From positions 186,001-250,000 of the forward strand of contig JAJQHD010000057.1 in the NCBI GenBank assembly GCA_021199855.1: a DNA stretch of 64,000 bases, written 5' to 3'. Every line of letters starts with the position of its first letter. Within the stretch, counting starts at the first letter, position 1. A model generated the notes under the pieces. The model had not been told where the DNA came from. It ran no database searches and worked only from the letters and a program-made list of their open reading frames with translations. Both the position numbers and the translations under genes were made by a program. The stretch comes from Oscillospiraceae bacterium (GTDB taxonomy: Bacteria > Bacillota > Clostridia > Oscillospirales > Ruminococcaceae). Below, in pieces: positions 1 through 64,000 of the stretch.

Positions 1-570
1 GGGGCGGAATGATGGGCAGACCCACGTCTCAAAGCTCTTGTCGGCGGCAATCTTCTCGTGCCACTCAAGGCTGTCGATAGGATCGTCGGTTGTACCAATC
101 ATTCTGACATTCGAGCGAGAGATGATTCCTCTTGCACTCATTTCTGGGTCTTTAAGCTTCTCGTTGCATAGCTTGTAGACCTCGGGAGCGGTTTCAGCAT
201 TGAGAATACCGTCATAGCCGAAATATCTCTTGAGCTCAAGATGAGTCCAGTGATACATCGGGTTCCCAATAGCTTTTGGAAGTGCTTCGGCAAATCTTAA
301 GAACTTTGTGTAGTCGTCTGCGTCGCCGGTAATCTCGCTTTCAGGTGTCCCGTTAGAACGGATCATACGCCATTTGTAGTGGTCTCCTCCGAGCCATATT
401 TCGGTTATGCTGTCAAAATGCTTGTCCTCGTAAATCTCTTTCGGACTGATGTGGCAGTGGTAGTCGATGATGGGCATATTTTCAGCATAGCTGTGATAAA
501 GGTGCTTCGCGGTCTCTGAGTGAAGCATGAAATCTTCGTTGATAAATGTGTTCGCAAGTAAAGTAGACAT
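1..570 (-). CDS. uxaC: Glucuronate isomerase, N-terminal part (cut by window edge)
   Basis: Reading the minus strand from an ATG at 570 gives 190 open codons running off the window edge. The translation matches the start of glucuronate (uronate) isomerase, which interconverts D-glucuronate/D-fructuronate or D-galacturonate/D-tagaturonate in hexuronate catabolism. The amidohydrolase-type metal motif H-C-H lies at residues 38-40, after the PIIDY stretch, and the conserved sequence around NPMYHWTHLEL is present. The full family length is about 465 residues, so roughly 60% lies outside. It is divergent from the radC-like gene. Family assignment is from recognised sequence and is firm; the exact preferred substrate is not determined. 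Confidence 0.9.
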   Translation of the reverse strand, partial: MSTLLANTFINEDFMLHSETAKHLYHSYAENMPIIDYHCHISPKEIYEDKHFDSITEIWLGGDHYKWRMIRSNGTPESEITGDADDYTKFLRFAEALPKAIGNPMYHWTHLELKRYFGYDGILNAETAPEVYKLCNEKLKDPEMSARGIISRSNVRMIGTTDDPIDSLEWHEKIAADKSFETWVCPSFRP

Positions 571-653
571 GAATGCTGCCTCCGTATCAATTTGTGTTGA
601 GATTATTATACATCAACATTTCCGGTCTTTCAATAGTCGAAAAGAAAAAATAG

Positions 654-682
654 TAGACAAAAAGCTGTAAATGCTTTATAAT
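654..682 (+). promoter_or_regulatory. Sigma-A type promoter for the radC-like gene
   Basis: TAGACA at 654-659 and TATAAT at 677-682 are separated by 17 bp, about 30 bp ahead of the start at 713. The start is preceded by a GGGGG-rich ribosome binding site. Confidence 0.6.
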
Positions 683-712
683 AAAAGGTATCAATAAGCA
701 GGGGGATTCAAA

Positions 713-1417
713 ATGGCAGAAAATATTCATGCAGGTCATCGTCAGCGTCTAAAGGACATCTTCGCATCAGACGGGATAACCGCTCTCACAGATTCAAGAG
801 CTCTGGAAATGCTACTGTTCTATGTGATTCCACGCTCAGACACCTATCCGCTTGCATGTCGGCTTGTAGACACATTTGGAAGCCTTCGCTCAGTTCTGAC
901 GGCATCTCCTGAAGAGTTGAAGACGGTAAACGGCTTCGGCGACAGCGCAGTTCTGTTTTTAGATTTTGTCCATCAGCTCTATGAACGCCTTTCGGAGGAC
1001 GAATTGCGCCAGTATCAGACTCCCGAAGAGATGAGATACAATTCCCCCGATGACCTTTGCAGGTATTTTGTGGACAAGCTTTCCCGCTGTCCTATTGAGC
1101 AGGCATGGCTCGTCTGCTTTGATGACGACATGTACTTCAGGCACGCCTATCTTCTGGGAGAAGGAAACGCGACAACAGTCGTGTTCACTCCTGACAATGT
1201 CATCAAATTCGTCAGAGACTCTGGGTGCAGAATCTGTGCTATAGGGCATAATCACCCGATTGAGGGACCCGACCCGTCAGAAAACGACCGCCGTTCAACA
1301 ATGAAGCTCAAGGCTCTCCTCAGGGAAGAGGGTATAAATCTTATGGAACACGTAATCGTGGGTCAGGGAAAAACAAGGTGCATAGTTTCCGAGGAAATAG
1401 AGCATATGCTTCGCTGA
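713..1417 (+). CDS. RadC/JAB (MPN) domain protein
   Basis: 234 residues. The N-terminal third is helix-hairpin-helix-like and the C-terminal half is a JAB/MPN metalloprotease-like domain. The motif H-N-H-P followed by S and D (HNHP-x6-S-x2-D, near residues 179-192) is the JAMM metal site, so catalytic residues are intact. RadC family members were once thought to act in DNA repair; their biochemical role is still unsettled. It is monocistronic, with its own promoter at 654-682 and no clear link to the neighbouring BlaI locus. Confidence 0.85.
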   Translation: MAENIHAGHRQRLKDIFASDGITALTDSRALEMLLFYVIPRSDTYPLACRLVDTFGSLRSVLTASPEELKTVNGFGDSAVLFLDFVHQLYERLSEDELRQYQTPEEMRYNSPDDLCRYFVDKLSRCPIEQAWLVCFDDDMYFRHAYLLGEGNATTVVFTPDNVIKFVRDSGCRICAIGHNHPIEGPDPSENDRRSTMKLKALLREEGINLMEHVIVGQGKTRCIVSEEIEHMLR

Positions 1418-1476
1418 GAGAGTACTGAGTGGTTTTTAAGACCTTGAAAAAAATTTCCCGAATTGCAAAATTGGTA

Positions 1477-1505
1477 TTGACAATCTGATACGATTGATGT
1501 AGAAT
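1477..1505 (+). promoter_or_regulatory. Promoter of the blaI-M56 operon
   Basis: TTGACA at 1477-1482 and TAGAAT at 1500-1505 with 17-bp spacing. The perfect dyad at 1509-1522 lies just downstream, over the expected start of transcription. Confidence 0.7.
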
Positions 1506-1508
1506 ATA

Positions 1509-1522
1509 AGTGTAGCTACACT
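1509..1522 (+). promoter_or_regulatory. BlaI/MecI-type operator dyad
   Basis: AGTGTAGCTACACT is a perfect 14-bp palindrome overlapping the expected +1. It contains the TGTA/TACA half-sites typical of BlaI/MecI/CopY operators. The first gene of the operon encodes a BlaI-type repressor, so autoregulation is the simple inference. Confidence 0.65.
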
Positions 1523-1556
1523 ATAAATTTAGAATTATTATCAGGAGGAAATCACA

Positions 1557-1913
1557 ATGGTAAGATTCACAGACGCAGAACTCAAGGTTATGAACGTAAT
1601 ATGGCATGATGGTGACTGTCCTGCAACCCACATTGCCGATGTTATGGCTGAAACAACCGGCTGGCACATCAACACCACCTATACAATCATCCACAAGTGC
1701 ATTGAAAAGGGTGCTATTGAGAGAAGAAATCCGAAGTTCATCTGCCACGCAAAGGTTACTCAGGAAGAAGCTCAGGCTGACATGACCGAGGACTTTGTCA
1801 ACAAGCTTTATGATGGCTCCCGTAACAATCTGTTTGCCGCACTTCTTAGCAAGGATTCCCTCAGTGACGAGCAGATAGCAAAGCTCCGTGAAATCGTCTC
1901 GGAGATGGAGTAA
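1557..1913 (+). CDS. blaI: BlaI/MecI/CopY family transcriptional repressor
   Basis: 118 residues, the usual length for the family. The N-terminal winged helix (DAELKVMNVIW, later TTYTIIHKCIEKG) is typical, followed by a C-terminal dimerisation helix region. The start has a strong AGGAGG site. In the family, the repressor dimer is cleaved or released after an M56 (BlaR1/MecR1-like) membrane peptidase senses an extracellular ligand. The M56 gene begins 3 nt after this stop, which fits. The ligand here need not be a beta-lactam; no beta-lactamase gene is adjacent. Confidence 0.88.
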   Translation: MVRFTDAELKVMNVIWHDGDCPATHIADVMAETTGWHINTTYTIIHKCIEKGAIERRNPKFICHAKVTQEEAQADMTEDFVNKLYDGSRNNLFAALLSKDSLSDEQIAKLREIVSEME

Positions 1914-1915
1914 TA

Positions 1916-3343
1916 ATGACCCTCATAGAAATGACCCTGTCGGGAGGAATCCTGATTCTTCTAGTCCTCCTGATAAGGGCAATTTTCCTGAATCGTCTAC
2001 CAAAAACTGCGTTTATAGTTATGTGGGCGGTGGTTTTGCTTCGTCTTCTGGTGTCTGTAAGCTTTGTTGAGCTCTTAAGCACAACCGAGACTGAAGCCTC
2101 CGTCGCTGAGAGCATCACTATAGCCGAAAAAGCTGAGACTTCGCCTAATATCACAACGGTTAAAGAAACCTATACTTTCGAGGACGTCGTCGCCACAGCA
2201 GAAGCCTCCCATCAGGCAGACGTGCTAAGAATAGTCTGGCTCACCGGAGCAATCCTCTGTGCCATAATTCTCACCACGCTCTACATACTCAATATCCGCA
2301 GATTCCAGCGTTCTGAGAACCTGGAAAGCGACTTCATATCATCATTCCAGAGCTCAAATAAGCTGAGACGCACAGTTACAGTCAGATTGAGCGACAAGAC
2401 CACCATGCCATTGACGTATGGCATAATCCACCCGGTGATTCTGTTGCCGATGGGCATGGATTTATCTGATGAGAAGAAACTAAAATACGTTCTCATGCAC
2501 GAATACATCCACATCCGCAAGCTTGACAACCTACTGAAAGGCGTTTCAAGTGTCGTAGTGTGCATCCATTGGTTCAACCCACTTGTGTGGGTGATGAACA
2601 GATTCCTGTCGAGAGATATCGAGCTCAGATGCGACGAAACGCTTCTCAGTCAGTGTGATACTGATTGCCGGGCAGACTATGCTCTCACGCTCATAGATCT
2701 CGAAGACAAACGTCGTTGTTATGCTTTCGGAACTGCCTTCGCAAAAGAGCCCTCCGAAGAGCGTATAACAGCCATCATGAAGTTCAAGCCGACTTCAATT
2801 TGCAGTATTGCTATAGCCGCAGTTCTGATTATAGTCATAGTAGCCCTTGCTTTCACCGGCAATTTTGGCGCAAAAACGTCCTCAGACGAAATCACACATG
2901 CTGAAATCGTCTCGCTTTTAGATGACTATTTCGACTGGGTATATCTCGCAAAGTTCTCAGCTCCCGATGTCGACACGACCGACATATGCGTGGTTGCCGG
3001 TACGACCTATTACCGGGTTTTAGACGAAGAATTCGACACTTGGGAAGAAGTAGTTGACTATGCCTCGGGCATCTTCTGTGGAGAAATGTCGGCATACGAG
3101 GACAGCGGTGAATGGTCTGGCTACTTGGATATTGACGGCGTCGCCTACAACTGCAATATAGTCAGTCCGAACGGCGACTATCCCTACACCGACGAATACT
3201 CTTATGAAATCCTGAAAAACACCGATGGCAGAGCCCTCATCAGCATTGACAATCCGAGTTCAACCGGCGAGAGCCAATACCACAACGTCTTCACTTTCTC
3301 ACTCACCGAGAACGGCTGGCGCATCGGCGACGACTATTACTAA
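1916..3343 (+). CDS. M56 family (BlaR1-like) membrane metallopeptidase with sensor domain, copy 1
   Basis: 475 residues. There are N-terminal membrane helices, a cytoplasmic zinc peptidase domain with HEYIH (residues 195-199) and the later ERRCDE-like segment (IELRCDE), a last membrane helix near residue 300, then an extracellular domain of about 160 residues. That sensor domain is not the penicillin-binding type; it carries a TWEEVVDYASGIFCGEM segment also seen in the next gene. The start lies 3 nt after blaI, with its ribosome site inside the blaI end, suggesting translational coupling. Role inferred: ligand-triggered proteolysis that relieves BlaI repression. The peptidase-domain DNA is nearly identical to the second copy at 3902. 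Confidence 0.85.
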   Translation: MTLIEMTLSGGILILLVLLIRAIFLNRLPKTAFIVMWAVVLLRLLVSVSFVELLSTTETEASVAESITIAEKAETSPNITTVKETYTFEDVVATAEASHQADVLRIVWLTGAILCAIILTTLYILNIRRFQRSENLESDFISSFQSSNKLRRTVTVRLSDKTTMPLTYGIIHPVILLPMGMDLSDEKKLKYVLMHEYIHIRKLDNLLKGVSSVVVCIHWFNPLVWVMNRFLSRDIELRCDETLLSQCDTDCRADYALTLIDLEDKRRCYAFGTAFAKEPSEERITAIMKFKPTSICSIAIAAVLIIVIVALAFTGNFGAKTSSDEITHAEIVSLLDDYFDWVYLAKFSAPDVDTTDICVVAGTTYYRVLDEEFDTWEEVVDYASGIFCGEMSAYEDSGEWSGYLDIDGVAYNCNIVSPNGDYPYTDEYSYEILKNTDGRALISIDNPSSTGESQYHNVFTFSLTENGWRIGDDYY

Positions 3344-3361
3344 AAGAAAGAAGGAATCATT

Positions 3362-3886
3362 ATGAAGAAACTAATTTGTACACTTTTGGCACTTACCATG
3401 CTTTTAACACTCTGCTCCTGCGGGACAATCGAAACAACCACTGACGATATCATCACCGACGAGGAGATAGTCGCCCTCATAGATGGCGATATCCAGATTG
3501 GCAAGTACCTATATGTATACTGCCCGAGCACCGACTGGGACAATTCAGTTGAGTATGAGGGAAAGATATGGCATCCCGTTGTTCAGGAGGGATTTGAAAC
3601 ATGGGACGAATGGGAGGCTTACATTCGCTCAATCTATTGCGGAGAATGGGCAGAATATGCACTCACCAATGAGAGCTATAAAAACATTGACGGCAAGCTC
3701 TACTGCGATGGCGGTGAAAGAGGCTACGACCTTTCGGATGACTATGTCTATGAGATTCTTGAAAACGGCGATGGCGAAGCAAAAGTAAATGTGACTAACC
3801 CCGGCATCGACGGCGACTTTGCACAGGAATACACTCTTATAACGACCCTTACCGACGACGGCTGGCGCGTCAGCGGACGGGAATAA
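3362..3886 (+). CDS. Secreted lipoprotein resembling the M56 copy 1 sensor domain
   Basis: 174 residues with a classical lipoprotein signal; the lipobox cysteine is in LCSCG near residue 20. The mature part aligns by eye with the extracellular domain of the preceding M56 protein: both have a YY/WHPV-like start, F-x-TW-x-E, a Y-CGE segment, then an IDG..Y.C block and a final DDGWR/ENGWR motif. It is thus a free, lipid-anchored version of the receptor sensor domain, cotranscribed with both receptors. It could be a ligand decoy, co-receptor or adaptor. An IseA-like fold is possible but I cannot confirm it. Confidence 0.7.
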   Translation: MKKLICTLLALTMLLTLCSCGTIETTTDDIITDEEIVALIDGDIQIGKYLYVYCPSTDWDNSVEYEGKIWHPVVQEGFETWDEWEAYIRSIYCGEWAEYALTNESYKNIDGKLYCDGGERGYDLSDDYVYEILENGDGEAKVNVTNPGIDGDFAQEYTLITTLTDDGWRVSGRE

Positions 3887-3901
3887 AGGAGAAATAAAAC
3901 T

Positions 3902-5596
3902 ATGCCAATCCTCCTCGAAATGACTTTGACGGGCGGAGTACTGATACTGTTAGTGCTCCTACTGCGGACAATATTTCTGAACCGTCTTCCTAAAACGGCT
4001 TTTATCGTGATGTGGGCGGTAGTGCTCTTGCGGCTCCTGGTTCCCGTGAGCTTTTTCGGGACGACTGCTGAAGAGACTTTAGCCGATAATTCCGGAGTTT
4101 ACGCTATCGAAGCTGTCACTCCTGCGGAAGAACCTGAAGTCACTAACAGCGTGATAGCTCTTGACAGCTATGAAGCCGGCTCTGAAACTGTGGCAGACAC
4201 CACAGGGCAGGTTGATGTCTTCAGAATGGTCTGGCTCACAGGTGCAGTTATCTGCGCCGTGGCTCTTGTGCTCTCATATATCCTGAGCTTCCGCAGATTC
4301 AGTAGGTCAGAGAATCTGGAATCTGACTTCATAGCCTCTTTCCAGAGCTCAAATAAGCTTCGCAGAACAGTCACAGTCAGATTGAGCGACAAGACCACCA
4401 CGCCATTGACGTATGGCATAATCCACCCGGTGATTCTGTTGCCGATGAGCATGGACTTGTCCGACCAAAAGCAACTGAAATACGTCCTCATGCACGAATA
4501 CATCCACATCCGCAAGCTTGACAACCTCCTGAAAGGCATATCAAGCGCGGCGGTGTGCATCCATTGGTTCAATCCGCTTGTGTGGGTGATGAATAAGTTT
4601 CTTTCGAGAGATATTGAGCTCAGATGCGACGAAACGCTTCTGAAGCATTGTGAGGGAGACTGCCGGGCGGAGTACGCGCTTACTCTGATAGATCTTGAGG
4701 ATAAGCGGAGGAGAAGCTTTGCTGTAGGAACGGCTTTCGCCAAAGAGCCAGCCGAAGAGAGAATCACAGCCATCATGAAGTATCGCAGGGCAACGCCTCT
4801 GTCAGCCATAGCAATGGTTCTCTGCATAACCATGCTCTGTGCGGCATTAGTAGGCTGTGGAGCAGTAGGAGCAACTGAAACGGCAACAAAAACATCAGGC
4901 ACCGAAACCGAGCTTTCAGCTGTCGCCACTGCTACATCAGTAGCTTCGGCAACAGCAGAAGCTATCGCCGAAACTTCAGCCGGCTCCACCATCATCCTGA
5001 ACTCCAAAGAAACCGACACGCTTAATATCAATGTCAACGTGCTTATTTCAGCAAATGTTGGGGACTGCGACTTCGATAGCATCGAACACACGACAACTCT
5101 TCCCGACGGCTTGTATTTCAAGAACGGCATCCTCTATAACGCTGACGGAGGAATAGAGGGCAAGCTCAAATCCGGCGACGAAAATATGGTAATCGACGGC
5201 ACCGGTGATGCCGCTGAGGGCTATATGTTTGTCATAATCGATCTCAAGGTCAAGAGCTCAGACACGACCGACGCACATGAAGATGCGGAAGAATTCGCAG
5301 AGAAATATGTCTTTGATGAAGAGGCAAACAGCTATACTTTCTACGTCGACAATTACACAGCATGTTATCCGATATATGAAAGTGTATCGCCGTCAGATGT
5401 AAATTCTGTGACGGTATACCACCTGACAAGTCAGACCGATTCAAGCATGATAGAAGTAGAGACGGAATCCGGAGATACAACCTACGCAATTGGTTACCAG
5501 ACTTCGGACGAATCATCCCTGAGCGTCAGAGTGATATATGTCGTCCCCAAGGATTCTACGAATATCTGCCTGTATTTCAGTGATAGTTATAGATGA
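3902..5596 (+). CDS. M56 family (BlaR1-like) membrane metallopeptidase, copy 2 with a different sensor
   Basis: 564 residues. Same architecture as the gene at 1916: membrane helices, zinc peptidase domain with HEYIH at residues 198-202 and IELRCDE, and a last membrane helix near residue 305. The extracellular part of about 250 residues is unrelated to that of copy 1: an Ala/Thr/Ser-rich linker followed by a mostly beta-looking domain of unknown type. The peptidase-coding DNA (about 4340-4650) differs from 2340-2650 at very few positions, indicating recent duplication or gene conversion. A cysteine in VGCG after the last helix resembles a lipobox but is internal. It probably shares the BlaI repressor with copy 1. 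Confidence 0.82.
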   Translation: MPILLEMTLTGGVLILLVLLLRTIFLNRLPKTAFIVMWAVVLLRLLVPVSFFGTTAEETLADNSGVYAIEAVTPAEEPEVTNSVIALDSYEAGSETVADTTGQVDVFRMVWLTGAVICAVALVLSYILSFRRFSRSENLESDFIASFQSSNKLRRTVTVRLSDKTTTPLTYGIIHPVILLPMSMDLSDQKQLKYVLMHEYIHIRKLDNLLKGISSAAVCIHWFNPLVWVMNKFLSRDIELRCDETLLKHCEGDCRAEYALTLIDLEDKRRRSFAVGTAFAKEPAEERITAIMKYRRATPLSAIAMVLCITMLCAALVGCGAVGATETATKTSGTETELSAVATATSVASATAEAIAETSAGSTIILNSKETDTLNINVNVLISANVGDCDFDSIEHTTTLPDGLYFKNGILYNADGGIEGKLKSGDENMVIDGTGDAAEGYMFVIIDLKVKSSDTTDAHEDAEEFAEKYVFDEEANSYTFYVDNYTACYPIYESVSPSDVNSVTVYHLTSQTDSSMIEVETESGDTTYAIGYQTSDESSLSVRVIYVVPKDSTNICLYFSDSYR

Positions 5597-5625
5597 GGCG
5601 ACATAATGTATAATTTATGAGGCTT

Positions 5626-5668
5626 AAAAAGCTCGAAATTTGTCAAAGTATACAAAGTTGAGCTTTTT
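5626..5668 (+). terminator. Intrinsic terminator of the blaI-M56 operon
   Basis: AAAAAGCTC (5626-5634) pairs with GAGCTTTTT (5660-5668), with a further TTGT/ACAA pairing in the loop. The T-rich 3' arm fits a terminator. Confidence 0.6.
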
Positions 5669-5919
5669 CTTCAAAAAGCCTGTCACCAACGGCGCCAAAA
5701 AAGCGTCTATACTAGTGAGAACACAAGAACACGAGTTAGAACAGGGAAAAAGGAGAAATTTAATCTTATACCTCAGGTTCCGGCATGGGTCATCTCGTGC
5801 CGGAACGGTGTACCTCCAATACACTAAAAAAGCTATCTCCTTTACGTTTATGCCAACCTGCATCCACCGCCCACCCGGGCGGCTGGCAAGGGCGGCGATT
5901 TTTTATGCCTGAGCTTCTA
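5669..5919 (+). other. Gene-free stretch with two strong hairpins; possible small RNA
   Basis: The region 5597-5974 has no convincing gene; the open frames on both strands match no family I know. It contains a perfect 9-bp hairpin GTTCCGGCA/TGCCGGAAC (5777-5785 with 5798-5806). Downstream, CCGCCC (5867-5872) can pair with either of two GGGCGG copies (5877-5882 or 5890-5895), the second followed by T6 at 5899-5904, like a terminator. This could be a short structured RNA or an untranslated leader. No known riboswitch class was recognised. Confidence 0.3.
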
Positions 5920-5948
5920 TTGACGTCAATCGTCGGATGTGATATAAT
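5920..5948 (+). promoter_or_regulatory. Promoter of the DUF4160/DUF2442 pair
   Basis: TTGACG (5920-5925), 17-bp spacer, TATAAT (5943-5948), then an AGGAGGT ribosome site ahead of the start at 5975. Confidence 0.7.
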
Positions 5949-5974
5949 ATAATCGTAGTCAGGAGGTAACGCCA

Positions 5975-6235
5975 ATGCCAGCGATTTCAATGTTTTACGG
6001 AATTATAATCAGAATGTACAACAACGGCGAGCACAATCCGCCACACTTTCATGCTTCATACCAAGGCTATAACGCAGTCTTCAATATGGACGGCGAATTG
6101 ACGCAGGGTGATATGCCCAAGCCACAGAGGAAGTATATTGCCGCTTGGGCGGAGCTCCACAAGGATGAGCTTATAGCCAACTGGGAGCTTGCAATGAGCG
6201 AACAGCCTCTTTACAAAATCGAACCATTAAGATAA
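5975..6235 (+). CDS. DUF4160 family protein (putative toxin of a two-gene module)
   Basis: 86 residues. The signature MYNNGEHNPPHFHA-type segment near the N-terminus is characteristic of DUF4160 proteins. A DUF2442 gene follows 39 nt downstream, a frequent pairing that has been interpreted as a toxin-antitoxin-like module. The biochemical activity is unknown. It has its own promoter and ribosome site, and the pair is closed by a terminator at 6539. Confidence 0.75.
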   Translation: MPAISMFYGIIIRMYNNGEHNPPHFHASYQGYNAVFNMDGELTQGDMPKPQRKYIAAWAELHKDELIANWELAMSEQPLYKIEPLR

Positions 6236-6274
6236 TCCGGTATTTCTATTGCTACAGAAAGGAGAATCGGTAGT

Positions 6275-6526
6275 ATGAACACGCCAATTTGGGTAGTCAG
6301 AAAAGTTCAGGCAAACAGCGATTACACCTTGTTTATAACCTTTGCGGACGGCAAAGAGGGCTTATATGATGCCAAGCCGCTTCTTGAGAAGAGCATTTAT
6401 TCTCAGCTTAGAAGTCTGCCGTTTTTCCTCGGGGCGAAAGCCGAGTGCGGGACGGTCGTCTGGAATGACGACATAGACATCGCACCGGAACACTTGTATG
6501 AATGCAGTGTGCCCATTAAGTCTTGA
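6275..6526 (+). CDS. DUF2442 family protein (putative antitoxin partner)
   Basis: 83 residues, beginning with PIWVVRKVQANSDYTLFITF, typical of the DUF2442 fold, which is often encoded beside DUF4160. It follows the DUF4160 gene with a GAAAGGAG ribosome site. The role as partner or antitoxin is inferred only from the pairing; the order (putative toxin first) is less common for classical type II systems. Confidence 0.72.
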   Translation: MNTPIWVVRKVQANSDYTLFITFADGKEGLYDAKPLLEKSIYSQLRSLPFFLGAKAECGTVVWNDDIDIAPEHLYECSVPIKS

Positions 6527-6538
6527 ATATTATAGAAA

Positions 6539-6561
6539 CCGCTCGAAAGGGCGGCTTTTTT
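6539..6561 (+). terminator. Intrinsic terminator after the DUF4160/DUF2442 pair
   Basis: CCGCTC-GAAA-GGGCGG stem-loop (6539-6554) followed by a run of six T. Confidence 0.85.
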
Positions 6562-6615
6562 CTTCGCATTTATGCGCATCGCATTCATGCGCGTGCACAA
6601 CATCCCATCTTGTCT

Positions 6616-6624
6616 CATACTATA
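6616..6624 (+). promoter_or_regulatory. Mother-cell sigma (E/K) -10 element for cotJABC
   Basis: CATACTATA matches the CATANNNTA -10 consensus of sigma-E/sigma-K promoters, about 50 bp upstream of cotJA. The -35 is weak (an AC 17 bp upstream), as is usual for sigma-K. No sigma-A promoter is evident here. Confidence 0.5.
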
Positions 6625-6674
6625 AACAGAGGCTCGCCTTTGGGTGGGCTTCAATAAGAATAAGGAGATACAAG

Positions 6675-6902
6675 ATGAAACTTACTAATATACTCAGCAC
6701 AACCGATTGCTGTGACGCTTCCGACAGCCCGTCTCTTGACTGCAAACAGCCGACGACGTCTCTGCCGGCAAGCACGCCCATCGGGATGCTCTATGTGCCT
6801 TATCAGTCGTGGCAGAAGGTCTATGAGCCACAGGTCGGACTGCCTCGGGGCACCATCTTTGAAGAGCTTGACAAGCCGTTTATAGGGGAGAGAACGATAT
6901 GA
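6675..6902 (+). CDS. cotJA: Spore coat-associated protein CotJA
   Basis: 75 residues from an ATG at 6675 preceded by AAGGAGAT; the frame is open further upstream but lacks a ribosome site there. The segment PIGMLYVPYQSW-Q-VYEP is the CotJA signature. In Bacillus, cotJA-B-C is made in the mother cell and the products join the spore coat. The gene overlaps cotJB by 4 nt (ATGA), consistent with coupling. Confidence 0.85.
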   Translation: MKLTNILSTTDCCDASDSPSLDCKQPTTSLPASTPIGMLYVPYQSWQKVYEPQVGLPRGTIFEELDKPFIGERTI

Positions 6903-7159
6903 GTAATACTAATCCGCTTAAGTATGTACAGCAGTACTCTTTTGCAGTTCTGGAGGCACAGCTCTACCTCGACTCTCATCCGGACTGCGCCGATGCTCTA
7001 AGCTACTACAACAAGTACAAGAAGCTTTACGAAGAAGCAAAAGCCGACTACGAGGCGACCTATGGACCTCTGACTGCCGATTCAAGTGCAAACGACGAAT
7101 GCTGGCAATGGGTCAAGGCTCCATGGCCTTGGGAACTTTCGGCTAACGAGGAGGTGTGA
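6899..7159 (+). CDS. cotJB: Spore coat protein CotJB
   Basis: 86 residues; the middle helix segment (AQLYLDSHPDCADALSYY) and the Trp-rich end WVKAPWPWE match CotJB. It sits between cotJA and cotJC with a 4-nt overlap on one side and a 3-nt gap on the other, the standard operon order. It is expected in the spore coat together with CotJC. Confidence 0.88.
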   Translation: MSNTNPLKYVQQYSFAVLEAQLYLDSHPDCADALSYYNKYKKLYEEAKADYEATYGPLTADSSANDECWQWVKAPWPWELSANEEV

Positions 7160-7162
7160 GAC

Positions 7163-7759
7163 ATGTGGCAATATGAAAAGAAACTGCAGTATCCCGTCAA
7201 GATAGCAAATCCCGATCCTGCGGCGGCGAAGATAATAATCTCGCAGTTCGGCGGACCGGACGGCGAGCTCAACGCTTCGATGCGCTATCTCTCCCAGAGA
7301 TACACCGCACCCTGCCCGGAGGTCAAGGCAATCTTAAACGACATCGGGACAGAGGAGCTTGGTCACATGGAAATGATCTGCGCCATCATCTACCAGCTGA
7401 CGAAGAACCTCACCCCGAAGGAAATCAAGGAATCCGGCTTCGACACCTATTTCGTCGACCACACGACCGGACTTTATCCGATAGCCGCTTCCGGAACGCC
7501 CTTCTCGGCAGAGCTCTTCCAGTCGACAGGTGACCCGATCGCTGACCTGTCGGAAGACCTTGCAGCTGAGCAGAAGGCTCGCCTGACCTATGACAACATC
7601 CTCAGGCTTGTTGATGACCCGGACGTCAGAGACGTAATCAAGTTCCTCCGCCAGCGCGAGATAGTCCACTTCCAGCGCTTTGGTGAAGCGATGCGTCTGG
7701 TTACAGATCAGCTCGATTCAAAGAACTTCTACGCATTCAACCCAAGCTTTGACAAGTGA
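7163..7759 (+). CDS. cotJC: Spore coat CotJC / manganese catalase-like protein
   Basis: 198 residues. A ferritin-like four-helix protein of the Mn-catalase family: the metal-ligand helices GTEELGHMEM (residues 67-76) and REIVHFQRFGEA are intact, with a second acidic helix (SEDLAAEQKAR). CotJC proteins are coat components and may remove hydrogen peroxide. It is the last gene of the cotJ operon, followed by a strong terminator. Confidence 0.9.
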   Translation: MWQYEKKLQYPVKIANPDPAAAKIIISQFGGPDGELNASMRYLSQRYTAPCPEVKAILNDIGTEELGHMEMICAIIYQLTKNLTPKEIKESGFDTYFVDHTTGLYPIAASGTPFSAELFQSTGDPIADLSEDLAAEQKARLTYDNILRLVDDPDVRDVIKFLRQREIVHFQRFGEAMRLVTDQLDSKNFYAFNPSFDK

Positions 7760-7773
7760 TTTTTTTACAAAGT

Positions 7774-7803
7774 CCCCATTGGAAACAGTGGGGATTTTCT
7801 TTT
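7774..7803 (+). terminator. Intrinsic terminator of cotJABC
   Basis: CCCCATTG-GAAA-CAGTGGGG (7774-7793), an 8-bp stem with a GAAA loop, followed by ATTTTCTTTT. Confidence 0.85.
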
Positions 7804-7845
7804 CGACATGCTTCTTGTTCTCATTGCGCTAAAATTGTTTCGCCA
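7802..7845 (+). promoter_or_regulatory. Spo0A-type promoter of the SpoIIE-like gene
   Basis: Two matches to the Spo0A box (TGNCGAA on the minus strand): TTCGACA at 7802-7808 and TTCGCCA at 7839-7845. A -35-like TCGACA (7803-7808) and a -10 TAAAAT (7830-7835) are 21 bp apart. The long spacing with a 0A box over the -35 is how Spo0A activates spoIIE and spoIIG in Bacillus. Seen directly; the regulation is inferred. Confidence 0.5.
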
Positions 7846-7866
7846 AAACAGAAAGGAAGCGTTAAA

Positions 7867-9522
7867 ATGAAGCTCATAGAATCAGTCAAAACCGTACAAA
7901 AAACGACTATAATCGCAATTGCAAAGCCCATTCTCAGCTTTTTCGGAGGAGTCATCCTCGCTGGATCGGAAATTCTCGGAGAAGATTCTCTTCTCTGCGC
8001 CGCACTTGTAGCCGCTTTGCCAACAGTCAGCGGATTTACAGCTCTCCTGGGCGCACTGATTACTGCAATATTCACTGAAATCACAGTAGGAAAAGTAGCA
8101 TCTTTGGCATCTGCGATAATAGTTTTTATGACCCGATTCCTCTTTGACGGGACAAGCCGCCGGAGATATCCTCAGGTAGTTTCAATAGTAGCGGCTACCT
8201 CATACTTCGGCTGTGCCATTTTCGCAGGAGCAACGGCAGGCGCCAGCCTGGCAATGTACATAAAAATTGTTGTAGCCGGACAATTGCTTGGCACAAGTAC
8301 TTATGTGATAACGACAGTGTTTAAAAATGGGATTCGGGATTCCACCAAGCCTCAGCTTTTCATGCTGTTTGCCATAACCGTGGCAGTTGCATCTTCCTAT
8401 AATCTCAGCGAAATCCTCAGTTTCTCAGTGTGTATTATATGTGTATACAAGCTCACCCGCGAAAGGGACTCCATCTCATCAGCCGCACATTCAGCTTCTC
8501 TCAGACTTGACTTCCTGGAAAGTGCCATAGCCAAATTCCCAAAGTTTGCGAACCCTGGCTCGAATGAGCACAGTTTTGAATGCATGACCCGCATTCTGTC
8601 ACTCACTGAAAGGGAGATTTCGGAAGAGCTAATGCCGGGGCTGAGCCGGACGAGGTGCAATCTCATATGCGATATCCTTTCAAGGAGAACCGGTCTCAAA
8701 GTCGCCGGCAGACCGCTTCCGGATGGCGCAGTCGAGCTCTATTATCCCAAAACTGCCAGAATCAGCGAGAATGCAATTGCTAAAGCCGCAGAAAAAGCAA
8801 GGATGGGAAGCGAAGTTGAACTCTTCCGGAGTGAAACCGACCAACATATCCGTTTTACGGTGACGCCAAAACTGAAGTGGCATTTCGATGCAGGCGTCTG
8901 CCAGATAGTGGCGAATTCCTCCGAGCCTGATAGCTCAATCTGCGGTGACCGCGCAGAGATATGGAGCTTTGGCGTCTATAGCTACTTGATTCTCTCTGAT
9001 GGCATGGGCACAGGAAGTGACGCCGGAAGAGTAGCCAAGAACCTGATAACTTCTTTCAAAAATCTTACAGAAGCCGGCTACTCTCTTGAATCATCTCTTC
9101 GGCTTTCGTCCGAATATATCCGCTCCTGCCAGTCGGACGAGTCCTTCGCAACTCTTGATATCCTTTCAGCAAATCTCATGACCGGAGAAATAACAATCCG
9201 GAAATGCGGAGCAGGGAAGAGCTACATTTTTTCAGATGGCGGGATCACCCCGATACCTCAGGGCGGCTATCCGATAGGAATCTTAGAGGAAGTAAGCCTT
9301 GTCAGTACGCAGATTACGCTCACAGATAATCTTACAGTTCTGATGATGACAGATGGAGCTGACTGCCTTGGAATCGAAAAGCTTGCTGAGATTTCTCAGG
9401 AGCAAGACAAGCTTTCCGCAGATGATCTGGCGGCTATGGTTACGAGCGAAGCCCATAAAAGCCAGAAAGAAAGCTATCACGATGATATTACAGTCGGTGT
9501 AGTTCGACTTTCAAAAAATTAA
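7867..9522 (+). CDS. spoIIE: SpoIIE-like membrane serine phosphatase (PP2C-type)
   Basis: 551 residues from the ATG at 7867 (GGAAG ribosome site); the frame is open further upstream, but an earlier start would overlap the terminator. About 200 N-terminal residues form hydrophobic helices. A linker follows, then a SpoIIE/PP2C domain with the metal motif SDGMGTGSDA and the C-terminal HDDITVGVV. Bacillus SpoIIE dephosphorylates SpoIIAA to activate sigma-F at the septum. This protein is shorter than the about 830 residues of B. subtilis SpoIIE, mainly in the membrane part and linker. Spo0A-type boxes upstream support the assignment. Confidence 0.8.
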   Translation: MKLIESVKTVQKTTIIAIAKPILSFFGGVILAGSEILGEDSLLCAALVAALPTVSGFTALLGALITAIFTEITVGKVASLASAIIVFMTRFLFDGTSRRRYPQVVSIVAATSYFGCAIFAGATAGASLAMYIKIVVAGQLLGTSTYVITTVFKNGIRDSTKPQLFMLFAITVAVASSYNLSEILSFSVCIICVYKLTRERDSISSAAHSASLRLDFLESAIAKFPKFANPGSNEHSFECMTRILSLTEREISEELMPGLSRTRCNLICDILSRRTGLKVAGRPLPDGAVELYYPKTARISENAIAKAAEKARMGSEVELFRSETDQHIRFTVTPKLKWHFDAGVCQIVANSSEPDSSICGDRAEIWSFGVYSYLILSDGMGTGSDAGRVAKNLITSFKNLTEAGYSLESSLRLSSEYIRSCQSDESFATLDILSANLMTGEITIRKCGAGKSYIFSDGGITPIPQGGYPIGILEEVSLVSTQITLTDNLTVLMMTDGADCLGIEKLAEISQEQDKLSADDLAAMVTSEAHKSQKESYHDDITVGVVRLSKN

Positions 9523-9595
9523 AAGAATTCTTTGTTAAGTTTGCACAAAAAAAGGCGTTGAAAAATGTTAAAAACGTCAAATTGCTCTAAACTCC

Positions 9596-9624
9596 TTGCA
9601 ATATTCGTCAAAGCTTGCTATAAT
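9596..9624 (+). promoter_or_regulatory. Promoter of the glgBCDA operon
   Basis: TTGCAA (9596-9601), 17-bp spacer, TATAAT (9619-9624). A leader of about 95 nt precedes glgB. No attenuator with a T run was seen in the leader. Confidence 0.7.
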
Positions 9625-9725
9625 GAAGCTATAAGCGAGTAAACGGAGAAAGTGCCGTTCTGCTTGATAAAAGAATATTAAATTCTCTACTACTTTTTTA
9701 CGACAAGAAAGAAGGGGTTAATGAT

Positions 9726-11678
9726 ATGAGCAGTGTTATTCCGGTTAAAGAAACCTTTGACGTGAATGCGGCAATCGCAAGCTTTTTGGATGGTAAAAAC
9801 TACGACTCAGCAGATTTCCTGGGCGCTCATAAGAGAGATGAGGGCGGTTACATCTTCAGAGTCTGGGCACCACGTGCCAAGCGTGTCTCGCTTGTAGGTG
9901 ATTTCAACGGATGGGACGTAGACGCCAATCCGTGCCACAGAATCCAGGGCGGAATCTGGGAGTGCACGGCGCAGGCGCTCGATACATATTCGACTTACAA
10001 ATACTTTGTCGAAGGCGCAGATGGCTCAAAAAGAATGAAAGCTGACCCTTATGGCGTCCACATGGAAACGCCTCCCGGAACTGCAACCAAGATTTTTGAC
10101 ATCTCCGGCTACAAGTGGGGCGATACCACTTGGATGAACAAGCGTAAGTGTTCAACTCCTTACGACAAGCCGATGAATATCTACGAGGTAAACCTGGGCT
10201 CCTGGAAGAGATATCCGGACGGCAACGTCTACAGCTACGAAAAGGCGGCAGATGAGCTCATCCCGTATTTAAAAGAGATGAACTACACCCACGTCGAGTT
10301 CATGCCTCTGACCGAATACCCATATGAAGGCTCATGGGGCTATCAGGTAATCGGCTACTTCGCCCCGACCTCCCGTTATGGCACTCCCGAAGGCTTCATG
10401 AAGATGATTGACAAGTTCCATCAGGCGGGAATCGCAGTTATCCTTGACTGGGTTCCGGCTCACTTCCCGAAGGATGGTGCAGGACTCTATGAGTTCGACG
10501 GTTCGCCATGCTATGAATATGCCGACCCACTGAAGATGGAGCATAAGGCCTGGGGAACAAGAGTCTTCGATTTCGGTCGTCCAGAAGTACGCTCTTTCCT
10601 GATTTCAAGTGCACTCTACTGGCTTGAAAAGTACCATGTTGATGGTCTGAGAGTTGACGCAGTTGCGTCGATGCTCTATCTCGATTATGACAGACAGGGC
10701 GGCGAATGGAGACCGAACAAGTACGGCGGACACGAAAATCTCGAAGCAGTTGAGTTCCTGCAAATGCTCAACACCGCAGTCTTCTCAAGATGCCCGAACG
10801 CAATAATGATTGCTGAGGAATCGACAGCTTGGGCAAACGTCACAAAGCCTGTAGACATGAGTGGTCTCGGGTTCAACTTTAAGTGGAACATGGGCTGGAT
10901 GAACGACATGATGCACTATATGTCGCTTGACCCGTACTTCCGCAAGTTCAACCACGATAAACTCACATTTTCGTTCTTCTATGCGTTTTCCGAGAACTTT
11001 ATCTTGCCGATTTCGCACGACGAGGTCGTCCACGGCAAGCACTCACTTGTCGACAAGATGCCAGGCGAAGCCGAATCAAAGCTTGCAAATGACAAAGCTT
11101 TCTTGGGATATATGATGGCTCACCCCGGCAAGAAGCTCCTCTTCATGGGAAGCGAGTTCGCCCAGTTCCGCGAGTGGGACTACTCAAACGGGCTCGAATG
11201 GTTCATGCCCGAAAAGTTCGAGGCTCACAGAGATTTCCAGGAATACGTCAAGAACCTCAACAAGTTCTATCTTGAAAACCCGCCGATGTGGCAGGAGGAC
11301 TACTCCTGGAAGGGCTTCACCTGGATAGCGGCTGACGACAACGAACAGAGCGTAATCGTCTTCAGAAGAATAGACAAATCGGGCAAGGAGATTGTAGTAG
11401 TCTGCAATTTCGTCCCCGTCGAGAGAAAGGGCTACCGCTTCGGCGTGCCCTACAGAGGAACTTATACTGAAGTCCTCAATTCGGCTTCAAAGGACGGTTC
11501 ACCCTACCTGAATGGCACAGTCAAGTCTGAGAATATTCCTTCTCACGGAATGGAGCAGTCGATAGCCGTCGATATTCCTCCGATGTCGGTAATGTATTTC
11601 AAAGTAAGAAAAGCTGGCGGCAGAAAAGTCGTCAAAAAAGAAGAGACTCCGTCGCCTGATTCAGACGACAAAAAATAG
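9726..11678 (+). CDS. glgB: 1,4-alpha-glucan branching enzyme (GH13)
   Basis: 650 residues. An N-terminal carbohydrate-binding/E-set domain ([20 protein letters not shown]) precedes a GH13 TIM barrel with the conserved [17 protein letters not shown] (nucleophile Asp), IAEES (acid/base Glu) and ISHDEVVHG motifs, then an all-beta C-terminal domain. It makes alpha-1,6 branches in glycogen. First gene of the glg operon; about 25 extra charged residues form the tail. The start has an AGAAGGGG ribosome site. Confidence 0.95.
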
Positions 11679-11713
11679 AGCGATTTCAATCAAAATCTGA
11701 AAGGAAGAGTGTA

Positions 11714-12916
11714 ATGTACAACAAAAAAGAATGCGTTGCGATGCTTTTGGCAGGCGGACAGGGTTCAAGACTGTACGCACTGACAAAGAACGTAGCCAAG
11801 CCCGCCGTACCCTATGGAGGCAAGTACAGAATCATCGATTTCCCGCTGTCTAACTGTGTCAATTCAGGTATCGACACAGTGGGTGTTCTCACCCAGTATC
11901 AGCCGCTCGTTCTGAACGACTATATCGGCAACGGACAGGCATGGAACCTTGATCGAATTCACGGAGGAGTTCATATCCTTCCGCCTTATCAGTCAAATTC
12001 CGGCGCACAGTGGTATGAAGGCACAGCTAATGCCATCTACCAGAACCTGTCATTTATCGACAGATATGACCCTGAATATGTCGTAATTCTCTCTGGCGAC
12101 CACATCTACAAGATGGATTACTCCAAGATGCTCAGCTTCCACAAGGAAAAGGACGCCGTCTGCACGATAGCAGTTCTGGACGTTGAGTATGAAGAAGCAT
12201 CCAGATTCGGCATCATGTCGGTCGACGAGGACAACGCAATCACCAAGTTTGTAGAAAAGCCGAAGGTTCCGGAGAGCACTCTGGCATCAATGGGTATCTA
12301 CATATTCTCATATCCTACCCTCAAGAAGTACCTCATCGAGAACGAGCAGGACGAAACCGCCACAAAGGACTTCGGCAAGAACATTATTCCTGCACTTCTC
12401 GAAAACAAGGAAAGACTCTATGCCTACAGATTTGAGGGATACTGGAAGGATGTCGGAATGATAGACAGCCTTTGGGAAGCGAATATGGATCTTCTCAGCC
12501 CGACTGTTTCTTTGGATCTTTATGATCCCAGCTGGAAGATTTACTCGAACAACGACTCCCGTGCACCTCATATCATCGGCAAGAATGCCAAGATTCAGAA
12601 TTCAATGGTAACCACCGGTTGTGTTATCGACGGAGCAGTTGAGTTCTCGATGATTTCCGGCGGAGTCACCATCGAGGAGGGCGCAGTCGTTACCGACTCG
12701 ATTCTCATGCCCGGCGCAACCGTAAAGAAGGGCGCTGTAGTCGAGTATTCGATAGTCGGTGAATCAAGCGTCATTGAGTCGGGCGCACATATCGGCGCAA
12801 GACCCGAAACGGTAGAGAACAAGGACGAGTGGGGAGTTGCAGTCGTCGGTCACGATGTAACAGTAAGCCAGGGCTCAGTCGTTAAGCCTAAAGAGATTAT
12901 CTCTGCCGATATGTAA
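11714..12916 (+). CDS. glgC: Glucose-1-phosphate adenylyltransferase, catalytic subunit
   Basis: 400 residues. Nucleotidyltransferase domain with the [14 protein letters not shown] loop, KPAVPYGG, the [10 protein letters not shown] metal/substrate motif and VEKP, followed by a C-terminal left-handed beta-helix with repeated hexapeptide-like strands. It makes ADP-glucose, the committed step of glycogen synthesis. GlgD follows 13 nt downstream; in Firmicutes GlgC and GlgD form a mixed complex with higher activity. Confidence 0.95.
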
Positions 12917-12929
12917 GGAGGAAGCCGCA

Positions 12930-14057
12930 ATGAGCTATAATATGACAAATGTATTGGGCATTATCTTCGCAAATTCCCATGATGAGGCTCTGCCCGAGCT
13001 TGCATCAAACCGCACGATGGCATCTGTTCCATTTGGCGGCAGATTCCGTCTTATCGACTTCCAGCTTTCCAGCATGGTTAATTCCGGAATGTCGACAGTA
13101 GGAATCATCACAAAGTCAAACTATGAGTCGCTTCTCGACCATATCGGTTCTGCGAGATACTGGGATCTGGCACGCTCCTACGGCGGACTTACAATCCTTC
13201 CGCCCTACGGAAATATCGACTCCGGTCTCTATGTCGGAAAGCTCGAAGCATTAAGAGGCGCTCTCGGCTACATCAAGAAGACCGGCTGTGAATACGTAAT
13301 CCTTACCGACGGCAACGTCGTACTCAATGCCGACTACTCCAAGATTATCGAAGAACACATTGCGTCTGGAGCTGACATTACCTGTGTTGCCTCAACCGGC
13401 AATTACTCTGCTTCTGAAACTGCTGATTCGGTTGCATTCGAGACCGATTCCACCGGCAGAGTCAAGGAGACAATCCTCAACGCCGCAAAGGCTGGCAAGT
13501 ACACTCTGGGACTCAACATCAACATCCTTTCAACCGCACTCCTTGAGAGCCTGGTTATGGATCTGATTCCGAGAGGAAAGAATGTCTTTGACAGAGACGT
13601 CCTGCAGGCTAAGGCTGGCAAGCTCAATATCCGTGTTCACGAATACACTGGTTACTACAGCAGAATCTACGATTTCGAGAGCTACTACACCGAGAATATG
13701 AAGCTTCTCGACCCTGATAACTTAGGAAAACTCATCCTGAAGAAGAGACCCATCTATACTAAAGTTCGCGACGATGCACCTTCAAAGTACGGTCTTGACA
13801 GCTCAGTCAATAACTCTTTGGTAGCTGACGGCTGTATTGTCGACGGTGTTGTAGAGAACTCAATCCTCTTCAGAGGCGTCAAGATTGCAAAGGGAGCAGT
13901 CGTCAAGAACTGCATTCTCATGCAGGATACCTCAGTCGGAAGGGAAACCATGATTTCCAATATCATTACCGATAAGGACGTTGTAATCGGCGATGAATTA
14001 AGAATTTCATCCGCTGTCGGAAGTCCTCTTTACATCGGCAAGAAGAGAGTTCTCTGA
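12930..14057 (+). CDS. glgD: Glucose-1-phosphate adenylyltransferase, GlgD subunit
   Basis: 375 residues, a paralogue of GlgC that has lost key catalytic features: the start reads IIFANSHDEALPELASNRTMASVPFGG instead of the glycine-rich loop (shown here only as the comparison at residues 10-36), and the metal site appears as LTDGNVVLNADY. The C-terminal beta-helix is kept. GlgD subunits act as non-catalytic or weakly catalytic modulators of GlgC. The ribosome site AAGGAGG lies in the short gap after glgC. Confidence 0.93.
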   Translation: MSYNMTNVLGIIFANSHDEALPELASNRTMASVPFGGRFRLIDFQLSSMVNSGMSTVGIITKSNYESLLDHIGSARYWDLARSYGGLTILPPYGNIDSGLYVGKLEALRGALGYIKKTGCEYVILTDGNVVLNADYSKIIEEHIASGADITCVASTGNYSASETADSVAFETDSTGRVKETILNAAKAGKYTLGLNINILSTALLESLVMDLIPRGKNVFDRDVLQAKAGKLNIRVHEYTGYYSRIYDFESYYTENMKLLDPDNLGKLILKKRPIYTKVRDDAPSKYGLDSSVNNSLVADGCIVDGVVENSILFRGVKIAKGAVVKNCILMQDTSVGRETMISNIITDKDVVIGDELRISSAVGSPLYIGKKRVL

Positions 14058-14069
14058 TAAAAAGGAACG

Positions 14070-15500
14070 GTGATTGAATTGAAAATTCTATATTGTGCAA
14101 GTGAAGCATTGCCTTATGTGGCATCAGGCGGACTCGCCGATGTTGCAGGCTCGCTTCCGAAGGCACTTTGCGAAGCAGGGCAGGACTGCCGTGTGGTACT
14201 TCCGCTCTACGGCACAATCAAGCAGGAACTGAGGGATAGTTTGGAATATGTTACAAACTTCTTTGTCCCCGTATCATGGAGAAGCCAGTACTGCGGCGTC
14301 TTCAAGGGCGAAGCGGCAGGAGTAACATATTATCTTCTCGATAATGAATACTACTTCAAGCGCAACACAATCTATGGTCACTATGATGACGCCGAGAGAT
14401 TTGCTTTCTTCGCAAGAGCAATTCTCGAACTCATCAAGCACATCGACTTCAAGCCGGATATACTTAATTGCAACGACTGGCAGACTGCTTTGACACCTGT
14501 TTACTATAACCTCTTCTACAGAGGCGAAGAAGGAATGGGCAACATCAAGACTGTCTTCACCATCCACAATATCCAGTATCAGGGCAAGTATGGCATGGAG
14601 CTCTGCTCCGACCTTCTCGGAATCCCCGATTATGCAAGAGGGATTTTGGAGTACGACAACTGCTGTAACTTCATGAAGGGCGCTTTCGAGGTTGCTGACA
14701 AGATTACGACCGTATCTCCCACGTATGCGTGGGAAATCCTCAATCCGTACTTCTCCCATGGCTTGGACCCCGTTCTCTGGAGCAAGCAGTATAAGCTGAC
14801 TGGCTTCCTGAATGGAATCGACCAGGATATCTATAATCCTGCAACCGACCCTGCACTTGCCGCCAACTACACAGTAGATGACAAGTCCGGCAAGGCTGTC
14901 TGCAAGAAGGCAATACTCGAAGAATTCGGTCTTCCCGACGGCAAGGAGCCTGTTATGGGCATCGTTACAAGACTCGCTTCCCATAAGGGCGTTGACCTCA
15001 TAAAGTGTGTCTTTGAAGATATGGTTCACCTGGGCTACAAGTTTGTAATTTTAGGTTCCGGTGAGAAGCAGTATGAAGACTTCTTCCGTGAGATGGCATA
15101 CAGATATCCCGATAGAGTGGGAGTCAAGATTGGCTTCATCCCGGATGTCGCACACAGAATCTATGCCGGTGCCGACATGTTCCTGATGCCTTCACAGAGC
15201 GAGCCCTGCGGCTTGGCTCAGATGGTAGCTTTAAGATACGGCACAATCCCGATAGTCCGTGAAACCGGAGGGCTGAAGGACTCTATCGTCGACTGCGGCG
15301 GTCCCGGCGGCAACGGCTTCACATTCAAGACCTACAACGCTCATGACATGCTCGATGCAACCGTCAGAGCAAGAGCCTACTATGACCAGAGAATGCAGTG
15401 GGGCAAGCTCACATCTCATGCAATGCGTGAAGATTTCAGCTGGGCTCGCTCGGCAGAGCTCTACATGGGTCTCTATAGAGAACTTGCAGGCGACGTCTGA
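14070..15500 (+). CDS. glgA: Glycogen synthase (GT5)
   Basis: 476 residues, starting with GTG at 14070 (a TTG at 14079 is the alternative). A GT5 glycosyltransferase with two Rossmann domains that transfers glucose from ADP-glucose to glycogen. The N-terminal loop reads ASGGLADV rather than the textbook KTGGLADV, so the usual Lys is Ala. The C-terminal PSQSEPCGLAQMVALRYG motif (E-x7-E-type) is intact. Last gene of the operon, followed by a strong terminator. No glgP is in the window. Confidence 0.95.
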   Translation: MIELKILYCASEALPYVASGGLADVAGSLPKALCEAGQDCRVVLPLYGTIKQELRDSLEYVTNFFVPVSWRSQYCGVFKGEAAGVTYYLLDNEYYFKRNTIYGHYDDAERFAFFARAILELIKHIDFKPDILNCNDWQTALTPVYYNLFYRGEEGMGNIKTVFTIHNIQYQGKYGMELCSDLLGIPDYARGILEYDNCCNFMKGAFEVADKITTVSPTYAWEILNPYFSHGLDPVLWSKQYKLTGFLNGIDQDIYNPATDPALAANYTVDDKSGKAVCKKAILEEFGLPDGKEPVMGIVTRLASHKGVDLIKCVFEDMVHLGYKFVILGSGEKQYEDFFREMAYRYPDRVGVKIGFIPDVAHRIYAGADMFLMPSQSEPCGLAQMVALRYGTIPIVRETGGLKDSIVDCGGPGGNGFTFKTYNAHDMLDATVRARAYYDQRMQWGKLTSHAMREDFSWARSAELYMGLYRELAGDV

Positions 15501-15513
15501 TATAATCTGTAAT

Positions 15514-15541
15514 AAAATCCTCACCAATTGGTGGGGATTTT
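15514..15541 (+). terminator. Intrinsic terminator of the glg operon
   Basis: AAAATCCTCACC-AATT-GGTGGGGATTTT, a 12-bp stem with one G-T pair, reading AAAA/TTTT on both sides so it can also work in reverse. Confidence 0.85.
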
Positions 15542-15649
15542 GTTGCATATAACGGTAGTTTTGAAATAACAGTTGCAAACCGTGTGAAAAGGTGATAAAA
15601 TAGTGTTGAAATTCGCCGGGCTCGGCTGGGAAGGGAATATCGTCAAGAA

Positions 15650-17008
15650 ATGAAAATCACTGTTGCGGGATGTGGAAAAATTGGAATGGAGATTGTTGCG
15701 GCGTTAGCGGCTGAAGGTCACGACGTTGTGGCAGTCGATATCGATGCAGACGTAATAAACCTTATAACCAACGTCCACGATGTTATGGGCGTTATCGGCA
15801 ATGCCTCCAACTATGAAACACTTGTCGAGGCGAACGTCGAGAAAGCCGACATATTCGTTGCATGTATGGATTCCGACGAGCAGAACATGCTTGCCTGCTT
15901 CCTGGCAAAGAAGATGGGCGCTGAAAACACGATTGCCCGTATCAGAAATCCTGAATATAACGACAATAGCCTTGGTTTCCTTAGAAAGCACTTAGAGCTT
16001 TCTCTTGCCCTCAATCCCGAGCTCCTGACAGCTCAGGAGATGTACAATATCTTAAAGTTCCCGTCGGCAGTCAGAATAGAAAGCTTTTCAAGAAGAAATC
16101 TTGAAATGATAGAGATAATCATCCCACAGGGCAGTGAGCTTGACGGAATGAACCTCATCAAAGCGCGCGAAAAGTTCAACGCAAACTTCCTTGTATGCTG
16201 TGTCCAGAGGGGCAGTGAGGTTTATATTCCAAGCGGCACATTCGAGCTTAAAGCTGGCGACAAGATTGGCATAACAGCCTCCCTCACCGAAATGTCTAAG
16301 CTTATGAAAATGGTCGGCGTCCTCAAGAAAAAGGCCAAGCACACCATGATTTTGGGCGGAAGCAAGATTGCCTTCTATCTTGCTGCACTGATCAACCGTA
16401 GCGGCGGTTATGCAAAGATTATAGATAAAAACAAGGCTCGTTGCGAAGAGCTTGCCGGACTTCTTCCCGGCACATCGATTATTTATGGCGACGGTATGCA
16501 ACAGGAGCTCCTTCTGGAAGAAGGCATAGAAAGTGCCGATGCGTTCGTATCTCTCACCGGTTTTGATGAGGAAAACATCCTTACAGCGATATTTGCTTCA
16601 ATGCAGAATGTCCCGAAGGTAATCGCAAAGGTAAACCGTGATGAGCTCGTCGAAATGGCAACTAAGATAGGCGTTGAGTGCGTCGTTTCCCCTAAAGATA
16701 TTACTTCATCGGTAGTCGTAAAATATGCTCGAGCTCTTGAAAACAGCGTCGGATCTAGTGTTGAAACGCTCTATAAGCTTATGGATAGCAAGGTCGAAGC
16801 ACTTGAATTCCTGGTCAATTCCGAATCAAAGCTCACCGGAATCCCGCTGAAGAGCCTGGAGCTCAAAAAAGGTATCCTCATCGCCGGCATCATGCGTGGC
16901 AGAAAGACGATAATCCCGTCTGGCAACGACATAATAACCGTAGGTGACCGAGTAGTAGTAATCTCCGGAAACTTAGGACTTAGGGATTTAGCAGACATTT
17001 TGGCGTAG
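15650..17008 (+). CDS. trkA: Trk potassium uptake regulatory subunit TrkA
   Basis: 452 residues: two RCK units in tandem, each with a Rossmann NAD(H)-binding RCK_N (GCGKIGMEIVAAL at residues 6-18; LGGSKIAFYLAALI near 235) and an RCK_C domain. TrkA forms the cytosolic gating ring on the TrkH channel-like subunit, and trkH lies downstream. The two genes are separated by an inserted palindromic repeat (17018-17090). trkA itself is intact, while its partner is frameshifted. Confidence 0.93.
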   Translation: MKITVAGCGKIGMEIVAALAAEGHDVVAVDIDADVINLITNVHDVMGVIGNASNYETLVEANVEKADIFVACMDSDEQNMLACFLAKKMGAENTIARIRNPEYNDNSLGFLRKHLELSLALNPELLTAQEMYNILKFPSAVRIESFSRRNLEMIEIIIPQGSELDGMNLIKAREKFNANFLVCCVQRGSEVYIPSGTFELKAGDKIGITASLTEMSKLMKMVGVLKKKAKHTMILGGSKIAFYLAALINRSGGYAKIIDKNKARCEELAGLLPGTSIIYGDGMQQELLLEEGIESADAFVSLTGFDEENILTAIFASMQNVPKVIAKVNRDELVEMATKIGVECVVSPKDITSSVVVKYARALENSVGSSVETLYKLMDSKVEALEFLVNSESKLTGIPLKSLELKKGILIAGIMRGRKTIIPSGNDIITVGDRVVVISGNLGLRDLADILA

Positions 17009-17017
17009 TCACAAATA

Positions 17018-17090
17018 GCCTCCCCTGAAAGGGGAGGGGGACCGCCGGCGAAACCGGTGGTGGAGGGGTTCTTCAGGAGATCCTCCCCGA
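17018..17090. repeat. Palindromic interspersed repeat between trkA and trkH
   Basis: A GC-rich run of hairpins: CCTCCCC-TGAAA-GGGGAGG, then an ACCGCCGG/CCGGTGGT arm pair, then GGAGG...CCTCC. This layout (CTCCCC-GGGGAG stem followed by a CCG-rich stem and GGAGGGGTT) resembles small non-coding palindromic elements scattered in Ruminococcaceae genomes. A related but distinct element is at 63511-63617. It could also make a hairpin between two cotranscribed genes. Confidence 0.55.
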
Positions 17091-17105
17091 AGAAAGGCAA
17101 CTTAT

Positions 17106-18559
17106 ATGAATCGCAGAATGGTTTTCTATGTAGCTGGACAGATGGTTCTGGTAGAGGCAATTTTAATGCTTCTGCCTCTTCTTGTTTCCGTAATCTACAT
17201 GGAAAAGTGCGCCTATGCATTTCTGGTATCAATCCTCATCGCTCTCGTTTTAGGTGGAGCAATGATTTTAATCTTCAAGCCGTCAAACAAGGTCATCTAC
17301 TCAAAAGAAGGTTTCATAATAACAGCCCTTTCGTGGGTGATGCTTTCTCTGGTCGGTTGCCTTCCGTTTGTAATCAGCCAGGAAATCCCGAACTTCGTCG
17401 ACGCCTTCTTTGAGACAGTCAGCGGCTTCACTACGACGGGAGCATCAATCTTAACAAGCTACGACGGAATGAGCCACGGAATCATGTTCTGGCGAAGCTT
17501 CACCCACTGGGTAGGAGGCATGGGAGTTCTTGTTTTAGTAATGGCAGTGTCTCCGACTTCAACAGACCGTTCTATGCACATCCTCAAAGCCGAAATGCCC
17601 GGACCGATTGTTGGAAAACTCGTCCCTAGAGTCCGCCAGACAGCAAAAATCTTGTATCTTATCTATGTAGGACTCACAGTACTTGAAATCAGCTTCCTTT
17701 TTGCGGGAGGTCTCAGCCTCTATGAGAGCTGTATCTACGCCTTCGGCAGTGCCGGTACCGGCGGCTTCGGAATCATGTCCGACAGCCTTGCAAGCTACAG
17801 TCCCTATGTCCAGTGGGTAATCACAATTTTCCTGGTGCTCTTTGCGGCTAACTTCAATATCTATTTCCTGCTACTGATGCGCAAGTTCAAGGCGGCATTT
17901 AAGTCGGAAGAACTCTGGACCTATTTCGGCATAATCATAGTCGCAATAATTGTGGTTTCTGTGTCCATATATCCGCTCTATAACGGTCTGGGAGAGACAA
18001 TAAGAACAGCGGCGTTCCAGGTAATGTCGATTCTTTCGACAACAGGCTTCGCAACGGCAGACTTCAACCTCTGGTCGCCGATTGCAAAATCTGTGCTTCT
18101 TGTTCTGATGTTGATAGGAGGCTGTGCCGGCTCCACCGCCGGTGGACTGAAGATTTCAAGAGTCGTAGTTCTCTTCAAGTCCATCAAGCGTGAGCTCTAC
18201 AGGATGATTCATCCGCACTCTCAGTAGGAGCCGTAAAGCTGGACGGCAAAACCGTCGACGACAGCACCATCAAGGGAATCGGAACCTACTTCTCACTCTA
18301 CATCTTCATCATGATAGCGGCATTCCTTGCGATTTCCTTTGAGCCGCTGACCTTTGAGGCGAAAGCATCCTCAGTCATCGCCTGCTTCAACAACATAGGA
18401 CCCGGATTTGCCGAAGTGGGACCGATGGGAAGCTATGCAAGTTATTCAGCTTTCTCGAAGATAATCCTTTCAATCACCATGCTTCTGGGACGTCTTGAAA
18501 TTTATCCGCTTCTCTTCATCCTCATGCCTTCTCTCTGGAAGAGAAAGAGCAACGCATAA
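17106..18559 (+). pseudogene. trkH: Trk potassium transporter TrkH, disrupted by a 2-nt frameshift
   Basis: Frame 1 (17106-18227) gives 373 residues of TrkH with the selectivity-type loops TTTGASIL, SAGTGGFG and TTGFATAD, then stops at TAG 18225-18227 just after MIHPHS. In the +2 frame the conserved sequence continues at once from about 18221 (SVGAVKLDGKTVDDST...) through the fourth pore loop (NNIGPGFAEVG) to TAA at 18559. Removing one CT/TC from the CTCT at 18218-18222 restores a normal protein of about 484 residues. Either a true frameshift mutation, programmed slippage (no long slippery run is present), or a sequence error. Confidence 0.85.
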
Positions 18560-18578
18560 TAAACCAATCGGAGAAAAT

Positions 18579-19433
18579 ATGACTCAAAGCCTTTCAAATC
18601 CAACCGTAATAAAAGAAATCCTCAGCCGCCACGGCTTCACTTTTTCGAAAAAACTCGGACAGAACTTTCTTATTGACTCTACCGTATGCCCACGAATCGC
18701 CGAGGCAGGGAATGCCCGTGAAGGTTATGGCATAATCGAAATCGGAGCCGGAATGGGAGTCCTGACAGTCGAGCTCTCAAAGCGTGCCGACAAGGTCGTC
18801 GCCATAGAAGTAGACCACCGGCTTATTGAAGTCCTGAATGAAACTCTTGTAGATTGCCATAATGTAAAAGTAGTCGAAGCCGACGTCCTTAAGCTCGATT
18901 TAAACAAGCTTATCGAGGACGAATTTCCGGGACTAAAAGTCGCCGTCTGCTCGAACTTGCCATACTACATAACTTCGCCAATACTGATGAAGCTGTTCGA
19001 GTCGAGGCTTCCCATTGAATCAATAACGGCACTCGTCCAGAAGGAAGCCGGAGTCCGCCTTTGCGCACCCGTGGGCACCCGTGAAGCCGGAGCCGTAACT
19101 ATTGCTGCAAGCTACTATTCGGAAGGAAAAATTCTCTTCCCGGTTTCAAGAGGCTGTTTCATGCCGAGCCCCAATGTCGACAGCTGTGTTGTGAAGTTCG
19201 ATATGCGAAAGACTCTTCCGAAAGTTAAGAACGAAGATTTCTTCTTCAAAATGGTTCGTGGCATGTTCACTCAAAGGAGAAAAACCACCGTAAACGCCAT
19301 CTGTGGTTCTCTGGGAATCGACAAGGCAATTGTAACTGAAGCTATGACCGAAGCGGGAATATCCCCAAATTCAAGACCAGAACAGCTCAAAATGGACGAG
19401 CTTATTGCTCTTTCCGACGCACTTTACAGATAA
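18579..19433 (+). CDS. ksgA: 16S rRNA dimethyladenosine transferase
   Basis: 284 residues from the ATG at 18579 (TCGGAGAA ribosome site); longer open frame upstream overlaps trkH and is not used. KsgA dimethylates two adjacent adenines near the 3' end of 16S rRNA. The SAM-binding IGAGMGVLT motif, the catalytic NLPYYIT motif and the start LGQNFLID are present. Full family length. It lies 19 nt after the trkH stop and ends at a bidirectional terminator facing rpmB. Confidence 0.95.
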   Translation: MTQSLSNPTVIKEILSRHGFTFSKKLGQNFLIDSTVCPRIAEAGNAREGYGIIEIGAGMGVLTVELSKRADKVVAIEVDHRLIEVLNETLVDCHNVKVVEADVLKLDLNKLIEDEFPGLKVAVCSNLPYYITSPILMKLFESRLPIESITALVQKEAGVRLCAPVGTREAGAVTIAASYYSEGKILFPVSRGCFMPSPNVDSCVVKFDMRKTLPKVKNEDFFFKMVRGMFTQRRKTTVNAICGSLGIDKAIVTEAMTEAGISPNSRPEQLKMDELIALSDALYR

Positions 19434-19438
19434 AAAAA

Positions 19439-19470
19439 CAGCCGACCGAAAGGTCGACTGAATTTTATTT
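19439..19470. terminator. Bidirectional terminator between ksgA and rpmB
   Basis: CAGCCGACC-GAAA-GGTCGACTG with one mismatch, flanked by A7 upstream and AATTTTATTT downstream; serves the converging ksgA and rpmB transcripts. Confidence 0.8.
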
Positions 19471-19486
19471 GTGTCTAAGTATTGCA

Positions 19487-19672
19487 TTAAGCTCTGGTTA
19501 CTTTTCCGGATCTTAAGCACCTCGAGCAGACATACATATGGCAGGGAGTACCGTTCTTGATAGCCTTGACTCTCATGATGTTCGGCTTCCAAGTTCTGTT
19601 GGTGCTTCTCATTGAGTGAGATACCTTATTTCCGAAAGTAACACCCTTGCCGCAAATTTCACACTTTGCCAT
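19487..19672 (-). CDS. rpmB: 50S ribosomal protein L28
   Basis: 61 residues, a normal L28 length. Four cysteines in two pairs (CEIC near residues 4-7 and CSRC near 49-52) make this the zinc-binding form of L28. The conserved GNKVSHS and TWKPNI segments are present. The ribosome site AAGGAGGTG is strong, and a minus-strand promoter lies at 19764-19792. Monocistronic. Confidence 0.96.
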   Translation of the reverse strand: MAKCEICGKGVTFGNKVSHSMRSTNRTWKPNIMRVKAIKNGTPCHMYVCSRCLRSGKVTRA

Positions 19673-19763
19673 TGGGCTGCACCTCCTTCTTCAAGCTTAC
19701 TTGAGAGACAGAAAAACGTGCCAACTCAATCAGCGTAATTATAATCATAATTCAACGTCATCT

Positions 19764-19792
19764 ATCATATCAAATTTCCGCGACAAATGCAA
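19764..19792 (-). promoter_or_regulatory. Promoter of rpmB
   Basis: On the minus strand, TTGCAT (19792-19787), 17-bp spacer, TATGAT (19769-19764). The region 19673-20009 between the divergent genes holds this promoter and the one at 19905; nothing else was recognised. Confidence 0.6.
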
Positions 19793-19904
19793 GTGTTTTT
19801 TGAAATATTTTTTTCGGATTCGCAAAAAGAGCCTCAAAAGCGAAGAATCTGTGTCCAAATCTTTAAATTTTCACCCCGAAAGCATTTATTGGGGTAAAGA
19901 TGAC

Positions 19905-19933
19905 TTGAAATTTTCACACAAATGGTGTATGAT
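19905..19933 (+). promoter_or_regulatory. Promoter of the M50 protease-scpAB operon
   Basis: TTGAAA (19905-19910), 17-bp spacer, TATGAT (19928-19933), about 75 bp ahead of the GTG start at 20010. Confidence 0.6.
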
Positions 19934-20009
19934 TAGTCTGCGTGATTTTAAACTCAGTCATTACGCCTTGTTCGGCTTTTAAAATATATCGAAAAAGGAG
20001 CAAACTTAA

Positions 20010-20708
20010 GTGTCGATATTCTACTATTTGAGCGACCCAAAGCAACTGCTGATTATGTTAGGAATCAGACTGCTGATCATATTTACTGTACTTCCTGTCC
20101 ACGAATGCGCTCATGCCTATGCCGCCCATAAAATGGGCGACGAAACTGCATACATGTCCGGCAGAATGACTTTGAACCCAATAGCACATCTTGATGTTTT
20201 CGGTGCGATATTCCTTTTGCTGTTCGGCTTCGGCTGGGCAAAGCCGGTCCCTGTCAACCCAAGAAACTTCCGTGACTACAAAAAGGGAACAGCCATCACC
20301 GCCGCCGCAGGACCTCTTTCAAATCTTGCCTGTGCCGCAATTGGAATGTTCATACTGAGAATTATTAACTATATTCCTGTTTGCTTTGCTATCTCAGAGG
20401 CAACGTACAATGCGCTTTATTACGTCTTTCTTGCAATCTACTACTTCATATCGGTAAATCTATCCCTTGCAATTTTCAACCTGATTCCTATTCCGCCACT
20501 TGATGGCTCAAGAATCCTGAGTGCATATGCTCCCTACAAAGTCAATGCCTGGCTTGCAAGATATCAGAGATATATCTACATCGGCTTTATGCTTCTTTTG
20601 TTCACCGGAATCCTGACAACTCCGCTCAACTGGCTCATAAACATCTTCTACAGAGGACTTTACTACCTATTCTTCTGGGTAGAACTGATCATGAAAGCGA
20701 TATTTTAG
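20010..20708 (+). CDS. Site-2 protease family (M50) membrane metallopeptidase
   Basis: 232 residues from a GTG start with an AAAAGGAG site. Zinc motif HECAH (about residues 31-35) in a first membrane helix and the NLIPIPPLDGS motif near residue 160 supplying the third ligand Asp. Several membrane helices. The short form without PDZ or CBS domains is common in Firmicutes next to scpAB, and resembles SpoIVFB-type proteases. Its substrate here is unknown. It sits 3 nt before scpA in one operon. Confidence 0.88.
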   Translation: MSIFYYLSDPKQLLIMLGIRLLIIFTVLPVHECAHAYAAHKMGDETAYMSGRMTLNPIAHLDVFGAIFLLLFGFGWAKPVPVNPRNFRDYKKGTAITAAAGPLSNLACAAIGMFILRIINYIPVCFAISEATYNALYYVFLAIYYFISVNLSLAIFNLIPIPPLDGSRILSAYAPYKVNAWLARYQRYIYIGFMLLLFTGILTTPLNWLINIFYRGLYYLFFWVELIMKAIF

Positions 20709-20711
20709 CCT

Positions 20712-21449
20712 ATGAGTACAGTAGTAACAGGCAAAAGTGACGTTGTTTATAGGCTGGAAGGCTTTGAGGGACCGCTTGATTTACTCCTTTTTCTCATTTC
20801 AAAGCACAAGCTGAGTATCGCTGATATCGAGATTTCGGCGCTTTTGGACCAGTATCTTGACTACATCGATGGCATCGAAGACTACGATTTTGAATATGCC
20901 AGCGATTTTCTCGAAATGGCGGCAAGGCTCATCTTAATCAAGACGCTATATCTCCTGCCAAAGCACGAAGAAGCAATTGAACTAAAACAGGAATTAGAAG
21001 GTAAGCTGACTCAGTACTCCGTCTGCAAACAAGCAGCGGAAAAGCTATCACTCCTCTATGTCGGCGACAAGGTATTCGCAAGCGAGCCGACACTCCCGGA
21101 ACTCCCAAAAACCTACGTCGGTAATTGCGACCCACAGGCACTGCTTGGCGCCTATATCGGAATTTTCGACAAAAAAATGCGTCAGCGACCGGTTGAAGCG
21201 TCTGTCTTCAAGCCACTTGTCTCCCATCGAGTCGTGTCCGTTTCGACGGGAATCGTCTCAGTCCTCAAGAGACTCTATAAGACCGGAACCTGCCCGGTGT
21301 CGGTGCTTCTTGACGGAATAAGTGGCAAATCGGAAAAGATTGCGGCATTTCTAGCGGTATTGGAGCTAGCCAAATCTGGCAGAGTGAGCCTTAATGACGA
21401 CAACACCGAGATAACTCTCAACAGGAGGAAGAAGGAAATTGGAATATAA
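20712..21449 (+). CDS. scpA: Segregation and condensation protein A
   Basis: 245 residues, the kleisin subunit of the bacterial SMC condensin. The N-terminal motif YRLEGFEGPLDLLLFLI is diagnostic, and the C-terminal winged helix contacts the SMC head. It works with ScpB (next gene, overlapping by 11 nt) and an SMC protein encoded elsewhere. Full length. Confidence 0.95.
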   Translation: MSTVVTGKSDVVYRLEGFEGPLDLLLFLISKHKLSIADIEISALLDQYLDYIDGIEDYDFEYASDFLEMAARLILIKTLYLLPKHEEAIELKQELEGKLTQYSVCKQAAEKLSLLYVGDKVFASEPTLPELPKTYVGNCDPQALLGAYIGIFDKKMRQRPVEASVFKPLVSHRVVSVSTGIVSVLKRLYKTGTCPVSVLLDGISGKSEKIAAFLAVLELAKSGRVSLNDDNTEITLNRRKKEIGI

Positions 21450-21990
21450 CGAAAAGCTTTCGGCACTCGAAGCGATACTATTCGCATTGGGTGAGCCGGT
21501 TGAGGACGAAAAGCTTGCTTTGTCAGCGGGAATCGAGCAAAGCGAGCTCGACAGCTTCATAAAACTTCTCAACGACAGGTTGGAGGAATCCGGTTCTGCA
21601 CTCGAAGTGATAAAGCTTGATTCTTCACATCAACTCGTAACCAAAAAGGAATTTGCACCCTATATTTCTGCGGCAGTCCGTTCAAAGAGAAGCTCTGCAC
21701 TTTCCCAGGCTTCTCTCGAAGTCCTGACGATAATTGCCTATAATCAGCCGGTCACGAGGAGCTTTATCGACGATGTCCGCGGTGTAGACAGCTCGGGAGT
21801 TGTCAATAATCTGTTAGAAAAAGAGCTTATCGCTGAGGCAGGAAGACTCGACATCCCCGGAAAGCCGGTTCTCTTCAAAACTACAGAGAACTTTTTAAGA
21901 TGCTTCGGAATCTCGTCTTTGGGAGAGCTTCCGCCACTGCCGTCCGATGAAGGGCAGATAAGCATCGACGAAATAGAAAGCGAAGAATAA
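21439..21990 (+). CDS. scpB: Segregation and condensation protein B
   Basis: 183 residues with two winged-helix domains; the LEVLTIIAYNQPVTRS segment and RGVDS motif are typical. It binds ScpA in the condensin complex. Translation starts inside the end of scpA, so the two are probably coupled. An acidic tail of about 15 residues follows the second winged helix. Confidence 0.95.
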   Translation: MEYNEKLSALEAILFALGEPVEDEKLALSAGIEQSELDSFIKLLNDRLEESGSALEVIKLDSSHQLVTKKEFAPYISAAVRSKRSSALSQASLEVLTIIAYNQPVTRSFIDDVRGVDSSGVVNNLLEKELIAEAGRLDIPGKPVLFKTTENFLRCFGISSLGELPPLPSDEGQISIDEIESEE

Positions 21991-22032
21991 TCCGATTGGA
22001 GGCGGAGCGCTATAGTAATATTTCTTACGATA

Positions 22033-22836
22033 TTGAAAATCATAGGCATAGTGCTTCTCGCACTGCTTCTACTGATTTTCATCCTCACGCTGTTCTCAAT
22101 CAGAGTTTATATCAGCTTCGACAATAAGAGCCTTAAGCTCACAGTCAAATATCTCTGGCTTCAGCTCTTCAAGCTCGACACATCTGAAAAGAAAGAGGAC
22201 AAGCCAAAAGAAGAGCCAGAGCCATCCGCTGAAAAGCCCAAACCCGAACCAGAGCCTGATAAGCCTGAAATCGAAATCAGTGAAATCCCCGAAGTCACGG
22301 AGGAGCCAAAGCCTGAACCAGAGCCTGAGCCCGAGCCAAAAGAAGTGCCCAAATCAGAAGAACCTCCCAAAAGCCAGGAAGAATCCACCGATGATGAGTC
22401 CGAGGATGAGAAAAAAGGCAGTTCTCTCCTAGACAAGTGGAACGCAGTAAAGGTTTATCTTCCCAAGGTCAAGACCGCCCTCAAAAAGCTCCTGAAGCTC
22501 ATTAAGATAAGGGATTTAGACATCCATCTCACAGTCGGAAGCGACGATGCCGCTGTTGCCGGACAGAATTTCGGCAAAATCAATGCTGTTTTCTATAACG
22601 CACTTTCACTGATATGCTGTCTCTTCTCGGTCACAATCAAGAAAACCGAGTTAAAGTGCGATTATGAGCATAAAACTTTCGAAGCAAACGGAAGCCTTTT
22701 AATCAAGGCAAGAATACTGTCTATATTGGCACTAGCCGTGTATATACTTATAAACTATCTTAAAGTAAAATCTGCTCTCGACAGTCTCGATAAACCCGAG
22801 CCCGAGAGTAATTCCAAGAAAGAAGGATCAACATGA
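22033..22836 (+). CDS. DUF2953 (YtfI-like) membrane protein
   Basis: 267 residues from a TTG at 22033. One N-terminal membrane helix, a long Pro/Glu/Lys-rich spacer (about residues 55-125), then the DUF2953 domain (KIRDLDIHLTVGSDDA) and another hydrophobic segment. The nearest good ribosome site (GGAGG at 21998-22002) suits an upstream start at an ATA around 22012, seven codons earlier, so the true start is uncertain. In Bacillus the homologue ytfI is next to ytfJ, as here (4-nt overlap with gerW), pointing to a sporulation-related role. Confidence 0.75.
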   Translation: MKIIGIVLLALLLLIFILTLFSIRVYISFDNKSLKLTVKYLWLQLFKLDTSEKKEDKPKEEPEPSAEKPKPEPEPDKPEIEISEIPEVTEEPKPEPEPEPEPKEVPKSEEPPKSQEESTDDESEDEKKGSSLLDKWNAVKVYLPKVKTALKKLLKLIKIRDLDIHLTVGSDDAAVAGQNFGKINAVFYNALSLICCLFSVTIKKTELKCDYEHKTFEANGSLLIKARILSILALAVYILINYLKVKSALDSLDKPEPESNSKKEGST

Positions 22837-23258
22837 ACGAACAAAGAAGCAATTTAGAGGGTCTCGTCAAGACCGCAGTTGAGAAAATCAAGGAAGTCGT
22901 CGATGTCGATACCGTTGTCGGCAATCCGATAACCGTTCCGAACGGAACAACGATTATTCCTGTATCAAAGGTTTCAGTCGGCTTCGGCTCCGGCGGTTCT
23001 GATATTCCTGCCAAGAGCGAAAAGGACTTGTTCGGCGGCGGAATGGGCGGTGGAGTCACTGTAACTCCTCTTGCATTCATCACAATCGCCCCCGACGGCA
23101 CTACAAAGCTCCTACAGCTCACAGTCAATGCTCCCAAGGAGAATGCGGCACTCGCCACAATCCCCGATGTAATCGACAAGGTTGTCAGCTTCTTAGATAA
23201 GGGCAGGAAGGTGGAAGTCGTCTACGAGGACGATGAAGACGAGGAAACTGACGAATAA
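22833..23258 (+). CDS. gerW: GerW family sporulation protein (YtfJ)
   Basis: 141 residues. The conserved core VGNPITVPNGTTIIPVSKVSVGFG, a Gly-rich loop and GVTVTPLAFI identify YtfJ/GerW, which in Bacillus is made in the forespore and is needed for proper germinant response. An acidic tail (EDDEDEETDE) ends the protein. Located in the usual scpAB-ytfI-ytfJ-dac order. Confidence 0.9.
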   Translation: MNEQRSNLEGLVKTAVEKIKEVVDVDTVVGNPITVPNGTTIIPVSKVSVGFGSGGSDIPAKSEKDLFGGGMGGGVTVTPLAFITIAPDGTTKLLQLTVNAPKENAALATIPDVIDKVVSFLDKGRKVEVVYEDDEDEETDE

Positions 23259-23333
23259 AAAACGTGTGATGTCCACAAACTAATCGTATTCAAACAGTTG
23301 CCTTTGCAACCGGAAAGGAATACGAAAAAGTTT

Positions 23334-24233
23334 ATGGATAAATATACAATCAAGCGGGTTGCTGTCTGCATGATATGTCTTGTTATAATGGCATCCTGCA
23401 TCTGCATAAAAGCACGGAATAGTTCATCAGATTCGGGCACAGCTTCGGCGCTGTCGGCGTCAGTTCGTTCCGAGCCCCAGATAGCGGCAAGGGCGGCGGT
23501 AGTCGTCGAGTATGAAACCGGCAAGGTTCTCTATGAGAAAAACGCCGATCTTGAGTTACCGATGGCAAGCACAACGAAGATAATGACAACTCTTCTCACA
23601 CTCGAATCGGGCAACATAGACGATTGGTTCACAGTCGACAGCGGAGCTATCAAAGTTGAAGGCTCCTCAATGGGACTTTCGGAAGGCAAAATCGTCACCA
23701 AGCGGATTTTAGCTTACGGAATGATGCTTCCAAGCGGCAATGACGCCGCAAATGCCGCCGCAGTTGCGGTTGCAGGAAGTATTGAAGATTTCGTCGAACT
23801 TATGAACGAGAAAGCCGAAAACTTCGGGCTCACGAATACCCACTTTGTTACGCCATCAGGTCTTGACGACTATACCGACGAGCATTATTCAACGGCTCTC
23901 GATATGGCAAATCTGACACGTCTGGCACTATCAAACGAGATTTTCCGAGAAATCTGCGGGACGAAATCGATTTGCCTTCAGTTTGGCGATGGTGAGAGCT
24001 TCTGGCTTTCAAACTCGAATAAACTGCTCAGTTCATGCGACGGCGTAATCGGCGTGAAAACAGGCTTTACTGACAAAGCCGGAAGATGCCTTGTTTCCGC
24101 CTGCGAGCGTGACGGAGTAACGCTTATTTGCGTGACTTTAAGCGACCCGAACGACTGGTATGACCACACAAATCTCTACGATTACTGCTTCCATATGGAG
24201 GGAGCAGTATCGCATATCAGCGAAACCAATTAA
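23334..24233 (+). CDS. dacF: D-alanyl-D-alanine carboxypeptidase (S11)
   Basis: 299 residues from the ATG at 23334. An N-terminal membrane/signal segment, then the penicillin-binding fold: STTK (catalytic Ser/Lys), SGN and KTG in the right order. It trims the terminal D-Ala of peptidoglycan stem peptides. The C-terminal anchoring domain of typical PBP5 is missing, so the protein ends soon after the catalytic domain. Neighbours (gerW) suggest a sporulation-associated DacF-type role; the symbol is by context. Confidence 0.88.
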   Translation: MDKYTIKRVAVCMICLVIMASCICIKARNSSSDSGTASALSASVRSEPQIAARAAVVVEYETGKVLYEKNADLELPMASTTKIMTTLLTLESGNIDDWFTVDSGAIKVEGSSMGLSEGKIVTKRILAYGMMLPSGNDAANAAAVAVAGSIEDFVELMNEKAENFGLTNTHFVTPSGLDDYTDEHYSTALDMANLTRLALSNEIFREICGTKSICLQFGDGESFWLSNSNKLLSSCDGVIGVKTGFTDKAGRCLVSACERDGVTLICVTLSDPNDWYDHTNLYDYCFHMEGAVSHISETN

Positions 24234-24251
24234 AAACAAAACGGTGATATA

Positions 24252-25025
24252 ATGACGGAAAGAATACAGAAGATAATCTCCGACTGCGGAGTCACCTCCC
24301 GAAGGAAAGCAGAGGCAATGATTTCCGAAGGCAGGGTTAAAGTCAACGGCAGACCCTGCAAGTTAGGTGACAAAGCAGACCCGAGAAAGGACATAATCAG
24401 TATAGACGGCATCAATCTTCCCACAGACGAGAAGAAAAATAACGTCTATATCATGTTAAATAAGCCCCGTGGCTACGTCACGACAATGAGCGACGACCGT
24501 GGCAGAAGATGTGTCACGGAGCTTTTAGATGGGGTTGAAGAAAGAGTATACCCAATTGGCAGGCTCGATATGAATTCCGAAGGACTCCTCCTATTTACAA
24601 ACGACGGTGCAATGGCAAACGCCATCATGCACCCGAGCTGTCACATCTCAAAAACCTATCGTGTCACGGTTCGCCCTGACGTAACCGAGGAACAGCTTGT
24701 CGAGCTTTCAAGCGGTGTGGTTCTCGATGATGGCAAGAAAACCCTTCCTGCTACAGTTTTGGTGCTTACAAAGGAAGAGGGCAGGGTAGTTCTTCAGATA
24801 ACCATCCATGAGGGCAGAAACCGCCAGATTCGGCGTATGTGCAACGCAGTTGGCTTGGAGGTCGCAAGACTCAAGAGAACCTCCGTTGGACCTATCAAAC
24901 TTGGGATGTTAAAGCCAGGCGACTATCGGGAATTGACGCCGGCTGAGCTTACAGCATTAAGAAATGCAATTCAGAAGGGATCGAAGGATTCCCAAAATAA
25001 AAACAATCGAGGCAAGAAAAAATGA
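24252..25025 (+). CDS. rluB: rRNA pseudouridine synthase (RsuA/RluB family)
   Basis: 257 residues: N-terminal S4 RNA-binding domain (SRRKAEAMISEGRVKVNG), then the RsuA-type catalytic domain with PIGRLDMNSEGLLLFTNDG containing the catalytic Asp, and GRNRQIRRM. It isomerises uridine in 23S (RluB) or 16S rRNA; the exact target cannot be told from sequence alone. A basic tail follows. Overlaps the next gene by 4 nt (ATGA). Confidence 0.9.
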   Translation: MTERIQKIISDCGVTSRRKAEAMISEGRVKVNGRPCKLGDKADPRKDIISIDGINLPTDEKKNNVYIMLNKPRGYVTTMSDDRGRRCVTELLDGVEERVYPIGRLDMNSEGLLLFTNDGAMANAIMHPSCHISKTYRVTVRPDVTEEQLVELSSGVVLDDGKKTLPATVLVLTKEEGRVVLQITIHEGRNRQIRRMCNAVGLEVARLKRTSVGPIKLGMLKPGDYRELTPAELTALRNAIQKGSKDSQNKNNRGKKK

Positions 25026-26476
25026 ACAACGTAAACTACACAATGCTTTTTGACTACTATGAGCTGACAATGGGCAACGGCTACTTTGAAAAAGGGCTGA
25101 TGGACAGAGTCTGCTATTTCGACTTATTCTACAGAAGAGTTCCCGGAGACGGCGGTTACGTTATCACCGCAGGCTTGGAGCAGGCTATCGACTACATAAA
25201 GAACCTGCACTTTGATGAAAAAGATATAGAGTATCTACGTTCTAAGAAGCAGTTTTCTGAGGATTTCTTAGAGTATCTCAAAGACTTCAAGTTCACCGGT
25301 GACGTCTGGGCAGTTCCAGAGGGAACTGTAGTCTTTCCGAACGAGCCGATAATGACAATCCGTGCTCCTGCAATCCAGGCACAGCTTCTTGAAACCTTCC
25401 TGCTTCTTACAATCAATCACCAGTCACTTATCGCAACCAAGGCTAACAGAATTGTCAGAGCCGCCGAGGGCAGAGTAATTGCCGAGTTCGGCTCACGCCG
25501 TGCTCATGGTCCGGATGCCGCAGTACTTGGAGCAAGAGCCGCCTATATTGGCGGAGCGGCGGCAACCGCATGTGCACTTACAGATGAGGAATTCGGCGTT
25601 CCGGCAACCGGCACTATGGCTCATTCGTGGGTTCAGATGTTTGACACCGAGTACGAAGCTTTCAAGGCATACTGCGAAGTCTATCCCGACAACGCAACTC
25701 TTCTTGTCGACACCTATAACGTGCTGAAAAGCGGCGTTCCGAACGCTATCAAGGCGTTCGATGAAGTCTTAAAGCCTCTCGGCAAGCGCCCGAAGGGCAT
25801 AAGAATCGACTCAGGCGATATAACATATCTTTCTCAGAAAGCGAGAAAGATGCTCGACGACGCAGGCTATCCCGACTGCAAGATTACAGCTTCCAACTCA
25901 CTAGATGAATACCTCATCCGCGACATGCTTTTGCAGGGAGCAAAGGTCGATTCGTTCGGAGTCGGCGAAAGACTCATCACCTCAAAGCCCTCGTCCGTCC
26001 TTGACGGCGTCTACAAGCTCGTCGCATTTGAAGACGAAAACGGCAACGTAATCCCGAAGATCAAGATTTCCGAGAATGTCCAGAAGATTACAACTCCTCA
26101 CTTCAAGAAGCTCTATCGTCTCTACGACAACGACAATGGCAAGGCAATTGCGGACTATCTTTGCGTTCACGACGAGACAGTCAACGACATGGAGCCGCTC
26201 GAAATCTTCGACCCTGACTACACATGGAAGCGCAGAACTCTCGAAAACTACACCGCACGTGAACTTCTTGTGCCCATCTTCAAGAACGGTGAGTGCGTTT
26301 ACAATATGCCTACTCTAAGCGAGAGCAGAAACCACTGCATCCGTGAGATTGCCACAATGTGGGATTCGGTTCTTCGCTTCGAGAACCCGCACGTTCACTA
26401 TGTCGACCTTTCACAGAAGCTCTGGGACATCAAGCAGAATCTTCTTAACGAGCACTCGCACCACTTTACAAAATGA
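25022..26476 (+). CDS. pncB: Nicotinate phosphoribosyltransferase
   Basis: 484 residues, usual for the family. Conserved FGSRRAHGPDAA, GTMAHSW with the phosphorylated-type His, and IDSGDI near residue 260 mark the active site. It converts nicotinate and PRPP to NaMN in the NAD salvage pathway. Translationally coupled to rluB upstream and to the membrane protein at 26473 downstream (4-nt overlaps). Confidence 0.95.
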   Translation: MNNVNYTMLFDYYELTMGNGYFEKGLMDRVCYFDLFYRRVPGDGGYVITAGLEQAIDYIKNLHFDEKDIEYLRSKKQFSEDFLEYLKDFKFTGDVWAVPEGTVVFPNEPIMTIRAPAIQAQLLETFLLLTINHQSLIATKANRIVRAAEGRVIAEFGSRRAHGPDAAVLGARAAYIGGAAATACALTDEEFGVPATGTMAHSWVQMFDTEYEAFKAYCEVYPDNATLLVDTYNVLKSGVPNAIKAFDEVLKPLGKRPKGIRIDSGDITYLSQKARKMLDDAGYPDCKITASNSLDEYLIRDMLLQGAKVDSFGVGERLITSKPSSVLDGVYKLVAFEDENGNVIPKIKISENVQKITTPHFKKLYRLYDNDNGKAIADYLCVHDETVNDMEPLEIFDPDYTWKRRTLENYTARELLVPIFKNGECVYNMPTLSESRNHCIREIATMWDSVLRFENPHVHYVDLSQKLWDIKQNLLNEHSHHFTK

Positions 26477-27015
26477 GAAAGACATCTTTCAACGTCGCAT
26501 TCGGCGGGATAGTATCGGCGCTCTGTCTTGTACTTGAATTTTCGGTCGGATTTCTTCCGATATTCCTGTATGTATTCCCGATGATATGCTCGATACTCAT
26601 GTATATTCTATACACCGAATGCGGCTTGAAAACGAGCCTTTGTGCCTATGTCGGGGTGTCGGTTCTTTCACTTTTCATGTGCCCCGACAAGGAAGCGGCG
26701 ATGATGTATGTCATGTTCTTCGGCTACTATCCGATTCTCCGGGTCTACATACAGAAGCTGAAGCCAAAAGTGTTGAAAACGCTTTTAAAGTTCGCCATCT
26801 TCAATGTCGCAATGGTTCTGGCGTATCTTATCATAATCTTCGTCTTCGGCATTACCGAAACGGACATGATGGGGGAGCTTTCCTGGTTCTGGATTCTTCT
26901 ATTGGCAGTCGGAAATGTTGTGTTCGCGATGTTCGATATACTTTTGGACAGACTTTTATTCGTCTACGAAATGAAGCTTCGTCACAGGCTTTTCGGACAC
27001 GGAAAACGGCGGTAG
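26473..27015 (+). CDS. Small integral membrane protein, ECF S-component-like
   Basis: 180 residues with about five or six hydrophobic helices and a basic tail (HRLFGHGKRR). Size, helix pattern and an N-terminal stretch beginning MRKTSFNVAFGGIVSALCL resemble S components of energy-coupling factor vitamin transporters. The overlap with pncB raises the possibility of nicotinate or another NAD precursor as substrate, but this is inference and I do not recognise a specific family. Confidence 0.5.
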   Translation: MRKTSFNVAFGGIVSALCLVLEFSVGFLPIFLYVFPMICSILMYILYTECGLKTSLCAYVGVSVLSLFMCPDKEAAMMYVMFFGYYPILRVYIQKLKPKVLKTLLKFAIFNVAMVLAYLIIIFVFGITETDMMGELSWFWILLLAVGNVVFAMFDILLDRLLFVYEMKLRHRLFGHGKRR

Positions 27016-27024
27016 GATTTTTCT

Positions 27025-27729
27025 ATGAAAAACATCTTCCAAAACAAAAAGGCAATCAAGATTGCGGCAGTCGTGATTCTAGTCATAGTTATGGTGGGCT
27101 TGACGATAGCCGGAATTCCGCTTGTCAAGCTTCTCTCGACCGACGAGGGCAGGGAAGCACTTCAGGCAATAGTCGACCGCAACGTCGTCCTGGGCGTTAT
27201 CATCTATCTTCTCTTGCAGATGCTACAAGTGGTTGTTGCCCTCATCCCGGGCGGAGTCATCCAGATTCTCGGCGGAGTTCTTTTCGGAAATTTCTGGGGA
27301 ACGATTCTCTGCTTTTTGGGAGTATTCTTGGGCTCAGTTGTTGTATTCATGACCGTGAGAAAATTCGGTATGCCGGTAGTTGAGGCGTTTGTCGACGGCA
27401 AGGGCATCAAGCGTTTTGAATTCTTGAACGACGACAAAAAGCTCGAAGCGACCGTCTTCATCCTGTTTTTAATTCCAGGAATGCCAAAAGACGCACTGAC
27501 ATATATTGTCCCGCTTACAAAGATAAAGCCCTCCCGGTTCTTCTTCCTATCGATGCTCGCAAGAACCCCGGCGATAATTCTTTCGACCGTTTTCGGCGCG
27601 AGTCTCAGTGATGGACATCTCATCACAGCGATTGTGTTGTTCGCGGTAGTTGCTGTTCTGGGACTGGTCGGAATACTTTTCAAGGACAAGATTATCGAGA
27701 AGCTCCGTCGGGATAAAGAAAGCACGTGA
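27025..27729 (+). CDS. TVP38/TMEM64 (VTT domain) membrane protein
   Basis: 234 residues with N-terminal and C-terminal membrane helices flanking a VTT/DedA-like core: GGVLFGNFWGT, then the diagnostic FLIPGMPKDALTY with re-entrant helices. Family members are linked to lipid scrambling or transport and envelope homeostasis; the function here is not known. Ten nt after the previous membrane gene, end of this operon. Confidence 0.85.
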   Translation: MKNIFQNKKAIKIAAVVILVIVMVGLTIAGIPLVKLLSTDEGREALQAIVDRNVVLGVIIYLLLQMLQVVVALIPGGVIQILGGVLFGNFWGTILCFLGVFLGSVVVFMTVRKFGMPVVEAFVDGKGIKRFEFLNDDKKLEATVFILFLIPGMPKDALTYIVPLTKIKPSRFFFLSMLARTPAIILSTVFGASLSDGHLITAIVLFAVVAVLGLVGILFKDKIIEKLRRDKEST

Positions 27730-27756
27730 TTTTTGAAAAAATGCTGAAGAAAACTC

Positions 27757-27785
27757 TTGACATTTGCATTTCTAAATGCTATAAT
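27757..27785 (+). promoter_or_regulatory. Promoter of the tRNA pair
   Basis: TTGACA (27757-27762), 17-bp spacer, TATAAT (27780-27785): a consensus promoter 48 bp ahead of tRNA-Gly. Confidence 0.85.
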
Positions 27786-27833
27786 ATCATTCGTTGCTGA
27801 GAGGTAAGAGCTTCAAGGCAACGAATATAACCT

Positions 27834-27907
<74 letters not shown>

Positions 27908-27914
27908 TTTTTAT

Positions 27915-27991
27915 GCGTCCTTAGCTCAGCTGGATAGAGCAACTGCCTTCTAAGCCGTAGGCCACAGGTTCGAATCCTGTAGGACGCGCCA
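27915..27991 (+). tRNA. tRNA-Arg (anticodon TCT)
   Basis: Acceptor GCGTCCT pairs with AGGACGC, with an encoded CCA. The D arm GCTC/GAGC and T arm ACAGG-TTCGAAT-CCTGT are regular, and loop CTTCTAA has anticodon TCT for AGA. The anticodon stem ACTGC/GCCGT has one T-C mismatch in its middle pair, where a G in place of T would give a perfect stem. It is seven nt from tRNA-Gly and cotranscribed with it. Confidence 0.95.
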
Positions 27992-27993
27992 AC

Positions 27994-28021
27994 AAAAGTG
28001 CACCTGAAAGGGTGCATTTTT
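27994..28021 (+). terminator. Intrinsic terminator of the tRNA pair
   Basis: TGCACC (27999-28004) pairs with GGTGCA (28011-28016), flanked by AAAAG and TTTTT. Confidence 0.8.
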
Positions 28022-28090
28022 GTTGCGCGTCCTGGGAACGCAGCCAATAAGCGCACACGAAAGGCGTTTTTTGTTGACTAAATACCAATG

Positions 28091-28137
28091 TCAAACCATT
28101 TTGACACCGAAAAATCCCGAAAGTCAACCCATTTTGA
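28091..28137 (+). promoter_or_regulatory. Two operator-like repeats ahead of the XRE regulator
   Basis: TCAAACCATTTTGA at 28091-28104 (inverted repeat TCAAA-N4-TTTGA) and TCAACCCATTTTGA at 28124-28137, with starts 33 bp apart (about three helical turns). The second abuts the -35 element. Probably the binding site of the XRE protein encoded downstream. Confidence 0.5.
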
Positions 28138-28166
28138 TAGACAACCGCATGAAAATCAGGTATAAT
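28138..28166 (+). promoter_or_regulatory. Promoter of the XRE-NUDIX pair
   Basis: TAGACA (28138-28143), 17-bp spacer, TATAAT (28161-28166). The start at 28190 is close, giving a short leader. Confidence 0.65.
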
Positions 28167-28189
28167 AATTGCAGAAAGGGAGTGCTCGA

Positions 28190-28849
28190 ATGGACATCGG
28201 AACCAAAATCAAAAACGCCAGACTTTCGTCTGATCTAACTCAGGAGCAAGCGGCGGAAGCTCTTGGAGTCAGTCGGCAGACCGTCTCGAACTGGGAGAAC
28301 GGGAAAACCTATCCCGATATAATAAGTGTTGTCAAGATGAGTGACCTCTATCACGTCACCCTCGATCATCTTTTAAAGGATGAATCGCCCGTGACTGAAT
28401 ACCTTGAATACCTCGAAGAAAGCACAGACACCGTCAAGAGCAAGCGTAAAATCGGCAAGCTGATAATAATCGCAACGTATCTCGTAATTTATGCAATCGC
28501 AATGATTCTCTTCTGGTGCATAATCAGTGGCTCGGACGCCATGGGCTACTATCTGATTGTTATCGGTCTTGTTCTGCCCGTGACGACTTTCGTGCTCTCG
28601 ATTCTCATCAGCGTAAACGACTACTGGGGCAGATGGAAATGGCTGTCGGCAGTCATCTTCGGCATCATGTACACCCTCGCCGAATACGCCACCTTCAAGC
28701 TCGCCAATACCATCGCTTTCGGCAATTTCAATCTCCCGAACTTGACATTGTGGCTCGCAGGTGCTATAATCTCCCTCGCCGGTCTCGGAATCGGGACTCT
28801 GATGAGAAGACACACAAGAAAGAAGAGAATGATATGCACGAACCCCTGA
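28190..28849 (+). CDS. XRE-family regulator with C-terminal membrane helices
   Basis: 219 residues from the ATG at 28190 (AAAGGGAG ribosome site; an in-frame TTG seven codons earlier is less likely). The N-terminal helix-turn-helix (LTQEQAAEALGVSRQTVSNWENG) is followed by four hydrophobic helices. Membrane-tethered XRE regulators of this design are common in Clostridia and often sense envelope stress or control a linked gene. The NUDIX gene begins inside its 3' end. Confidence 0.85.
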   Translation: MDIGTKIKNARLSSDLTQEQAAEALGVSRQTVSNWENGKTYPDIISVVKMSDLYHVTLDHLLKDESPVTEYLEYLEESTDTVKSKRKIGKLIIIATYLVIYAIAMILFWCIISGSDAMGYYLIVIGLVLPVTTFVLSILISVNDYWGRWKWLSAVIFGIMYTLAEYATFKLANTIAFGNFNLPNLTLWLAGAIISLAGLGIGTLMRRHTRKKRMICTNP

Positions 28850-29361
28850 ATATCGAGCTTCAGGACACCGAATGGGAATATACATACACCGACCACGACC
28901 GAAATATTGCCCGGGCAATAGTCTTCGACGATGAAGGCAAATTCTATTTCGTGAAGACGAGTCGTGACGACAATTTCGGCAAGTGCTCTTATATCGGAAC
29001 GTCAGGCGGAGGAGTAGAACCCGGTGAGAAACCTGAAGAAGCAATTAAGAGAGAACTGAATGAGGAACTCGGAGTTACAGTTAATGTGATCTGCAAACTT
29101 GGGATTGTCAGTGATTACTACAACTTGATACACAGGCATAATATCAATAATTTCTATCTTTGCAGGATAACGGCTTTTGGAGAGAAACATCTAAATCCTG
29201 ATGAAATTAATGATTTTCACCTGTCAACAGTGAAGCTTACATATGAAGAAGCACTTCAAGAATACGAGAACGCTAAAGTATCTAAGCTTGGAAGATTGGT
29301 AGCACAATGTGAGCTCCCGATTCTTCGTTACGCCAAAGAAATAATGGATGAATCAGCATAA
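28834..29361 (+). CDS. NUDIX hydrolase
   Basis: 175 residues from an ATG at 28834, overlapping the XRE gene by 16 nt. The Nudix box GGGVEPGEKPEEAIKRELNE followed by ELG (about residues 58-80) has the REL-x-EE catalytic pattern. It hydrolyses a nucleoside diphosphate linked to another moiety; the substrate cannot be assigned. The coupling to the regulator suggests coordinated expression. Confidence 0.85.
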   Translation: MHEPLNIELQDTEWEYTYTDHDRNIARAIVFDDEGKFYFVKTSRDDNFGKCSYIGTSGGGVEPGEKPEEAIKRELNEELGVTVNVICKLGIVSDYYNLIHRHNINNFYLCRITAFGEKHLNPDEINDFHLSTVKLTYEEALQEYENAKVSKLGRLVAQCELPILRYAKEIMDESA

Positions 29362-29365
29362 AAAA

Positions 29366-29394
29366 TCAGCCGGCACAAAACCGGCTGAATTTAT
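29366..29394. terminator. Bidirectional terminator between NUDIX and M16C genes
   Basis: TCAGCCGG (29366-29373) pairs with CCGGCTGA (29381-29388), with A-rich 5' and ATTTATT 3' flanks. Confidence 0.8.
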
Positions 29395-29403
29395 TAACAT
29401 GGA

Positions 29404-32274
29404 TTAGAGAGTTTCGACGCTATCAAGTTCTTCACATTCATCAAGCTGCTTCTTTGAACCTACAATGCAGATGCCGCCATCGCAGATGACCTTGTCGATG
29501 TTGTAGGACAGCTCCATTAGCTTCTCAGGTGTTGCGCCGATGAGCTCGTGATACTTTTCAACAACACGCTCAGGCGTGATGCCTGAGAAGTATCTGTTAT
29601 CGGAGATGGTGCCCTTCATGCTCGGTGTGGTGAGGCGGAACATGTCCGAAACACTGCCGATGATGAAGCCGGTGAGGTCGTCATTATTTTTCAGGAAGTC
29701 TCTCAGGAATTCTCCACTCTTCTTGAAGTAGCCTAAAGACCTGTTCGCACTCGGGTCACGGTAGGAGTGGCAGGTGATATAACCGGAATCACGTGCCACG
29801 AATCCGGTGCCATAAGCTCCACCCTGTACTCTGATTACGTTCCAGAGGTAGCCGTATGTCAGGATTCTCGCCGCAACGCTGTAGTCTCCGGTGACGGTTT
29901 CGCCGAGGGCTGAAACACTGCTTCCCATAGCCGCAAATGCAATTTCGGTAGGAACCGCAATTCCCTCTTTCTTGATGCCAAATGGCTTCAAATCTGCCTT
30001 GCCGGCTGACTTTCCAACAGCAGGAAGAGTAGATACAACGCCATTAACAACCGTCTCAGCGGCATTCGCCATTTCGCCGGTGATACTTACAATAGCTCTG
30101 TCAGAGCCGATGATTTTACTCTTGACGCCTTCAAGTTTAGAAAGAAGTCCCGAAATGTCGCCTTCAAACTCGCCGAGAGTCTTGTAGTAGCTTATGCCGG
30201 AGGTGTATTCACCGACAACACCGGAAGGTGAAATCTGTGCTTCGACTCTGCCAAGAGCCGCCATATTTCCTCTCATAAGAATGTCCGAGAAGAGGGAAGT
30301 CTTTTCCTGCTTCAGAATCTCTGAAATCGAAGTCTCGTTGTCAAGCTTTGTTTCCGAGAGAATCTCGCAGACAAGCTTTGTAGCGTCTTCAAGCTTTGTT
30401 TCAAGAGCTGAGTAAGAGACAGCAAACTTGACGTCATAGTTATCCGAACTCGGGTAAGCCGAAACCTTTGCGCTGAAGTTACCGCAGTAGAAGTTAAGAA
30501 GTGTCTGAAGCTTTTCGGCTGAATGAGACTTTGTGTCGACTCTTCCGAGTAGCGAGCAAAGAAGCGAAGCCGCAGAGAGCTCTTTTTCACTCAAATCGGT
30601 AGCGTCAAAATAGAGATTTGTATAGACAATTCCGGAAGTATTCAGCTTGTGGGTGAGAACTTTGACACCATTAATCTCCGATTCTTCCATCGGGAACTTC
30701 TCCGGTTCGTCGGGCAAATCGCTGAGTTTGAGCATAGGAAGCGTTGCAAGATTTTCGGGAGTGTCCTCGCTGTGTTGCCAAGCTTCAAGTTTCTCCTGCT
30801 TTTTGATAAGAGCCTCACGCTCCTCAGGAGTCCAGGACTCTTCTTCACGCTTCAGCCTTGCCTGCTCTATTTCGGCAGTCGTCTCAGCATAGGTGTGCGA
30901 AGGCTTCAAAATAACCTTGCAGGTGTGATTGTTATCAAGGAGAACGTCCCTGATAAGCTGTTCAAAGTAGCCTTCATCAGCCTTCTTCTTCAGATCTTCA
31001 AACATATCGCCGACAACAAGCTTTGTCGCCGGGTCGCCGCCATAGAGCCATGTGTCAAGAGCGGTGAGTCCGAATACAAGACCCTTCGGTCCGTAGTCCT
31101 TTTCATGAAGCTTGAATTCAAGGTTCGCCATCGAGGACTCCAACTGCTCACGATCAACACCGCCGTCTGCAATGCCAGTCAAAGTATCTCTTACAATCTT
31201 CTCGACTTTGACTTTATCCTCTTCCTTGAGGTTTCTGATTTCAAGAACTGCATACGGCTGTAGAATACCGTCGGAAATCCGGAGTATAACGTCCTCAGCG
31301 AGACCTTCCGAGAGAATAGCTCTGCTGAGCGGCGAGTGGTTGGTTCCTGCAAGAACTTCCGCCAGAACATCCATAGCAATAAGCTTTTCGTACTCATCAT
31401 AGGTGCCGATTACGTTGCCATAGGCAAGTCTTGTGTGTCCTTCAAGCTCTTCGGAGGGTGAAAGACCGTACTCATGCTCAATAACTCCACCGTCAATCGG
31501 TTTCTGCATTTCAATCGGAGGAATCTCCGGAGCGGCATCATAGTGGCTGAGATACTCGTTATCAATAATACCGAGTGTCGTGTCGATGTCAACACTGCCG
31601 TCAATGAAGATGTAGGAATTAGACGGGTCGTAGTATTTCTTGTGGTTCGCAATGAACATCTCATAAGAAAGGTCGGGAATACTTGCCGGAGCTCCGCCCG
31701 AATTGTGCTTGTAGCAGTTGTCGGGGAAGAGCCCCTGCATAACTGCCTCTTCGAGAATGTCGTCTGGGTCGGAAGTAGCGCCTTTCATCTCGTTGAAGAC
31801 AACGCCCTTGTAGCTGACGGTACCATCTTCTGCGAACTCGTGGTGCCAGCCTTCCTGATAGAAGATTTCAGGCTTCGAGTAGATAAGCGGATGGAAAACA
31901 GCGTCCAAGTAAACCCTCATAAGGTTTATGAAATCCTGATTGTTCTTACTGGAAACGGGATAAACCGTCTTGTCCGAGAAGGTCATGGCGTTCAGGAACG
32001 TATTCATCGAGTTTTTAAGAAGCTCGACAAACGGCTCCTTCACGGGATAACGGTCGGAACCGTTGAGAACCGAGTGCTCAAGGATGTGGAACACACCCGT
32101 GTCGTTTTCCGGCAGGGTCTTGAATGCGATGCCGAAAGTCTTGTTATCGTCCTCACGTTCAATCCAGATAAGCCGTGCGGCCGACTTAACATGCTTCATT
32201 TCGTGGAGCTTAGCGTCGATTTCAGAGAGCTCTCTGACTCTCGTTTCGGCAAAGCCGTGGAATAATTCTGACAT
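29404..32274 (-). CDS. M16C family metallopeptidase (presequence protease-like)
   Basis: 956 residues, the single-chain four-domain form of the insulinase/pitrilysin superfamily. The inverted zinc motif HILEH (H-x2-EH) is near residue 56, with the distal Glu region KGVVFNEMKGA about 90 residues later, and the presequence-peptidase family C-terminal domain is present. It probably degrades peptides in the cytosol, as no signal peptide is visible. Ribosome site AGGAGGT and a minus-strand promoter at 32331-32359. Monocistronic. Confidence 0.92.
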   Translation of the reverse strand: MSELFHGFAETRVRELSEIDAKLHEMKHVKSAARLIWIEREDDNKTFGIAFKTLPENDTGVFHILEHSVLNGSDRYPVKEPFVELLKNSMNTFLNAMTFSDKTVYPVSSKNNQDFINLMRVYLDAVFHPLIYSKPEIFYQEGWHHEFAEDGTVSYKGVVFNEMKGATSDPDDILEEAVMQGLFPDNCYKHNSGGAPASIPDLSYEMFIANHKKYYDPSNSYIFIDGSVDIDTTLGIIDNEYLSHYDAAPEIPPIEMQKPIDGGVIEHEYGLSPSEELEGHTRLAYGNVIGTYDEYEKLIAMDVLAEVLAGTNHSPLSRAILSEGLAEDVILRISDGILQPYAVLEIRNLKEEDKVKVEKIVRDTLTGIADGGVDREQLESSMANLEFKLHEKDYGPKGLVFGLTALDTWLYGGDPATKLVVGDMFEDLKKKADEGYFEQLIRDVLLDNNHTCKVILKPSHTYAETTAEIEQARLKREEESWTPEEREALIKKQEKLEAWQHSEDTPENLATLPMLKLSDLPDEPEKFPMEESEINGVKVLTHKLNTSGIVYTNLYFDATDLSEKELSAASLLCSLLGRVDTKSHSAEKLQTLLNFYCGNFSAKVSAYPSSDNYDVKFAVSYSALETKLEDATKLVCEILSETKLDNETSISEILKQEKTSLFSDILMRGNMAALGRVEAQISPSGVVGEYTSGISYYKTLGEFEGDISGLLSKLEGVKSKIIGSDRAIVSITGEMANAAETVVNGVVSTLPAVGKSAGKADLKPFGIKKEGIAVPTEIAFAAMGSSVSALGETVTGDYSVAARILTYGYLWNVIRVQGGAYGTGFVARDSGYITCHSYRDPSANRSLGYFKKSGEFLRDFLKNNDDLTGFIIGSVSDMFRLTTPSMKGTISDNRYFSGITPERVVEKYHELIGATPEKLMELSYNIDKVICDGGICIVGSKKQLDECEELDSVETL

Positions 32275-32330
32275 TAATTAACCTCCTATATGTAATCGTT
32301 ATTGTAGGCTTTAAAAATTTACCAACAATG

Positions 32331-32359
32331 ATTATACACCCATTTGTGCTTAAAAGCAA
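32331..32359 (-). promoter_or_regulatory. Promoter of the M16C gene
   Basis: On the minus strand, TTGCTT (32359-32354), 17-bp spacer, TATAAT (32336-32331). Confidence 0.6.
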
Positions 32360-32453
32360 GCCGCTATATGTCAAATATTTCGATTTTACAGTGGAAACCG
32401 GGAAGAAAATGTGCTATACTGTATATGATTTCATCGTGAAAGGGGATGGGTGA

Positions 32454-33200
32454 GTGCTCGAACCAGAGAAACAGCGCTTTTCGGAGCTTCTTCTGAGACC
32501 TCGTGAAGATATCTTAATCTCCGCCGGAGTCGGAACTCTCGGCGAAAAGTATCTTCATGCGCTTTTCAAATATTACTATGAGCCTGACCCTGATTTTCAC
32601 GAGGTTGGAATAGGCAGATTCACCGCCGACATCTGTCACGGAATAGATATAATCGAAATCCAGACCAGAACTCTGAAACGCCTTTGCGAAAAGCTTGATT
32701 ACTACATATCCGCCGGTTACTATACAACCGTCGTCTATCCGCTCCCCCACAAGAAGTGGATCTCCTGGCTTGACCCGGACACCGGCGAGCTAACTCCCAG
32801 GCGCCGTTCCCCGAAAACCGGAACGCCGTATGACAGCATCTATGAGTTATACAATATCAAAGACTATCTCAGAAGTGGGCAAGTACAGGTAGTTCTCGAA
32901 CTGGTTGACGTTTGGGATATAAAGAACCAGAACGGCTACGGCAAAGCCCACAAGCACCGTGCGACCCGAAACGACAGAATTCCACTCGAACTGTTTGACG
33001 AGATTATTCTAAGCGAGCCGGAGGATTATAGAATCTTTCTTCCTGAAGCTCTGCCGGACACGTTTACCCGCAAAGATTATTCTAAGCTTACAAGACTTGA
33101 CGGAAGGGCATTATCCAGCGCAATTAAAATACTCGAAGAGATGGGATTGATAAAGTTCATCGGCATGGATGGCAGAAAATATATTTACTCGAAGGGATGA
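32454..33200 (+). CDS. Unrecognised protein, possible PD-(D/E)XK nuclease fold with C-terminal winged helix
   Basis: 248 residues from a GTG at 32454 (AAAGGGG site). The first part has GEKYLHALFKYY, then FTADICHGIDIIEIQTR, resembling a D-x(n)-E-x-Q core of PD-(D/E)XK nucleases, though a true active site is not proven. The middle part is Tyr-rich (YDSIYELYNIKDYL). The last 50 residues (LDGRALSSAIKILEEMGLIKFIG) look like a winged helix. Five nt lie between it and the LysR gene. Function not known. Confidence 0.5.
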   Translation: MLEPEKQRFSELLLRPREDILISAGVGTLGEKYLHALFKYYYEPDPDFHEVGIGRFTADICHGIDIIEIQTRTLKRLCEKLDYYISAGYYTTVVYPLPHKKWISWLDPDTGELTPRRRSPKTGTPYDSIYELYNIKDYLRSGQVQVVLELVDVWDIKNQNGYGKAHKHRATRNDRIPLELFDEIILSEPEDYRIFLPEALPDTFTRKDYSKLTRLDGRALSSAIKILEEMGLIKFIGMDGRKYIYSKG

Positions 33201-33204
33201 TATT

Positions 33205-34128
33205 ATGACACTTCAACAGCTCAGATATGCAATCACAATTTCCGAAACCGGCTCCTTCAATAAAGCCGCAGAGGTTTTATACATAGCTCAGCCATCACTG
33301 ACAAGCTCAATGCAGGAGCTTGAAAAAGAGCTCGGCATAACGATTTTCTATAGAAGCGGCAGGGGAGTAACTTTAACAAACGACGGTGCAGAGTTCCTCC
33401 CGTATGTGAGACAGCTCTACAATCAGTATGAAGCCCTTGTCGAAAAGTACGGCAATCAGAGCTACAAAAAGAAATTCGGAGTCTCAACTCAGCACTATTC
33501 CTTTGCAGTAAAAGCTTTTGTCGAGCTTGTCAAGCACTACGACACTGCAAAGTACGAGTTCGCCATCCGTGAGACAAAGACCCGTGACGTCATCTCTGAC
33601 GTAAGCACCATGAAAAGCGAGATTGGAATCCTCTATCTGAGTGACTTTAACTGCGCCGCAATCGGCAAAATCTTAAAGAGCAACAACCTCGAATTCTACC
33701 ATCTAATCGAATGTAATGCCTACGTTTATCTCTGGAAAGGCCATCCGCTGGCGAATAACGAATCAATTGGCTTTGAAGAGCTTAAAGACTATCCCTGCCT
33801 TTCCTTCGAGCAGGGCGAAACGAGCTCCTTTTACTTTGCCGAGGAAATACTCAGCACCTCCGAATATTCCTATACGATAAAAGCCAACGACCGGGCAACG
33901 ATGCTTAACCTTATGGTCGGCTTGAACGGTTATACTCTTTGTTCCGGAATCATCTGCGAGGAGCTCAACGGCAGTGACTACGTTGCAGTCCCGTTCAGAA
34001 CCGATGATGAGTCGGGAAGCCGGATGGAAATAGGCTATATCACCAAGAAGAATGTCCAGCTAAGCCACATCGGACAGGAATATATTACCGAGATTCAAAA
34101 TTATCTCGGAATAAAACACAAAGAATAA
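33205..34128 (+). CDS. LysR-type transcriptional regulator
   Basis: 307 residues from the ATG at 33205 (GAAGGGA site). N-terminal LysR helix-turn-helix (GSFNKAAEVLYIAQPSLTSS) with the usual wing, then a two-lobed effector domain. It is directly upstream of a methionine-type ABC importer, with a T-N11-A dyad at 34137-34153 between them, so it probably controls that importer. The effector (a sulfur metabolite is one guess) is not shown by sequence. Confidence 0.88.
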   Translation: MTLQQLRYAITISETGSFNKAAEVLYIAQPSLTSSMQELEKELGITIFYRSGRGVTLTNDGAEFLPYVRQLYNQYEALVEKYGNQSYKKKFGVSTQHYSFAVKAFVELVKHYDTAKYEFAIRETKTRDVISDVSTMKSEIGILYLSDFNCAAIGKILKSNNLEFYHLIECNAYVYLWKGHPLANNESIGFEELKDYPCLSFEQGETSSFYFAEEILSTSEYSYTIKANDRATMLNLMVGLNGYTLCSGIICEELNGSDYVAVPFRTDDESGSRMEIGYITKKNVQLSHIGQEYITEIQNYLGIKHKE

Positions 34129-34136
34129 TAAATCTC

Positions 34137-34153
34137 TATAGGTAAAATCTATA
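34137..34153 (+). promoter_or_regulatory. LysR-type operator upstream of metQ
   Basis: TATAG-N7-CTATA, a perfect interrupted palindrome in the T-N11-A arrangement of LysR binding sites, 22 bp ahead of the -35 of the metQ promoter. Confidence 0.55.
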
Positions 34154-34174
34154 ACTCGATATTCAAACGACGTA

Positions 34175-34204
34175 TTGGACAAATCTGTCGGAAGGGTGTA
34201 GAAT
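34175..34204 (+). promoter_or_regulatory. Promoter of metQNI
   Basis: TTGGACA (34175-34181), 17-bp spacer, TAGAAT (34199-34204). No SAM riboswitch or T-box was recognised in the short leader. Confidence 0.6.
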
Positions 34205-34266
34205 AGGGAACATCAAAACGAAGACAACAATTCACGTTGCCTGTATAGAAAGGAAATCATACTACT

Positions 34267-35019
34267 ATGAAAAGATTTATATCACTTCTTCTTTGCGCAG
34301 TACTTTCGCTCTCGCTCCTCTCCGGATGCGGAAGCTCGTCTGATGCAATCACAATCGCAGTTCCTAACGACACCACCAATGAAGCAAGAGCACTTCTCCT
34401 TCTCGAAGAACTCGGCTACATTACTCTCAAAGATGGAGCAGGCATCACCGCAACCGTCGGCGACATCGAGGACAACCCTTACGGCATTGAGTTCAGCGAA
34501 GTTGAAGCCGCACAGCTCCCGAATGTCTTGCAGGACGTCGACTATGCTATAATCAATTCCAACTATGCAATCGAAGCTGGTCTCAATCCTGTTGAAGAAT
34601 CCCTTGCAATGGAAGGCTCATCCTCCGCATATAGCAATGTTCTGGTAGTCAAGGAAGGCAATGAGGGAACCGACAAAATCAAGGCTCTTCAGGCTGCACT
34701 TGAAAGCCAGCAGGTAGCTGACTACATCGCATCTACATACGATGGAGCTGTTGTAAGCACAGTTGATAACCCCGGCGACGGCTATGACGACACCGTTGAC
34801 TATGACGCACTCGCAGGAACCACAATCACGGTTGCCGCTTCTCCCACGCCTCATGCAGAGATTCTCGCAGTAGCAAAGGAAATCCTTGCTGAGAAGGACA
34901 TCACCCTTGACATCATCGAATTTACCGATTATGTTCAGCCGAACAATGTCGTTGAGAGCGGCGAAGTCGACGCCAACTACTTCCAGCATACTCCTTACCT
35001 TGACGACTTCAACGAGTAG
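34267..35019 (+). CDS. metQ: MetQ-like substrate-binding lipoprotein, circularly permuted and ending at an in-frame TAG
   Basis: 250 residues. The lipoprotein signal has its lipobox cysteine at residue 21 (LSGC). The mature order is unlike normal MetQ. Residues 28-165 are the usual C-terminal half (IAVPNDTTNEARALLLLEELG, ..QLPNVLQDVDYAIINSNYA). A linker of about 20 residues rich in Asp/Gly follows. Residues 187-250 are the usual N-terminal half (VAASPTPHAEIL, DANYFQHTPYLDDFNE). The TAG at 35017-35019 falls where family members have a residue before NGTHLVAV. The next 31 codons complete the half-domain (see 35020). First gene of metQ-metN-metI. Family identity is firm; function of the truncated product is doubtful. 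Confidence 0.85.
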   Translation: MKRFISLLLCAVLSLSLLSGCGSSSDAITIAVPNDTTNEARALLLLEELGYITLKDGAGITATVGDIEDNPYGIEFSEVEAAQLPNVLQDVDYAIINSNYAIEAGLNPVEESLAMEGSSSAYSNVLVVKEGNEGTDKIKALQAALESQQVADYIASTYDGAVVSTVDNPGDGYDDTVDYDALAGTTITVAASPTPHAEILAVAKEILAEKDITLDIIEFTDYVQPNNVVESGEVDANYFQHTPYLDDFNE

Positions 35020-35115
35020 AATGGCACACACCTCGTTGCCGTCTCGGCTATCCATGTTGAGCCGATGGGTCTTTACGGTGGCAAGCAGTCTTCACTCGAC
35101 GCTATCACTGAGTAA
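35020..35115 (+). pseudogene. metQ: In-frame remainder of metQ beyond the TAG codon
   Basis: Thirty-one codons in the metQ frame read NGTHLVAVSAIHVEPMGLYG followed by GKQSSLDAITE, a conserved MetQ segment, then TAA at 35113-35115. With the TAG read as an amino acid, the full protein would be 282 residues, a normal MetQ length. The tail ends in SLDAIT, matching SDAIT at the new N-terminal junction. No separate start or ribosome site is evident. Confidence 0.8.
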
Positions 35116-35143
35116 TATTCTATACCTAACTTAAACCTCAGAG

Positions 35144-35173
35144 AATACGCCGAATAACACTCGGCGTATTTTC
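35144..35173 (+). terminator. Hairpin between metQ and metN, possible partial terminator
   Basis: AATACGCCGA (35144-35153) pairs perfectly with TCGGCGTATT (35161-35170), followed by TT then C. The short T run suggests partial termination or mRNA stabilisation, giving more MetQ than MetNI. Confidence 0.6.
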
Positions 35174-35197
35174 GGGTTGAACCCATAAGGAGACAAA

Positions 35198-36208
35198 ATG
35201 ATAGAACTAAAGAACCTGTCAAAGACATTCACCACCGCCGGTGGTCAAGTCGAGGCACTTAAAAACATCTCCCTCACAATCCCGGACGGCGAAATCTACG
35301 GAATCATCGGTATGAGTGGTGCAGGAAAGAGCACTCTCGTTCGGTGTATCAACATGCTCGAACGCCCGACCGAGGGAAGTGTCCTTATTGACGGCAAAAA
35401 TCTGAACGAGCTTTCGGAAGCGGAGCTTCGTCAAGAACGCCAGAAAATCACGATGATTTTCCAGGACTTCAACCTTCTGATGCAACGAAACTGCCTTAAA
35501 AACGTCTGCTTCCCGTTGGAACTTGCAGGTGTAAAGAAATCTGAAGCCGTTGCAAGGGCAACTGAACTTCTGGAAACTGTCGGGCTTTCTGACAAGGCAA
35601 AAGCCTATCCTGCCCAGCTTTCCGGCGGTCAACAGCAACGTATCGCTATCGCAAGAGCATTGGCAACTCATCCGAAGATTCTTCTTTGCGACGAGGCTAC
35701 AAGCGCCCTTGACCCTCAGACAACCCATTCGATTCTTTCCCTTATCCGTGAAGTCAGAGACCAGCTCGGGCTTACAGTTATAGTCATAACCCACCAGATG
35801 AGCGTTGTCGAGGAAATCTGCGGCAGAGTCGCAATTCTCAACGGCGGAGAAGTAGTCGAGGAAGGACCTGTACATGAGGTCTTTTCCGCTCCGAAATCGG
35901 ATGCCGCAAAGAGACTTGTTTACCCGGACGGCTATTCCGAGACTTTGGTTCCTGCTCCCGGCGAGCACTTCATCCGTGTCGTCTACAATGGTGCAGAAGT
36001 CAGCAAAACTCCGCTTATTGCCCAGATGGCGATGGACAAGAATATCCCGGCAAGCATCCGTTCTGCATCCACCCGAAGCCTCGGCGGAAAAGCCTACGGC
36101 AATATGCTTTTAAGCGTCACTGGCGACGACGCACTCGCTCAGGAAGCTATCAGTTACTTAAGAGAAATCCCCGACATCATCGCAGAGGAGGTTGAGCTAA
36201 ATGCTTGA
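35198..36208 (+). CDS. metN: Methionine ABC transporter ATP-binding protein
   Basis: 336 residues. ABC ATPase with Walker A GMSGAGKST (about residues 37-45), signature LSGGQQQR and Walker B ILLCDEATSALD, followed by a C-terminal NIL/ACT-like domain (about residues 260-336), typical of MetN, which binds methionine and inhibits transport. Overlaps metI by 8 nt. The start has an AAGGAG site. Confidence 0.93.
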   Translation: MIELKNLSKTFTTAGGQVEALKNISLTIPDGEIYGIIGMSGAGKSTLVRCINMLERPTEGSVLIDGKNLNELSEAELRQERQKITMIFQDFNLLMQRNCLKNVCFPLELAGVKKSEAVARATELLETVGLSDKAKAYPAQLSGGQQQRIAIARALATHPKILLCDEATSALDPQTTHSILSLIREVRDQLGLTVIVITHQMSVVEEICGRVAILNGGEVVEEGPVHEVFSAPKSDAAKRLVYPDGYSETLVPAPGEHFIRVVYNGAEVSKTPLIAQMAMDKNIPASIRSASTRSLGGKAYGNMLLSVTGDDALAQEAISYLREIPDIIAEEVELNA

Positions 36209-36890
36209 TATTTTCAGCTCTGAAGAAGTACAGGAAGCCCTTGAAATCTTCGTCCGTGAATTCCCGACAGCGATCTGGGAGACGGTCTATGTCACCGTCA
36301 TTTCGACCTTCTTCGCTGTTCTCATCGGTCTTCCGCTTGGAGTAATCCTGGTAGCAGGGGACAAGAAGATTCTTAAAATCCCATCAGGGTTCCTCCACGT
36401 CTTAAACGTCATCATAAATCTGTTGCGTTCAATCCCATTCCTGATTCTTATGATAATGGTATTTCCATTGACGAGACTTATCGTCAGCACGGTTGTCGGA
36501 ACAGTCGCATCTATAGTTCCTCTTGTAATTGCTGCATTTCCGTTCATCGCAAGACTTGTTGAGACAAGTCTTCGGGAGCTCGACCCAAACATCATCGAAA
36601 TGGCGCAGAGTATGGGTGCAAAACCGATTCAAATTATCGTAAAGGTAATGATTCCCGAGAGCATCCCGTCGCTTCTTTCAAACCTCACTACAGCGATGAC
36701 CACTATTTTAGGTTACTCCGCAATGAGCGGCATAATCGGCGGCGGCGGTCTCGGCAAAATCGCCATCAACTACGGCTACTATCGCTATCGTTATCTTGTA
36801 ATGCTACTTGCGGTCGTCTTCCTGATTCTTCTCGTGCAGATAATCCAGACGGTAGGCACACACTTAGCAACAAAACTTGACAGACGTTAA
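36201..36890 (+). CDS. metI: Methionine ABC transporter permease
   Basis: 229 residues with five predicted membrane helices and the EAA loop (ELDPNIIEMAQSMGAKPIQI) for contact with MetN. The usual MetI length and C-terminal GGGLGKIAINYGYYRY segment are present. Last gene of the metQNI operon, followed by a strong terminator. Confidence 0.93.
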   Translation: MLDIFSSEEVQEALEIFVREFPTAIWETVYVTVISTFFAVLIGLPLGVILVAGDKKILKIPSGFLHVLNVIINLLRSIPFLILMIMVFPLTRLIVSTVVGTVASIVPLVIAAFPFIARLVETSLRELDPNIIEMAQSMGAKPIQIIVKVMIPESIPSLLSNLTTAMTTILGYSAMSGIIGGGGLGKIAINYGYYRYRYLVMLLAVVFLILLVQIIQTVGTHLATKLDRR

Positions 36891-36899
36891 ATCATGTAC

Positions 36900-36926
36900 G
36901 GGCGGATATCATCCGCCCAATTTTTT
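36900..36926 (+). terminator. Intrinsic terminator of metQNI
   Basis: GGGCGGAT-ATC-ATCCGCCC (36900-36918) followed by AATTTTTT. Confidence 0.9.
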
Positions 36927-36962
36927 ATTCCAAAAATTTTTCAAAAAATCCGCATTTGCCTC

Positions 36963-36991
36963 TTGACATCGTAACAATGTTATGTTACAAT
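36963..36991 (+). promoter_or_regulatory. Promoter of the yhbD-like/bactofilin operon
   Basis: TTGACA (36963-36968), 17-bp spacer, TACAAT (36986-36991). The spacer and -10 are covered by the first of two large dyads. Confidence 0.8.
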
Positions 36992-37016
36992 AAGAGCGTA
37001 ACATAACATTGTTACG
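36970..37016. promoter_or_regulatory. Large perfect inverted repeat over the promoter (double operator)
   Basis: A 19-bp arm at 36970-36988 and its exact reverse complement at 36998-37016, separated by 9 bp. Each arm is itself a dyad: GTAACA-N6-TGTTAC at 36971-36988 and 36998-37015. The first site covers the spacer and -10 and the second follows the start point, so a regulator bound here would block transcription. The gene downstream encodes a helix-turn-helix protein. Confidence 0.75.
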
Positions 37017-37113
37017 AAAAAAGCACCGTTTCATCCGAAGCCTTGGAAGCTTAAAGCCGCTTTTGCACTTGGCGGCTTAGGCTTCTCAGGTAATAAAGAG
37101 AGGTAGTGATAAT

Positions 37114-37512
37114 TTGAGCGGTTTGATATCCAAAAAAGAGCTTCTTAATAAGTACAACATTTCCTATGGCACCCTTTACCGCTGGAAGCGGATGGGGTTG
37201 ATACCTGATGACTGGCTTGTCAAGAAGTCCACCTACACAGGGCAGGAGACATTTTTTGATGAGGAGCAAATCTGCGAGCGGATTGAGGCGATAATCGCCC
37301 GCAAAGATGAAGTTCCGCTTGAACAGATAGCGCGTGAGCTTCAGGGAAAGACCGAGCATGAAGCTAAACTCATCATCAATTCAAAGCACTGGACAAAAGA
37401 GATAAATGTATCTGATTTAGTTTCAGTCATCGTCAAAATCGGCGACGATGAGAGGGACATAACAGAGCTTATCTCAGGCAACACAGTGATAAATAAATCT
37501 CAGGAGGAATAG
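37114..37512 (+). CDS. YhbD-like (DUF4004) DNA-binding protein
   Basis: 132 residues from a TTG at 37114, with GAGGT at a long spacing. The N-terminal MerR-like helix-turn-helix (LLNKYNISYGTLYRWKRMGLIP then FFDEEQICERIEAI) matches B. subtilis YhbD, whose gene is followed by bactofilin-like yhbE/yhbF, the same pairing seen here. A C-terminal region of about 60 residues lacks known motifs. Likely regulates its own operon through the dyads at 36970-37016. Confidence 0.72.
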   Translation: MSGLISKKELLNKYNISYGTLYRWKRMGLIPDDWLVKKSTYTGQETFFDEEQICERIEAIIARKDEVPLEQIARELQGKTEHEAKLIINSKHWTKEINVSDLVSVIVKIGDDERDITELISGNTVINKSQEE

Positions 37513-37516
37513 TATA

Positions 37517-38179
37517 ATGGCAGATTCAGTACATATCAGTGGCGCAGGCAATGTCGGCGGTGGAGAATATAATAACATAAGCATAAGCGGTTCAGGCGAG
37601 GTGACATCAGATGTCAGGTGCCAGAGCTTTGGAAGTTCTGGTTCAATGCATATTGCGGGTTCTGTAGAATGTTCAGGCGAATTCAAAATCGCTGGCTCTG
37701 GTCGGGTTGACGGCGACATAAAATGCGGAAGCTGTCGTCTTGCCGGTTCCGCAAAAGTTAAAAGCATAGAAGCCAATGGAGAATTGAAGCTCGCCGGTGG
37801 ATTCAATGCAGACGGCAATGTTTCGGGCGAGAAAGTCACTATCGTCGGTGCGGCAAATATTAATGGACTTATTAACGGCGATGAAATAACAATTTCGTTT
37901 GACGGTGATGGTATCAAAGCTAATGAAATCGGCGGTGGAACTATCAAAATAGCTCCCAAAAAAGAACAGAAAGCATATTGGTTCAGAAAAAAGAAAATTA
38001 AGCATTCCGAAATCGGCACTATCGAGGGCGATGAGATAAGCCTTGAGCTTGTCAAGGCTGACGTAGTCCGTGGCGCTAATGTAACGATAGGCGACGGTTG
38101 TGAGATTGGAAAAGTTGAATACTCAGAAAGCCTTGAAATCTCCGAAAACGCCAATGTCGACCACCAAGTGAAAATTTGA
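37517..38179 (+). CDS. Bactofilin-like polymer-forming protein (YhbE/YhbF type)
   Basis: 220 residues, starting 4 nt after the YhbD-like gene. Nearly the whole chain is short repeating strands rich in Gly, Ser and Asp (ISGSGEV, IAGSGRVDGDIKC, LAGSAKV), as in a right-handed beta-helix of bactofilins. A basic RKKK break is near residue 158. Likely self-assembles into filaments or a membrane-associated scaffold. No membrane helix is seen. Confidence 0.8.
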   Translation: MADSVHISGAGNVGGGEYNNISISGSGEVTSDVRCQSFGSSGSMHIAGSVECSGEFKIAGSGRVDGDIKCGSCRLAGSAKVKSIEANGELKLAGGFNADGNVSGEKVTIVGAANINGLINGDEITISFDGDGIKANEIGGGTIKIAPKKEQKAYWFRKKKIKHSEIGTIEGDEISLELVKADVVRGANVTIGDGCEIGKVEYSESLEISENANVDHQVKI

Positions 38180-38262
38180 CACCGGTTTTTATGCAAATCG
38201 CCCCAATGATGACTAACAAAACTCGCTTTCTTTCGTCTAAAGGGCGAAAATAAAAAAAAGCG

Positions 38263-38290
38263 TTGACAAAAAGATTTTTATGAGTATAAT
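38263..38290 (+). promoter_or_regulatory. Promoter of glnN
   Basis: TTGACA (38263-38268), 16-bp spacer, TATAAT (38285-38290). The transcript would start near 38297, so the terminator-like hairpin at 38310-38356 lies inside the glnN leader. Confidence 0.8.
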
Positions 38291-38309
38291 GTAACGCATA
38301 AGGCAAAGA

Positions 38310-38356
38310 CGTCTTTGAGAACCCCGTATTGGGATGTTCCCAAGGACGCCTTTTTT
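38310..38356 (+). terminator. Attenuator-like hairpin in the glnN leader
   Basis: CGTCTTTGAGAAC (38310-38322) pairs with GTTCCCAAGGACG (38336-38348) with one mismatch and one G-T, then CC and six T (38351-38356). An overlapping palindrome CAAAGACGTCTTTG (38304-38317) could form a competing antiterminator hairpin. The position between promoter and gene implies control of read-through. Confidence 0.65.
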
Positions 38357-38424
38357 GTTAAGCGGGACACCCAATATAACCATCAGTATTGTAATCCCGA
38401 CAAATTCTAAAAGGAGCGTTTCAT

Positions 38425-40521
38425 ATGAAAAAGATACCCGAGTATTTTGGATGTATGGTATTTGACGACCGCGAGATGAAGGCAAGACTCTCGTCAAAGG
38501 TCTACAATTCCCTGAACAAGACCATCGTCGAGAATGCAAGACTTGACATTGAGGTCGCCGATGCTGTAGCACAGGCTATGAAGGACTGGGCAGTCGAGAA
38601 CGGTGCAACCCATTACACTCACTGGTTCCAGCCTCTCACAGGCATCACCGCCGAAAAACACGACTCATTTATTTCTCCCGCACCTGACGGAGGAGTTTTA
38701 ATGGAGTTCTCCGGCAAGGAGCTCATCAAGGGCGAGCCTGATGCTTCCTCGTTCCCGTCTGGCGGATTAAGAGCTACCTTCGAGGCAAGAGGCTATACCG
38801 CTTGGGACCCGACTTCATATGCCTTCATCAAGGGCAAGACGCTCTGCATTCCGACTGCATTCTGCTCCTACGGCGGCGAAGCACTCGACAAGAAGACACC
38901 TCTTCTGAGATCCATGCAGGCTCTCAACAAGCAGGCACTGAGAATCCTCAAGCTCTTCGGTAATGACGATGTAAAGTGCGTAAAGACTTCCGTCGGACCC
39001 GAGCAGGAATACTTCCTTATCGACAAGGAAATGTATAATAAGAGAAAAGACCTCATCTTCACCGGCAGAACCCTCTTCGGTGCACCGGCACCCAAGGGTC
39101 AGGAGCTTGACGACCACTACTTCGGCGTTATCAAGCCAAGAGTAGCCGCTTACATGGAAGACCTCAACGAGGAGCTCTGGAAATTAGGAATCCTTGCAAA
39201 GACAGAACATAACGAGGTTGCACCTGCTCAGCACGAGCTCGCACCTGTTTATTCTACAACAAACATCGCAACCGACAACAACCAGCTCACTATGGAGATT
39301 ATGCAGAAGGTTGCAGACAGACACGGTCTCGTATGCCTCCTCCATGAGAAGCCTTTCGCAGGCGTCAACGGTTCCGGCAAGCACAACAACTGGTCGCTTG
39401 CAACCGATACCGGCGTAAACCTTCTCACTCCCGGCGAAACTCCTTACGAGAACGCCCAGTTCCTTCTCTTCCTCTGCGCTGTAATCAAGGCAGTAGATGA
39501 TTATCAGGATCTTCTGAGACTCTCCGTAGCAACCGCCGGCAACGACCACAGACTCGGTGCCAACGAAGCTCCTCCGGCAGTCATCTCGATGTTCTTAGGC
39601 GACGAGCTCACCGCTGTTCTCGACGCTATCGAGAACGACAAGCCTTATAATGGAACCGAGAAGACTATCATGAAGCTTGGCGTTCACGTACTTCCCAAGT
39701 TCTTCCGTGATACAACCGACCGTAACAGAACTTCGCCGTTCGCATTCACCGGCAACAAGTTCGAGTTCAGAATGCTCGGCTCTTCAAACAGCATTGCTTG
39801 CGCAAACATCATGCTCAACTCCGCAGTTGCTGAGTCCTTGAAGATTTACGCTGACAGACTTGAGGGTGTAGATGACTTCGAGACCGCTCTCCACGAGATG
39901 ATTAAGAAGACCATCAAGGACCACAAGAGAATCATCTTCAACGGCAACGGCTATGACGACGCTTGGATTAAGGAAGCTACCGAGGTAAGAGGACTCTCGA
40001 ACCTGAAGACCACTCCCGACGCAATGCCTAAGCTTCTTGATGAGAAGAATGTGGATATGCTCACTCGTCATAAGGTATATTCGAAGCCTGAGCTCGAATC
40101 CCGTTATGAGATTCTTCTTGAAAACTATCACAAGACCGTACATATCGAAGCCGAGACCATGCTCAACATGGCTCGTAAGGAGATTATGCCGGCAGTAAGC
40201 GCATATGAGGCTGACCTTGCAAAGGCTTTGAACGCTAAGAAGAAAGCTGCTCCCGACGCCGCTTGCGGATATGAGACAAAGCTTATTTCGAAGCTCGCAT
40301 CTCTCGAAGACAAGATTGACGCCGCTACAGATGAGCTTGAAGAGGCAGTTGCAGAATATAAGAAACTGACAGATGTCACAGAGGCGGCAATGTTCATCAA
40401 GGATTCTATAATTCCTAAGATGGATGCGTTGAGAGCACCTTGTGACGAGGCGGAAACTGTAACCGCCAAGAGCTATTGGCCATTCCCGACCTACGGAGAT
40501 CTTCTGTTCGGGGTGAGATAA
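38425..40521 (+). CDS. glnN: Glutamine synthetase type III
   Basis: 698 residues, the length of the GSIII class. Motifs: [11 protein letters not shown] (residues 192-202), [12 protein letters not shown] near 260 and [10 protein letters not shown] near 310 are GSIII-type metal/ATP motifs. It condenses glutamate, ammonia and ATP to glutamine. It heads a nitrogen cluster with amt-PII and asnB. The leader has an attenuator-like hairpin. Good AAAGGAG ribosome site. Confidence 0.95.
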
Positions 40522-40607
40522 ATACTTTTCTTTTCAGGCAACGCGACAGGCTTGGAGATACCCATCTGAGTCTGTAGCGGAACCTAATTCAACAAGGGGG
40601 AAAGACA

Positions 40608-42341
40608 ATGACAGTAGAATTTTGGTACTTGATCGGAGCTGCTTTGGTATTCTGGATGCAAGCAGGATTTGCGATGGTTGAAACCGGCTTTACGAGGGCA
40701 AAGAACGCCGGCAACATCATCATGAAGAACCTGATGGACTTCTGCATCGGAACTGTAGTATTCTCGCTCTTGGGCTACACGCTCATGATGGGTGAAGACA
40801 CACTCTTCGGTCTGATTGGTATGCCGAATATGAACCTCTGGGCGAACTTTAAGGAATTTATCGCTTCGCCGGCGGACGGAAGCTTCACCGGAGCATCCAC
40901 ATTCGTATTCAACCTTGTTTTCTGCGCCACAACTGCAACCATCGTTTCTGGTGCTATGGCGGAGAGAACCAAGTTCTCGGCATACTGCATCTATTCAGCA
41001 GTGATTTCCTTACTCGTTTACCCGATTGAGGCACACTGGATCTGGGGCGGCGGCTGGCTTTCACAGATCGGCTTCCACGACTATGCAGGTTCCTGCGCTA
41101 TTCATATGGTCGGCGGTATTGCCGCACTCGTAGGCGCAATCTTCCTGGGTCCTCGTATCGGCAAGTATGTCAAAGACGAAAACGGCAAGGTTACCAAGGT
41201 AAACGCTATTCCCGGACATTCAATAACTCTCGGTGCACTGGGCGTGTTTATTCTCTGGCTCGGCTGGTATGGATTCAATGGAGCGGCTGCAACAACTGCA
41301 TCCGAACTTGCCTCCATCTTCCTTACCACTACCATCGCACCCGCAGTTGCGACTGTTACGACCATGATATTTACATGGGTCAAGAACGGAAAGCCTGATG
41401 TCTCGATGTGTCTCAATGCCTCTCTGGCAGGACTCGTAGGTATCACGGCTGGATGTGATGCTTTGGACGCACTCGGCGCAACAATCGTCGGAATTGTCTC
41501 CGGTATACTGGTTGTTGTTGTAGTCGAAGTTTTGGATCTTAAGCTTCACATCGATGATCCCGTCGGCGCCGTAGGCGTACACATGGCAAACGGCGTATGG
41601 GGAACATTGGCTGTAGGACTCTTGGCGAATCCAAACGCTCCTGCGGGACTTTCTGGTCTCTTCTATACGGGTTCGTTCAAGCAGCTGGGAATTCAGCTTG
41701 TCGGTATTGTCACTGTAGCTATCTATGCCGTTGTCATGATGGTAATAACTTTTGCACTGATTAAAAAGTTTAACGGCTTGAGAGCTTCTGCCGAAGATGA
41801 AGTAGCCGGTCTAGACATCAGTGAGCACGGTCTTCCCAGCGCATATCCCGACTTTGTTCCGGCTGTTAGCAAGTATTCCTCATACGCTCCTGCCGATGGT
41901 ATCGTAGCTGTAACATCTGATGTTCCGGTTGCTGAAGCTATTCCCGTCAAGAAGGTTCCTGCCTTCACTGAAGATGGCGAGTCGCCCAAGTTCACAAAGG
42001 TCGAGATTATCTGCAAGGAGTCGAAGTTTGACGAACTGAAGCACGCTATGATGAGCCTTGGCATCACCGGTATGACTGTTACCCACGTCTTAGGCTGTGG
42101 TCAGCAGGGTGGCAAGCCCGAGTACTACAGAGGCGTTGCCGTTGAGACGAATCTCCTCCCGAAGGTTCAGGTTGATATCGTAGTTTCCAAGATTCCTGTT
42201 CGTCACGTCATCGAAACAGCAAAGAAGGTTCTCTACACCGGTCATATCGGCGACGGTAAGATCTTCGTCTATGACGTCGAGAATGTCGTCAAGGTAAGAA
42301 CCGGCGAAGAAGGCTTCGACGCACTCCAGGACGTTGAATAA
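40608..42341 (+). CDS. amt: Ammonium channel fused to a PII (GlnK-like) domain
   Basis: 577 residues. Residues 1 to about 400 are an Amt/MEP/Rh channel with eleven membrane helices (GFAMVETGFTRAKNAGNI, the His-containing VHMANGVWGTLAVGL). A spacer follows, then residues about 465-565 form a PII domain (KFTKVEIICKESKFDELKHA; T-loop EYYRGVAVETNLLPKVQVDI; later GHIGDGKIFV). In most bacteria AmtB and GlnK are separate; the fusion occurs in some Clostridia. The T-loop YRG Tyr is present. It should couple channel gating to energy/nitrogen status. Confidence 0.92.
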   Translation: MTVEFWYLIGAALVFWMQAGFAMVETGFTRAKNAGNIIMKNLMDFCIGTVVFSLLGYTLMMGEDTLFGLIGMPNMNLWANFKEFIASPADGSFTGASTFVFNLVFCATTATIVSGAMAERTKFSAYCIYSAVISLLVYPIEAHWIWGGGWLSQIGFHDYAGSCAIHMVGGIAALVGAIFLGPRIGKYVKDENGKVTKVNAIPGHSITLGALGVFILWLGWYGFNGAAATTASELASIFLTTTIAPAVATVTTMIFTWVKNGKPDVSMCLNASLAGLVGITAGCDALDALGATIVGIVSGILVVVVVEVLDLKLHIDDPVGAVGVHMANGVWGTLAVGLLANPNAPAGLSGLFYTGSFKQLGIQLVGIVTVAIYAVVMMVITFALIKKFNGLRASAEDEVAGLDISEHGLPSAYPDFVPAVSKYSSYAPADGIVAVTSDVPVAEAIPVKKVPAFTEDGESPKFTKVEIICKESKFDELKHAMMSLGITGMTVTHVLGCGQQGGKPEYYRGVAVETNLLPKVQVDIVVSKIPVRHVIETAKKVLYTGHIGDGKIFVYDVENVVKVRTGEEGFDALQDVE

Positions 42342-42378
42342 CTTATCCCTAATATAATATTTTCCTAAAAGCGTTTGA

Positions 42379-42657
42379 ACTCGGATATGCCCTGCGGCAC
42401 ACAGTTTCAAAGAGAGTGCGACAGTTTGCTTACGCAAACAGGTGAGAGTGCATAAATATGCGCCGCAGAGGTAACCCCGAGTAAGTTGCAATCTGAAAAG
42501 TTTTTCTTAGTAGGTGCGCCGTAATCCCGACGTTAGAAGGGACGGGCTTTTGATGAAGCTCAGAGAAGTTGCAAGGTATTCTTGCATTACTTAGAAGATA
42601 GGTGGCACCGCGAGTAACAGCACTTGCCCTATCGAATGCTGAAACAGTATAGGAGAG
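42379..42657 (+). promoter_or_regulatory. T-box leader (tRNA-Asn responsive) with a sequestered ribosome site
   Basis: The core T-box TGGCACCGCG is at 42603-42612. Stem I is closed by ACTCGG/CCGAGT (42379-42384 with 42477-42482) and CTGCGGC/GCCGCAG; the 3' strand between them holds AAC (42473-42475), a plausible Asn specifier. AGTAGG-type stem II sequence and stem III GCAAG-GTATT-CTTGC (42571-42585) follow. The antisequestor is GATAGG-T-box-GCGAGT/ACTTGC-CCTATC (42597-42633). Alternatively CCTAT (42628-42632) pairs with ATAGG (42649-42653), hiding the AGGAGAG ribosome site (42651-42657). No T run follows, so control seems translational. Confidence 0.82.
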
Positions 42658-42665
42658 ATGTACTT

Positions 42666-44246
42666 ATGTGTTCGATAATGGGTTACTGTAAAAGCGGTGT
42701 CTCTTTTTCGGAGTTTAAAAAAGGTTTTGACAAAACAATTTCCCGTGGACCCGATGATTCAAGAATCTTAGATACCGGCTCAGGATTTCTAGGCTTCCAT
42801 CGTCTTGCCATCATGGGCTTGACGCCTGAAGGAATGCAACCTTTCGAGCTTGACGGCTCCGCAGTTGTCTGCAATGGCGAGCTCTATGGCTTCGAGAAGC
42901 TTAAAGACGAGCTGATAGATAAAGGCTACAAGTTCAAGAGCGGCTCTGACTGCGAGATAATCCTGCCGCTGTATTTCGAGTATGGAACTGATATGTTCAG
43001 TAAACTCGACGCCGAGTTTGCGATGGTTCTCTTTGATGGCAGGACAAAAGAGTTCATCGCCGCAAGAGACCCGATTGGAATCCGACCGCTCTATTACGGC
43101 TATGACCGTGATGATAAGATAGTATTTGCAAGTGAACCGAAAAATCTCGTGCACATATGCGAAAGAGTCATGCCCTTCCCGCCAGGGTGCTACTACAAGG
43201 CAGGGGAGTTCATCAGCTACTGCGAGATATCCAAGCCTCAATGTGTGATTAAGGCAAGCCTCGATGAGGTCTGCTCTAACATCCACGACAAATTAACAAA
43301 GGGGATCAAGAAGAGGCTTGTAGCAGATGCGAAAGTGGGCTTCCTCCTGTCGGGAGGGCTTGACTCGTCACTCGTCTGTGCCGTTGCTCAGAGGTATTCG
43401 GATAAGCCAATTCGCACCTTTGCCATCGGCATGAGTGAGGACGCCATCGACCTCAAATACGCAAAGCAGGTCGCCAATTATATCCACAGCGACCACACGG
43501 AAGTTATCATCAATAAAGAGATTGTTCTCAGCTCTCTTGAGACGGTTATCGAGATGCTTGGCACCTACGACATAACCACAATCCGCGCGAGCATGGGCAT
43601 GTACCTTCTCTGCAAGTGGATTCACGAGAATACCGACATCCGTGTTCTTCTCACCGGCGAGATTTCTGACGAGCTTTTCGGCTACAAATACACCGATTTC
43701 GCTCCCGACGCCGAAGCATTCCAGAAGGAAGCCGAGAAGCGTGTTCACGAACTCCATATGTATGATGTTTTAAGAGCCGACCGTTGCATTTCGGTAAACT
43801 CTCTTGAAGCAAGAGTCCCGTTCGGAGACCTCGACTTCGTTAAGTACGTCATGGCGGTTGACCCGGAAATGAAACTCAACACTTACGGCAAGGGCAAGTA
43901 CCTTCTCCGCCACGCCTTCGAGGGCGATTATCTCCCGCACGACATTCTCTATCGTGAAAAAGCCGCCTTTTCCGACGCCGTCGGTCACTCGATGGTCGAC
44001 TATCTGAAGGAATATGCCGAAGAGACCTATTCGGATGAAGAGTTTGAAGCTCTCAGCGCCAAATACACATTTGCAAAGCCATTCACGAAAGAATCGCTTC
44101 TCTACCGTGAAATCTTTGAGAAGTACTACCCCGGCAATGCCGAAATGGTCGTAGACTTCTGGATGCCGAACAAGTCCTGGGAAGGTTGCAACGTCAACGA
44201 CCCCTCCGCAAGAGTTCTCTCGAACTATGGTGCCAGCGGCGAATAA
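42666..44246 (+). CDS. asnB: Asparagine synthase, glutamine-hydrolysing
   Basis: 526 residues from the ATG at 42666; this start is chosen because Cys2 must be the N-terminal nucleophile of the glutaminase domain (M-C-S-I-M-G), and an AGGAGAG site is 8 nt upstream. N-terminal class II glutaminase (about residues 2-190), then the synthetase domain with the SGGLDSS pyrophosphate loop near residue 237. It converts aspartate and glutamine to asparagine. T-box upstream indicates induction when tRNA-Asn is uncharged. Confidence 0.94.
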   Translation: MCSIMGYCKSGVSFSEFKKGFDKTISRGPDDSRILDTGSGFLGFHRLAIMGLTPEGMQPFELDGSAVVCNGELYGFEKLKDELIDKGYKFKSGSDCEIILPLYFEYGTDMFSKLDAEFAMVLFDGRTKEFIAARDPIGIRPLYYGYDRDDKIVFASEPKNLVHICERVMPFPPGCYYKAGEFISYCEISKPQCVIKASLDEVCSNIHDKLTKGIKKRLVADAKVGFLLSGGLDSSLVCAVAQRYSDKPIRTFAIGMSEDAIDLKYAKQVANYIHSDHTEVIINKEIVLSSLETVIEMLGTYDITTIRASMGMYLLCKWIHENTDIRVLLTGEISDELFGYKYTDFAPDAEAFQKEAEKRVHELHMYDVLRADRCISVNSLEARVPFGDLDFVKYVMAVDPEMKLNTYGKGKYLLRHAFEGDYLPHDILYREKAAFSDAVGHSMVDYLKEYAEETYSDEEFEALSAKYTFAKPFTKESLLYREIFEKYYPGNAEMVVDFWMPNKSWEGCNVNDPSARVLSNYGASGE

Positions 44247-44260
44247 TAAGCAAAAAATAC

Positions 44261-44293
44261 CGGCTCAGTGTGCAATACACCGAACCACTTTTT
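44261..44293. terminator. Imperfect terminator between asnB and the C39 genes
   Basis: GGCTCAGTGT pairs imperfectly (two mismatches) with ACACCGAACC, followed by ACTTTTTTA on the plus strand; probably used by asnB. Confidence 0.5.
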
Positions 44294-45120
44294 TATTCGT
44301 TGTAGTAAACAATCATCCCGCCAAGCTCCTCAAATGCTTCCTTGAAGGTGTCCCAGCCCACAGCAGCTGAACTGCCGGTACTTGGGTCCCTGTACATTAT
44401 GTTACTAAGTTCATCAAAGCCGTATATGACCACTGCGTGCTCATATGCAGGCCATGTGACCGTCTCACCGGTATCATAGTCGAGTCATTCCTGCCGATAT
44501 TCGATTCCTGCTTCAATGTTGGTTGTGTACCAAGCGATAACCGGGTTGCCGGAGGAAATAATTTCCTTGATGTCTTCAAGAGTGGCACCGGTTTTGCTTA
44601 TTGCACCTGTTTTGAATTGCTCTGCTGTCTCCTTGATAGGATCGTTAAATATGCCGTAAGAATCTTCAAGCCTTGGGTCGCCGACAAATTCCTTTGCCGG
44701 ATTAGCACCATATCTCACACCGTCTTTATCATAGTAGGGAGTCGGACCCTTAGGTAGAGCCTTAACTAATTCTTCCATCGTGACATCAACATCGTAATAC
44801 TTGAGAAGTATGTAAAGTGCCGTGATTTCACAGCCGGTCGGATAGTCAGGATATTGGCTGTATTCAATAACACCGTCGAGACATACATATTCTGTTGTTT
44901 CTCTTTGAGAATCCAAGACGCTGTCAACATACTTCTGCATATCTTCTTCGAGAGCCTCAAGCTCGCTCGTGTCTTCGCTTTCGGTTTCGTCATCTGAAAT
45001 ATCCAACTTATCTTTATGTGCGAAAGCACAAACTCCTGCGATTATCAAAGCAAGAACCATAAATATTGCAAACAGTCGGTCGTATCTTATTCTTCTTTTT
45101 CTTTTCCTTTTCTTCGGCAT
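44293..45120 (-). pseudogene. C39-like (papain-fold) peptidase paralogue, interrupted by TGA
   Basis: From an ATG at 45120 (GAGGGATG ribosome site) the frame has a membrane anchor near the N-terminus, an acidic spacer, and the TGCEITALYILLKYY segment with the candidate catalytic Cys. It stops at TGA 44487-44485, where the neighbouring paralogue has a Trp codon (REWID). Beyond it, the same frame continues for 63 codons through AYEHAVVIYGFD (candidate His) and DPSTGSS to TAA at 44293-44295. The truncated product would lack the His. A single G-to-A change explains it. Confidence 0.8.
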
Positions 45121-45124
45121 TTTT

Positions 45125-45823
45125 TCATCCCTCATAATAAACAATCATCCCGCCGAGCTCCTCAAAAGCTTCCTTGAAGGTGTCCCAACCCATAGCATGG
45201 GAGCTTCCTGTGTTCGGGTCTTTATAGAGGACGTTGTTGTAGTCGTCGAAGCCGTAGATGACGACGGCGTGTTCGTAGGCAGGCCAGCGGACGGTCTCGC
45301 CGGTTTCGTAGTCGATCCATTCTCGGCGGTACTGGATGCCGCCTTCGATGTTGGTCGTGTACCACGCTTCAACTGGGTTGCCGCTTGCAATAATCTCTTT
45401 GATGTCTTCAAGGGTAGCACCTGTTTTGGCGATTGCTCCCGACTTGAACTGCTCGGCGGTTTCTCTTATCGGTTCGTTGAAAACGCCGTAGGAGCTCGAG
45501 TCCCTTGGGTCGCCGACAAACTCTCTTTCCGGGTTCGCTCCATAAAGAACGCCATCAACTTCGTAGGGCACAGGACCCTTCGGCAAGGCTTCGACTATCT
45601 CTTCCATAGTCACGTCAACGCCGTAGTATTGAAGAAGTATGTATAACGAAGCTGATTCGCACCCTGTCGGATAGTCTGGATGTTGATTGTAGTCTATAAC
45701 GTCACTGAGATATATCATATTCTGCGGCTTCGTATTCTCGTAGATGTAAACTCCAACTGCGATAATCACGATAAATATAAATATAATTCTGAGTGGATGT
45801 CTTTTCTTCACTTTTGTTGCCAT
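45125..45823 (-). CDS. C39-like (papain-fold) membrane-anchored peptidase
   Basis: 232 residues from the ATG at 45823, chosen for the GGAG site 9 nt upstream; an ATG at 45838 is in frame but has no ribosome site. One N-terminal membrane helix, then an extracellular Peptidase_C39_2-type domain: TGCESASLYILLQYY (Cys), AYEHAVVIYGFDD (His) and the DPNTGSS segment, with the complete triad pattern. Probably a surface cysteine peptidase or a catalytically related protein. The paralogue at 44293 begins 4 nt downstream. Confidence 0.8.
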   Translation of the reverse strand: MATKVKKRHPLRIIFIFIVIIAVGVYIYENTKPQNMIYLSDVIDYNQHPDYPTGCESASLYILLQYYGVDVTMEEIVEALPKGPVPYEVDGVLYGANPEREFVGDPRDSSSYGVFNEPIRETAEQFKSGAIAKTGATLEDIKEIIASGNPVEAWYTTNIEGGIQYRREWIDYETGETVRWPAYEHAVVIYGFDDYNNVLYKDPNTGSSHAMGWDTFKEAFEELGGMIVYYEG

Positions 45824-45910
45824 TGGCTTCATCTCCATTAATATAATTTTAATGCCGATTTTAGCCTATGTCAACCGTTCAAAGATTAAGATTTCATTAA
45901 GATTTCAAAG

Positions 45911-45935
45911 AAAACGCCCCGCAGTATGCAGGGCG
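45911..45935 (-). terminator. Terminator of the acpS-nnrD-lipoprotein operon
   Basis: On the minus strand CGCCCTGCA-TAC-TGCGGGGCG (45935-45915) followed by TTTT. Confidence 0.8.
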
Positions 45936-45941
45936 CCAGTT

Positions 45942-46538
45942 TTATTCTTCAATAATAATCTCATCAGAATCGGTTGCTTCGTCTTCTGATTCTGAAGTGA
46001 TAAGCTCAAAATCCACAAACGAAATCCGCATGTAGTTCTCGTCGTCGCTTTCTCCAAGCTCCAGAACCATAGGGATTCCGGTTTTACTGAATGTAAGGGA
46101 ATATACGGTGCCGTTCGTCTCGCCGGAGCAGTAGTCGGACTCTTCGCCTTCTGTGACGTCAAGTTCGAGCAGAACAAGCTTGTCAAACGACTTTGTCACA
46201 AGCGACACAACCGACCCGACCGGGAACTTGGAGCTGTCAAAGGAAAAATTCAGCCCTTTGAAGGAAATCGTCGTCTCCTCGCCGTTGACGTCAAATATAA
46301 GTCCACTGACGATAGCAGGGGAGGTGAGCTCAACATTCCACCAGCCATCGCTCCAACGTGTGAGTAGCATCTCATAGATGGTGTCGTCAAAGTCGACTTC
46401 GGCGGTCGCCGTAAATGCAGTCGGAAGCGACTTTTCCTTCGTCGCATCAGGCGACAGCGCACAGCCACTGAGTCCCATTGCCAGAGTTACCACTAAAATT
46501 ATCGCAGTTATTTTTCTTAGAATTTGCCTCAAACTCAA
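45942..46538 (-). CDS. Lipoprotein of unknown function
   Basis: 198 residues with a lipoprotein signal; the lipobox cysteine is in LSGCA near residue 26. The mature part looks mostly beta (FTATAEVDFDDTIYEMLLTRW ends one strand pair) and could be a LolA-like fold, but I do not recognise a family with confidence. An acidic C-terminal tail follows. It abuts nnrD with no gap and ends at a terminator, so it is cotranscribed with acpS and nnrD. Confidence 0.6.
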   Translation of the reverse strand: MSLRQILRKITAIILVVTLAMGLSGCALSPDATKEKSLPTAFTATAEVDFDDTIYEMLLTRWSDGWWNVELTSPAIVSGLIFDVNGEETTISFKGLNFSFDSSKFPVGSVVSLVTKSFDKLVLLELDVTEGEESDYCSGETNGTVYSLTFSKTGIPMVLELGESDDENYMRISFVDFELITSESEDEATDSDEIIIEE

Positions 46539-47537
46539 TCAAGCCCTCTCAAAGTTCTTGAAAAGCTCAGGCAGATAGGAAATAATGTCGCTTGCCAGCA
46601 TCCCGATCCTTGAAAGCCGCTTCGAAACCTCCTCACAGGAAGCTCCCATCGCATAGTTTCCGAGAATAGCGGCAGTCACAGGCAGTTTTCCTTGCGCCGT
46701 GAACGAAGCGATTAAACCTGCCAGCATGTCTCCGCTTCCGCCTTTTGACAGCCCGTTGTTCCCGAACATCGTGACATACGATTCTTTCGGATTCACAATC
46801 AGTGTCGAGCTGGATTTCGAGACAACGGTCACGCCGGAGTCATCAGCAAGCCTTTTCGCAATCTCGTAGCGGTCCTTGATGGCAGTCTTTGTGTCGACCT
46901 GAGCAAGCCTCGAAAGCTCCGCTGGATGCGGTGTCAGGATGACATCTGTCTTTGCTTTTCTAAGCAATTCTATGCGCTTTGAGACAAGGTTTATGCCATC
47001 GGCATCTATAATTATGGGACAATTTGCATTTTCGATAATTTCTTCGAGTACAGCCATAGCGCTGTCTGAAGTTCCAAGCCCACATCCGATAAGCACAGCG
47101 TTTGAAGCGCACAGCAATTCAAGAATCCCCGAAAGCTCATGCTCTGTAGGCTTTATAAATCCGTCCTCGTCCGAATGGCAGGGGAACAGTGTGCACTCCC
47201 TGACGTTTGATGCAAGCGAAATCGCCGACCGTTCAGTCGTGCAGACGCTCATAAGTCCGACTCCCGACCGCAAAGCCGAAAGGGTAGAAATAGCCGACGC
47301 ACCGGGGTATCTGTCAGAGCCGACTACCGAAAGCAGTCGCCCAAAAGTGCCCTTGTGCGAGTTCACAGGACGGCTTCCGATATTCTCTCTCATAAGCGAT
47401 TCAGCGACGTATTTACCCACAACCTGAATATCTCCGCCGTTTGGTTCCAGAACGGCAGAGATGTGGACGTTGTTTTCTTTTGCTAAAAGCTCCGCTTTGT
47501 AAAGAGCTTCCCATGAAATTGTTGAAGTAGTGTTCAT
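46539..47537 (-). CDS. nnrD: ADP-dependent NAD(P)H-hydrate dehydratase
   Basis: 332 residues, carbohydrate-kinase-like fold. LLSVVGSDRYPGAS near residue 70, the ILTPHPAELSRL segment and NNGLSKGGSGDMLAGLIAS with the catalytic Asp are hallmark motifs. It repairs damaged (hydrated) NAD(P)H using ADP or ATP. The epimerase (NnrE) domain of fused forms is absent; only a short helical N-terminus precedes the dehydratase. Three nt after acpS. Confidence 0.9.
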   Translation of the reverse strand: MNTTSTISWEALYKAELLAKENNVHISAVLEPNGGDIQVVGKYVAESLMRENIGSRPVNSHKGTFGRLLSVVGSDRYPGASAISTLSALRSGVGLMSVCTTERSAISLASNVRECTLFPCHSDEDGFIKPTEHELSGILELLCASNAVLIGCGLGTSDSAMAVLEEIIENANCPIIIDADGINLVSKRIELLRKAKTDVILTPHPAELSRLAQVDTKTAIKDRYEIAKRLADDSGVTVVSKSSSTLIVNPKESYVTMFGNNGLSKGGSGDMLAGLIASFTAQGKLPVTAAILGNYAMGASCEEVSKRLSRIGMLASDIISYLPELFKNFERA

Positions 47538-47540
47538 AAT

Positions 47541-47891
47541 TCAGTATGCGATAACAATCGCGGTCGCAACGGTGTCGGTGTGGGTGATGCTGACGGTGAA
47601 TTGTAAGCTACCTGCAATTTCAACCGCATTTCCTGTGAGCTCTATATACGGCGCACCCAGTTCATCACGAAGCACAGAAACTTCTTTTAATTTGAATCCT
47701 CTTATGCCTGTTCCCAAAGACTTTGAGAACGCCTCTTTTGCGGCAAAAGAGGTGGCGATTGTCTGAGGATTCATCTTCTTTTTATAGAACATCGCAATCT
47801 CGCTCTCTGAGAAAATCCTTTCAAGAAATGTGGGAATTTCAATGCTTTTCTCAATGCGCGAGATATCCACGCAGTCAATTCCAACTCTCAT
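47541..47891 (-). CDS. acpS: Holo-[acyl-carrier-protein] synthase
   Basis: 116 residues. VGIDCVDISRIEKSI at the N-terminus holds the metal Asp, and FAAKEAFSKSLGTGI is the second metal/CoA motif. It transfers 4'-phosphopantetheine to apo-ACP. Overlaps the upstream membrane-protein gene by 4 nt, first enzyme gene of this minus-strand operon. Confidence 0.95.
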   Translation of the reverse strand: MRVGIDCVDISRIEKSIEIPTFLERIFSESEIAMFYKKKMNPQTIATSFAAKEAFSKSLGTGIRGFKLKEVSVLRDELGAPYIELTGNAVEIAGSLQFTVSITHTDTVATAIVIAY

Positions 47892-48394
47892 GACAGCCTC
47901 GGAAGATAGATAGAAATCATTTCGAGCGTTTTCTCATCGGGCGTGAAGTAGAGATAAATCTTGCCTGTTTGTGGCTCGTTGAACTCTATAGTATAGACGT
48001 CGCCTTCGTCGCCCTCAACACTGTAGGCAACGGCATCGCCCTGGTCTTTTCTTGAATGATAGAATCCTACTGCGTCTCTCAGCTCAAAACTGCAAAGAGA
48101 CTTTCTCTTCTTTCTGTCGATAATTTTGTCGACGGAGATATTGGTCCCCGCAACGCAGTATTCATACTCAACATTCAGCCTGCCGAGAAGGTAGTAGCCA
48201 AGATATATTATCCCCACAGCCAGCAGTATTCCGAGCGTAAGCCCTACAAGAAAATACACACTGCTGAACAGGTTAATCATCAGAAGCAGTACTGCCAGCC
48301 CTAATACAAACGAAAAAATCGTTATCGCATACTGCTTCATCTTGTCTGATTGTGTAAATGGTCTCTGCACCAACTGCTCTCTTATAGTTTCCAT
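47888..48394 (-). CDS. Small membrane protein of unknown function (DUF6106-like)
   Basis: 168 residues with two adjacent membrane helices (about residues 25-70) and a soluble C-terminal part with alternating beta strands, including VDKIIDRKKRKSLCSFELRDAVG. I believe this resembles a Clostridia family found next to acpS (DUF6106), but this is from memory. The 4-nt overlap with acpS indicates coupling. Confidence 0.5.
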   Translation of the reverse strand: METIREQLVQRPFTQSDKMKQYAITIFSFVLGLAVLLLMINLFSSVYFLVGLTLGILLAVGIIYLGYYLLGRLNVEYEYCVAGTNISVDKIIDRKKRKSLCSFELRDAVGFYHSRKDQGDAVAYSVEGDEGDVYTIEFNEPQTGKIYLYFTPDEKTLEMISIYLPRLS

Positions 48395-48408
48395 AGTTTA
48401 TAGTCCTT

Positions 48409-49137
48409 TCAAATTATGCCGCCATTCACCGAGACGGTTTGTCCTGTGATGAATGAGGCTTCTTCACTTGCTAAAAATGCTATCGATTTTCCAACGTCCG
48501 ATGGAGTTCCAATCCGAAGCAGGGGAGTCTCCTCGCAGAGCTCACTTATCGTCTCGTCCGTGAGTTCTGAGTTCATGTCGGTGTCTATTACTCCCGGGGA
48601 AACGCAGTTCACTCTGATTCCGGATGGTCCCAATTCCTTTGCAAGAGCCTTCGTAAACCCGATAATTCCTGCCTTGCAGGCGGAATACACAACTTCGCAA
48701 CTTGCTCCCACCTCTCCCCACATAGAGGCAATATTTATAATCACGCCGTCATGCCGCTTAATCATATCCGGCACAGCACGCTTCGTGCAAAGCATAGCTC
48801 CCATGAGGTTCACATCGCTCAGGTTCTTAATCTCTTCGTCACTCATATCCTGCAACAGCCCAATATAAGAAACACCGGCATTGTTCACAAGAACCGAAAT
48901 CTCACCTAAAGATGAGTGGATATCAGAAAACATCCTGTCAAGCGCATCTGAATCAGAAATATCAGCCTGAAAAACCTCAGCAATGCCACCCGATTCAGTA
49001 ATATCCCGGCAGACACTTTCTGCGGCTTCGCTATTCAATTTATAATTCACAGCCACTGCATACCCGTGCTTCGCAAGCTCCTTTGACGCCGCCGCACCGA
49101 TTCCACGGGAACCGCCCGTAACAAGAGCTACATTCAT
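48409..49137 (-). CDS. Short-chain dehydrogenase/reductase (FabG-like)
   Basis: 242 residues from the ATG at 49137 (AGAGGTGATC site); the frame is open upstream without a start signal. NAD(P)-binding TGGSRGIG (residues 7-14), NNAG, and the catalytic Ser, Tyr and Lys in IASMW and YSACK are present. Similar to 3-oxoacyl-ACP reductase FabG, but not in a fatty-acid gene cluster, so the substrate is uncertain. ITGQTVSVNGG near the end is typical. Confidence 0.88.
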   Translation of the reverse strand: MNVALVTGGSRGIGAAASKELAKHGYAVAVNYKLNSEAAESVCRDITESGGIAEVFQADISDSDALDRMFSDIHSSLGEISVLVNNAGVSYIGLLQDMSDEEIKNLSDVNLMGAMLCTKRAVPDMIKRHDGVIINIASMWGEVGASCEVVYSACKAGIIGFTKALAKELGPSGIRVNCVSPGVIDTDMNSELTDETISELCEETPLLRIGTPSDVGKSIAFLASEEASFITGQTVSVNGGII

Positions 49138-49218
49138 CCGATCACCTCTAAGTATAATTATAACGCATTCGTTCTCAGTTTGCAAGTATGAAAAACGGCG
49201 CAAACTGCGCCGCACAAA

Positions 49219-50184
49219 TTATTGCTCTTCAAAATAGTAGATGACCACTGAATATGTGTCCAGGTCAATCCGCCAGTAGGCATAGATAGCTCCGCTACTA
49301 AAATATGGAACCAGGACATCTTCATCAAGAGGAATCGCAACCTCAGCTCTCAGTTCTCCATTGGAATTCTCAGATTTAAGTGCGGCTCTTAAATCATCCT
49401 TTGAATCAAAGTACAGATCATGTGTGAAGTAGTAGACATAGTCCTCGCTGTCCGCAGTGGGAGTAGAGCCCATGTCCCATACATGTTCAAGCGCCATAAC
49501 ACCATCTGTCACCATGAAGTAGGTGTGGAAAGGTCTTCTGCCCTCATAGTCGGGAACATAGTCGTCCCAGGTGCAGTCAACGTGATACCACTTGTCATCG
49601 ACGCACACCATATTCCATGCATGGTCTTCTCCTGCTGATGAGCCGGTGACTATTACAGACTCAACACCCAGCATGTCCATAAATAGCTGAAATGTGGTTG
49701 TGTAACCCATGCATATGGCTTCGCCGTAGATAAGTGCACCATATGGCGTGCTCGATTCAGCCTTTGCTGTGCCGATAAGACTCAGCTCGTCCGAATCATA
49801 GGTTATGTTAGTCGTGATATAGTCATGAGCCGCAAGAATAATCTCGTCGTCACTCATGCCATCTGAGTAAAATACAGAAATCGCATCGACAGCCGCCTGA
49901 TAGACAAGTAAATCATCCTGAGAAAGCGCGCTCGTGTCGCCCGACTTGTAAGCTTCAACAATGGCTGTGTTGTCATAGATTCCTGATTCTTCTTCGGTTT
50001 CAGGCTCTTCCTCTTCCAGGGTAGCTTCTGTCGTGTCCTCTTCAGGAGAGATTTTTTCTTCAGTGGAGTAGGTATACTCAGCCACATCAGTTGTGACATC
50101 TGCAAAAGCGCTTTTTTCTCCGCAGGAGGTGAATATAGACAAAGATATCGCCGAAACGAGTAGTATTGAAATAATCTTTTTCAT
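49219..50184 (-). CDS. Transglutaminase-like lipoprotein
   Basis: 321 residues from an ATG at 50184 (a TTG four codons earlier is possible). Lipobox cysteine in FTSCG, then an acidic Glu/Thr-rich spacer and a transglutaminase-like domain with GEAICMGYTTTFQLFM (Cys), GEDHAWNMVCVDDKWYHVDC (His) and TWDD (Asp), so the triad is complete. Such bacterial proteins are surface cysteine proteases or cross-linkers. It overlaps or abuts the SpoIID-like gene, suggesting an envelope operon. Confidence 0.82.
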   Translation of the reverse strand: MKKIISILLVSAISLSIFTSCGEKSAFADVTTDVAEYTYSTEEKISPEEDTTEATLEEEEPETEEESGIYDNTAIVEAYKSGDTSALSQDDLLVYQAAVDAISVFYSDGMSDDEIILAAHDYITTNITYDSDELSLIGTAKAESSTPYGALIYGEAICMGYTTTFQLFMDMLGVESVIVTGSSAGEDHAWNMVCVDDKWYHVDCTWDDYVPDYEGRRPFHTYFMVTDGVMALEHVWDMGSTPTADSEDYVYYFTHDLYFDSKDDLRAALKSENSNGELRAEVAIPLDEDVLVPYFSSGAIYAYWRIDLDTYSVVIYYFEEQ

Positions 50185-50188
50185 AGTT

Positions 50189-51580
50189 TTATGCAATCGT
50201 TATGCCGGTATAGTAGTGGTGCAGAATCTGATCGAAGCTGTATCCAGCGTATATGACGTAAAGGTTTGCTCCTTCCTGAGACATTCCCACTCCGTGACCG
50301 TAGCCATAGGTGACGAATGTGAATACTCCATTAGAGTAGCTGACTGTAAAGCAGGTCGAGCGGATGCTTAAAATGTAGGTCCTGAACACATATGCAGTAA
50401 GCATTCTCTCTGTACCGGAGACTTTGGCTGTCGTGTGCCCATCAATCGCAATGTTTCCGACATATCCGCCATCGGTATAGGAAAGAATCTGAATCCAGTT
50501 TTCATAGTTGTCCGAAAGAGTGATATTCGTCTTCGATTCAATCTTCTTTTTAAGCTCTTCCACGGTGTAGGTAGTAACTCTTCCGTAGTTGTCGGTATCT
50601 AAAAAGTCATATTCGCTCACAACCGACTGAAGATAAGCTCTTTCGCCGCCCCAGACATTGGCGCTCGAACAGGTGACACCGGCGGTAGCGGCGCAGAATG
50701 AAGCAAGAATATATTCGCCGTCATAGTACATAGCCAATCCGTCAACAGCCTCGACGCACTCGATAATCTTGTCGGGGACGTTAGACTTCAGCGAGACGGA
50801 AGCATATTCTCCCTTAGCCTCATAGTACTTGATGTATGTGTAGACTGCTACCGCCTGAGCCTTGATGGTTTCTTCTTCCATGGACGTGCCGATTTCAGCG
50901 TATGTTACCTGGCATACAATGTCGAAAGCGTTGTCGGTGACATATCTTCCGGAGCTGGAGTCATATACAGTAAGGGTCTCATTTTTGTAGCTCTTGCCGT
51001 TGTTCAAGTTGTCGTTTTCATAGCTATCTGTCGAGCTTACTGAATGCCAAAGGCTGTCGGAAGATTCGCTTCCTGAATCCTCATCCAATTCCGCTTTGTC
51101 GTCCTCATCGATGTCGACATCCTCGTCTTCGTCAACCTCTACGTCTTCCTCAGTAGTTGTAGCCTCAGTAGTAGTGGTAACGGTTGTGGTTGCCGCAGTA
51201 GTAGTCTGAGTTGTGGTTCCTGCAGTAGTGGCAGACGTTTCCGGAGGTGCTGTCGTGGTGACCTTTTCGGTTGTTTCCGTCACGGTTGTCACGGCTGTGA
51301 CTTCGGTCGTGACAGGTGCAAAAATCTCATATGAATCGATTGCCGCCTTTTCGATAGGTGAGTCGTAGTATCTGACGACCTCGGCAACCTCTTCAGCCAG
51401 ACTCTCCGTTTCTGCTTCTGCAATCTCGTCCGACAGTACGGAAGCGGAATCGCTGTCAAAAGTAATGTCGTTCAAAACCGTGCTCTCTGCAAGCACTCTG
51501 ATATAGTTGAGTGCAACAGAATACACAAGTACAAGACTCAAAAGAATTATAACTCGCTTGAGAGTAAATCTTTTCTTCAA
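50189..51580 (-). CDS. SpoIID/LytB domain cell-wall protein with Thr-rich linker
   Basis: 463 residues. An N-terminal membrane anchor, a long linker with Thr runs (about residues 95-145) and an Asp/Glu-rich stretch, then the SpoIID domain: TYAEIG with the candidate catalytic Glu (about residue 235), AQAVAVYTYI, and the C-terminal YGYGHGVGMSQ motif. SpoIID proteins are lytic transglycosylases that cut denuded glycan during engulfment. The linker resembles surface proteins rather than classical sporulation SpoIID, so a vegetative cell-wall role is also possible. Confidence 0.85.
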   Translation of the reverse strand: MKKRFTLKRVIILLSLVLVYSVALNYIRVLAESTVLNDITFDSDSASVLSDEIAEAETESLAEEVAEVVRYYDSPIEKAAIDSYEIFAPVTTEVTAVTTVTETTEKVTTTAPPETSATTAGTTTQTTTAATTTVTTTTEATTTEEDVEVDEDEDVDIDEDDKAELDEDSGSESSDSLWHSVSSTDSYENDNLNNGKSYKNETLTVYDSSSGRYVTDNAFDIVCQVTYAEIGTSMEEETIKAQAVAVYTYIKYYEAKGEYASVSLKSNVPDKIIECVEAVDGLAMYYDGEYILASFCAATAGVTCSSANVWGGERAYLQSVVSEYDFLDTDNYGRVTTYTVEELKKKIESKTNITLSDNYENWIQILSYTDGGYVGNIAIDGHTTAKVSGTERMLTAYVFRTYILSIRSTCFTVSYSNGVFTFVTYGYGHGVGMSQEGANLYVIYAGYSFDQILHHYYTGITIA

Positions 51581-51635
51581 AGCGTCAGCTCCTTTCTATC
51601 AGATTATTGCCAATAATTTCCGTACTTATACAGAA

Positions 51636-52529
51636 TCAATAGTTGTATGAAACGCTGTCCGGCTTGTGCCTTGAAGAATTCTTTGTGTATGTATAGCCGG
51701 AGATGTCCTCGCCCTCGCGAACCTTTCTCGCAACAACAACCCATCTGGAATCGTCGAAATCATAAGCGCATGTGGAGAGAGTCAGGAACTCGTCACCATA
51801 TTCGCATTCAATGTCGCTGTTGTAGTAGGTTCTGAGCATGATGTTCTCGTAGAAGTAGTCGAAATCCTCTTCTGAGTCGAATGTGCGGCACTTGTAGTAC
51901 TCAAACAGCGGTTCGCTGTCCTGCCACTCATAAATTCCGATAAGGAAGCAGGCGACTATGACATATTGATTCTCTTCCCACAGGGTGTCAAAGTTGATGA
52001 TGTAGTTGTTCTGAACAGTGCTGACGCCGTCTTTATAGTCAAGGAGGTGTCTAAAGAATGTTCCGTTCGCCATGCTGTGCCCGTAAAGGGTGATGTTGTC
52101 AGCATGTGTTGTAGCGGTTATCGGAACCTTGTAGTCGGCGTAAATGCAACCTGCTGATGACTTGGTTCTCTCAAATGAAAGTTCAAGGTATTCCGAATTA
52201 TCGTCCGCCTGAACTACGGGGTAATCTATGTATGGGTCTCCGCTGGAATCGGTCAACGTAGGAATGCATATCCATCCCACGAAGTCGTTATTCTGCTCAT
52301 AATACTCGACATACTTTTCAAGCATTTCTGGCTCCGGCTCCGGTTCCGGTTCCGTTGTAGCTTCAGTGGTAGTTGTCGGGACGGTTGTTGCCTCGGTAAC
52401 TGCCGTGGTTGTTCCTTCAGTCACCTCCGGCTCATCTTCAATTTTCTTTGAGCATCCGGTGAAAATGCTTATTGCCATTACTGCGGCGAGGAAAAGTGCT
52501 GTCTTATTGATCGGTTTAGCCTGTTTCAT
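51636..52529 (-). CDS. Class B sortase with a lipobox
   Basis: 297 residues. The N-terminus has a hydrophobic stretch ending IFTGC near residue 25, a lipobox, followed by a Thr/Pro/Glu-rich spacer. The sortase domain has YGHSM (catalytic His) and TLSTC (catalytic Cys), then RWVVVARKVR with the Arg. SrtB-class enzymes attach proteins to the cell wall at NPQTN-like or related signals. Most sortases have a membrane helix rather than a lipid anchor. No substrate protein is evident in the window. Neighbour at 52579 is a paralogue. Confidence 0.85.
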   Translation of the reverse strand: MKQAKPINKTALFLAAVMAISIFTGCSKKIEDEPEVTEGTTTAVTEATTVPTTTTEATTEPEPEPEPEMLEKYVEYYEQNNDFVGWICIPTLTDSSGDPYIDYPVVQADDNSEYLELSFERTKSSAGCIYADYKVPITATTHADNITLYGHSMANGTFFRHLLDYKDGVSTVQNNYIINFDTLWEENQYVIVACFLIGIYEWQDSEPLFEYYKCRTFDSEEDFDYFYENIMLRTYYNSDIECEYGDEFLTLSTCAYDFDDSRWVVVARKVREGEDISGYTYTKNSSRHKPDSVSYNY

Positions 52530-52578
52530 TCAATTATACTCCTTAGGGGGTTCGTTTTATTCGTCCTTGTCCGACTCG

Positions 52579-53703
52579 TTATTCGTCGTCTTCTTTGTAG
52601 TACTGATAGTCCGGTCCGCCGTCGTCCGGTACACTCATGCCATACGCAATGTAGTATGCCGCCGGCTTTCTGGCGTTCGGGTTCGATTTGTAGGTGTAAA
52701 CGCTCGGGTCTTCGCCGTCGCGAAGCTTTCTCGCAACGATTACGCATCTCAAATCCGAAATTTCGTAAGAGCAGGTGGAGAGCGTGATATACTCGTCCTC
52801 CATAGTGCACTCGATATCAGTAGTATAGTAGTTGCGGTAGAGAACATTCTGATACCAGTAGTCGAAGTCCTCTATGGTATCGAAGTCAAAAATTGTGTGA
52901 TAAGCGAACAGCGGATTGTCGTCCTGATAATCGTAGATTCCGATTATGAAGCAGGCAACTATGATATACTGGTTCTTCTCATACAGGGTCGAGTAGGTGA
53001 TAAGCCTGTTGTTCGAGACTGTAGAAACGCCGTTCTTGTAGTCAAGAAGGTGCCTGAAATAGGTTCCGCTAGCCATACTGTGACCATAGATAATGGTGTT
53101 CTGTGGATGACTGTCCGCAGTGATTTTCACATGATAGTCGGCAAATAGCGCACCATAAGTCGTCTCACTTCCGAAAACATCGTGCGTGAGATAGTAGTCG
53201 TTGTCGGTTGTCTGCATGATGGGATAGTCGATATATGCGTTCCCGTCGTCATCGGTAAGAGTATCAATGGAAATCCAGCCGATTACGTCCGGATTTATGT
53301 CGTATATCGCTTCAAAGCTCGAAAGCATACCTGCAGGGTATTTTGAAACAGCAGCTTCAGTATCAGTACTTGTGTCATCGGTAGTGACAACATTGTCAAC
53401 AGTTACGCTTGAGTCCGCAATGCTATCAGCATCGGTAGAGTCGGTCTCCTCGGATGTGCCGGAAGAGTGGTAGAGGTTAGACAGATACTGCTGATCCTCA
53501 TACATGTCTACCGTTCCGAATTCATACTCATATACGGTATAGCCGCAATAGATAAGCGCACAGACAGAGCCTATATACACGACTTTTCTTATTATTTCTT
53601 TAATGCTGTCGCCCTTCCAGGGAAGAAGCTCTTTTATTCTTCCTTTGAAGGAACGGTCTCGCTCCACTGTTCCGGCAGGGCGAACCTCGTTAAGCATTGA
53701 CAT
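52579..53703 (-). CDS. Class B sortase with a membrane anchor
   Basis: 374 residues. A cytoplasmic N-terminal part of about 35 residues, one membrane helix (VVYIGSVCALIYCGYTVY), a Ser/Thr/Asp-rich spacer, then the class B sortase domain with YGHSM (His), TLSTCSYE (Cys) and RCVIVARKLR (Arg). Similar to the lipobox sortase at 51636, so the two are tandem paralogues. The C-terminus ends with a Tyr/Asp-rich tail (PDYQYYKEDDE). Confidence 0.88.
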   Translation of the reverse strand: MSMLNEVRPAGTVERDRSFKGRIKELLPWKGDSIKEIIRKVVYIGSVCALIYCGYTVYEYEFGTVDMYEDQQYLSNLYHSSGTSEETDSTDADSIADSSVTVDNVVTTDDTSTDTEAAVSKYPAGMLSSFEAIYDINPDVIGWISIDTLTDDDGNAYIDYPIMQTTDNDYYLTHDVFGSETTYGALFADYHVKITADSHPQNTIIYGHSMASGTYFRHLLDYKNGVSTVSNNRLITYSTLYEKNQYIIVACFIIGIYDYQDDNPLFAYHTIFDFDTIEDFDYWYQNVLYRNYYTTDIECTMEDEYITLSTCSYEISDLRCVIVARKLRDGEDPSVYTYKSNPNARKPAAYYIAYGMSVPDDGGPDYQYYKEDDE

Positions 53704-53769
53704 AATAATCTGATTCTCCTTCTGAGAAACATTGCCCGTTTTCAGGGCTAGTAAAGCCGACCTGACTGA

Positions 53770-54318
53770 TTACTTCAAAATTTCAAGAGCCGTTTCGAGC
53801 GAATACAGAACCGCCATAAGCCTGTTCCGGAGCCTTACGTCGATTCCTGATTCCGGTTCAGTTAGAGCAAGATTCTCGGTGATTTCCTTGTCCCGGCTGA
53901 CAACCGAAACGTAAATCGTTCCAACTGGTTGCTCATCAGTGCCGCCGGTGGGTCCTGCAATTCCGGTAATGCCCACTCCGACATCTGCTCCTGACTTTTC
54001 ATGAACGCCCTTTGCCATTGCAAGCGCAACTTCAGCCGAAACAACACCGTATCTGTCTATGAAATCCTGTGGAATTTCCAAGAGCCCCGACTTGATTCTT
54101 TCCGAATAGGTGACAAGTCCGCACTCAAACATCTCGGAGGCTCCCGAAACGGAGGTGATAGCACTAGCCAACATTCCTCCGGTACAGCTTTCCGCTGTGG
54201 CGATATGAATCTTGTTCGCAACATAGTATTGTACTACATTTTGTGCCGCTTTGTCAATATATGTCGGGATTTCAGCTGGTTCAAGCCCTGAAATTCGTCT
54301 TAATTCACATGAAAGCAT
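53770..54318 (-). CDS. pncC: Nicotinamide-nucleotide amidase (CinA C-terminal type)
   Basis: 182 residues. The conserved ATAESCTGGMLA near residue 40 (catalytic Ser/Lys region), VTYS and GITGIAGPTGG define PncC, which deamidates NMN to NaMN in pyridine nucleotide recycling. The N-terminal MoCF domain of full CinA is absent, so this is a stand-alone amidase. Twelve nt after thiI. Confidence 0.9.
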   Translation of the reverse strand: MLSCELRRISGLEPAEIPTYIDKAAQNVVQYYVANKIHIATAESCTGGMLASAITSVSGASEMFECGLVTYSERIKSGLLEIPQDFIDRYGVVSAEVALAMAKGVHEKSGADVGVGITGIAGPTGGTDEQPVGTIYVSVVSRDKEITENLALTEPESGIDVRLRNRLMAVLYSLETALEILK

Positions 54319-54330
54319 ATTGTTATCGCC

Positions 54331-55521
54331 TCAAAAATCGTACTCAACATAAGGCTTGAAGGTCTCAACCGTAACTCCGTCGACAGCCTCCTGAATCAGC
54401 GGTTCAAAGTCAAAAGCATTCTGTGCTTCTTCAACATCTTTAAGAGCCGGCTTGGTTTTCGGATGCTTCGGAGTGAATACAGTGCAACAGTCTTCATATG
54501 GTTCTATCGAAATATCGAATGTGCCAGCCTTGTAGGCTCTGTCGATAATTTCCTGCTTGTCAAGACCTATGCATGGGCGGAATACAGGAATCCTGCAAAC
54601 GGCATCTGTCGTAACCATAGCGGCAGTAGTCTGCGAAGCAACCTGTCCTATGCTCTCGCCGGTGATAAGCGCCTGATATTCGTACTTCTCTGCAATTCTC
54701 TGTGCAATCTCCATCATGAGCCGACGCATTATGATTGTGAAGAGCTCCTCCGGGCAGTTGTCTCTTATAGCTTCCTGAATCTTCGTAAAAGGCACAACGA
54801 ACACCGACATAGTCCCGCAGTATTCAGTCATCTTGCAGGCAAGCCGCTTGACCTTGATAAGTGCCCGTTCTGACGTGTATGGAGGCGACTGGAAGTGGAT
54901 TCCTCCGATAACAACTCCGCGCTTTGCAATCATGATTCCGGCGATAGGGGAGTCAATTCCACCGGAGAGAAGAAGCAATGCTCTCCCCGACGTTCCAACC
55001 GGAAGTCCGCCAGCGGCATCGATATCCGGAAGATGGACATAAGCCGCCCGGTCTCTTACCTCACATATAACCGTGAGCTCAGGGTTCTTTACATCCACTT
55101 TCAGGTGTGGGAATTTTTCTAAAATCATTCCGCCGAGCTCCGCCATAATCTGCATTGAAGTTAGCTCGAAGCTCTTGTCTGAACGCTTCGCAACGACTTT
55201 AAAAGTCTTTGCACTTGTGAGTTCGTCAGAAAGATTTTCTACAACAGCCTCAAAAATAGCATTAAGATTCTTTTCCGACGGAATGGCTACGCAAATCTTT
55301 GAGAAGCCGTAAACTTTTCTTACTCTTTCAAAAGCTTCGTCAAAGTCGATGTCGTCGCTCTTCGGCTCGATAAACAGTGTCGATTGAATCTGTCTGCACT
55401 CGAATTCACCTAATGGAGTAAGCCTTCTTCTGACATTCCGCATAAGCGTCTGCTCGAATGTCTGGCGGTTCAAGCCCTTCAAAACTATTTCGCCGTATTT
55501 GCAAAGTATTATCTTCTGCAT
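54331..55521 (-). CDS. thiI: tRNA 4-thiouridine synthase
   Basis: 396 residues: N-terminal ferredoxin-like and THUMP RNA-binding domains, then the PP-loop adenylation domain with LLSGGIDSPIAG near residue 190 and a Cys in YEDCCTVF. No C-terminal rhodanese domain, as in the short form. It uses sulfur from a cysteine desulfurase, which is encoded 11 nt upstream, to make 4-thiouridine at tRNA position 8 and may supply thiamine thiazole sulfur. Confidence 0.94.
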   Translation of the reverse strand: MQKIILCKYGEIVLKGLNRQTFEQTLMRNVRRRLTPLGEFECRQIQSTLFIEPKSDDIDFDEAFERVRKVYGFSKICVAIPSEKNLNAIFEAVVENLSDELTSAKTFKVVAKRSDKSFELTSMQIMAELGGMILEKFPHLKVDVKNPELTVICEVRDRAAYVHLPDIDAAGGLPVGTSGRALLLLSGGIDSPIAGIMIAKRGVVIGGIHFQSPPYTSERALIKVKRLACKMTEYCGTMSVFVVPFTKIQEAIRDNCPEELFTIIMRRLMMEIAQRIAEKYEYQALITGESIGQVASQTTAAMVTTDAVCRIPVFRPCIGLDKQEIIDRAYKAGTFDISIEPYEDCCTVFTPKHPKTKPALKDVEEAQNAFDFEPLIQEAVDGVTVETFKPYVEYDF

Positions 55522-55532
55522 TTGTCTATTTC

Positions 55533-56684
55533 CTACTTCCTTATTTTAGCAAGATTTTTCATGCCATCCGAAACGGCTTCACAAAGTGCATCAATATCCG
55601 ATTCACTCGTCTCAAAAGAGAAGCTGAGCCTTATAATGCTGTCGAGATACTGAGGTTCTACTTTGAACTCCGTCGGCACATCGCTGGTTTTGCCTTTTGA
55701 GCAGGCAGAGCCGCTTGAAACAAAGATATTTTTCTCTTCGAGGAAGTGAAGCATCGTTTCACTCTTTATGTTCGGCACAGCAATGCTCAGAATATACGGG
55801 CTTGCCGAAGTGCCAGAGAGAATGACGGCACCAATTTCAGAAAGTCTATTTCTTGCGTAGTTATTGATTTCAGTTGCGTGGTTATATCTTTCGGAGAGAT
55901 TTCCGCTGAGAATTTCAACAGCCTTCCCGAAAGCATATATCATCGGCACCGGTTCGGTTCCCGAGCGAACACCTTTCTGCTGTCCGCCGCCGACCATAAG
56001 CGGAGTCAGGCGAACTCCTTTTTTTATAAACATCGCCCCAATGCCTTTCGGAGCATGAATCTTATGCCCACTAAGGGTGATTATGTCGGCACACAGCTTC
56101 TTCTGTGAAAGCGGAATCTTCTCGAATCCCTGAACGCAGTCGCAATGGGTGAAGCAATCGGGATAGCGCTTCTTTATTTTCTGGAATGCTTCGCCAATCG
56201 GAAGAATATAGCCGTTCTCGTTGTTTACAAGCATAGCGCTAATCAGGCAGGTATTCTCGTCGACAGCGCTGTAGAGAGAATCGGCGGTAATCTCGCCGTT
56301 TTCATCCGGACCTACCCGTACAACTTCAAATCCCTTTTCTTCGAGCCTGTCAAACGCCTTCTCAACAGACGGGTGTTCGACGGTAGTCGTAACAACTCTC
56401 TTCCTGCGCTTCCCATAGGTCTCGGCAATCTCGAAAATAGCCGTATTGTTGCCCTCGGTAGCGCCGGAAGTGAATATAATCTCTCCCTGCTCAGAAGTTA
56501 CTCCGAGAGCCGCCATAATCTGCTTCTTTGCATATGCAATAAGTCTTTCCGCATCGATCCCTAAGCGATGAAGGCTTGATGGATTTCCGTAAACCTCCGT
56601 CATAGCGTGTACAGCCGCCTCGCCGACCTCATTCATGACTTTCGTAGTAGCGGCATTGTCAAGATAAATCTGCTTCGTATTCAT
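55533..56684 (-). CDS. Cysteine desulfurase (paired with thiI)
   Basis: 383 residues from the ATG at 56684; longer open frame upstream is not conserved. PLP-dependent aminotransferase fold: [20 protein letters not shown] with the PLP Lys, and FVSSGSACSKG with the catalytic Cys. It releases sulfur from cysteine as a persulfide for ThiI, in keeping with the thiI gene 11 nt downstream. A second cysteine desulfurase lies at 61869. The ribosome site is weak. Confidence 0.92.
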   Translation of the reverse strand: MNTKQIYLDNAATTKVMNEVGEAAVHAMTEVYGNPSSLHRLGIDAERLIAYAKKQIMAALGVTSEQGEIIFTSGATEGNNTAIFEIAETYGKRRKRVVTTTVEHPSVEKAFDRLEEKGFEVVRVGPDENGEITADSLYSAVDENTCLISAMLVNNENGYILPIGEAFQKIKKRYPDCFTHCDCVQGFEKIPLSQKKLCADIITLSGHKIHAPKGIGAMFIKKGVRLTPLMVGGGQQKGVRSGTEPVPMIYAFGKAVEILSGNLSERYNHATEINNYARNRLSEIGAVILSGTSASPYILSIAVPNIKSETMLHFLEEKNIFVSSGSACSKGKTSDVPTEFKVEPQYLDSIIRLSFSFETSESDIDALCEAVSDGMKNLAKIRK

Positions 56685-56816
56685 ATATAATACAATCTGA
56701 ACCCCCAAATTATTGCATGGAGTCGCAAAAAATCCATAACTTTCTACATTATAACGCATCTTGCGAAAAAAATCAATTCTTGAAGCCGAAGTTTCACAAA
56801 ACCATCTTCTTGTTGC

Positions 56817-56845
56817 TTGATTATTCCCGGGTATTGTGCTAAAAT
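56817..56845 (+). promoter_or_regulatory. Promoter of hemW
   Basis: TTGATT (56817-56822), 17-bp spacer, TAAAAT (56840-56845), 30 bp ahead of the start; AAGGAGG ribosome site. Confidence 0.6.
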
Positions 56846-56875
56846 CGTCATATGAAATCTTGAAGGAGGAAAGAC

Positions 56876-57985
56876 ATGCTCGGAATTTACATCCACGTCC
56901 CGTTTTGCCTGAGAAAGTGCCCATACTGCGCATTTTATTCAATCGACTATAATGAGAACTTAAAAAACGACTACGTCGACGCCGTATCACGGAATATCCG
57001 GAAGTATTCCGACATGCATCTCCCATGTGATACAGTTTATTTTGGCGGAGGGACGCCCTCACTTCTGACTCCCAGAGATGTAAACACCGTCATGGACGCA
57101 ATCCGTTCGAGCTTCAATCTCTCTCCCGCAAGTGAAATCACAATGGAAGCAAATCCGTCGTCTGTGACTCCTGAAAATCTCTCCGGCTACTACAGAGTGG
57201 GAGTGAATCGCCTTTCTTTCGGTGTGCAGTCTCTCAATGACAACGAGCTGAAAGCTTTGGGACGGCTCCACGACGCCAAAACTGCTTTAAAAGCCATCGA
57301 GATGGCAAGAGACACCGGATTCGAGAACATCTCCTGTGACCTGATGATAGGAACGCCATACCAAACAATGGACAGCCTTCTTAACTCTTGCTGGCAACTT
57401 TCAAACCTAGGAATTCCTCACATCTCCTCCTATATGCTGAAAATTGAGGATGGCACGCCTTACGACTGTGCCGAAATCCGCAATTCCGTCGCCGATGAAG
57501 ACGCTGTCTGCGATATGTATCTCGCCCTGTGCGACGAGCTGAGAACTGCCAGTTATGAAAGATACGAAATCTCGAATTTTGCGAAGAATGGTCTTCGCTC
57601 CCGCCACAATATGAAATACTGGACCGGTGAAGATTATCTCGGCTTCGGACCTTCCGCACATTCACTCTTCCAGGGCAAGCGCTTCTATGTCCCGAACGAC
57701 CTAAAATCCTACATATCTTCTGAAACTCAGCCGGAGCTCATAGAGGACTCAAACCCCGACCAGCTTGAAGAGTACATCATGCTTTCGCTTCGCCTCAGCG
57801 ACGGTCTCTCCCTCGAAAGAGTAACCGAACTCGGCGGCAACGCCTACGCCGTAATGCGCAAATCCAAGCCCTATGCCGACGCCGGCTTCCTGACCCTCAC
57901 CGACAACCGTATTACCCTCACCGACAAGGGCGCTCTGGTGTCGAACAGCATAATATTTGAGCTCTATTCCGCATCTACATCTTGA
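56876..57985 (+). CDS. hemW: HemW-type radical SAM protein
   Basis: 369 residues. Radical SAM cluster motif C-x3-C-x2-C (CLRKCPYC) near residue 17, FGGGTPS, NRLSFGVQS and the C-terminal HemN-like domain with RHNMKYWTGEDYLGFGPSAHS. It was long annotated as coproporphyrinogen III oxidase; HemW proteins are now seen as heme chaperones. Without other heme genes nearby the latter is more likely. Confidence 0.92.
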   Translation: MLGIYIHVPFCLRKCPYCAFYSIDYNENLKNDYVDAVSRNIRKYSDMHLPCDTVYFGGGTPSLLTPRDVNTVMDAIRSSFNLSPASEITMEANPSSVTPENLSGYYRVGVNRLSFGVQSLNDNELKALGRLHDAKTALKAIEMARDTGFENISCDLMIGTPYQTMDSLLNSCWQLSNLGIPHISSYMLKIEDGTPYDCAEIRNSVADEDAVCDMYLALCDELRTASYERYEISNFAKNGLRSRHNMKYWTGEDYLGFGPSAHSLFQGKRFYVPNDLKSYISSETQPELIEDSNPDQLEEYIMLSLRLSDGLSLERVTELGGNAYAVMRKSKPYADAGFLTLTDNRITLTDKGALVSNSIIFELYSASTS

Positions 57986-58010
57986 AACTACGATTTTTTC
58001 AAATTAGCAC

Positions 58011-58039
58011 TTGATAATATGCCATATTTGTGATAAAAT
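58011..58039 (+). promoter_or_regulatory. Promoter of the PIN module
   Basis: TTGATA (58011-58016), 17-bp spacer, TAAAAT (58034-58039). Confidence 0.55.
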
Positions 58040-58078
58040 CTAGGTGTAAGAGACGATAAAGCTTGGGATGGTGTGAGA

Positions 58079-58528
58079 ATGAAAGTATATCTGGACAGTT
58101 GTTGTTATAATAGACCGTTTGACGGAACAAACCAAGAAAGAGTAAATGTAGAAGCGGATGCGATTTTACGGATTCTTCGCAAGGGCGAGATTGGTGAAAT
58201 CGAAATCATAGGAAGCGAGATAATATTGCTTGAACTTTGGAATATGTCAGATTTGGTTAAAAAGCAGAACGTTCTGGGGTTATACCGGGTTACCCATTCG
58301 CAAGTCATGCTGACAGACGAGATTTTTTCACGTTCACGGCAAATTATGAGCGAATCAAATATTCGCAGAAAGGATAGCTTGCAAATCGCATCAGCTGAAG
58401 CCTCAGGGGCAGATGTGATGTTGACTACAGATGATAAATTAGAAAGGATGGCATCTCGGATGAACTTAAGAGTTCGCATGATGAATCCGGTAAAGTTGTT
58501 GGATGAGATTTTGTACGGAGGTAATTGA
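58079..58528 (+). CDS. PIN-domain protein (putative toxin)
   Basis: 149 residues from the ATG at 58079 (GGATGGTG site; GTG two codons earlier is possible). PIN-like acidic residues: YLDSCCYNRPFD at the start, a middle Glu in ILLELWN, and the C-terminal RKDSLQIASAEASGADVMLTTDDKL. PIN proteins are usually RNases; in toxin-antitoxin modules they cut tRNA or mRNA. The small gene one nt downstream is a likely partner. The gene looks lower in GC than its surroundings, suggesting transfer. Confidence 0.8.
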   Translation: MKVYLDSCCYNRPFDGTNQERVNVEADAILRILRKGEIGEIEIIGSEIILLELWNMSDLVKKQNVLGLYRVTHSQVMLTDEIFSRSRQIMSESNIRRKDSLQIASAEASGADVMLTTDDKLERMASRMNLRVRMMNPVKLLDEILYGGN

Positions 58529-58529
58529 T

Positions 58530-58748
58530 ATGACACATGTTAATATTGACAACACTTTAGAAGTTCAGGCGATAGGAGTTAAGGCATTGAACGACGCACT
58601 CGGACCGGTCGGAGCGGCTAGGTTTATGCGGCAGTGTAACTTTGGTTATGGCGATTATACCAAAGACCATCAGGAAGAGCCCGACATCAGTGAAGAAGAG
58701 ATTATGTCTATGCTGAGAGATTTTCGCAATGAAATCGGAGTGGCATAA
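58530..58748 (+). CDS. Small protein paired with the PIN gene (putative antitoxin)
   Basis: 72 residues from an ATG at 58530 with GGAGGT upstream. The core ALGPVGAARFMRQCNFGYGD followed by YTKDHQEE recalls a small Firmicutes family with LGPVG-x-x-RF-x-x-Q and GYGDYTK motifs, often beside a PIN gene. The highly acidic segment (PDISEEEIMSML) would suit neutralising a basic toxin. Pairing makes an antitoxin role likely, not proven. Confidence 0.7.
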   Translation: MTHVNIDNTLEVQAIGVKALNDALGPVGAARFMRQCNFGYGDYTKDHQEEPDISEEEIMSMLRDFRNEIGVA

Positions 58749-58881
58749 TATATCACAGTAAACGGCATTTGAGGTATCAAATGCTGTTTTCATTTACACT
58801 AGCACAAACCAAAGATGAGCTTTTCGGCAGGAGCACTCATGACTCAAAACCTATGTGCCTCGAAAATTTTTAAAACACCTA

Positions 58882-58932
58882 TTGACATCGAAACAGACGT
58901 GGTATATAATCATAGTTAGCACAAGCTAACTA
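58882..58932 (+). promoter_or_regulatory. Promoter with operator dyad for the ABC exporter
   Basis: TTGACA (58882-58887), 17-bp spacer, TATAAT (58905-58910). TAGTTAGC-ACAA-GCTAACTA (58913-58932) is a perfect 8-bp inverted repeat placed on the start of transcription, as for a TetR- or MarR-type repressor. No such regulator is encoded nearby. Confidence 0.7.
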
Positions 58933-58951
58933 AATCTTGGGAGGAATTATC

Positions 58952-60667
58952 ATGAAAAACAAAACAGCCCCAAAGAGCAAAGACTACTTTCGCTCATTCT
59001 ACAAGGGAAACAAGCTACTATTCGTCGCAGTTCTGTTGATAACGCCATTCTTGACAGCCGCATATCTTTCAATAACCGTACTGATAGGTCAGCTTCTCGA
59101 TATAATTACCAGTGGCACGGAAGCCCAGCTTATCAGGGTCGCTCTTCTGATTTTAGCCACAATAGCGGTATACTTCCTGCTTGGAATACTTGAAGGGAGA
59201 CTGAAAGCCCGTTTCATACAGAAAGCCGTCAGGAATTATCGCAACTTCTGCTATGGCAAACTTACAGCGAAAGCAATCTCGGCATTTTCAAAAGAAAACA
59301 CCGGCAGATATCTCTCAGTTCTCACGAATGACGTGACTGCAATCGAAGACAAATATCTTGCCAATATCTTCGATGTAGTCTTCGATCTGTTTCTCTTCGT
59401 TGCAACGCTTTGCCTGCTGATGTACTATAGCCCTGTTCTGACGGTGGTTTCTATTGTTCTTTGCATACTTCCGCTCGTAGTCGCAATCTCAATGGGCGGG
59501 AAGATGGCGGAAAACGAAAAAGCCGTCAGCGAGCGGAACGAGAGGTTCGTCGGCTCACTTCAGGACTTGCTTCGAGGCTTCTCGGTCATCAAGAGCTTCA
59601 AGGCTGAATCGAGAGTGAAGACCGTATTTTCAAGCGAAAACGAACAGCTCGAAGGCAAGAAGTTCGACCGCAGATGGTACCAAAGACTAATGTATGTCTC
59701 CTCAGTCGCCGCATCGCTCTTCATGCAGATGGGACTTTTCTCTGTCGCTACTTTCCTGGCACTCAGAGGCAACATCACCGTCGGTACGGTTCTCATATTT
59801 GCAAACGGTGCAAACTACCTCGTCAGCCCGATCCGTGAGCTCCCTCAGCTTTTCGCCGGTATCAAATCCGCTAGGGCACTCGTTGTCAAGATGTCCGAGG
59901 TCGCCGAGGAGAATGTCCGCAATGACGGCTTGAAGATAGATGCAGACCTCAAAAACGAAATTGCTCTTAAAGATGTCACATTCGGCTATGGTGAGGACAC
60001 GATTCTCAGCGGCATCAATCTTGGCCTTAAGAAAGGCGGCAGATACGCCATTGTCGGAATGTCGGGAAGCGGCAAGTCGACTCTTCTCAACCTCCTGATG
60101 GGTGCAAATTCAAATTATAGCGGTTCAATCACTATCGACGGTCATGAGCTCAGAGATGTCAACGCCGACAGCCTCTATGATGTTATGAGTCTCATCGGTC
60201 AGGACGTTTTCTGTTTCAACGACACTATCAAAAACAACATCACCATGTTCGGCGATTTCCCCGAAACGGAAGTCAAAACAGCCGCTGAGCGTGCCGGTCT
60301 TGACAAGCTTATTTCCGAGAAGGGCTATGACTACATCTGCGGCGAAAACGGCAATGGTCTCTCCGGTGGAGAACGCCAGAGAATCTCGATTGCAAGATGC
60401 CTTCTGAAGGGCACTCCGGTTCTTCTCGTCGACGAAGCCACCGCCGCCCTCGATGCCGAAACCGCCAAGAGCGTCAACGAGTCTATACTTAATCTTAGTG
60501 ATGTCACCAGTGTGACCGTCACTCACCGCCTCGAAGAAAGTATATTGAAACTTTACGACGAAATCTTCGTCCTCCGTGAAGGTAGAATCGAAGAGCAGGG
60601 CGACTTCGCCTCCCTCATGCAGGAAAACGGACTGTTTTACTCTTTGTATACTCTTTCAAATACATAA
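58952..60667 (+). CDS. ABC exporter, fused membrane and ATPase half-transporter
   Basis: 571 residues from the ATG at 58952 with GGGAGG. Six membrane helices in an ABC type I exporter domain (residues 1 to about 320), then an ATPase with Walker A GMSGSGKST, signature LSGGERQR and Walker B VLLVDEATAALD. Half-transporters of this kind dimerise to export drugs, lipids or peptides; the substrate is unknown. Monocistronic, controlled by a dyad at its start. Confidence 0.9.
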   Translation: MKNKTAPKSKDYFRSFYKGNKLLFVAVLLITPFLTAAYLSITVLIGQLLDIITSGTEAQLIRVALLILATIAVYFLLGILEGRLKARFIQKAVRNYRNFCYGKLTAKAISAFSKENTGRYLSVLTNDVTAIEDKYLANIFDVVFDLFLFVATLCLLMYYSPVLTVVSIVLCILPLVVAISMGGKMAENEKAVSERNERFVGSLQDLLRGFSVIKSFKAESRVKTVFSSENEQLEGKKFDRRWYQRLMYVSSVAASLFMQMGLFSVATFLALRGNITVGTVLIFANGANYLVSPIRELPQLFAGIKSARALVVKMSEVAEENVRNDGLKIDADLKNEIALKDVTFGYGEDTILSGINLGLKKGGRYAIVGMSGSGKSTLLNLLMGANSNYSGSITIDGHELRDVNADSLYDVMSLIGQDVFCFNDTIKNNITMFGDFPETEVKTAAERAGLDKLISEKGYDYICGENGNGLSGGERQRISIARCLLKGTPVLLVDEATAALDAETAKSVNESILNLSDVTSVTVTHRLEESILKLYDEIFVLREGRIEEQGDFASLMQENGLFYSLYTLSNT

Positions 60668-60680
60668 TTTTCAAATTTGC

Positions 60681-60709
60681 TTGACAGTGCTTTTGAAATA
60701 TGATATTAT
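60681..60709 (+). promoter_or_regulatory. Promoter of the gene at 60782
   Basis: TTGACA (60681-60686), 17-bp spacer, TATTAT (60704-60709). A leader of about 65 nt and a GGGGGAGG ribosome site follow. Confidence 0.75.
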
Positions 60710-60781
60710 CAATTTGTAGCAGGGGATGACACCCATAACAAAAAACTGATTGTGCTACGCTAATATAGGGGGAGGCATCCC

Positions 60782-61819
60782 ATGACAAATAATCTGCAAA
60801 CTGTGACCGTTATTGATAATAATGGCAAGAAAGTTGGAACCACCTACCCGAAAAGGGCTCGTGGTCTTTGCAAAAAAGGTCGGGCGACGTTTGTCACCGA
60901 CAATATAATCCGTCTGACAGACAGCCCGATGTGTAATTCTAATAATGATTATACGGAGGAACTACCGATGGATTCTATCAATAATAACATCATCTCAGAA
61001 GCAACTGAAACCAATTACATCTTCTTCGACCCTCGCAAATGGATTCCGAATCCAGATAGCAATGACTCAAACGTCGTCGAGAGGTACTTCATCAAGTCGC
61101 CAATCGGTAATGGTATGACCGAAGTAATAACTCTTGGCAACTGGATGTATAACTGGTCCGAGATTATGCCGAAGGATTTTATCGCAGTCAAGCCGAACAC
61201 TGACTATGAGTTTGTTTTCTGGGCAAACGGCGGCGAGAACGACAGGGGAGACGCGTCTAACGAAATCTGTCAGTGCCATGTCTTGTTCCCGACAGTCACC
61301 GAAAACGGTGAACTTCTTTCAGGCTATGATGACAAGCTCGTCTTCAAGCTCAACCGTGACTTCATCGAGCCTTTGAAGCACCATAACGGCTGGCTTCTCT
61401 TCTCGATTCCGATTCATACGGGCGACAGTGAACTCATGCAAATAAGGTTTGTTTCAATGGGTGCTCCCTTTACGGTAATGCACGCTGACAAGCCGGAGGC
61501 GTATGCAGACCTTGAAGAAAACTTCGACCCTTATGCCGACAAGCGTCCTCAGCGCCACAACATCGTCTTCAAGGATGGCTTCCCGACAAATAAGTGGTAT
61601 TCGACAGCTAATCTTGCAAGCGAGTCCGAAAAGAAGGGTTCAAAGTCAAACGATTACGTCAGCAGATTCAGGCAGGAAATCCTTGACAGCATTGATATTG
61701 ATGTCGATGACATTGCCGATAACATAGCTGAAAGCATAGCAGGTGAAATCGACGCCGACGAAATTGCCGAGTCAATCGCTGCTTCTATTGAAGCCTCAAT
61801 CGCCAAGTATCTGAAATGA
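60782..61819 (+). CDS. Unknown protein with PLMP/RRXRR-like N-terminus and acidic C-terminal helix
   Basis: 345 residues. Residues 7-45 (TVIDNNGKKVG, then YPKRARGLCKKGRATFV and NIIRL) resemble the PLMP/RRXRR domain at the start of IscB-type proteins: a beta strand, KRAR-x-L-x-K-x-GRA helix and a strand. The middle part, about residues 75-280, is Trp/Phe/Asp-rich and may be a beta-sandwich. The last 45 residues are an amphipathic acidic helix with IADNIAESIAG/IAESIAASI repeats. No nuclease motif (RuvC, HNH) is visible. Single gene with its own promoter and terminator. Confidence 0.5.
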   Translation: MTNNLQTVTVIDNNGKKVGTTYPKRARGLCKKGRATFVTDNIIRLTDSPMCNSNNDYTEELPMDSINNNIISEATETNYIFFDPRKWIPNPDSNDSNVVERYFIKSPIGNGMTEVITLGNWMYNWSEIMPKDFIAVKPNTDYEFVFWANGGENDRGDASNEICQCHVLFPTVTENGELLSGYDDKLVFKLNRDFIEPLKHHNGWLLFSIPIHTGDSELMQIRFVSMGAPFTVMHADKPEAYADLEENFDPYADKRPQRHNIVFKDGFPTNKWYSTANLASESEKKGSKSNDYVSRFRQEILDSIDIDVDDIADNIAESIAGEIDADEIAESIAASIEASIAKYLK

Positions 61820-61832
61820 TAATTCGGTAGCA

Positions 61833-61864
61833 AAAAGCCCTTGCATGAAAATGCAAGGGCTTTT
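61833..61864. terminator. Bidirectional terminator
   Basis: AAAAGCCCTTGCAT-GAAA-ATGCAAGGGCTTTT, a perfect 14-bp stem shared by the converging genes at 60782 and 61869. Confidence 0.92.
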
Positions 61865-61868
61865 AAAA

Positions 61869-63035
61869 TTACAGGGCTGTTTTCTTCCAGAGCGTACTCG
61901 AAGCTCTCAGCTTCCCGACAATCTCTGTAATCATCTCGACAATGTAGTCGACATCTTCTATGGTGTTGTCTTCTGAGAGAGTAATCCTGAGTGCACCTTT
62001 TGCCCACTCATCAGAAAGTCCGATGGCTTTCAGAACATGCGACGGCTCGGTGTCGCCCGTGGTACAGGCAGACCCTGACGAAACGCAGATGCCCTTCATG
62101 TCAAGTAGCAGTGCAAGGCTTTCTCCTTCAATACCATAGAACGAGATATTCGCATTTCCGGGAAGTCGGTTCTCTCTGTCGCCATTGAGTCTTGTCATCT
62201 CAATCTTGAGAAGCCCGTCGATGAGCCTTTCTCTGAGGCTGAGAACATAATCCGAACGCTTCTCTATGCTGGTTGTGGCATCTAAAATCGCCTGCTTAAG
62301 CCCCATTATGTAAGGAACATTCTCCGTTCCGGCACGCTTGCCGGCTTCCTGCTTTCCGCCGTGAATAAACGATGGCAGATTAATGCCTTTACGAACCACA
62401 AGTGCCCCGATACCCTTGGGAGCATGAATCTTGTGCCCCGAAAGGGAGAGCATATCCACGCCCAGAGCCTTGAAATCGACGGGGATATTTCCGACAGCCT
62501 GTACTGCATCAGTATGCATGAGGACGCCGTATTCGTGGCAAATCTCCGTCATCTCGGAAACCTTCTGAATCGTTCCGATTTCGTTGTTCGCAAGCATCAC
62601 GCTCACAACCGTAACATCGCTTCCGATAGCTTTTTTCAAATCCTCCGGGTCGATAATTCCATTCTCGGGGCAGGGGAGATATGTAATCTCATAGCCCTTG
62701 GTTTTCAGATATTCGCAGGTCTTGAGAACTGCGTGGTGCTCTAATTTCGATGTAATAATTCTTTTCTTGCCTGTCAGCTCAACAGCCGACTTTATCGCCC
62801 AGTTGTCCGCCTCAGTTCCACATGAAGTGAAGAACACCTCGCCCGGTTCGGCACCCAAGCACTTTGCAATGTCCGCCCTTGCCTGTCTAACGGCTCTTGT
62901 CGCCGAAGTAGCAGGGGAGTAGAGCCCCGAAGGATTCGCAAAGTTCTCCTGAAACCACGGCATCATCGCATTCAGAACGCTGTCTGAAACCCTAGTCGTT
63001 GCGGCGTTGTCGGCATAGATATATCGCTTATCCAT
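61869..63035 (-). CDS. Cysteine desulfurase (NifS/IscS-like)
   Basis: 388 residues. PLP enzyme with [20 protein letters not shown] (PLP Lys) and [12 protein letters not shown] holding the catalytic Cys on the short NifS-type loop. It supplies persulfide sulfur, possibly for Fe-S clusters or tRNA thiolation, but no iscU or mnmA gene is adjacent. Overlaps the end of rnhA by 8 nt. Not close to the first copy at 55533, and only moderately similar to it. Confidence 0.92.
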
Positions 63036-63483
63036 TCTTGAGCCCTTCTTTCAGCTTGGTATATGCTCCAACCGCCAGCCGGTCGCATCGTTCGTTTTCC
63101 GGATGTCCGGCATGACCTTTCACCCATACGAACTTTATATCGTGAATCTCATCGAGTTCAAGAAGCCTTTCCCACAGGTCGGAATTGAGAGCCGGCTTTT
63201 TGTCAGACTTAATCCAGCCGTTTTTCTTCCACGACTTCGCCCAGCCCTTAGTCATGCCGTTGACTAAATACTGAGAATCAGTCGTGAGAATAACTTTGCA
63301 CGGCTCATTCAATGCTTCGAGAGCAAAAACCGCCGCTGAAAGCTCCATCCGGTTATTCGTAGTGGACTTTTCCGCACCACTCATCTCTTTCTTAAAACCC
63401 TTATATTCGAGTATCGCACCCCAACCACCTGCACCCGGATTTCCCGAGCAAGCTCCGTCGGTGTATATATTAACAGTTTTCAA
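63028..63483 (-). CDS. rnhA: Ribonuclease HI
   Basis: 151 residues from a TTG at 63483 (GGTGAAG site); the open frame extends further but that part lies in the palindromic repeat and is not conserved. The four acidic catalytic residues are in [27 protein letters not shown] and ERCDRLA. The conserved His in [10 protein letters not shown] is present. It cleaves RNA in RNA-DNA hybrids. Overlaps the cysteine desulfurase gene by 8 nt. Confidence 0.92.
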
Positions 63484-63510
63484 ATCTTCACCATCCAAAT
63501 TGTAGTTTGA

Positions 63511-63617
63511 GCCACTAATGGCTCCCTTGTCAAGGGGAGCTGGCACGAAGTGCCTGAGGGGTGCTTCTTTCGCCAAGGGCGAAAGAAGCAAGTTTGGCGT
63601 CAGCCAAACTTCTTAAG
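63511..63617. repeat. Palindromic interspersed element with four hairpins
   Basis: Four consecutive hairpins: GGCTCCC...GGGGAGC, GGCAC-GAA-GTGCC, GCTTCTTTCGCC-AAG-GGCGAAAGAAGC (perfect 12-bp) and AAGTTTGGC-GTCA-GCCAAACTT (9-bp). It looks like a non-coding mobile-type repeat, related in layout to that at 17018. The rest of 63484-63668 holds nothing else I can identify. Confidence 0.6.
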
Positions 63618-63668
63618 GCTATTCTACCCCAAATCCTCCCCAACTTCAAGTCTTTCGTCAGAATTTCA

Positions 63669-63697
63669 TTGACACATTGCCTCAGCGGGTATATAAT
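63669..63697 (+). promoter_or_regulatory. Promoter of the serine hydrolase gene
   Basis: TTGACA (63669-63674), 17-bp spacer, TATAAT (63692-63697); ribosome site GGAGG before the ATG at 63731. Confidence 0.85.
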
Positions 63698-63730
63698 TGA
63701 ACCAGCTTAAATACTTCTTGGAGGTATACT

Positions 63731-64000
63731 ATGAACAATTACAAAGAAATAATGCGTCAGGAATGTGAAGACAATCGCTTTACTGCCGGCGTGAATATGC
63801 TCGTTCTTCAGAACGGCAAGGAGCTTATCTACGAGGATTTCGGCTACAGGGATATGGAGAATAAAGTTCCGTTCTCCCGTGACACTATTATGCGCCTTTA
63901 CTCAATGAGTAAGCCGATAACCGCCGCCGCAGTCATGATTTTAGCGGACAGGGGACTCCTCGACATCTCGAACTGCCTTTGCTGGTTCTTCCCTGGCTTC
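63731..64000 (+). CDS. Beta-lactamase-family serine hydrolase, N-terminal part (cut by window edge)
   Basis: The first 90 residues only, open to the window end. The sequence has a VLQNGKELIYEDFGYRD strand-turn, then MRLYSMSKPITAAAVMILAD, where S-M-S-K is the SxxK catalytic Ser/Lys of class C beta-lactamase/esterase-type proteins (PF00144). No signal peptide is visible. The function (esterase, carboxypeptidase, other) is not determined. Confidence 0.88.
   Translation, partial: MNNYKEIMRQECEDNRFTAGVNMLVLQNGKELIYEDFGYRDMENKVPFSRDTIMRLYSMSKPITAAAVMILADRGLLDISNCLCWFFPGF

Follow-up and report, generated by a model that had tools for sequence, protein, structure and literature searches.

The window analyzed here is a stretch of DNA 64,000 nucleotides long in which a substrate-binding-protein gene lies beside metN and metI, the gene context of a MetNIQ importer (Table 1). 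The encoded protein starts with a lipoprotein signal peptide and lipobox, a layout common to most of its relatives, and continues with the half of MetQ that is normally C terminal (IAVPNDTTNEARALLLL starts at residue 30); contact mapping identifies this half as the lobe whose Arg and two Asn bind the amino-acid end of methionine. A linker, STVDNPGDGYDDTVDYDALAG, whose motif is conserved within group A of the permuted sequences (see below), connects it to the normally N-terminal half (TTITVAASPTPHAEIL...YFQHTPYLDDF...SLDAITE, then TAA), which by the same mapping carries the four residues (Tyr, Phe, His, and Tyr) that surround the thioether. The original prediction had placed a 20-residue Asp/Gly linker here; the linker is present, but profile boundaries give it 21 residues.

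Table 1. Features of the metQ locus and its surroundings (window coordinates)
Feature	Position	Strand	Basis or remark
PreP-like M16C peptidase	29404-32274		
LysR-type regulator, directly upstream of metQ	33205..34128	+	Domain match
Imperfect palindrome ATAGGTAAAATCTATA, between LysR gene and metQ	34138-34153		
Predicted circularly permuted metQ gene	34267..35115	+	282 codons; ATG 34267, in-frame TAG 35017, TAA 35113-35115
Lipoprotein signal peptide and lipobox LSGC (Cys = residue 21)	34267..34329	+	Sequence
MetQ C-terminal half, now first	34348..34758	+	PF03180 98-234
Linker, old C terminus to old mature N terminus (21 residues)	34756..34818	+	Sequence; relatives
MetQ N-terminal half, now last	34819..35112	+	PF03180 1-98
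In-frame TAG	35017..35019	+	Gln codon in 6/6 congeners compared
metN ATPase with C-terminal NIL domain	35198..36208	+	TIGR02314 368.6 bits (cut-off 499.7); PF09383 51.4 bits
metI permease	36201..36890	+	PRK10782 195.4 bits (cut-off 212); PF00528
Bactofilin domain in 220-residue ORF	37517-38179		PF04519
Glutamine synthetase type III	38425-40521		

Operon context

The NIL domain of the window MetN is presumably involved in methionine sensing. The LysR-type gene perhaps regulates the permuted metQ operon; in several group A relatives a LysR gene likewise lies just upstream of permuted metQ. The palindrome between the two genes, perhaps the LysR operator, is kept in congeners with one change in L009. 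A T-box was found 5' of permuted metQ in 2 of the 37 group A loci searched, the close relatives L032 and L034; the specifier reads as AUG in both, and in L034 the T-box leader and terminator stop just before the ribosome site of metQ.

Group A loci have the order metQ-metN-metI in 63 of 77 cases, and most of the others lack enough flank; among the exceptions, L070 has an additional normal operon upstream and L055 has neither metN nor metI within 6 kb. The order is metN-metI-metQ in all 11 loci of group B (with Fournierella) that show both genes and in both group C loci (2/2). Since normal-order loci (n = 61) show both arrangements (metN-metI-metQ in 18, metQ-metN-metI in 13), operon order is weak evidence on origins.

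Identity of the permuted protein

To the Pfam model PF03180, the window protein aligns first over model positions 98-234 (E = 9.4e-47) and then over 1-98 (E = 9.8e-34), so the standard N-to-C order of the halves is swapped; besides these two, no PF03180 match was found in the window genome at E of 0.001 or better. With the TAG read through, the two stretches together score 273.8 bits, and the part before the TAG scores 237.7 bits, each against a cut-off of 27. Scores under NCBIfam TIGR00363 (165; cut-off 228.85) and the MetQ model NF008285 (162.9; cut-off 374) fall below the cut-offs, and split matches depress both scores. The chain of PDB entry 4ib2, from Ruminococcus gnavus, matches both halves in swapped order (118.7 and 145.5 bits), and the best sequence and structure matches of the permuted protein are MetQ entries. 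When its halves were re-ordered, the window protein scored higher against all 61 of 61 normal-order ORFs (median, 664, versus 375 as encoded). The circular permutation of a MetQ lipoprotein that the original prediction had proposed is therefore borne out by the order of the PF03180 halves and by the alignments, and the product is, judged by its sequence, a permuted variant of MetQ/NlpA and not an ordinary member.

NmMetQ binds the amino-acid end of methionine through R156, N213, and N238 of one domain, and its other lobe surrounds the thioether with Y81, F98, H100, and Y103 (PMC6739813). We mapped these seven contacts onto the permuted alignment by spacing and one structural alignment, as R42, N100, N125, Y223, F240, H242, and Y245 (numbering of the permuted alignment). 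Across 95 permuted ORFs, a set that holds at least one genome twice, R42, N125, Y223, F240, and H242 are each kept in 95, Y245 in 94, and N100 in 93, though the search itself partly favored F240 and H242, since both are included in one of the two patterns behind the 56 permuted loci of the contig scan described below; the ORFs missing a contact are group C rows. The break assigns four of the contacts to one half and three to the other, just as the lobes of NmMetQ divide them, in agreement with the predicted break at the crossover between lobes.

Within the genus, dN/dS values of 0.018-0.096 (seven species, 21 pairs, 281 codons) indicate purifying selection on permuted metQ. AlphaFold models reached a pLDDT of 93.4 for the group A protein of L023 (first Met omitted) and 90.8 for the Slackia permuted MetQ.

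Distribution of the swapped order

Among 25 genomes of the genus (the window's own included, some incomplete), 7 carry a permuted metQ, 3 a divergent normal-order gene, and 15 neither. Six congeners encode an intact permuted protein of 282-285 residues; five of them show 89-93% identity to the sixth, which heads their alignment. A pattern scan of genome contigs extended the search; the best 80 loci of its longer list comprise 56 permuted and 24 normal-order loci. Isolates with a permuted metQ include Vescimonas fastidiosa MM35, Oscillibacter sp. ER4, and Slackia faecicanis DSM 17537, and the gene is also present in Treponema drafts. The Vescimonas fastidiosa record annotates it plainly as MetQ/NlpA, an example of how such an annotation can conceal rearrangements of this kind.

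For sampled genomes, we counted a genome as permuted if it gave one unbroken full-length match to a permuted model, because normal order yields split matches; part of these matches were read letter by letter. On this basis, the permuted form occurs in 32 of 394 genomes sampled from the order (31 at E < 1e-100, plus G353) and 18 of 391 sampled from the class, two samples that overlap in some genomes, as well as in 17 of 138 genomes of Slackia's family (Eggerthellaceae) and 8 of 195 from the family of a Treponema. The Slackia family sample holds two more genomes with a group C permuted gene, which also hold normal copies. The original prediction had named the absence of a similar order from every relative as a refutation; congeners, the order, the class, and two further families have it. 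Each of the 32 permuted genomes in the order sample gives a single match (six candidates scored per genome), and normal MetQ looks to have been replaced by the permuted form in them; Oscillibacter ER4 and one Treponema carry both.

Alternative explanations for the window gene

We consider it very probable that the window gene product serves a MetNI methionine importer as its substrate-binding lipoprotein, in naturally circularly permuted form, and that the swap probably arose at least twice. This reading draws on features visible in the sequences themselves, namely, the order of the halves, the signal peptide and lipobox, the ligand contacts, purifying selection, the metN and metI neighbors, and the wide distribution. 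A false order created by assembly or binning, through collapse of a tandem metQ pair, has a negligible chance of being correct: the window genome is a 58-contig draft and tandem normal metQ genes do exist (two copies in L167, three in L168), but the swapped order with its 21-residue linker recurs across many independent assemblies, is found in isolates, and lies on contigs of megabase length (1.54, 1.74, and 2.55 Mb). Misassembly as the source of the arrangement is refuted by this recurrence in relatives, isolates, and long contigs. A different ligand for the protein, or a sensory role in place of one in methionine import, is quite improbable; its scores below the NCBIfam MetQ cut-offs would fit either, though split matches lower them, and against it stand the conserved methionine contacts, the adjoining metN and metI with the NIL domain of the window MetN, and the T-boxes with an AUG specifier at two related loci. 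The in-frame TAG bears on the window strain itself. It would leave a 250-residue product lacking 32 residues at the end, a portion of the first lobe; judged from the L023 model, such a product would keep the contact residues and lose strands of a lobe. The original prediction read this codon as Glu, which did not hold, since the congeners have Gln there. A sense codon in all six congeners compared would be expected if the window strain's metQ were a fresh pseudogene, a possibility that we take seriously but hold to be the less likely one, as relaxed selection is not seen (dN/dS of pairs with the window gene, 0.029-0.072) and a lone odd codon in a draft assembly may be an error or a minority variant.

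Proposed arrangement and number of origins

In the permuted MetQ that we favor, the chain would begin in the normally second lobe, make a single crossing into the first lobe, and pass the old C terminus, from which the linker would lead into the old mature N terminus; the chain would end at the hinge. Compared with standard MetQ/NlpA (PF03180; PDB 4ib2, 4k3f, and NmMetQ), it shares both homologous halves, the ligand contacts, the lipoprotein nature, and the metN and metI neighbors, but the halves are swapped and the linker and the C terminus at the hinge are new. From the order of the chain and the type II topology, the new N terminus and the lipid anchor should sit on the other lobe, and the chain should cross the hinge once instead of twice. 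MetQ lipidation matters for its work with MetNI (PMC8416018). The permuted protein would bind methionine and dock on MetNI as MetQ does.

The permuted sequences fall into three groups: A (Clostridia and Treponema), B (Slackia's family, Eggerthellaceae), and C (divergent; G353, G843, and G911). All are broken at the same inter-lobe hinge and differ in linker, that of group C being much longer, and in MetN partner. In trees built with the halves re-ordered, group A is a single clade with 59 sequences (support, 99) and also with 21 rows in a more careful tree (100/99). There, eight group B rows are sister to the normal-order L160 of Slackia's family (100/92), and group C sits with a distant normal MetQ on long branches. 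L160 is 67.2-71.9% identical to three group B rows, to which the best group A row is 57.6-61.5% identical.

How the permutation may have come about is suggested by the linker of L135, also from Slackia's family: it starts with YNGAVVATF, which is the C terminus of the normal L160 MetQ, and its end resembles the L160 spacer ahead of the first strand. This likeness to both ends of L160 is what head-to-tail joining would leave, and it appears to be a better trace of end-to-end joining than the DAIT words shared by the two ends of the window protein, which the original prediction had read as a mark of tandem duplication. The underlying DNA words, GATGCAATCACA and GACGCTATCACT, are present as it gave them. 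Of 94 permuted ORFs, however, 8 have a D[AV]I[TKQ] word directly ahead of the C-terminal half; seven of the 8 come from this genus (five of these seven read DDVIT), and the word is therefore not a conserved scar. The DAIT at the protein end belongs to the SLDAI-like end of the N-terminal half, found in normal MetQ too. We propose that metQ copies were joined head to tail and the outer parts lost, with the signal peptide retained or recaptured. Normal metQ genes do lie head to tail, three in L168 (G531) and two in L167 (G908), and such tandems would be raw material for permutation by duplication. Permutation by duplication, the model associated with saposin/swaposin, is a standard account of the origin of such proteins (PMC3320104); MetQ differs in that the loci examined showed no fused metQ-metQ intermediate and in that the same break seems to be reused in one family.

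The differences in linker and MetN partner, together with the failure of the groups to come out as a single clade in the careful tree, make at least two origins of the permutation probable. On that tree, an approximately unbiased (AU) test rejected all permuted sequences as one clade (P = 0.0012) and, modestly, groups A and C (P = 0.029) and A and B (P = 0.035) as joint clades. The MetN tree points the same way: eight group B operons lie among actinobacterial normal-order ones (99), though group B is scattered and forms no single clade; group A lies beside four normal-order operons of Oscillospiraceae and the window's order (95), with support of 37 for the whole group (24 of 25 rows, 97); and group C lies elsewhere (91). 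A single origin, after which B and C would have received metQ alone by transfer or normal relatives such as L160 would have reverted, strikes us as unlikely in view of the rejected joint clade, the closeness of the eight B rows to normal L160 rather than to group A, the three places of the MetN partners, and the unlike linkers. In its favor are the identical break point in all groups, the compatibility of group A plus Fournierella with one clade on the careful tree (P = 0.47), and a quick tree containing fewer rows of groups B and C, on which AU tests did not reject one clade (P = 0.57-0.60). The trees of the separate halves, with few columns, keep group A and group C each intact in both cases and group B in the C-half tree only (68). 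That C-half tree, in which few columns go with long branches, also places B, C, L160, and a further normal row in one set (99); the grouping may be long-branch pull, and it calls for caution about separating B from C. As for the stronger form of the multiple-origin reading, that three or four independent events (in Clostridia/Treponema, Slackia's family, the divergent group, and perhaps Fournierella) produced the same permutation at the first inter-lobe hinge, we give it slightly less than even weight. If true, selection would have repeatedly favored anchoring the binding protein by its other lobe and crossing the hinge just once, and type II binding proteins, owing to their pseudo-symmetry, could make such a half-turn again and again in evolution.

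Precedents and implications

To our knowledge, natural circular permutations of transport proteins are rarely documented. In keeping with the original prediction, which knew of no natural permuted MetQ, none of the matches listed in a search of the full-text literature, with subscription papers mostly outside its coverage, describes one; a term search of a 2025 preprint on permutation search showed the word MetQ to be absent. The closest precedent is TpMglB-2 (Tp0684) of T. pallidum, a circularly permuted glucose-binding protein proposed as "Type Ic / Cluster Bc" (PMC4990184). It is likewise a natural permuted ABC substrate-binding protein, with relatives among treponemes and Gram-positive bacteria, and is probably tethered; its authors considered that tethering might explain the permutation. 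Its description, with a Type I / cluster B fold and glucose as the ligand, sets it apart; its final 70-100 residues are left unmatched, and it gains a fourth crossover (PMC4990184), whereas the permuted MetQ would be broken at the first hinge and would have lost one crossover.

Many gut bacteria carry a putative methionine-catching outer protein in which the front and back halves have changed places, probably on more than one occasion and each time at the same spot, a case of evolution rewiring a protein chain and moving its membrane anchor with the working site kept. Repeated permutation at the same place in one family, with living normal-order sisters, would be an unusual natural experiment, and it offers a way to test whether ligand affinity, closing, and docking on MetNI depend on where the lipid tether sits and how often the chain crosses the hinge.

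Variation in signals and domain architecture

The permuted MetQ proteins of L070, L071, and L141-L146, from the Treponema family, have a signal-like start in which no lipobox was found, unlike L050; they are perhaps free in the periplasm. In Faecalibacterium (L069 and L078), a twin-arginine-like signal (TRRSFLK and SRRNFLK) precedes the lipobox of the permuted MetQ. Among normal-order proteins, MetQ follows a family 3 solute-binding domain (SBP_bac_3) in a single chain of ~560 residues at L087:5062-6732, as seen from a domain match, and at L091, as judged from its ORF.
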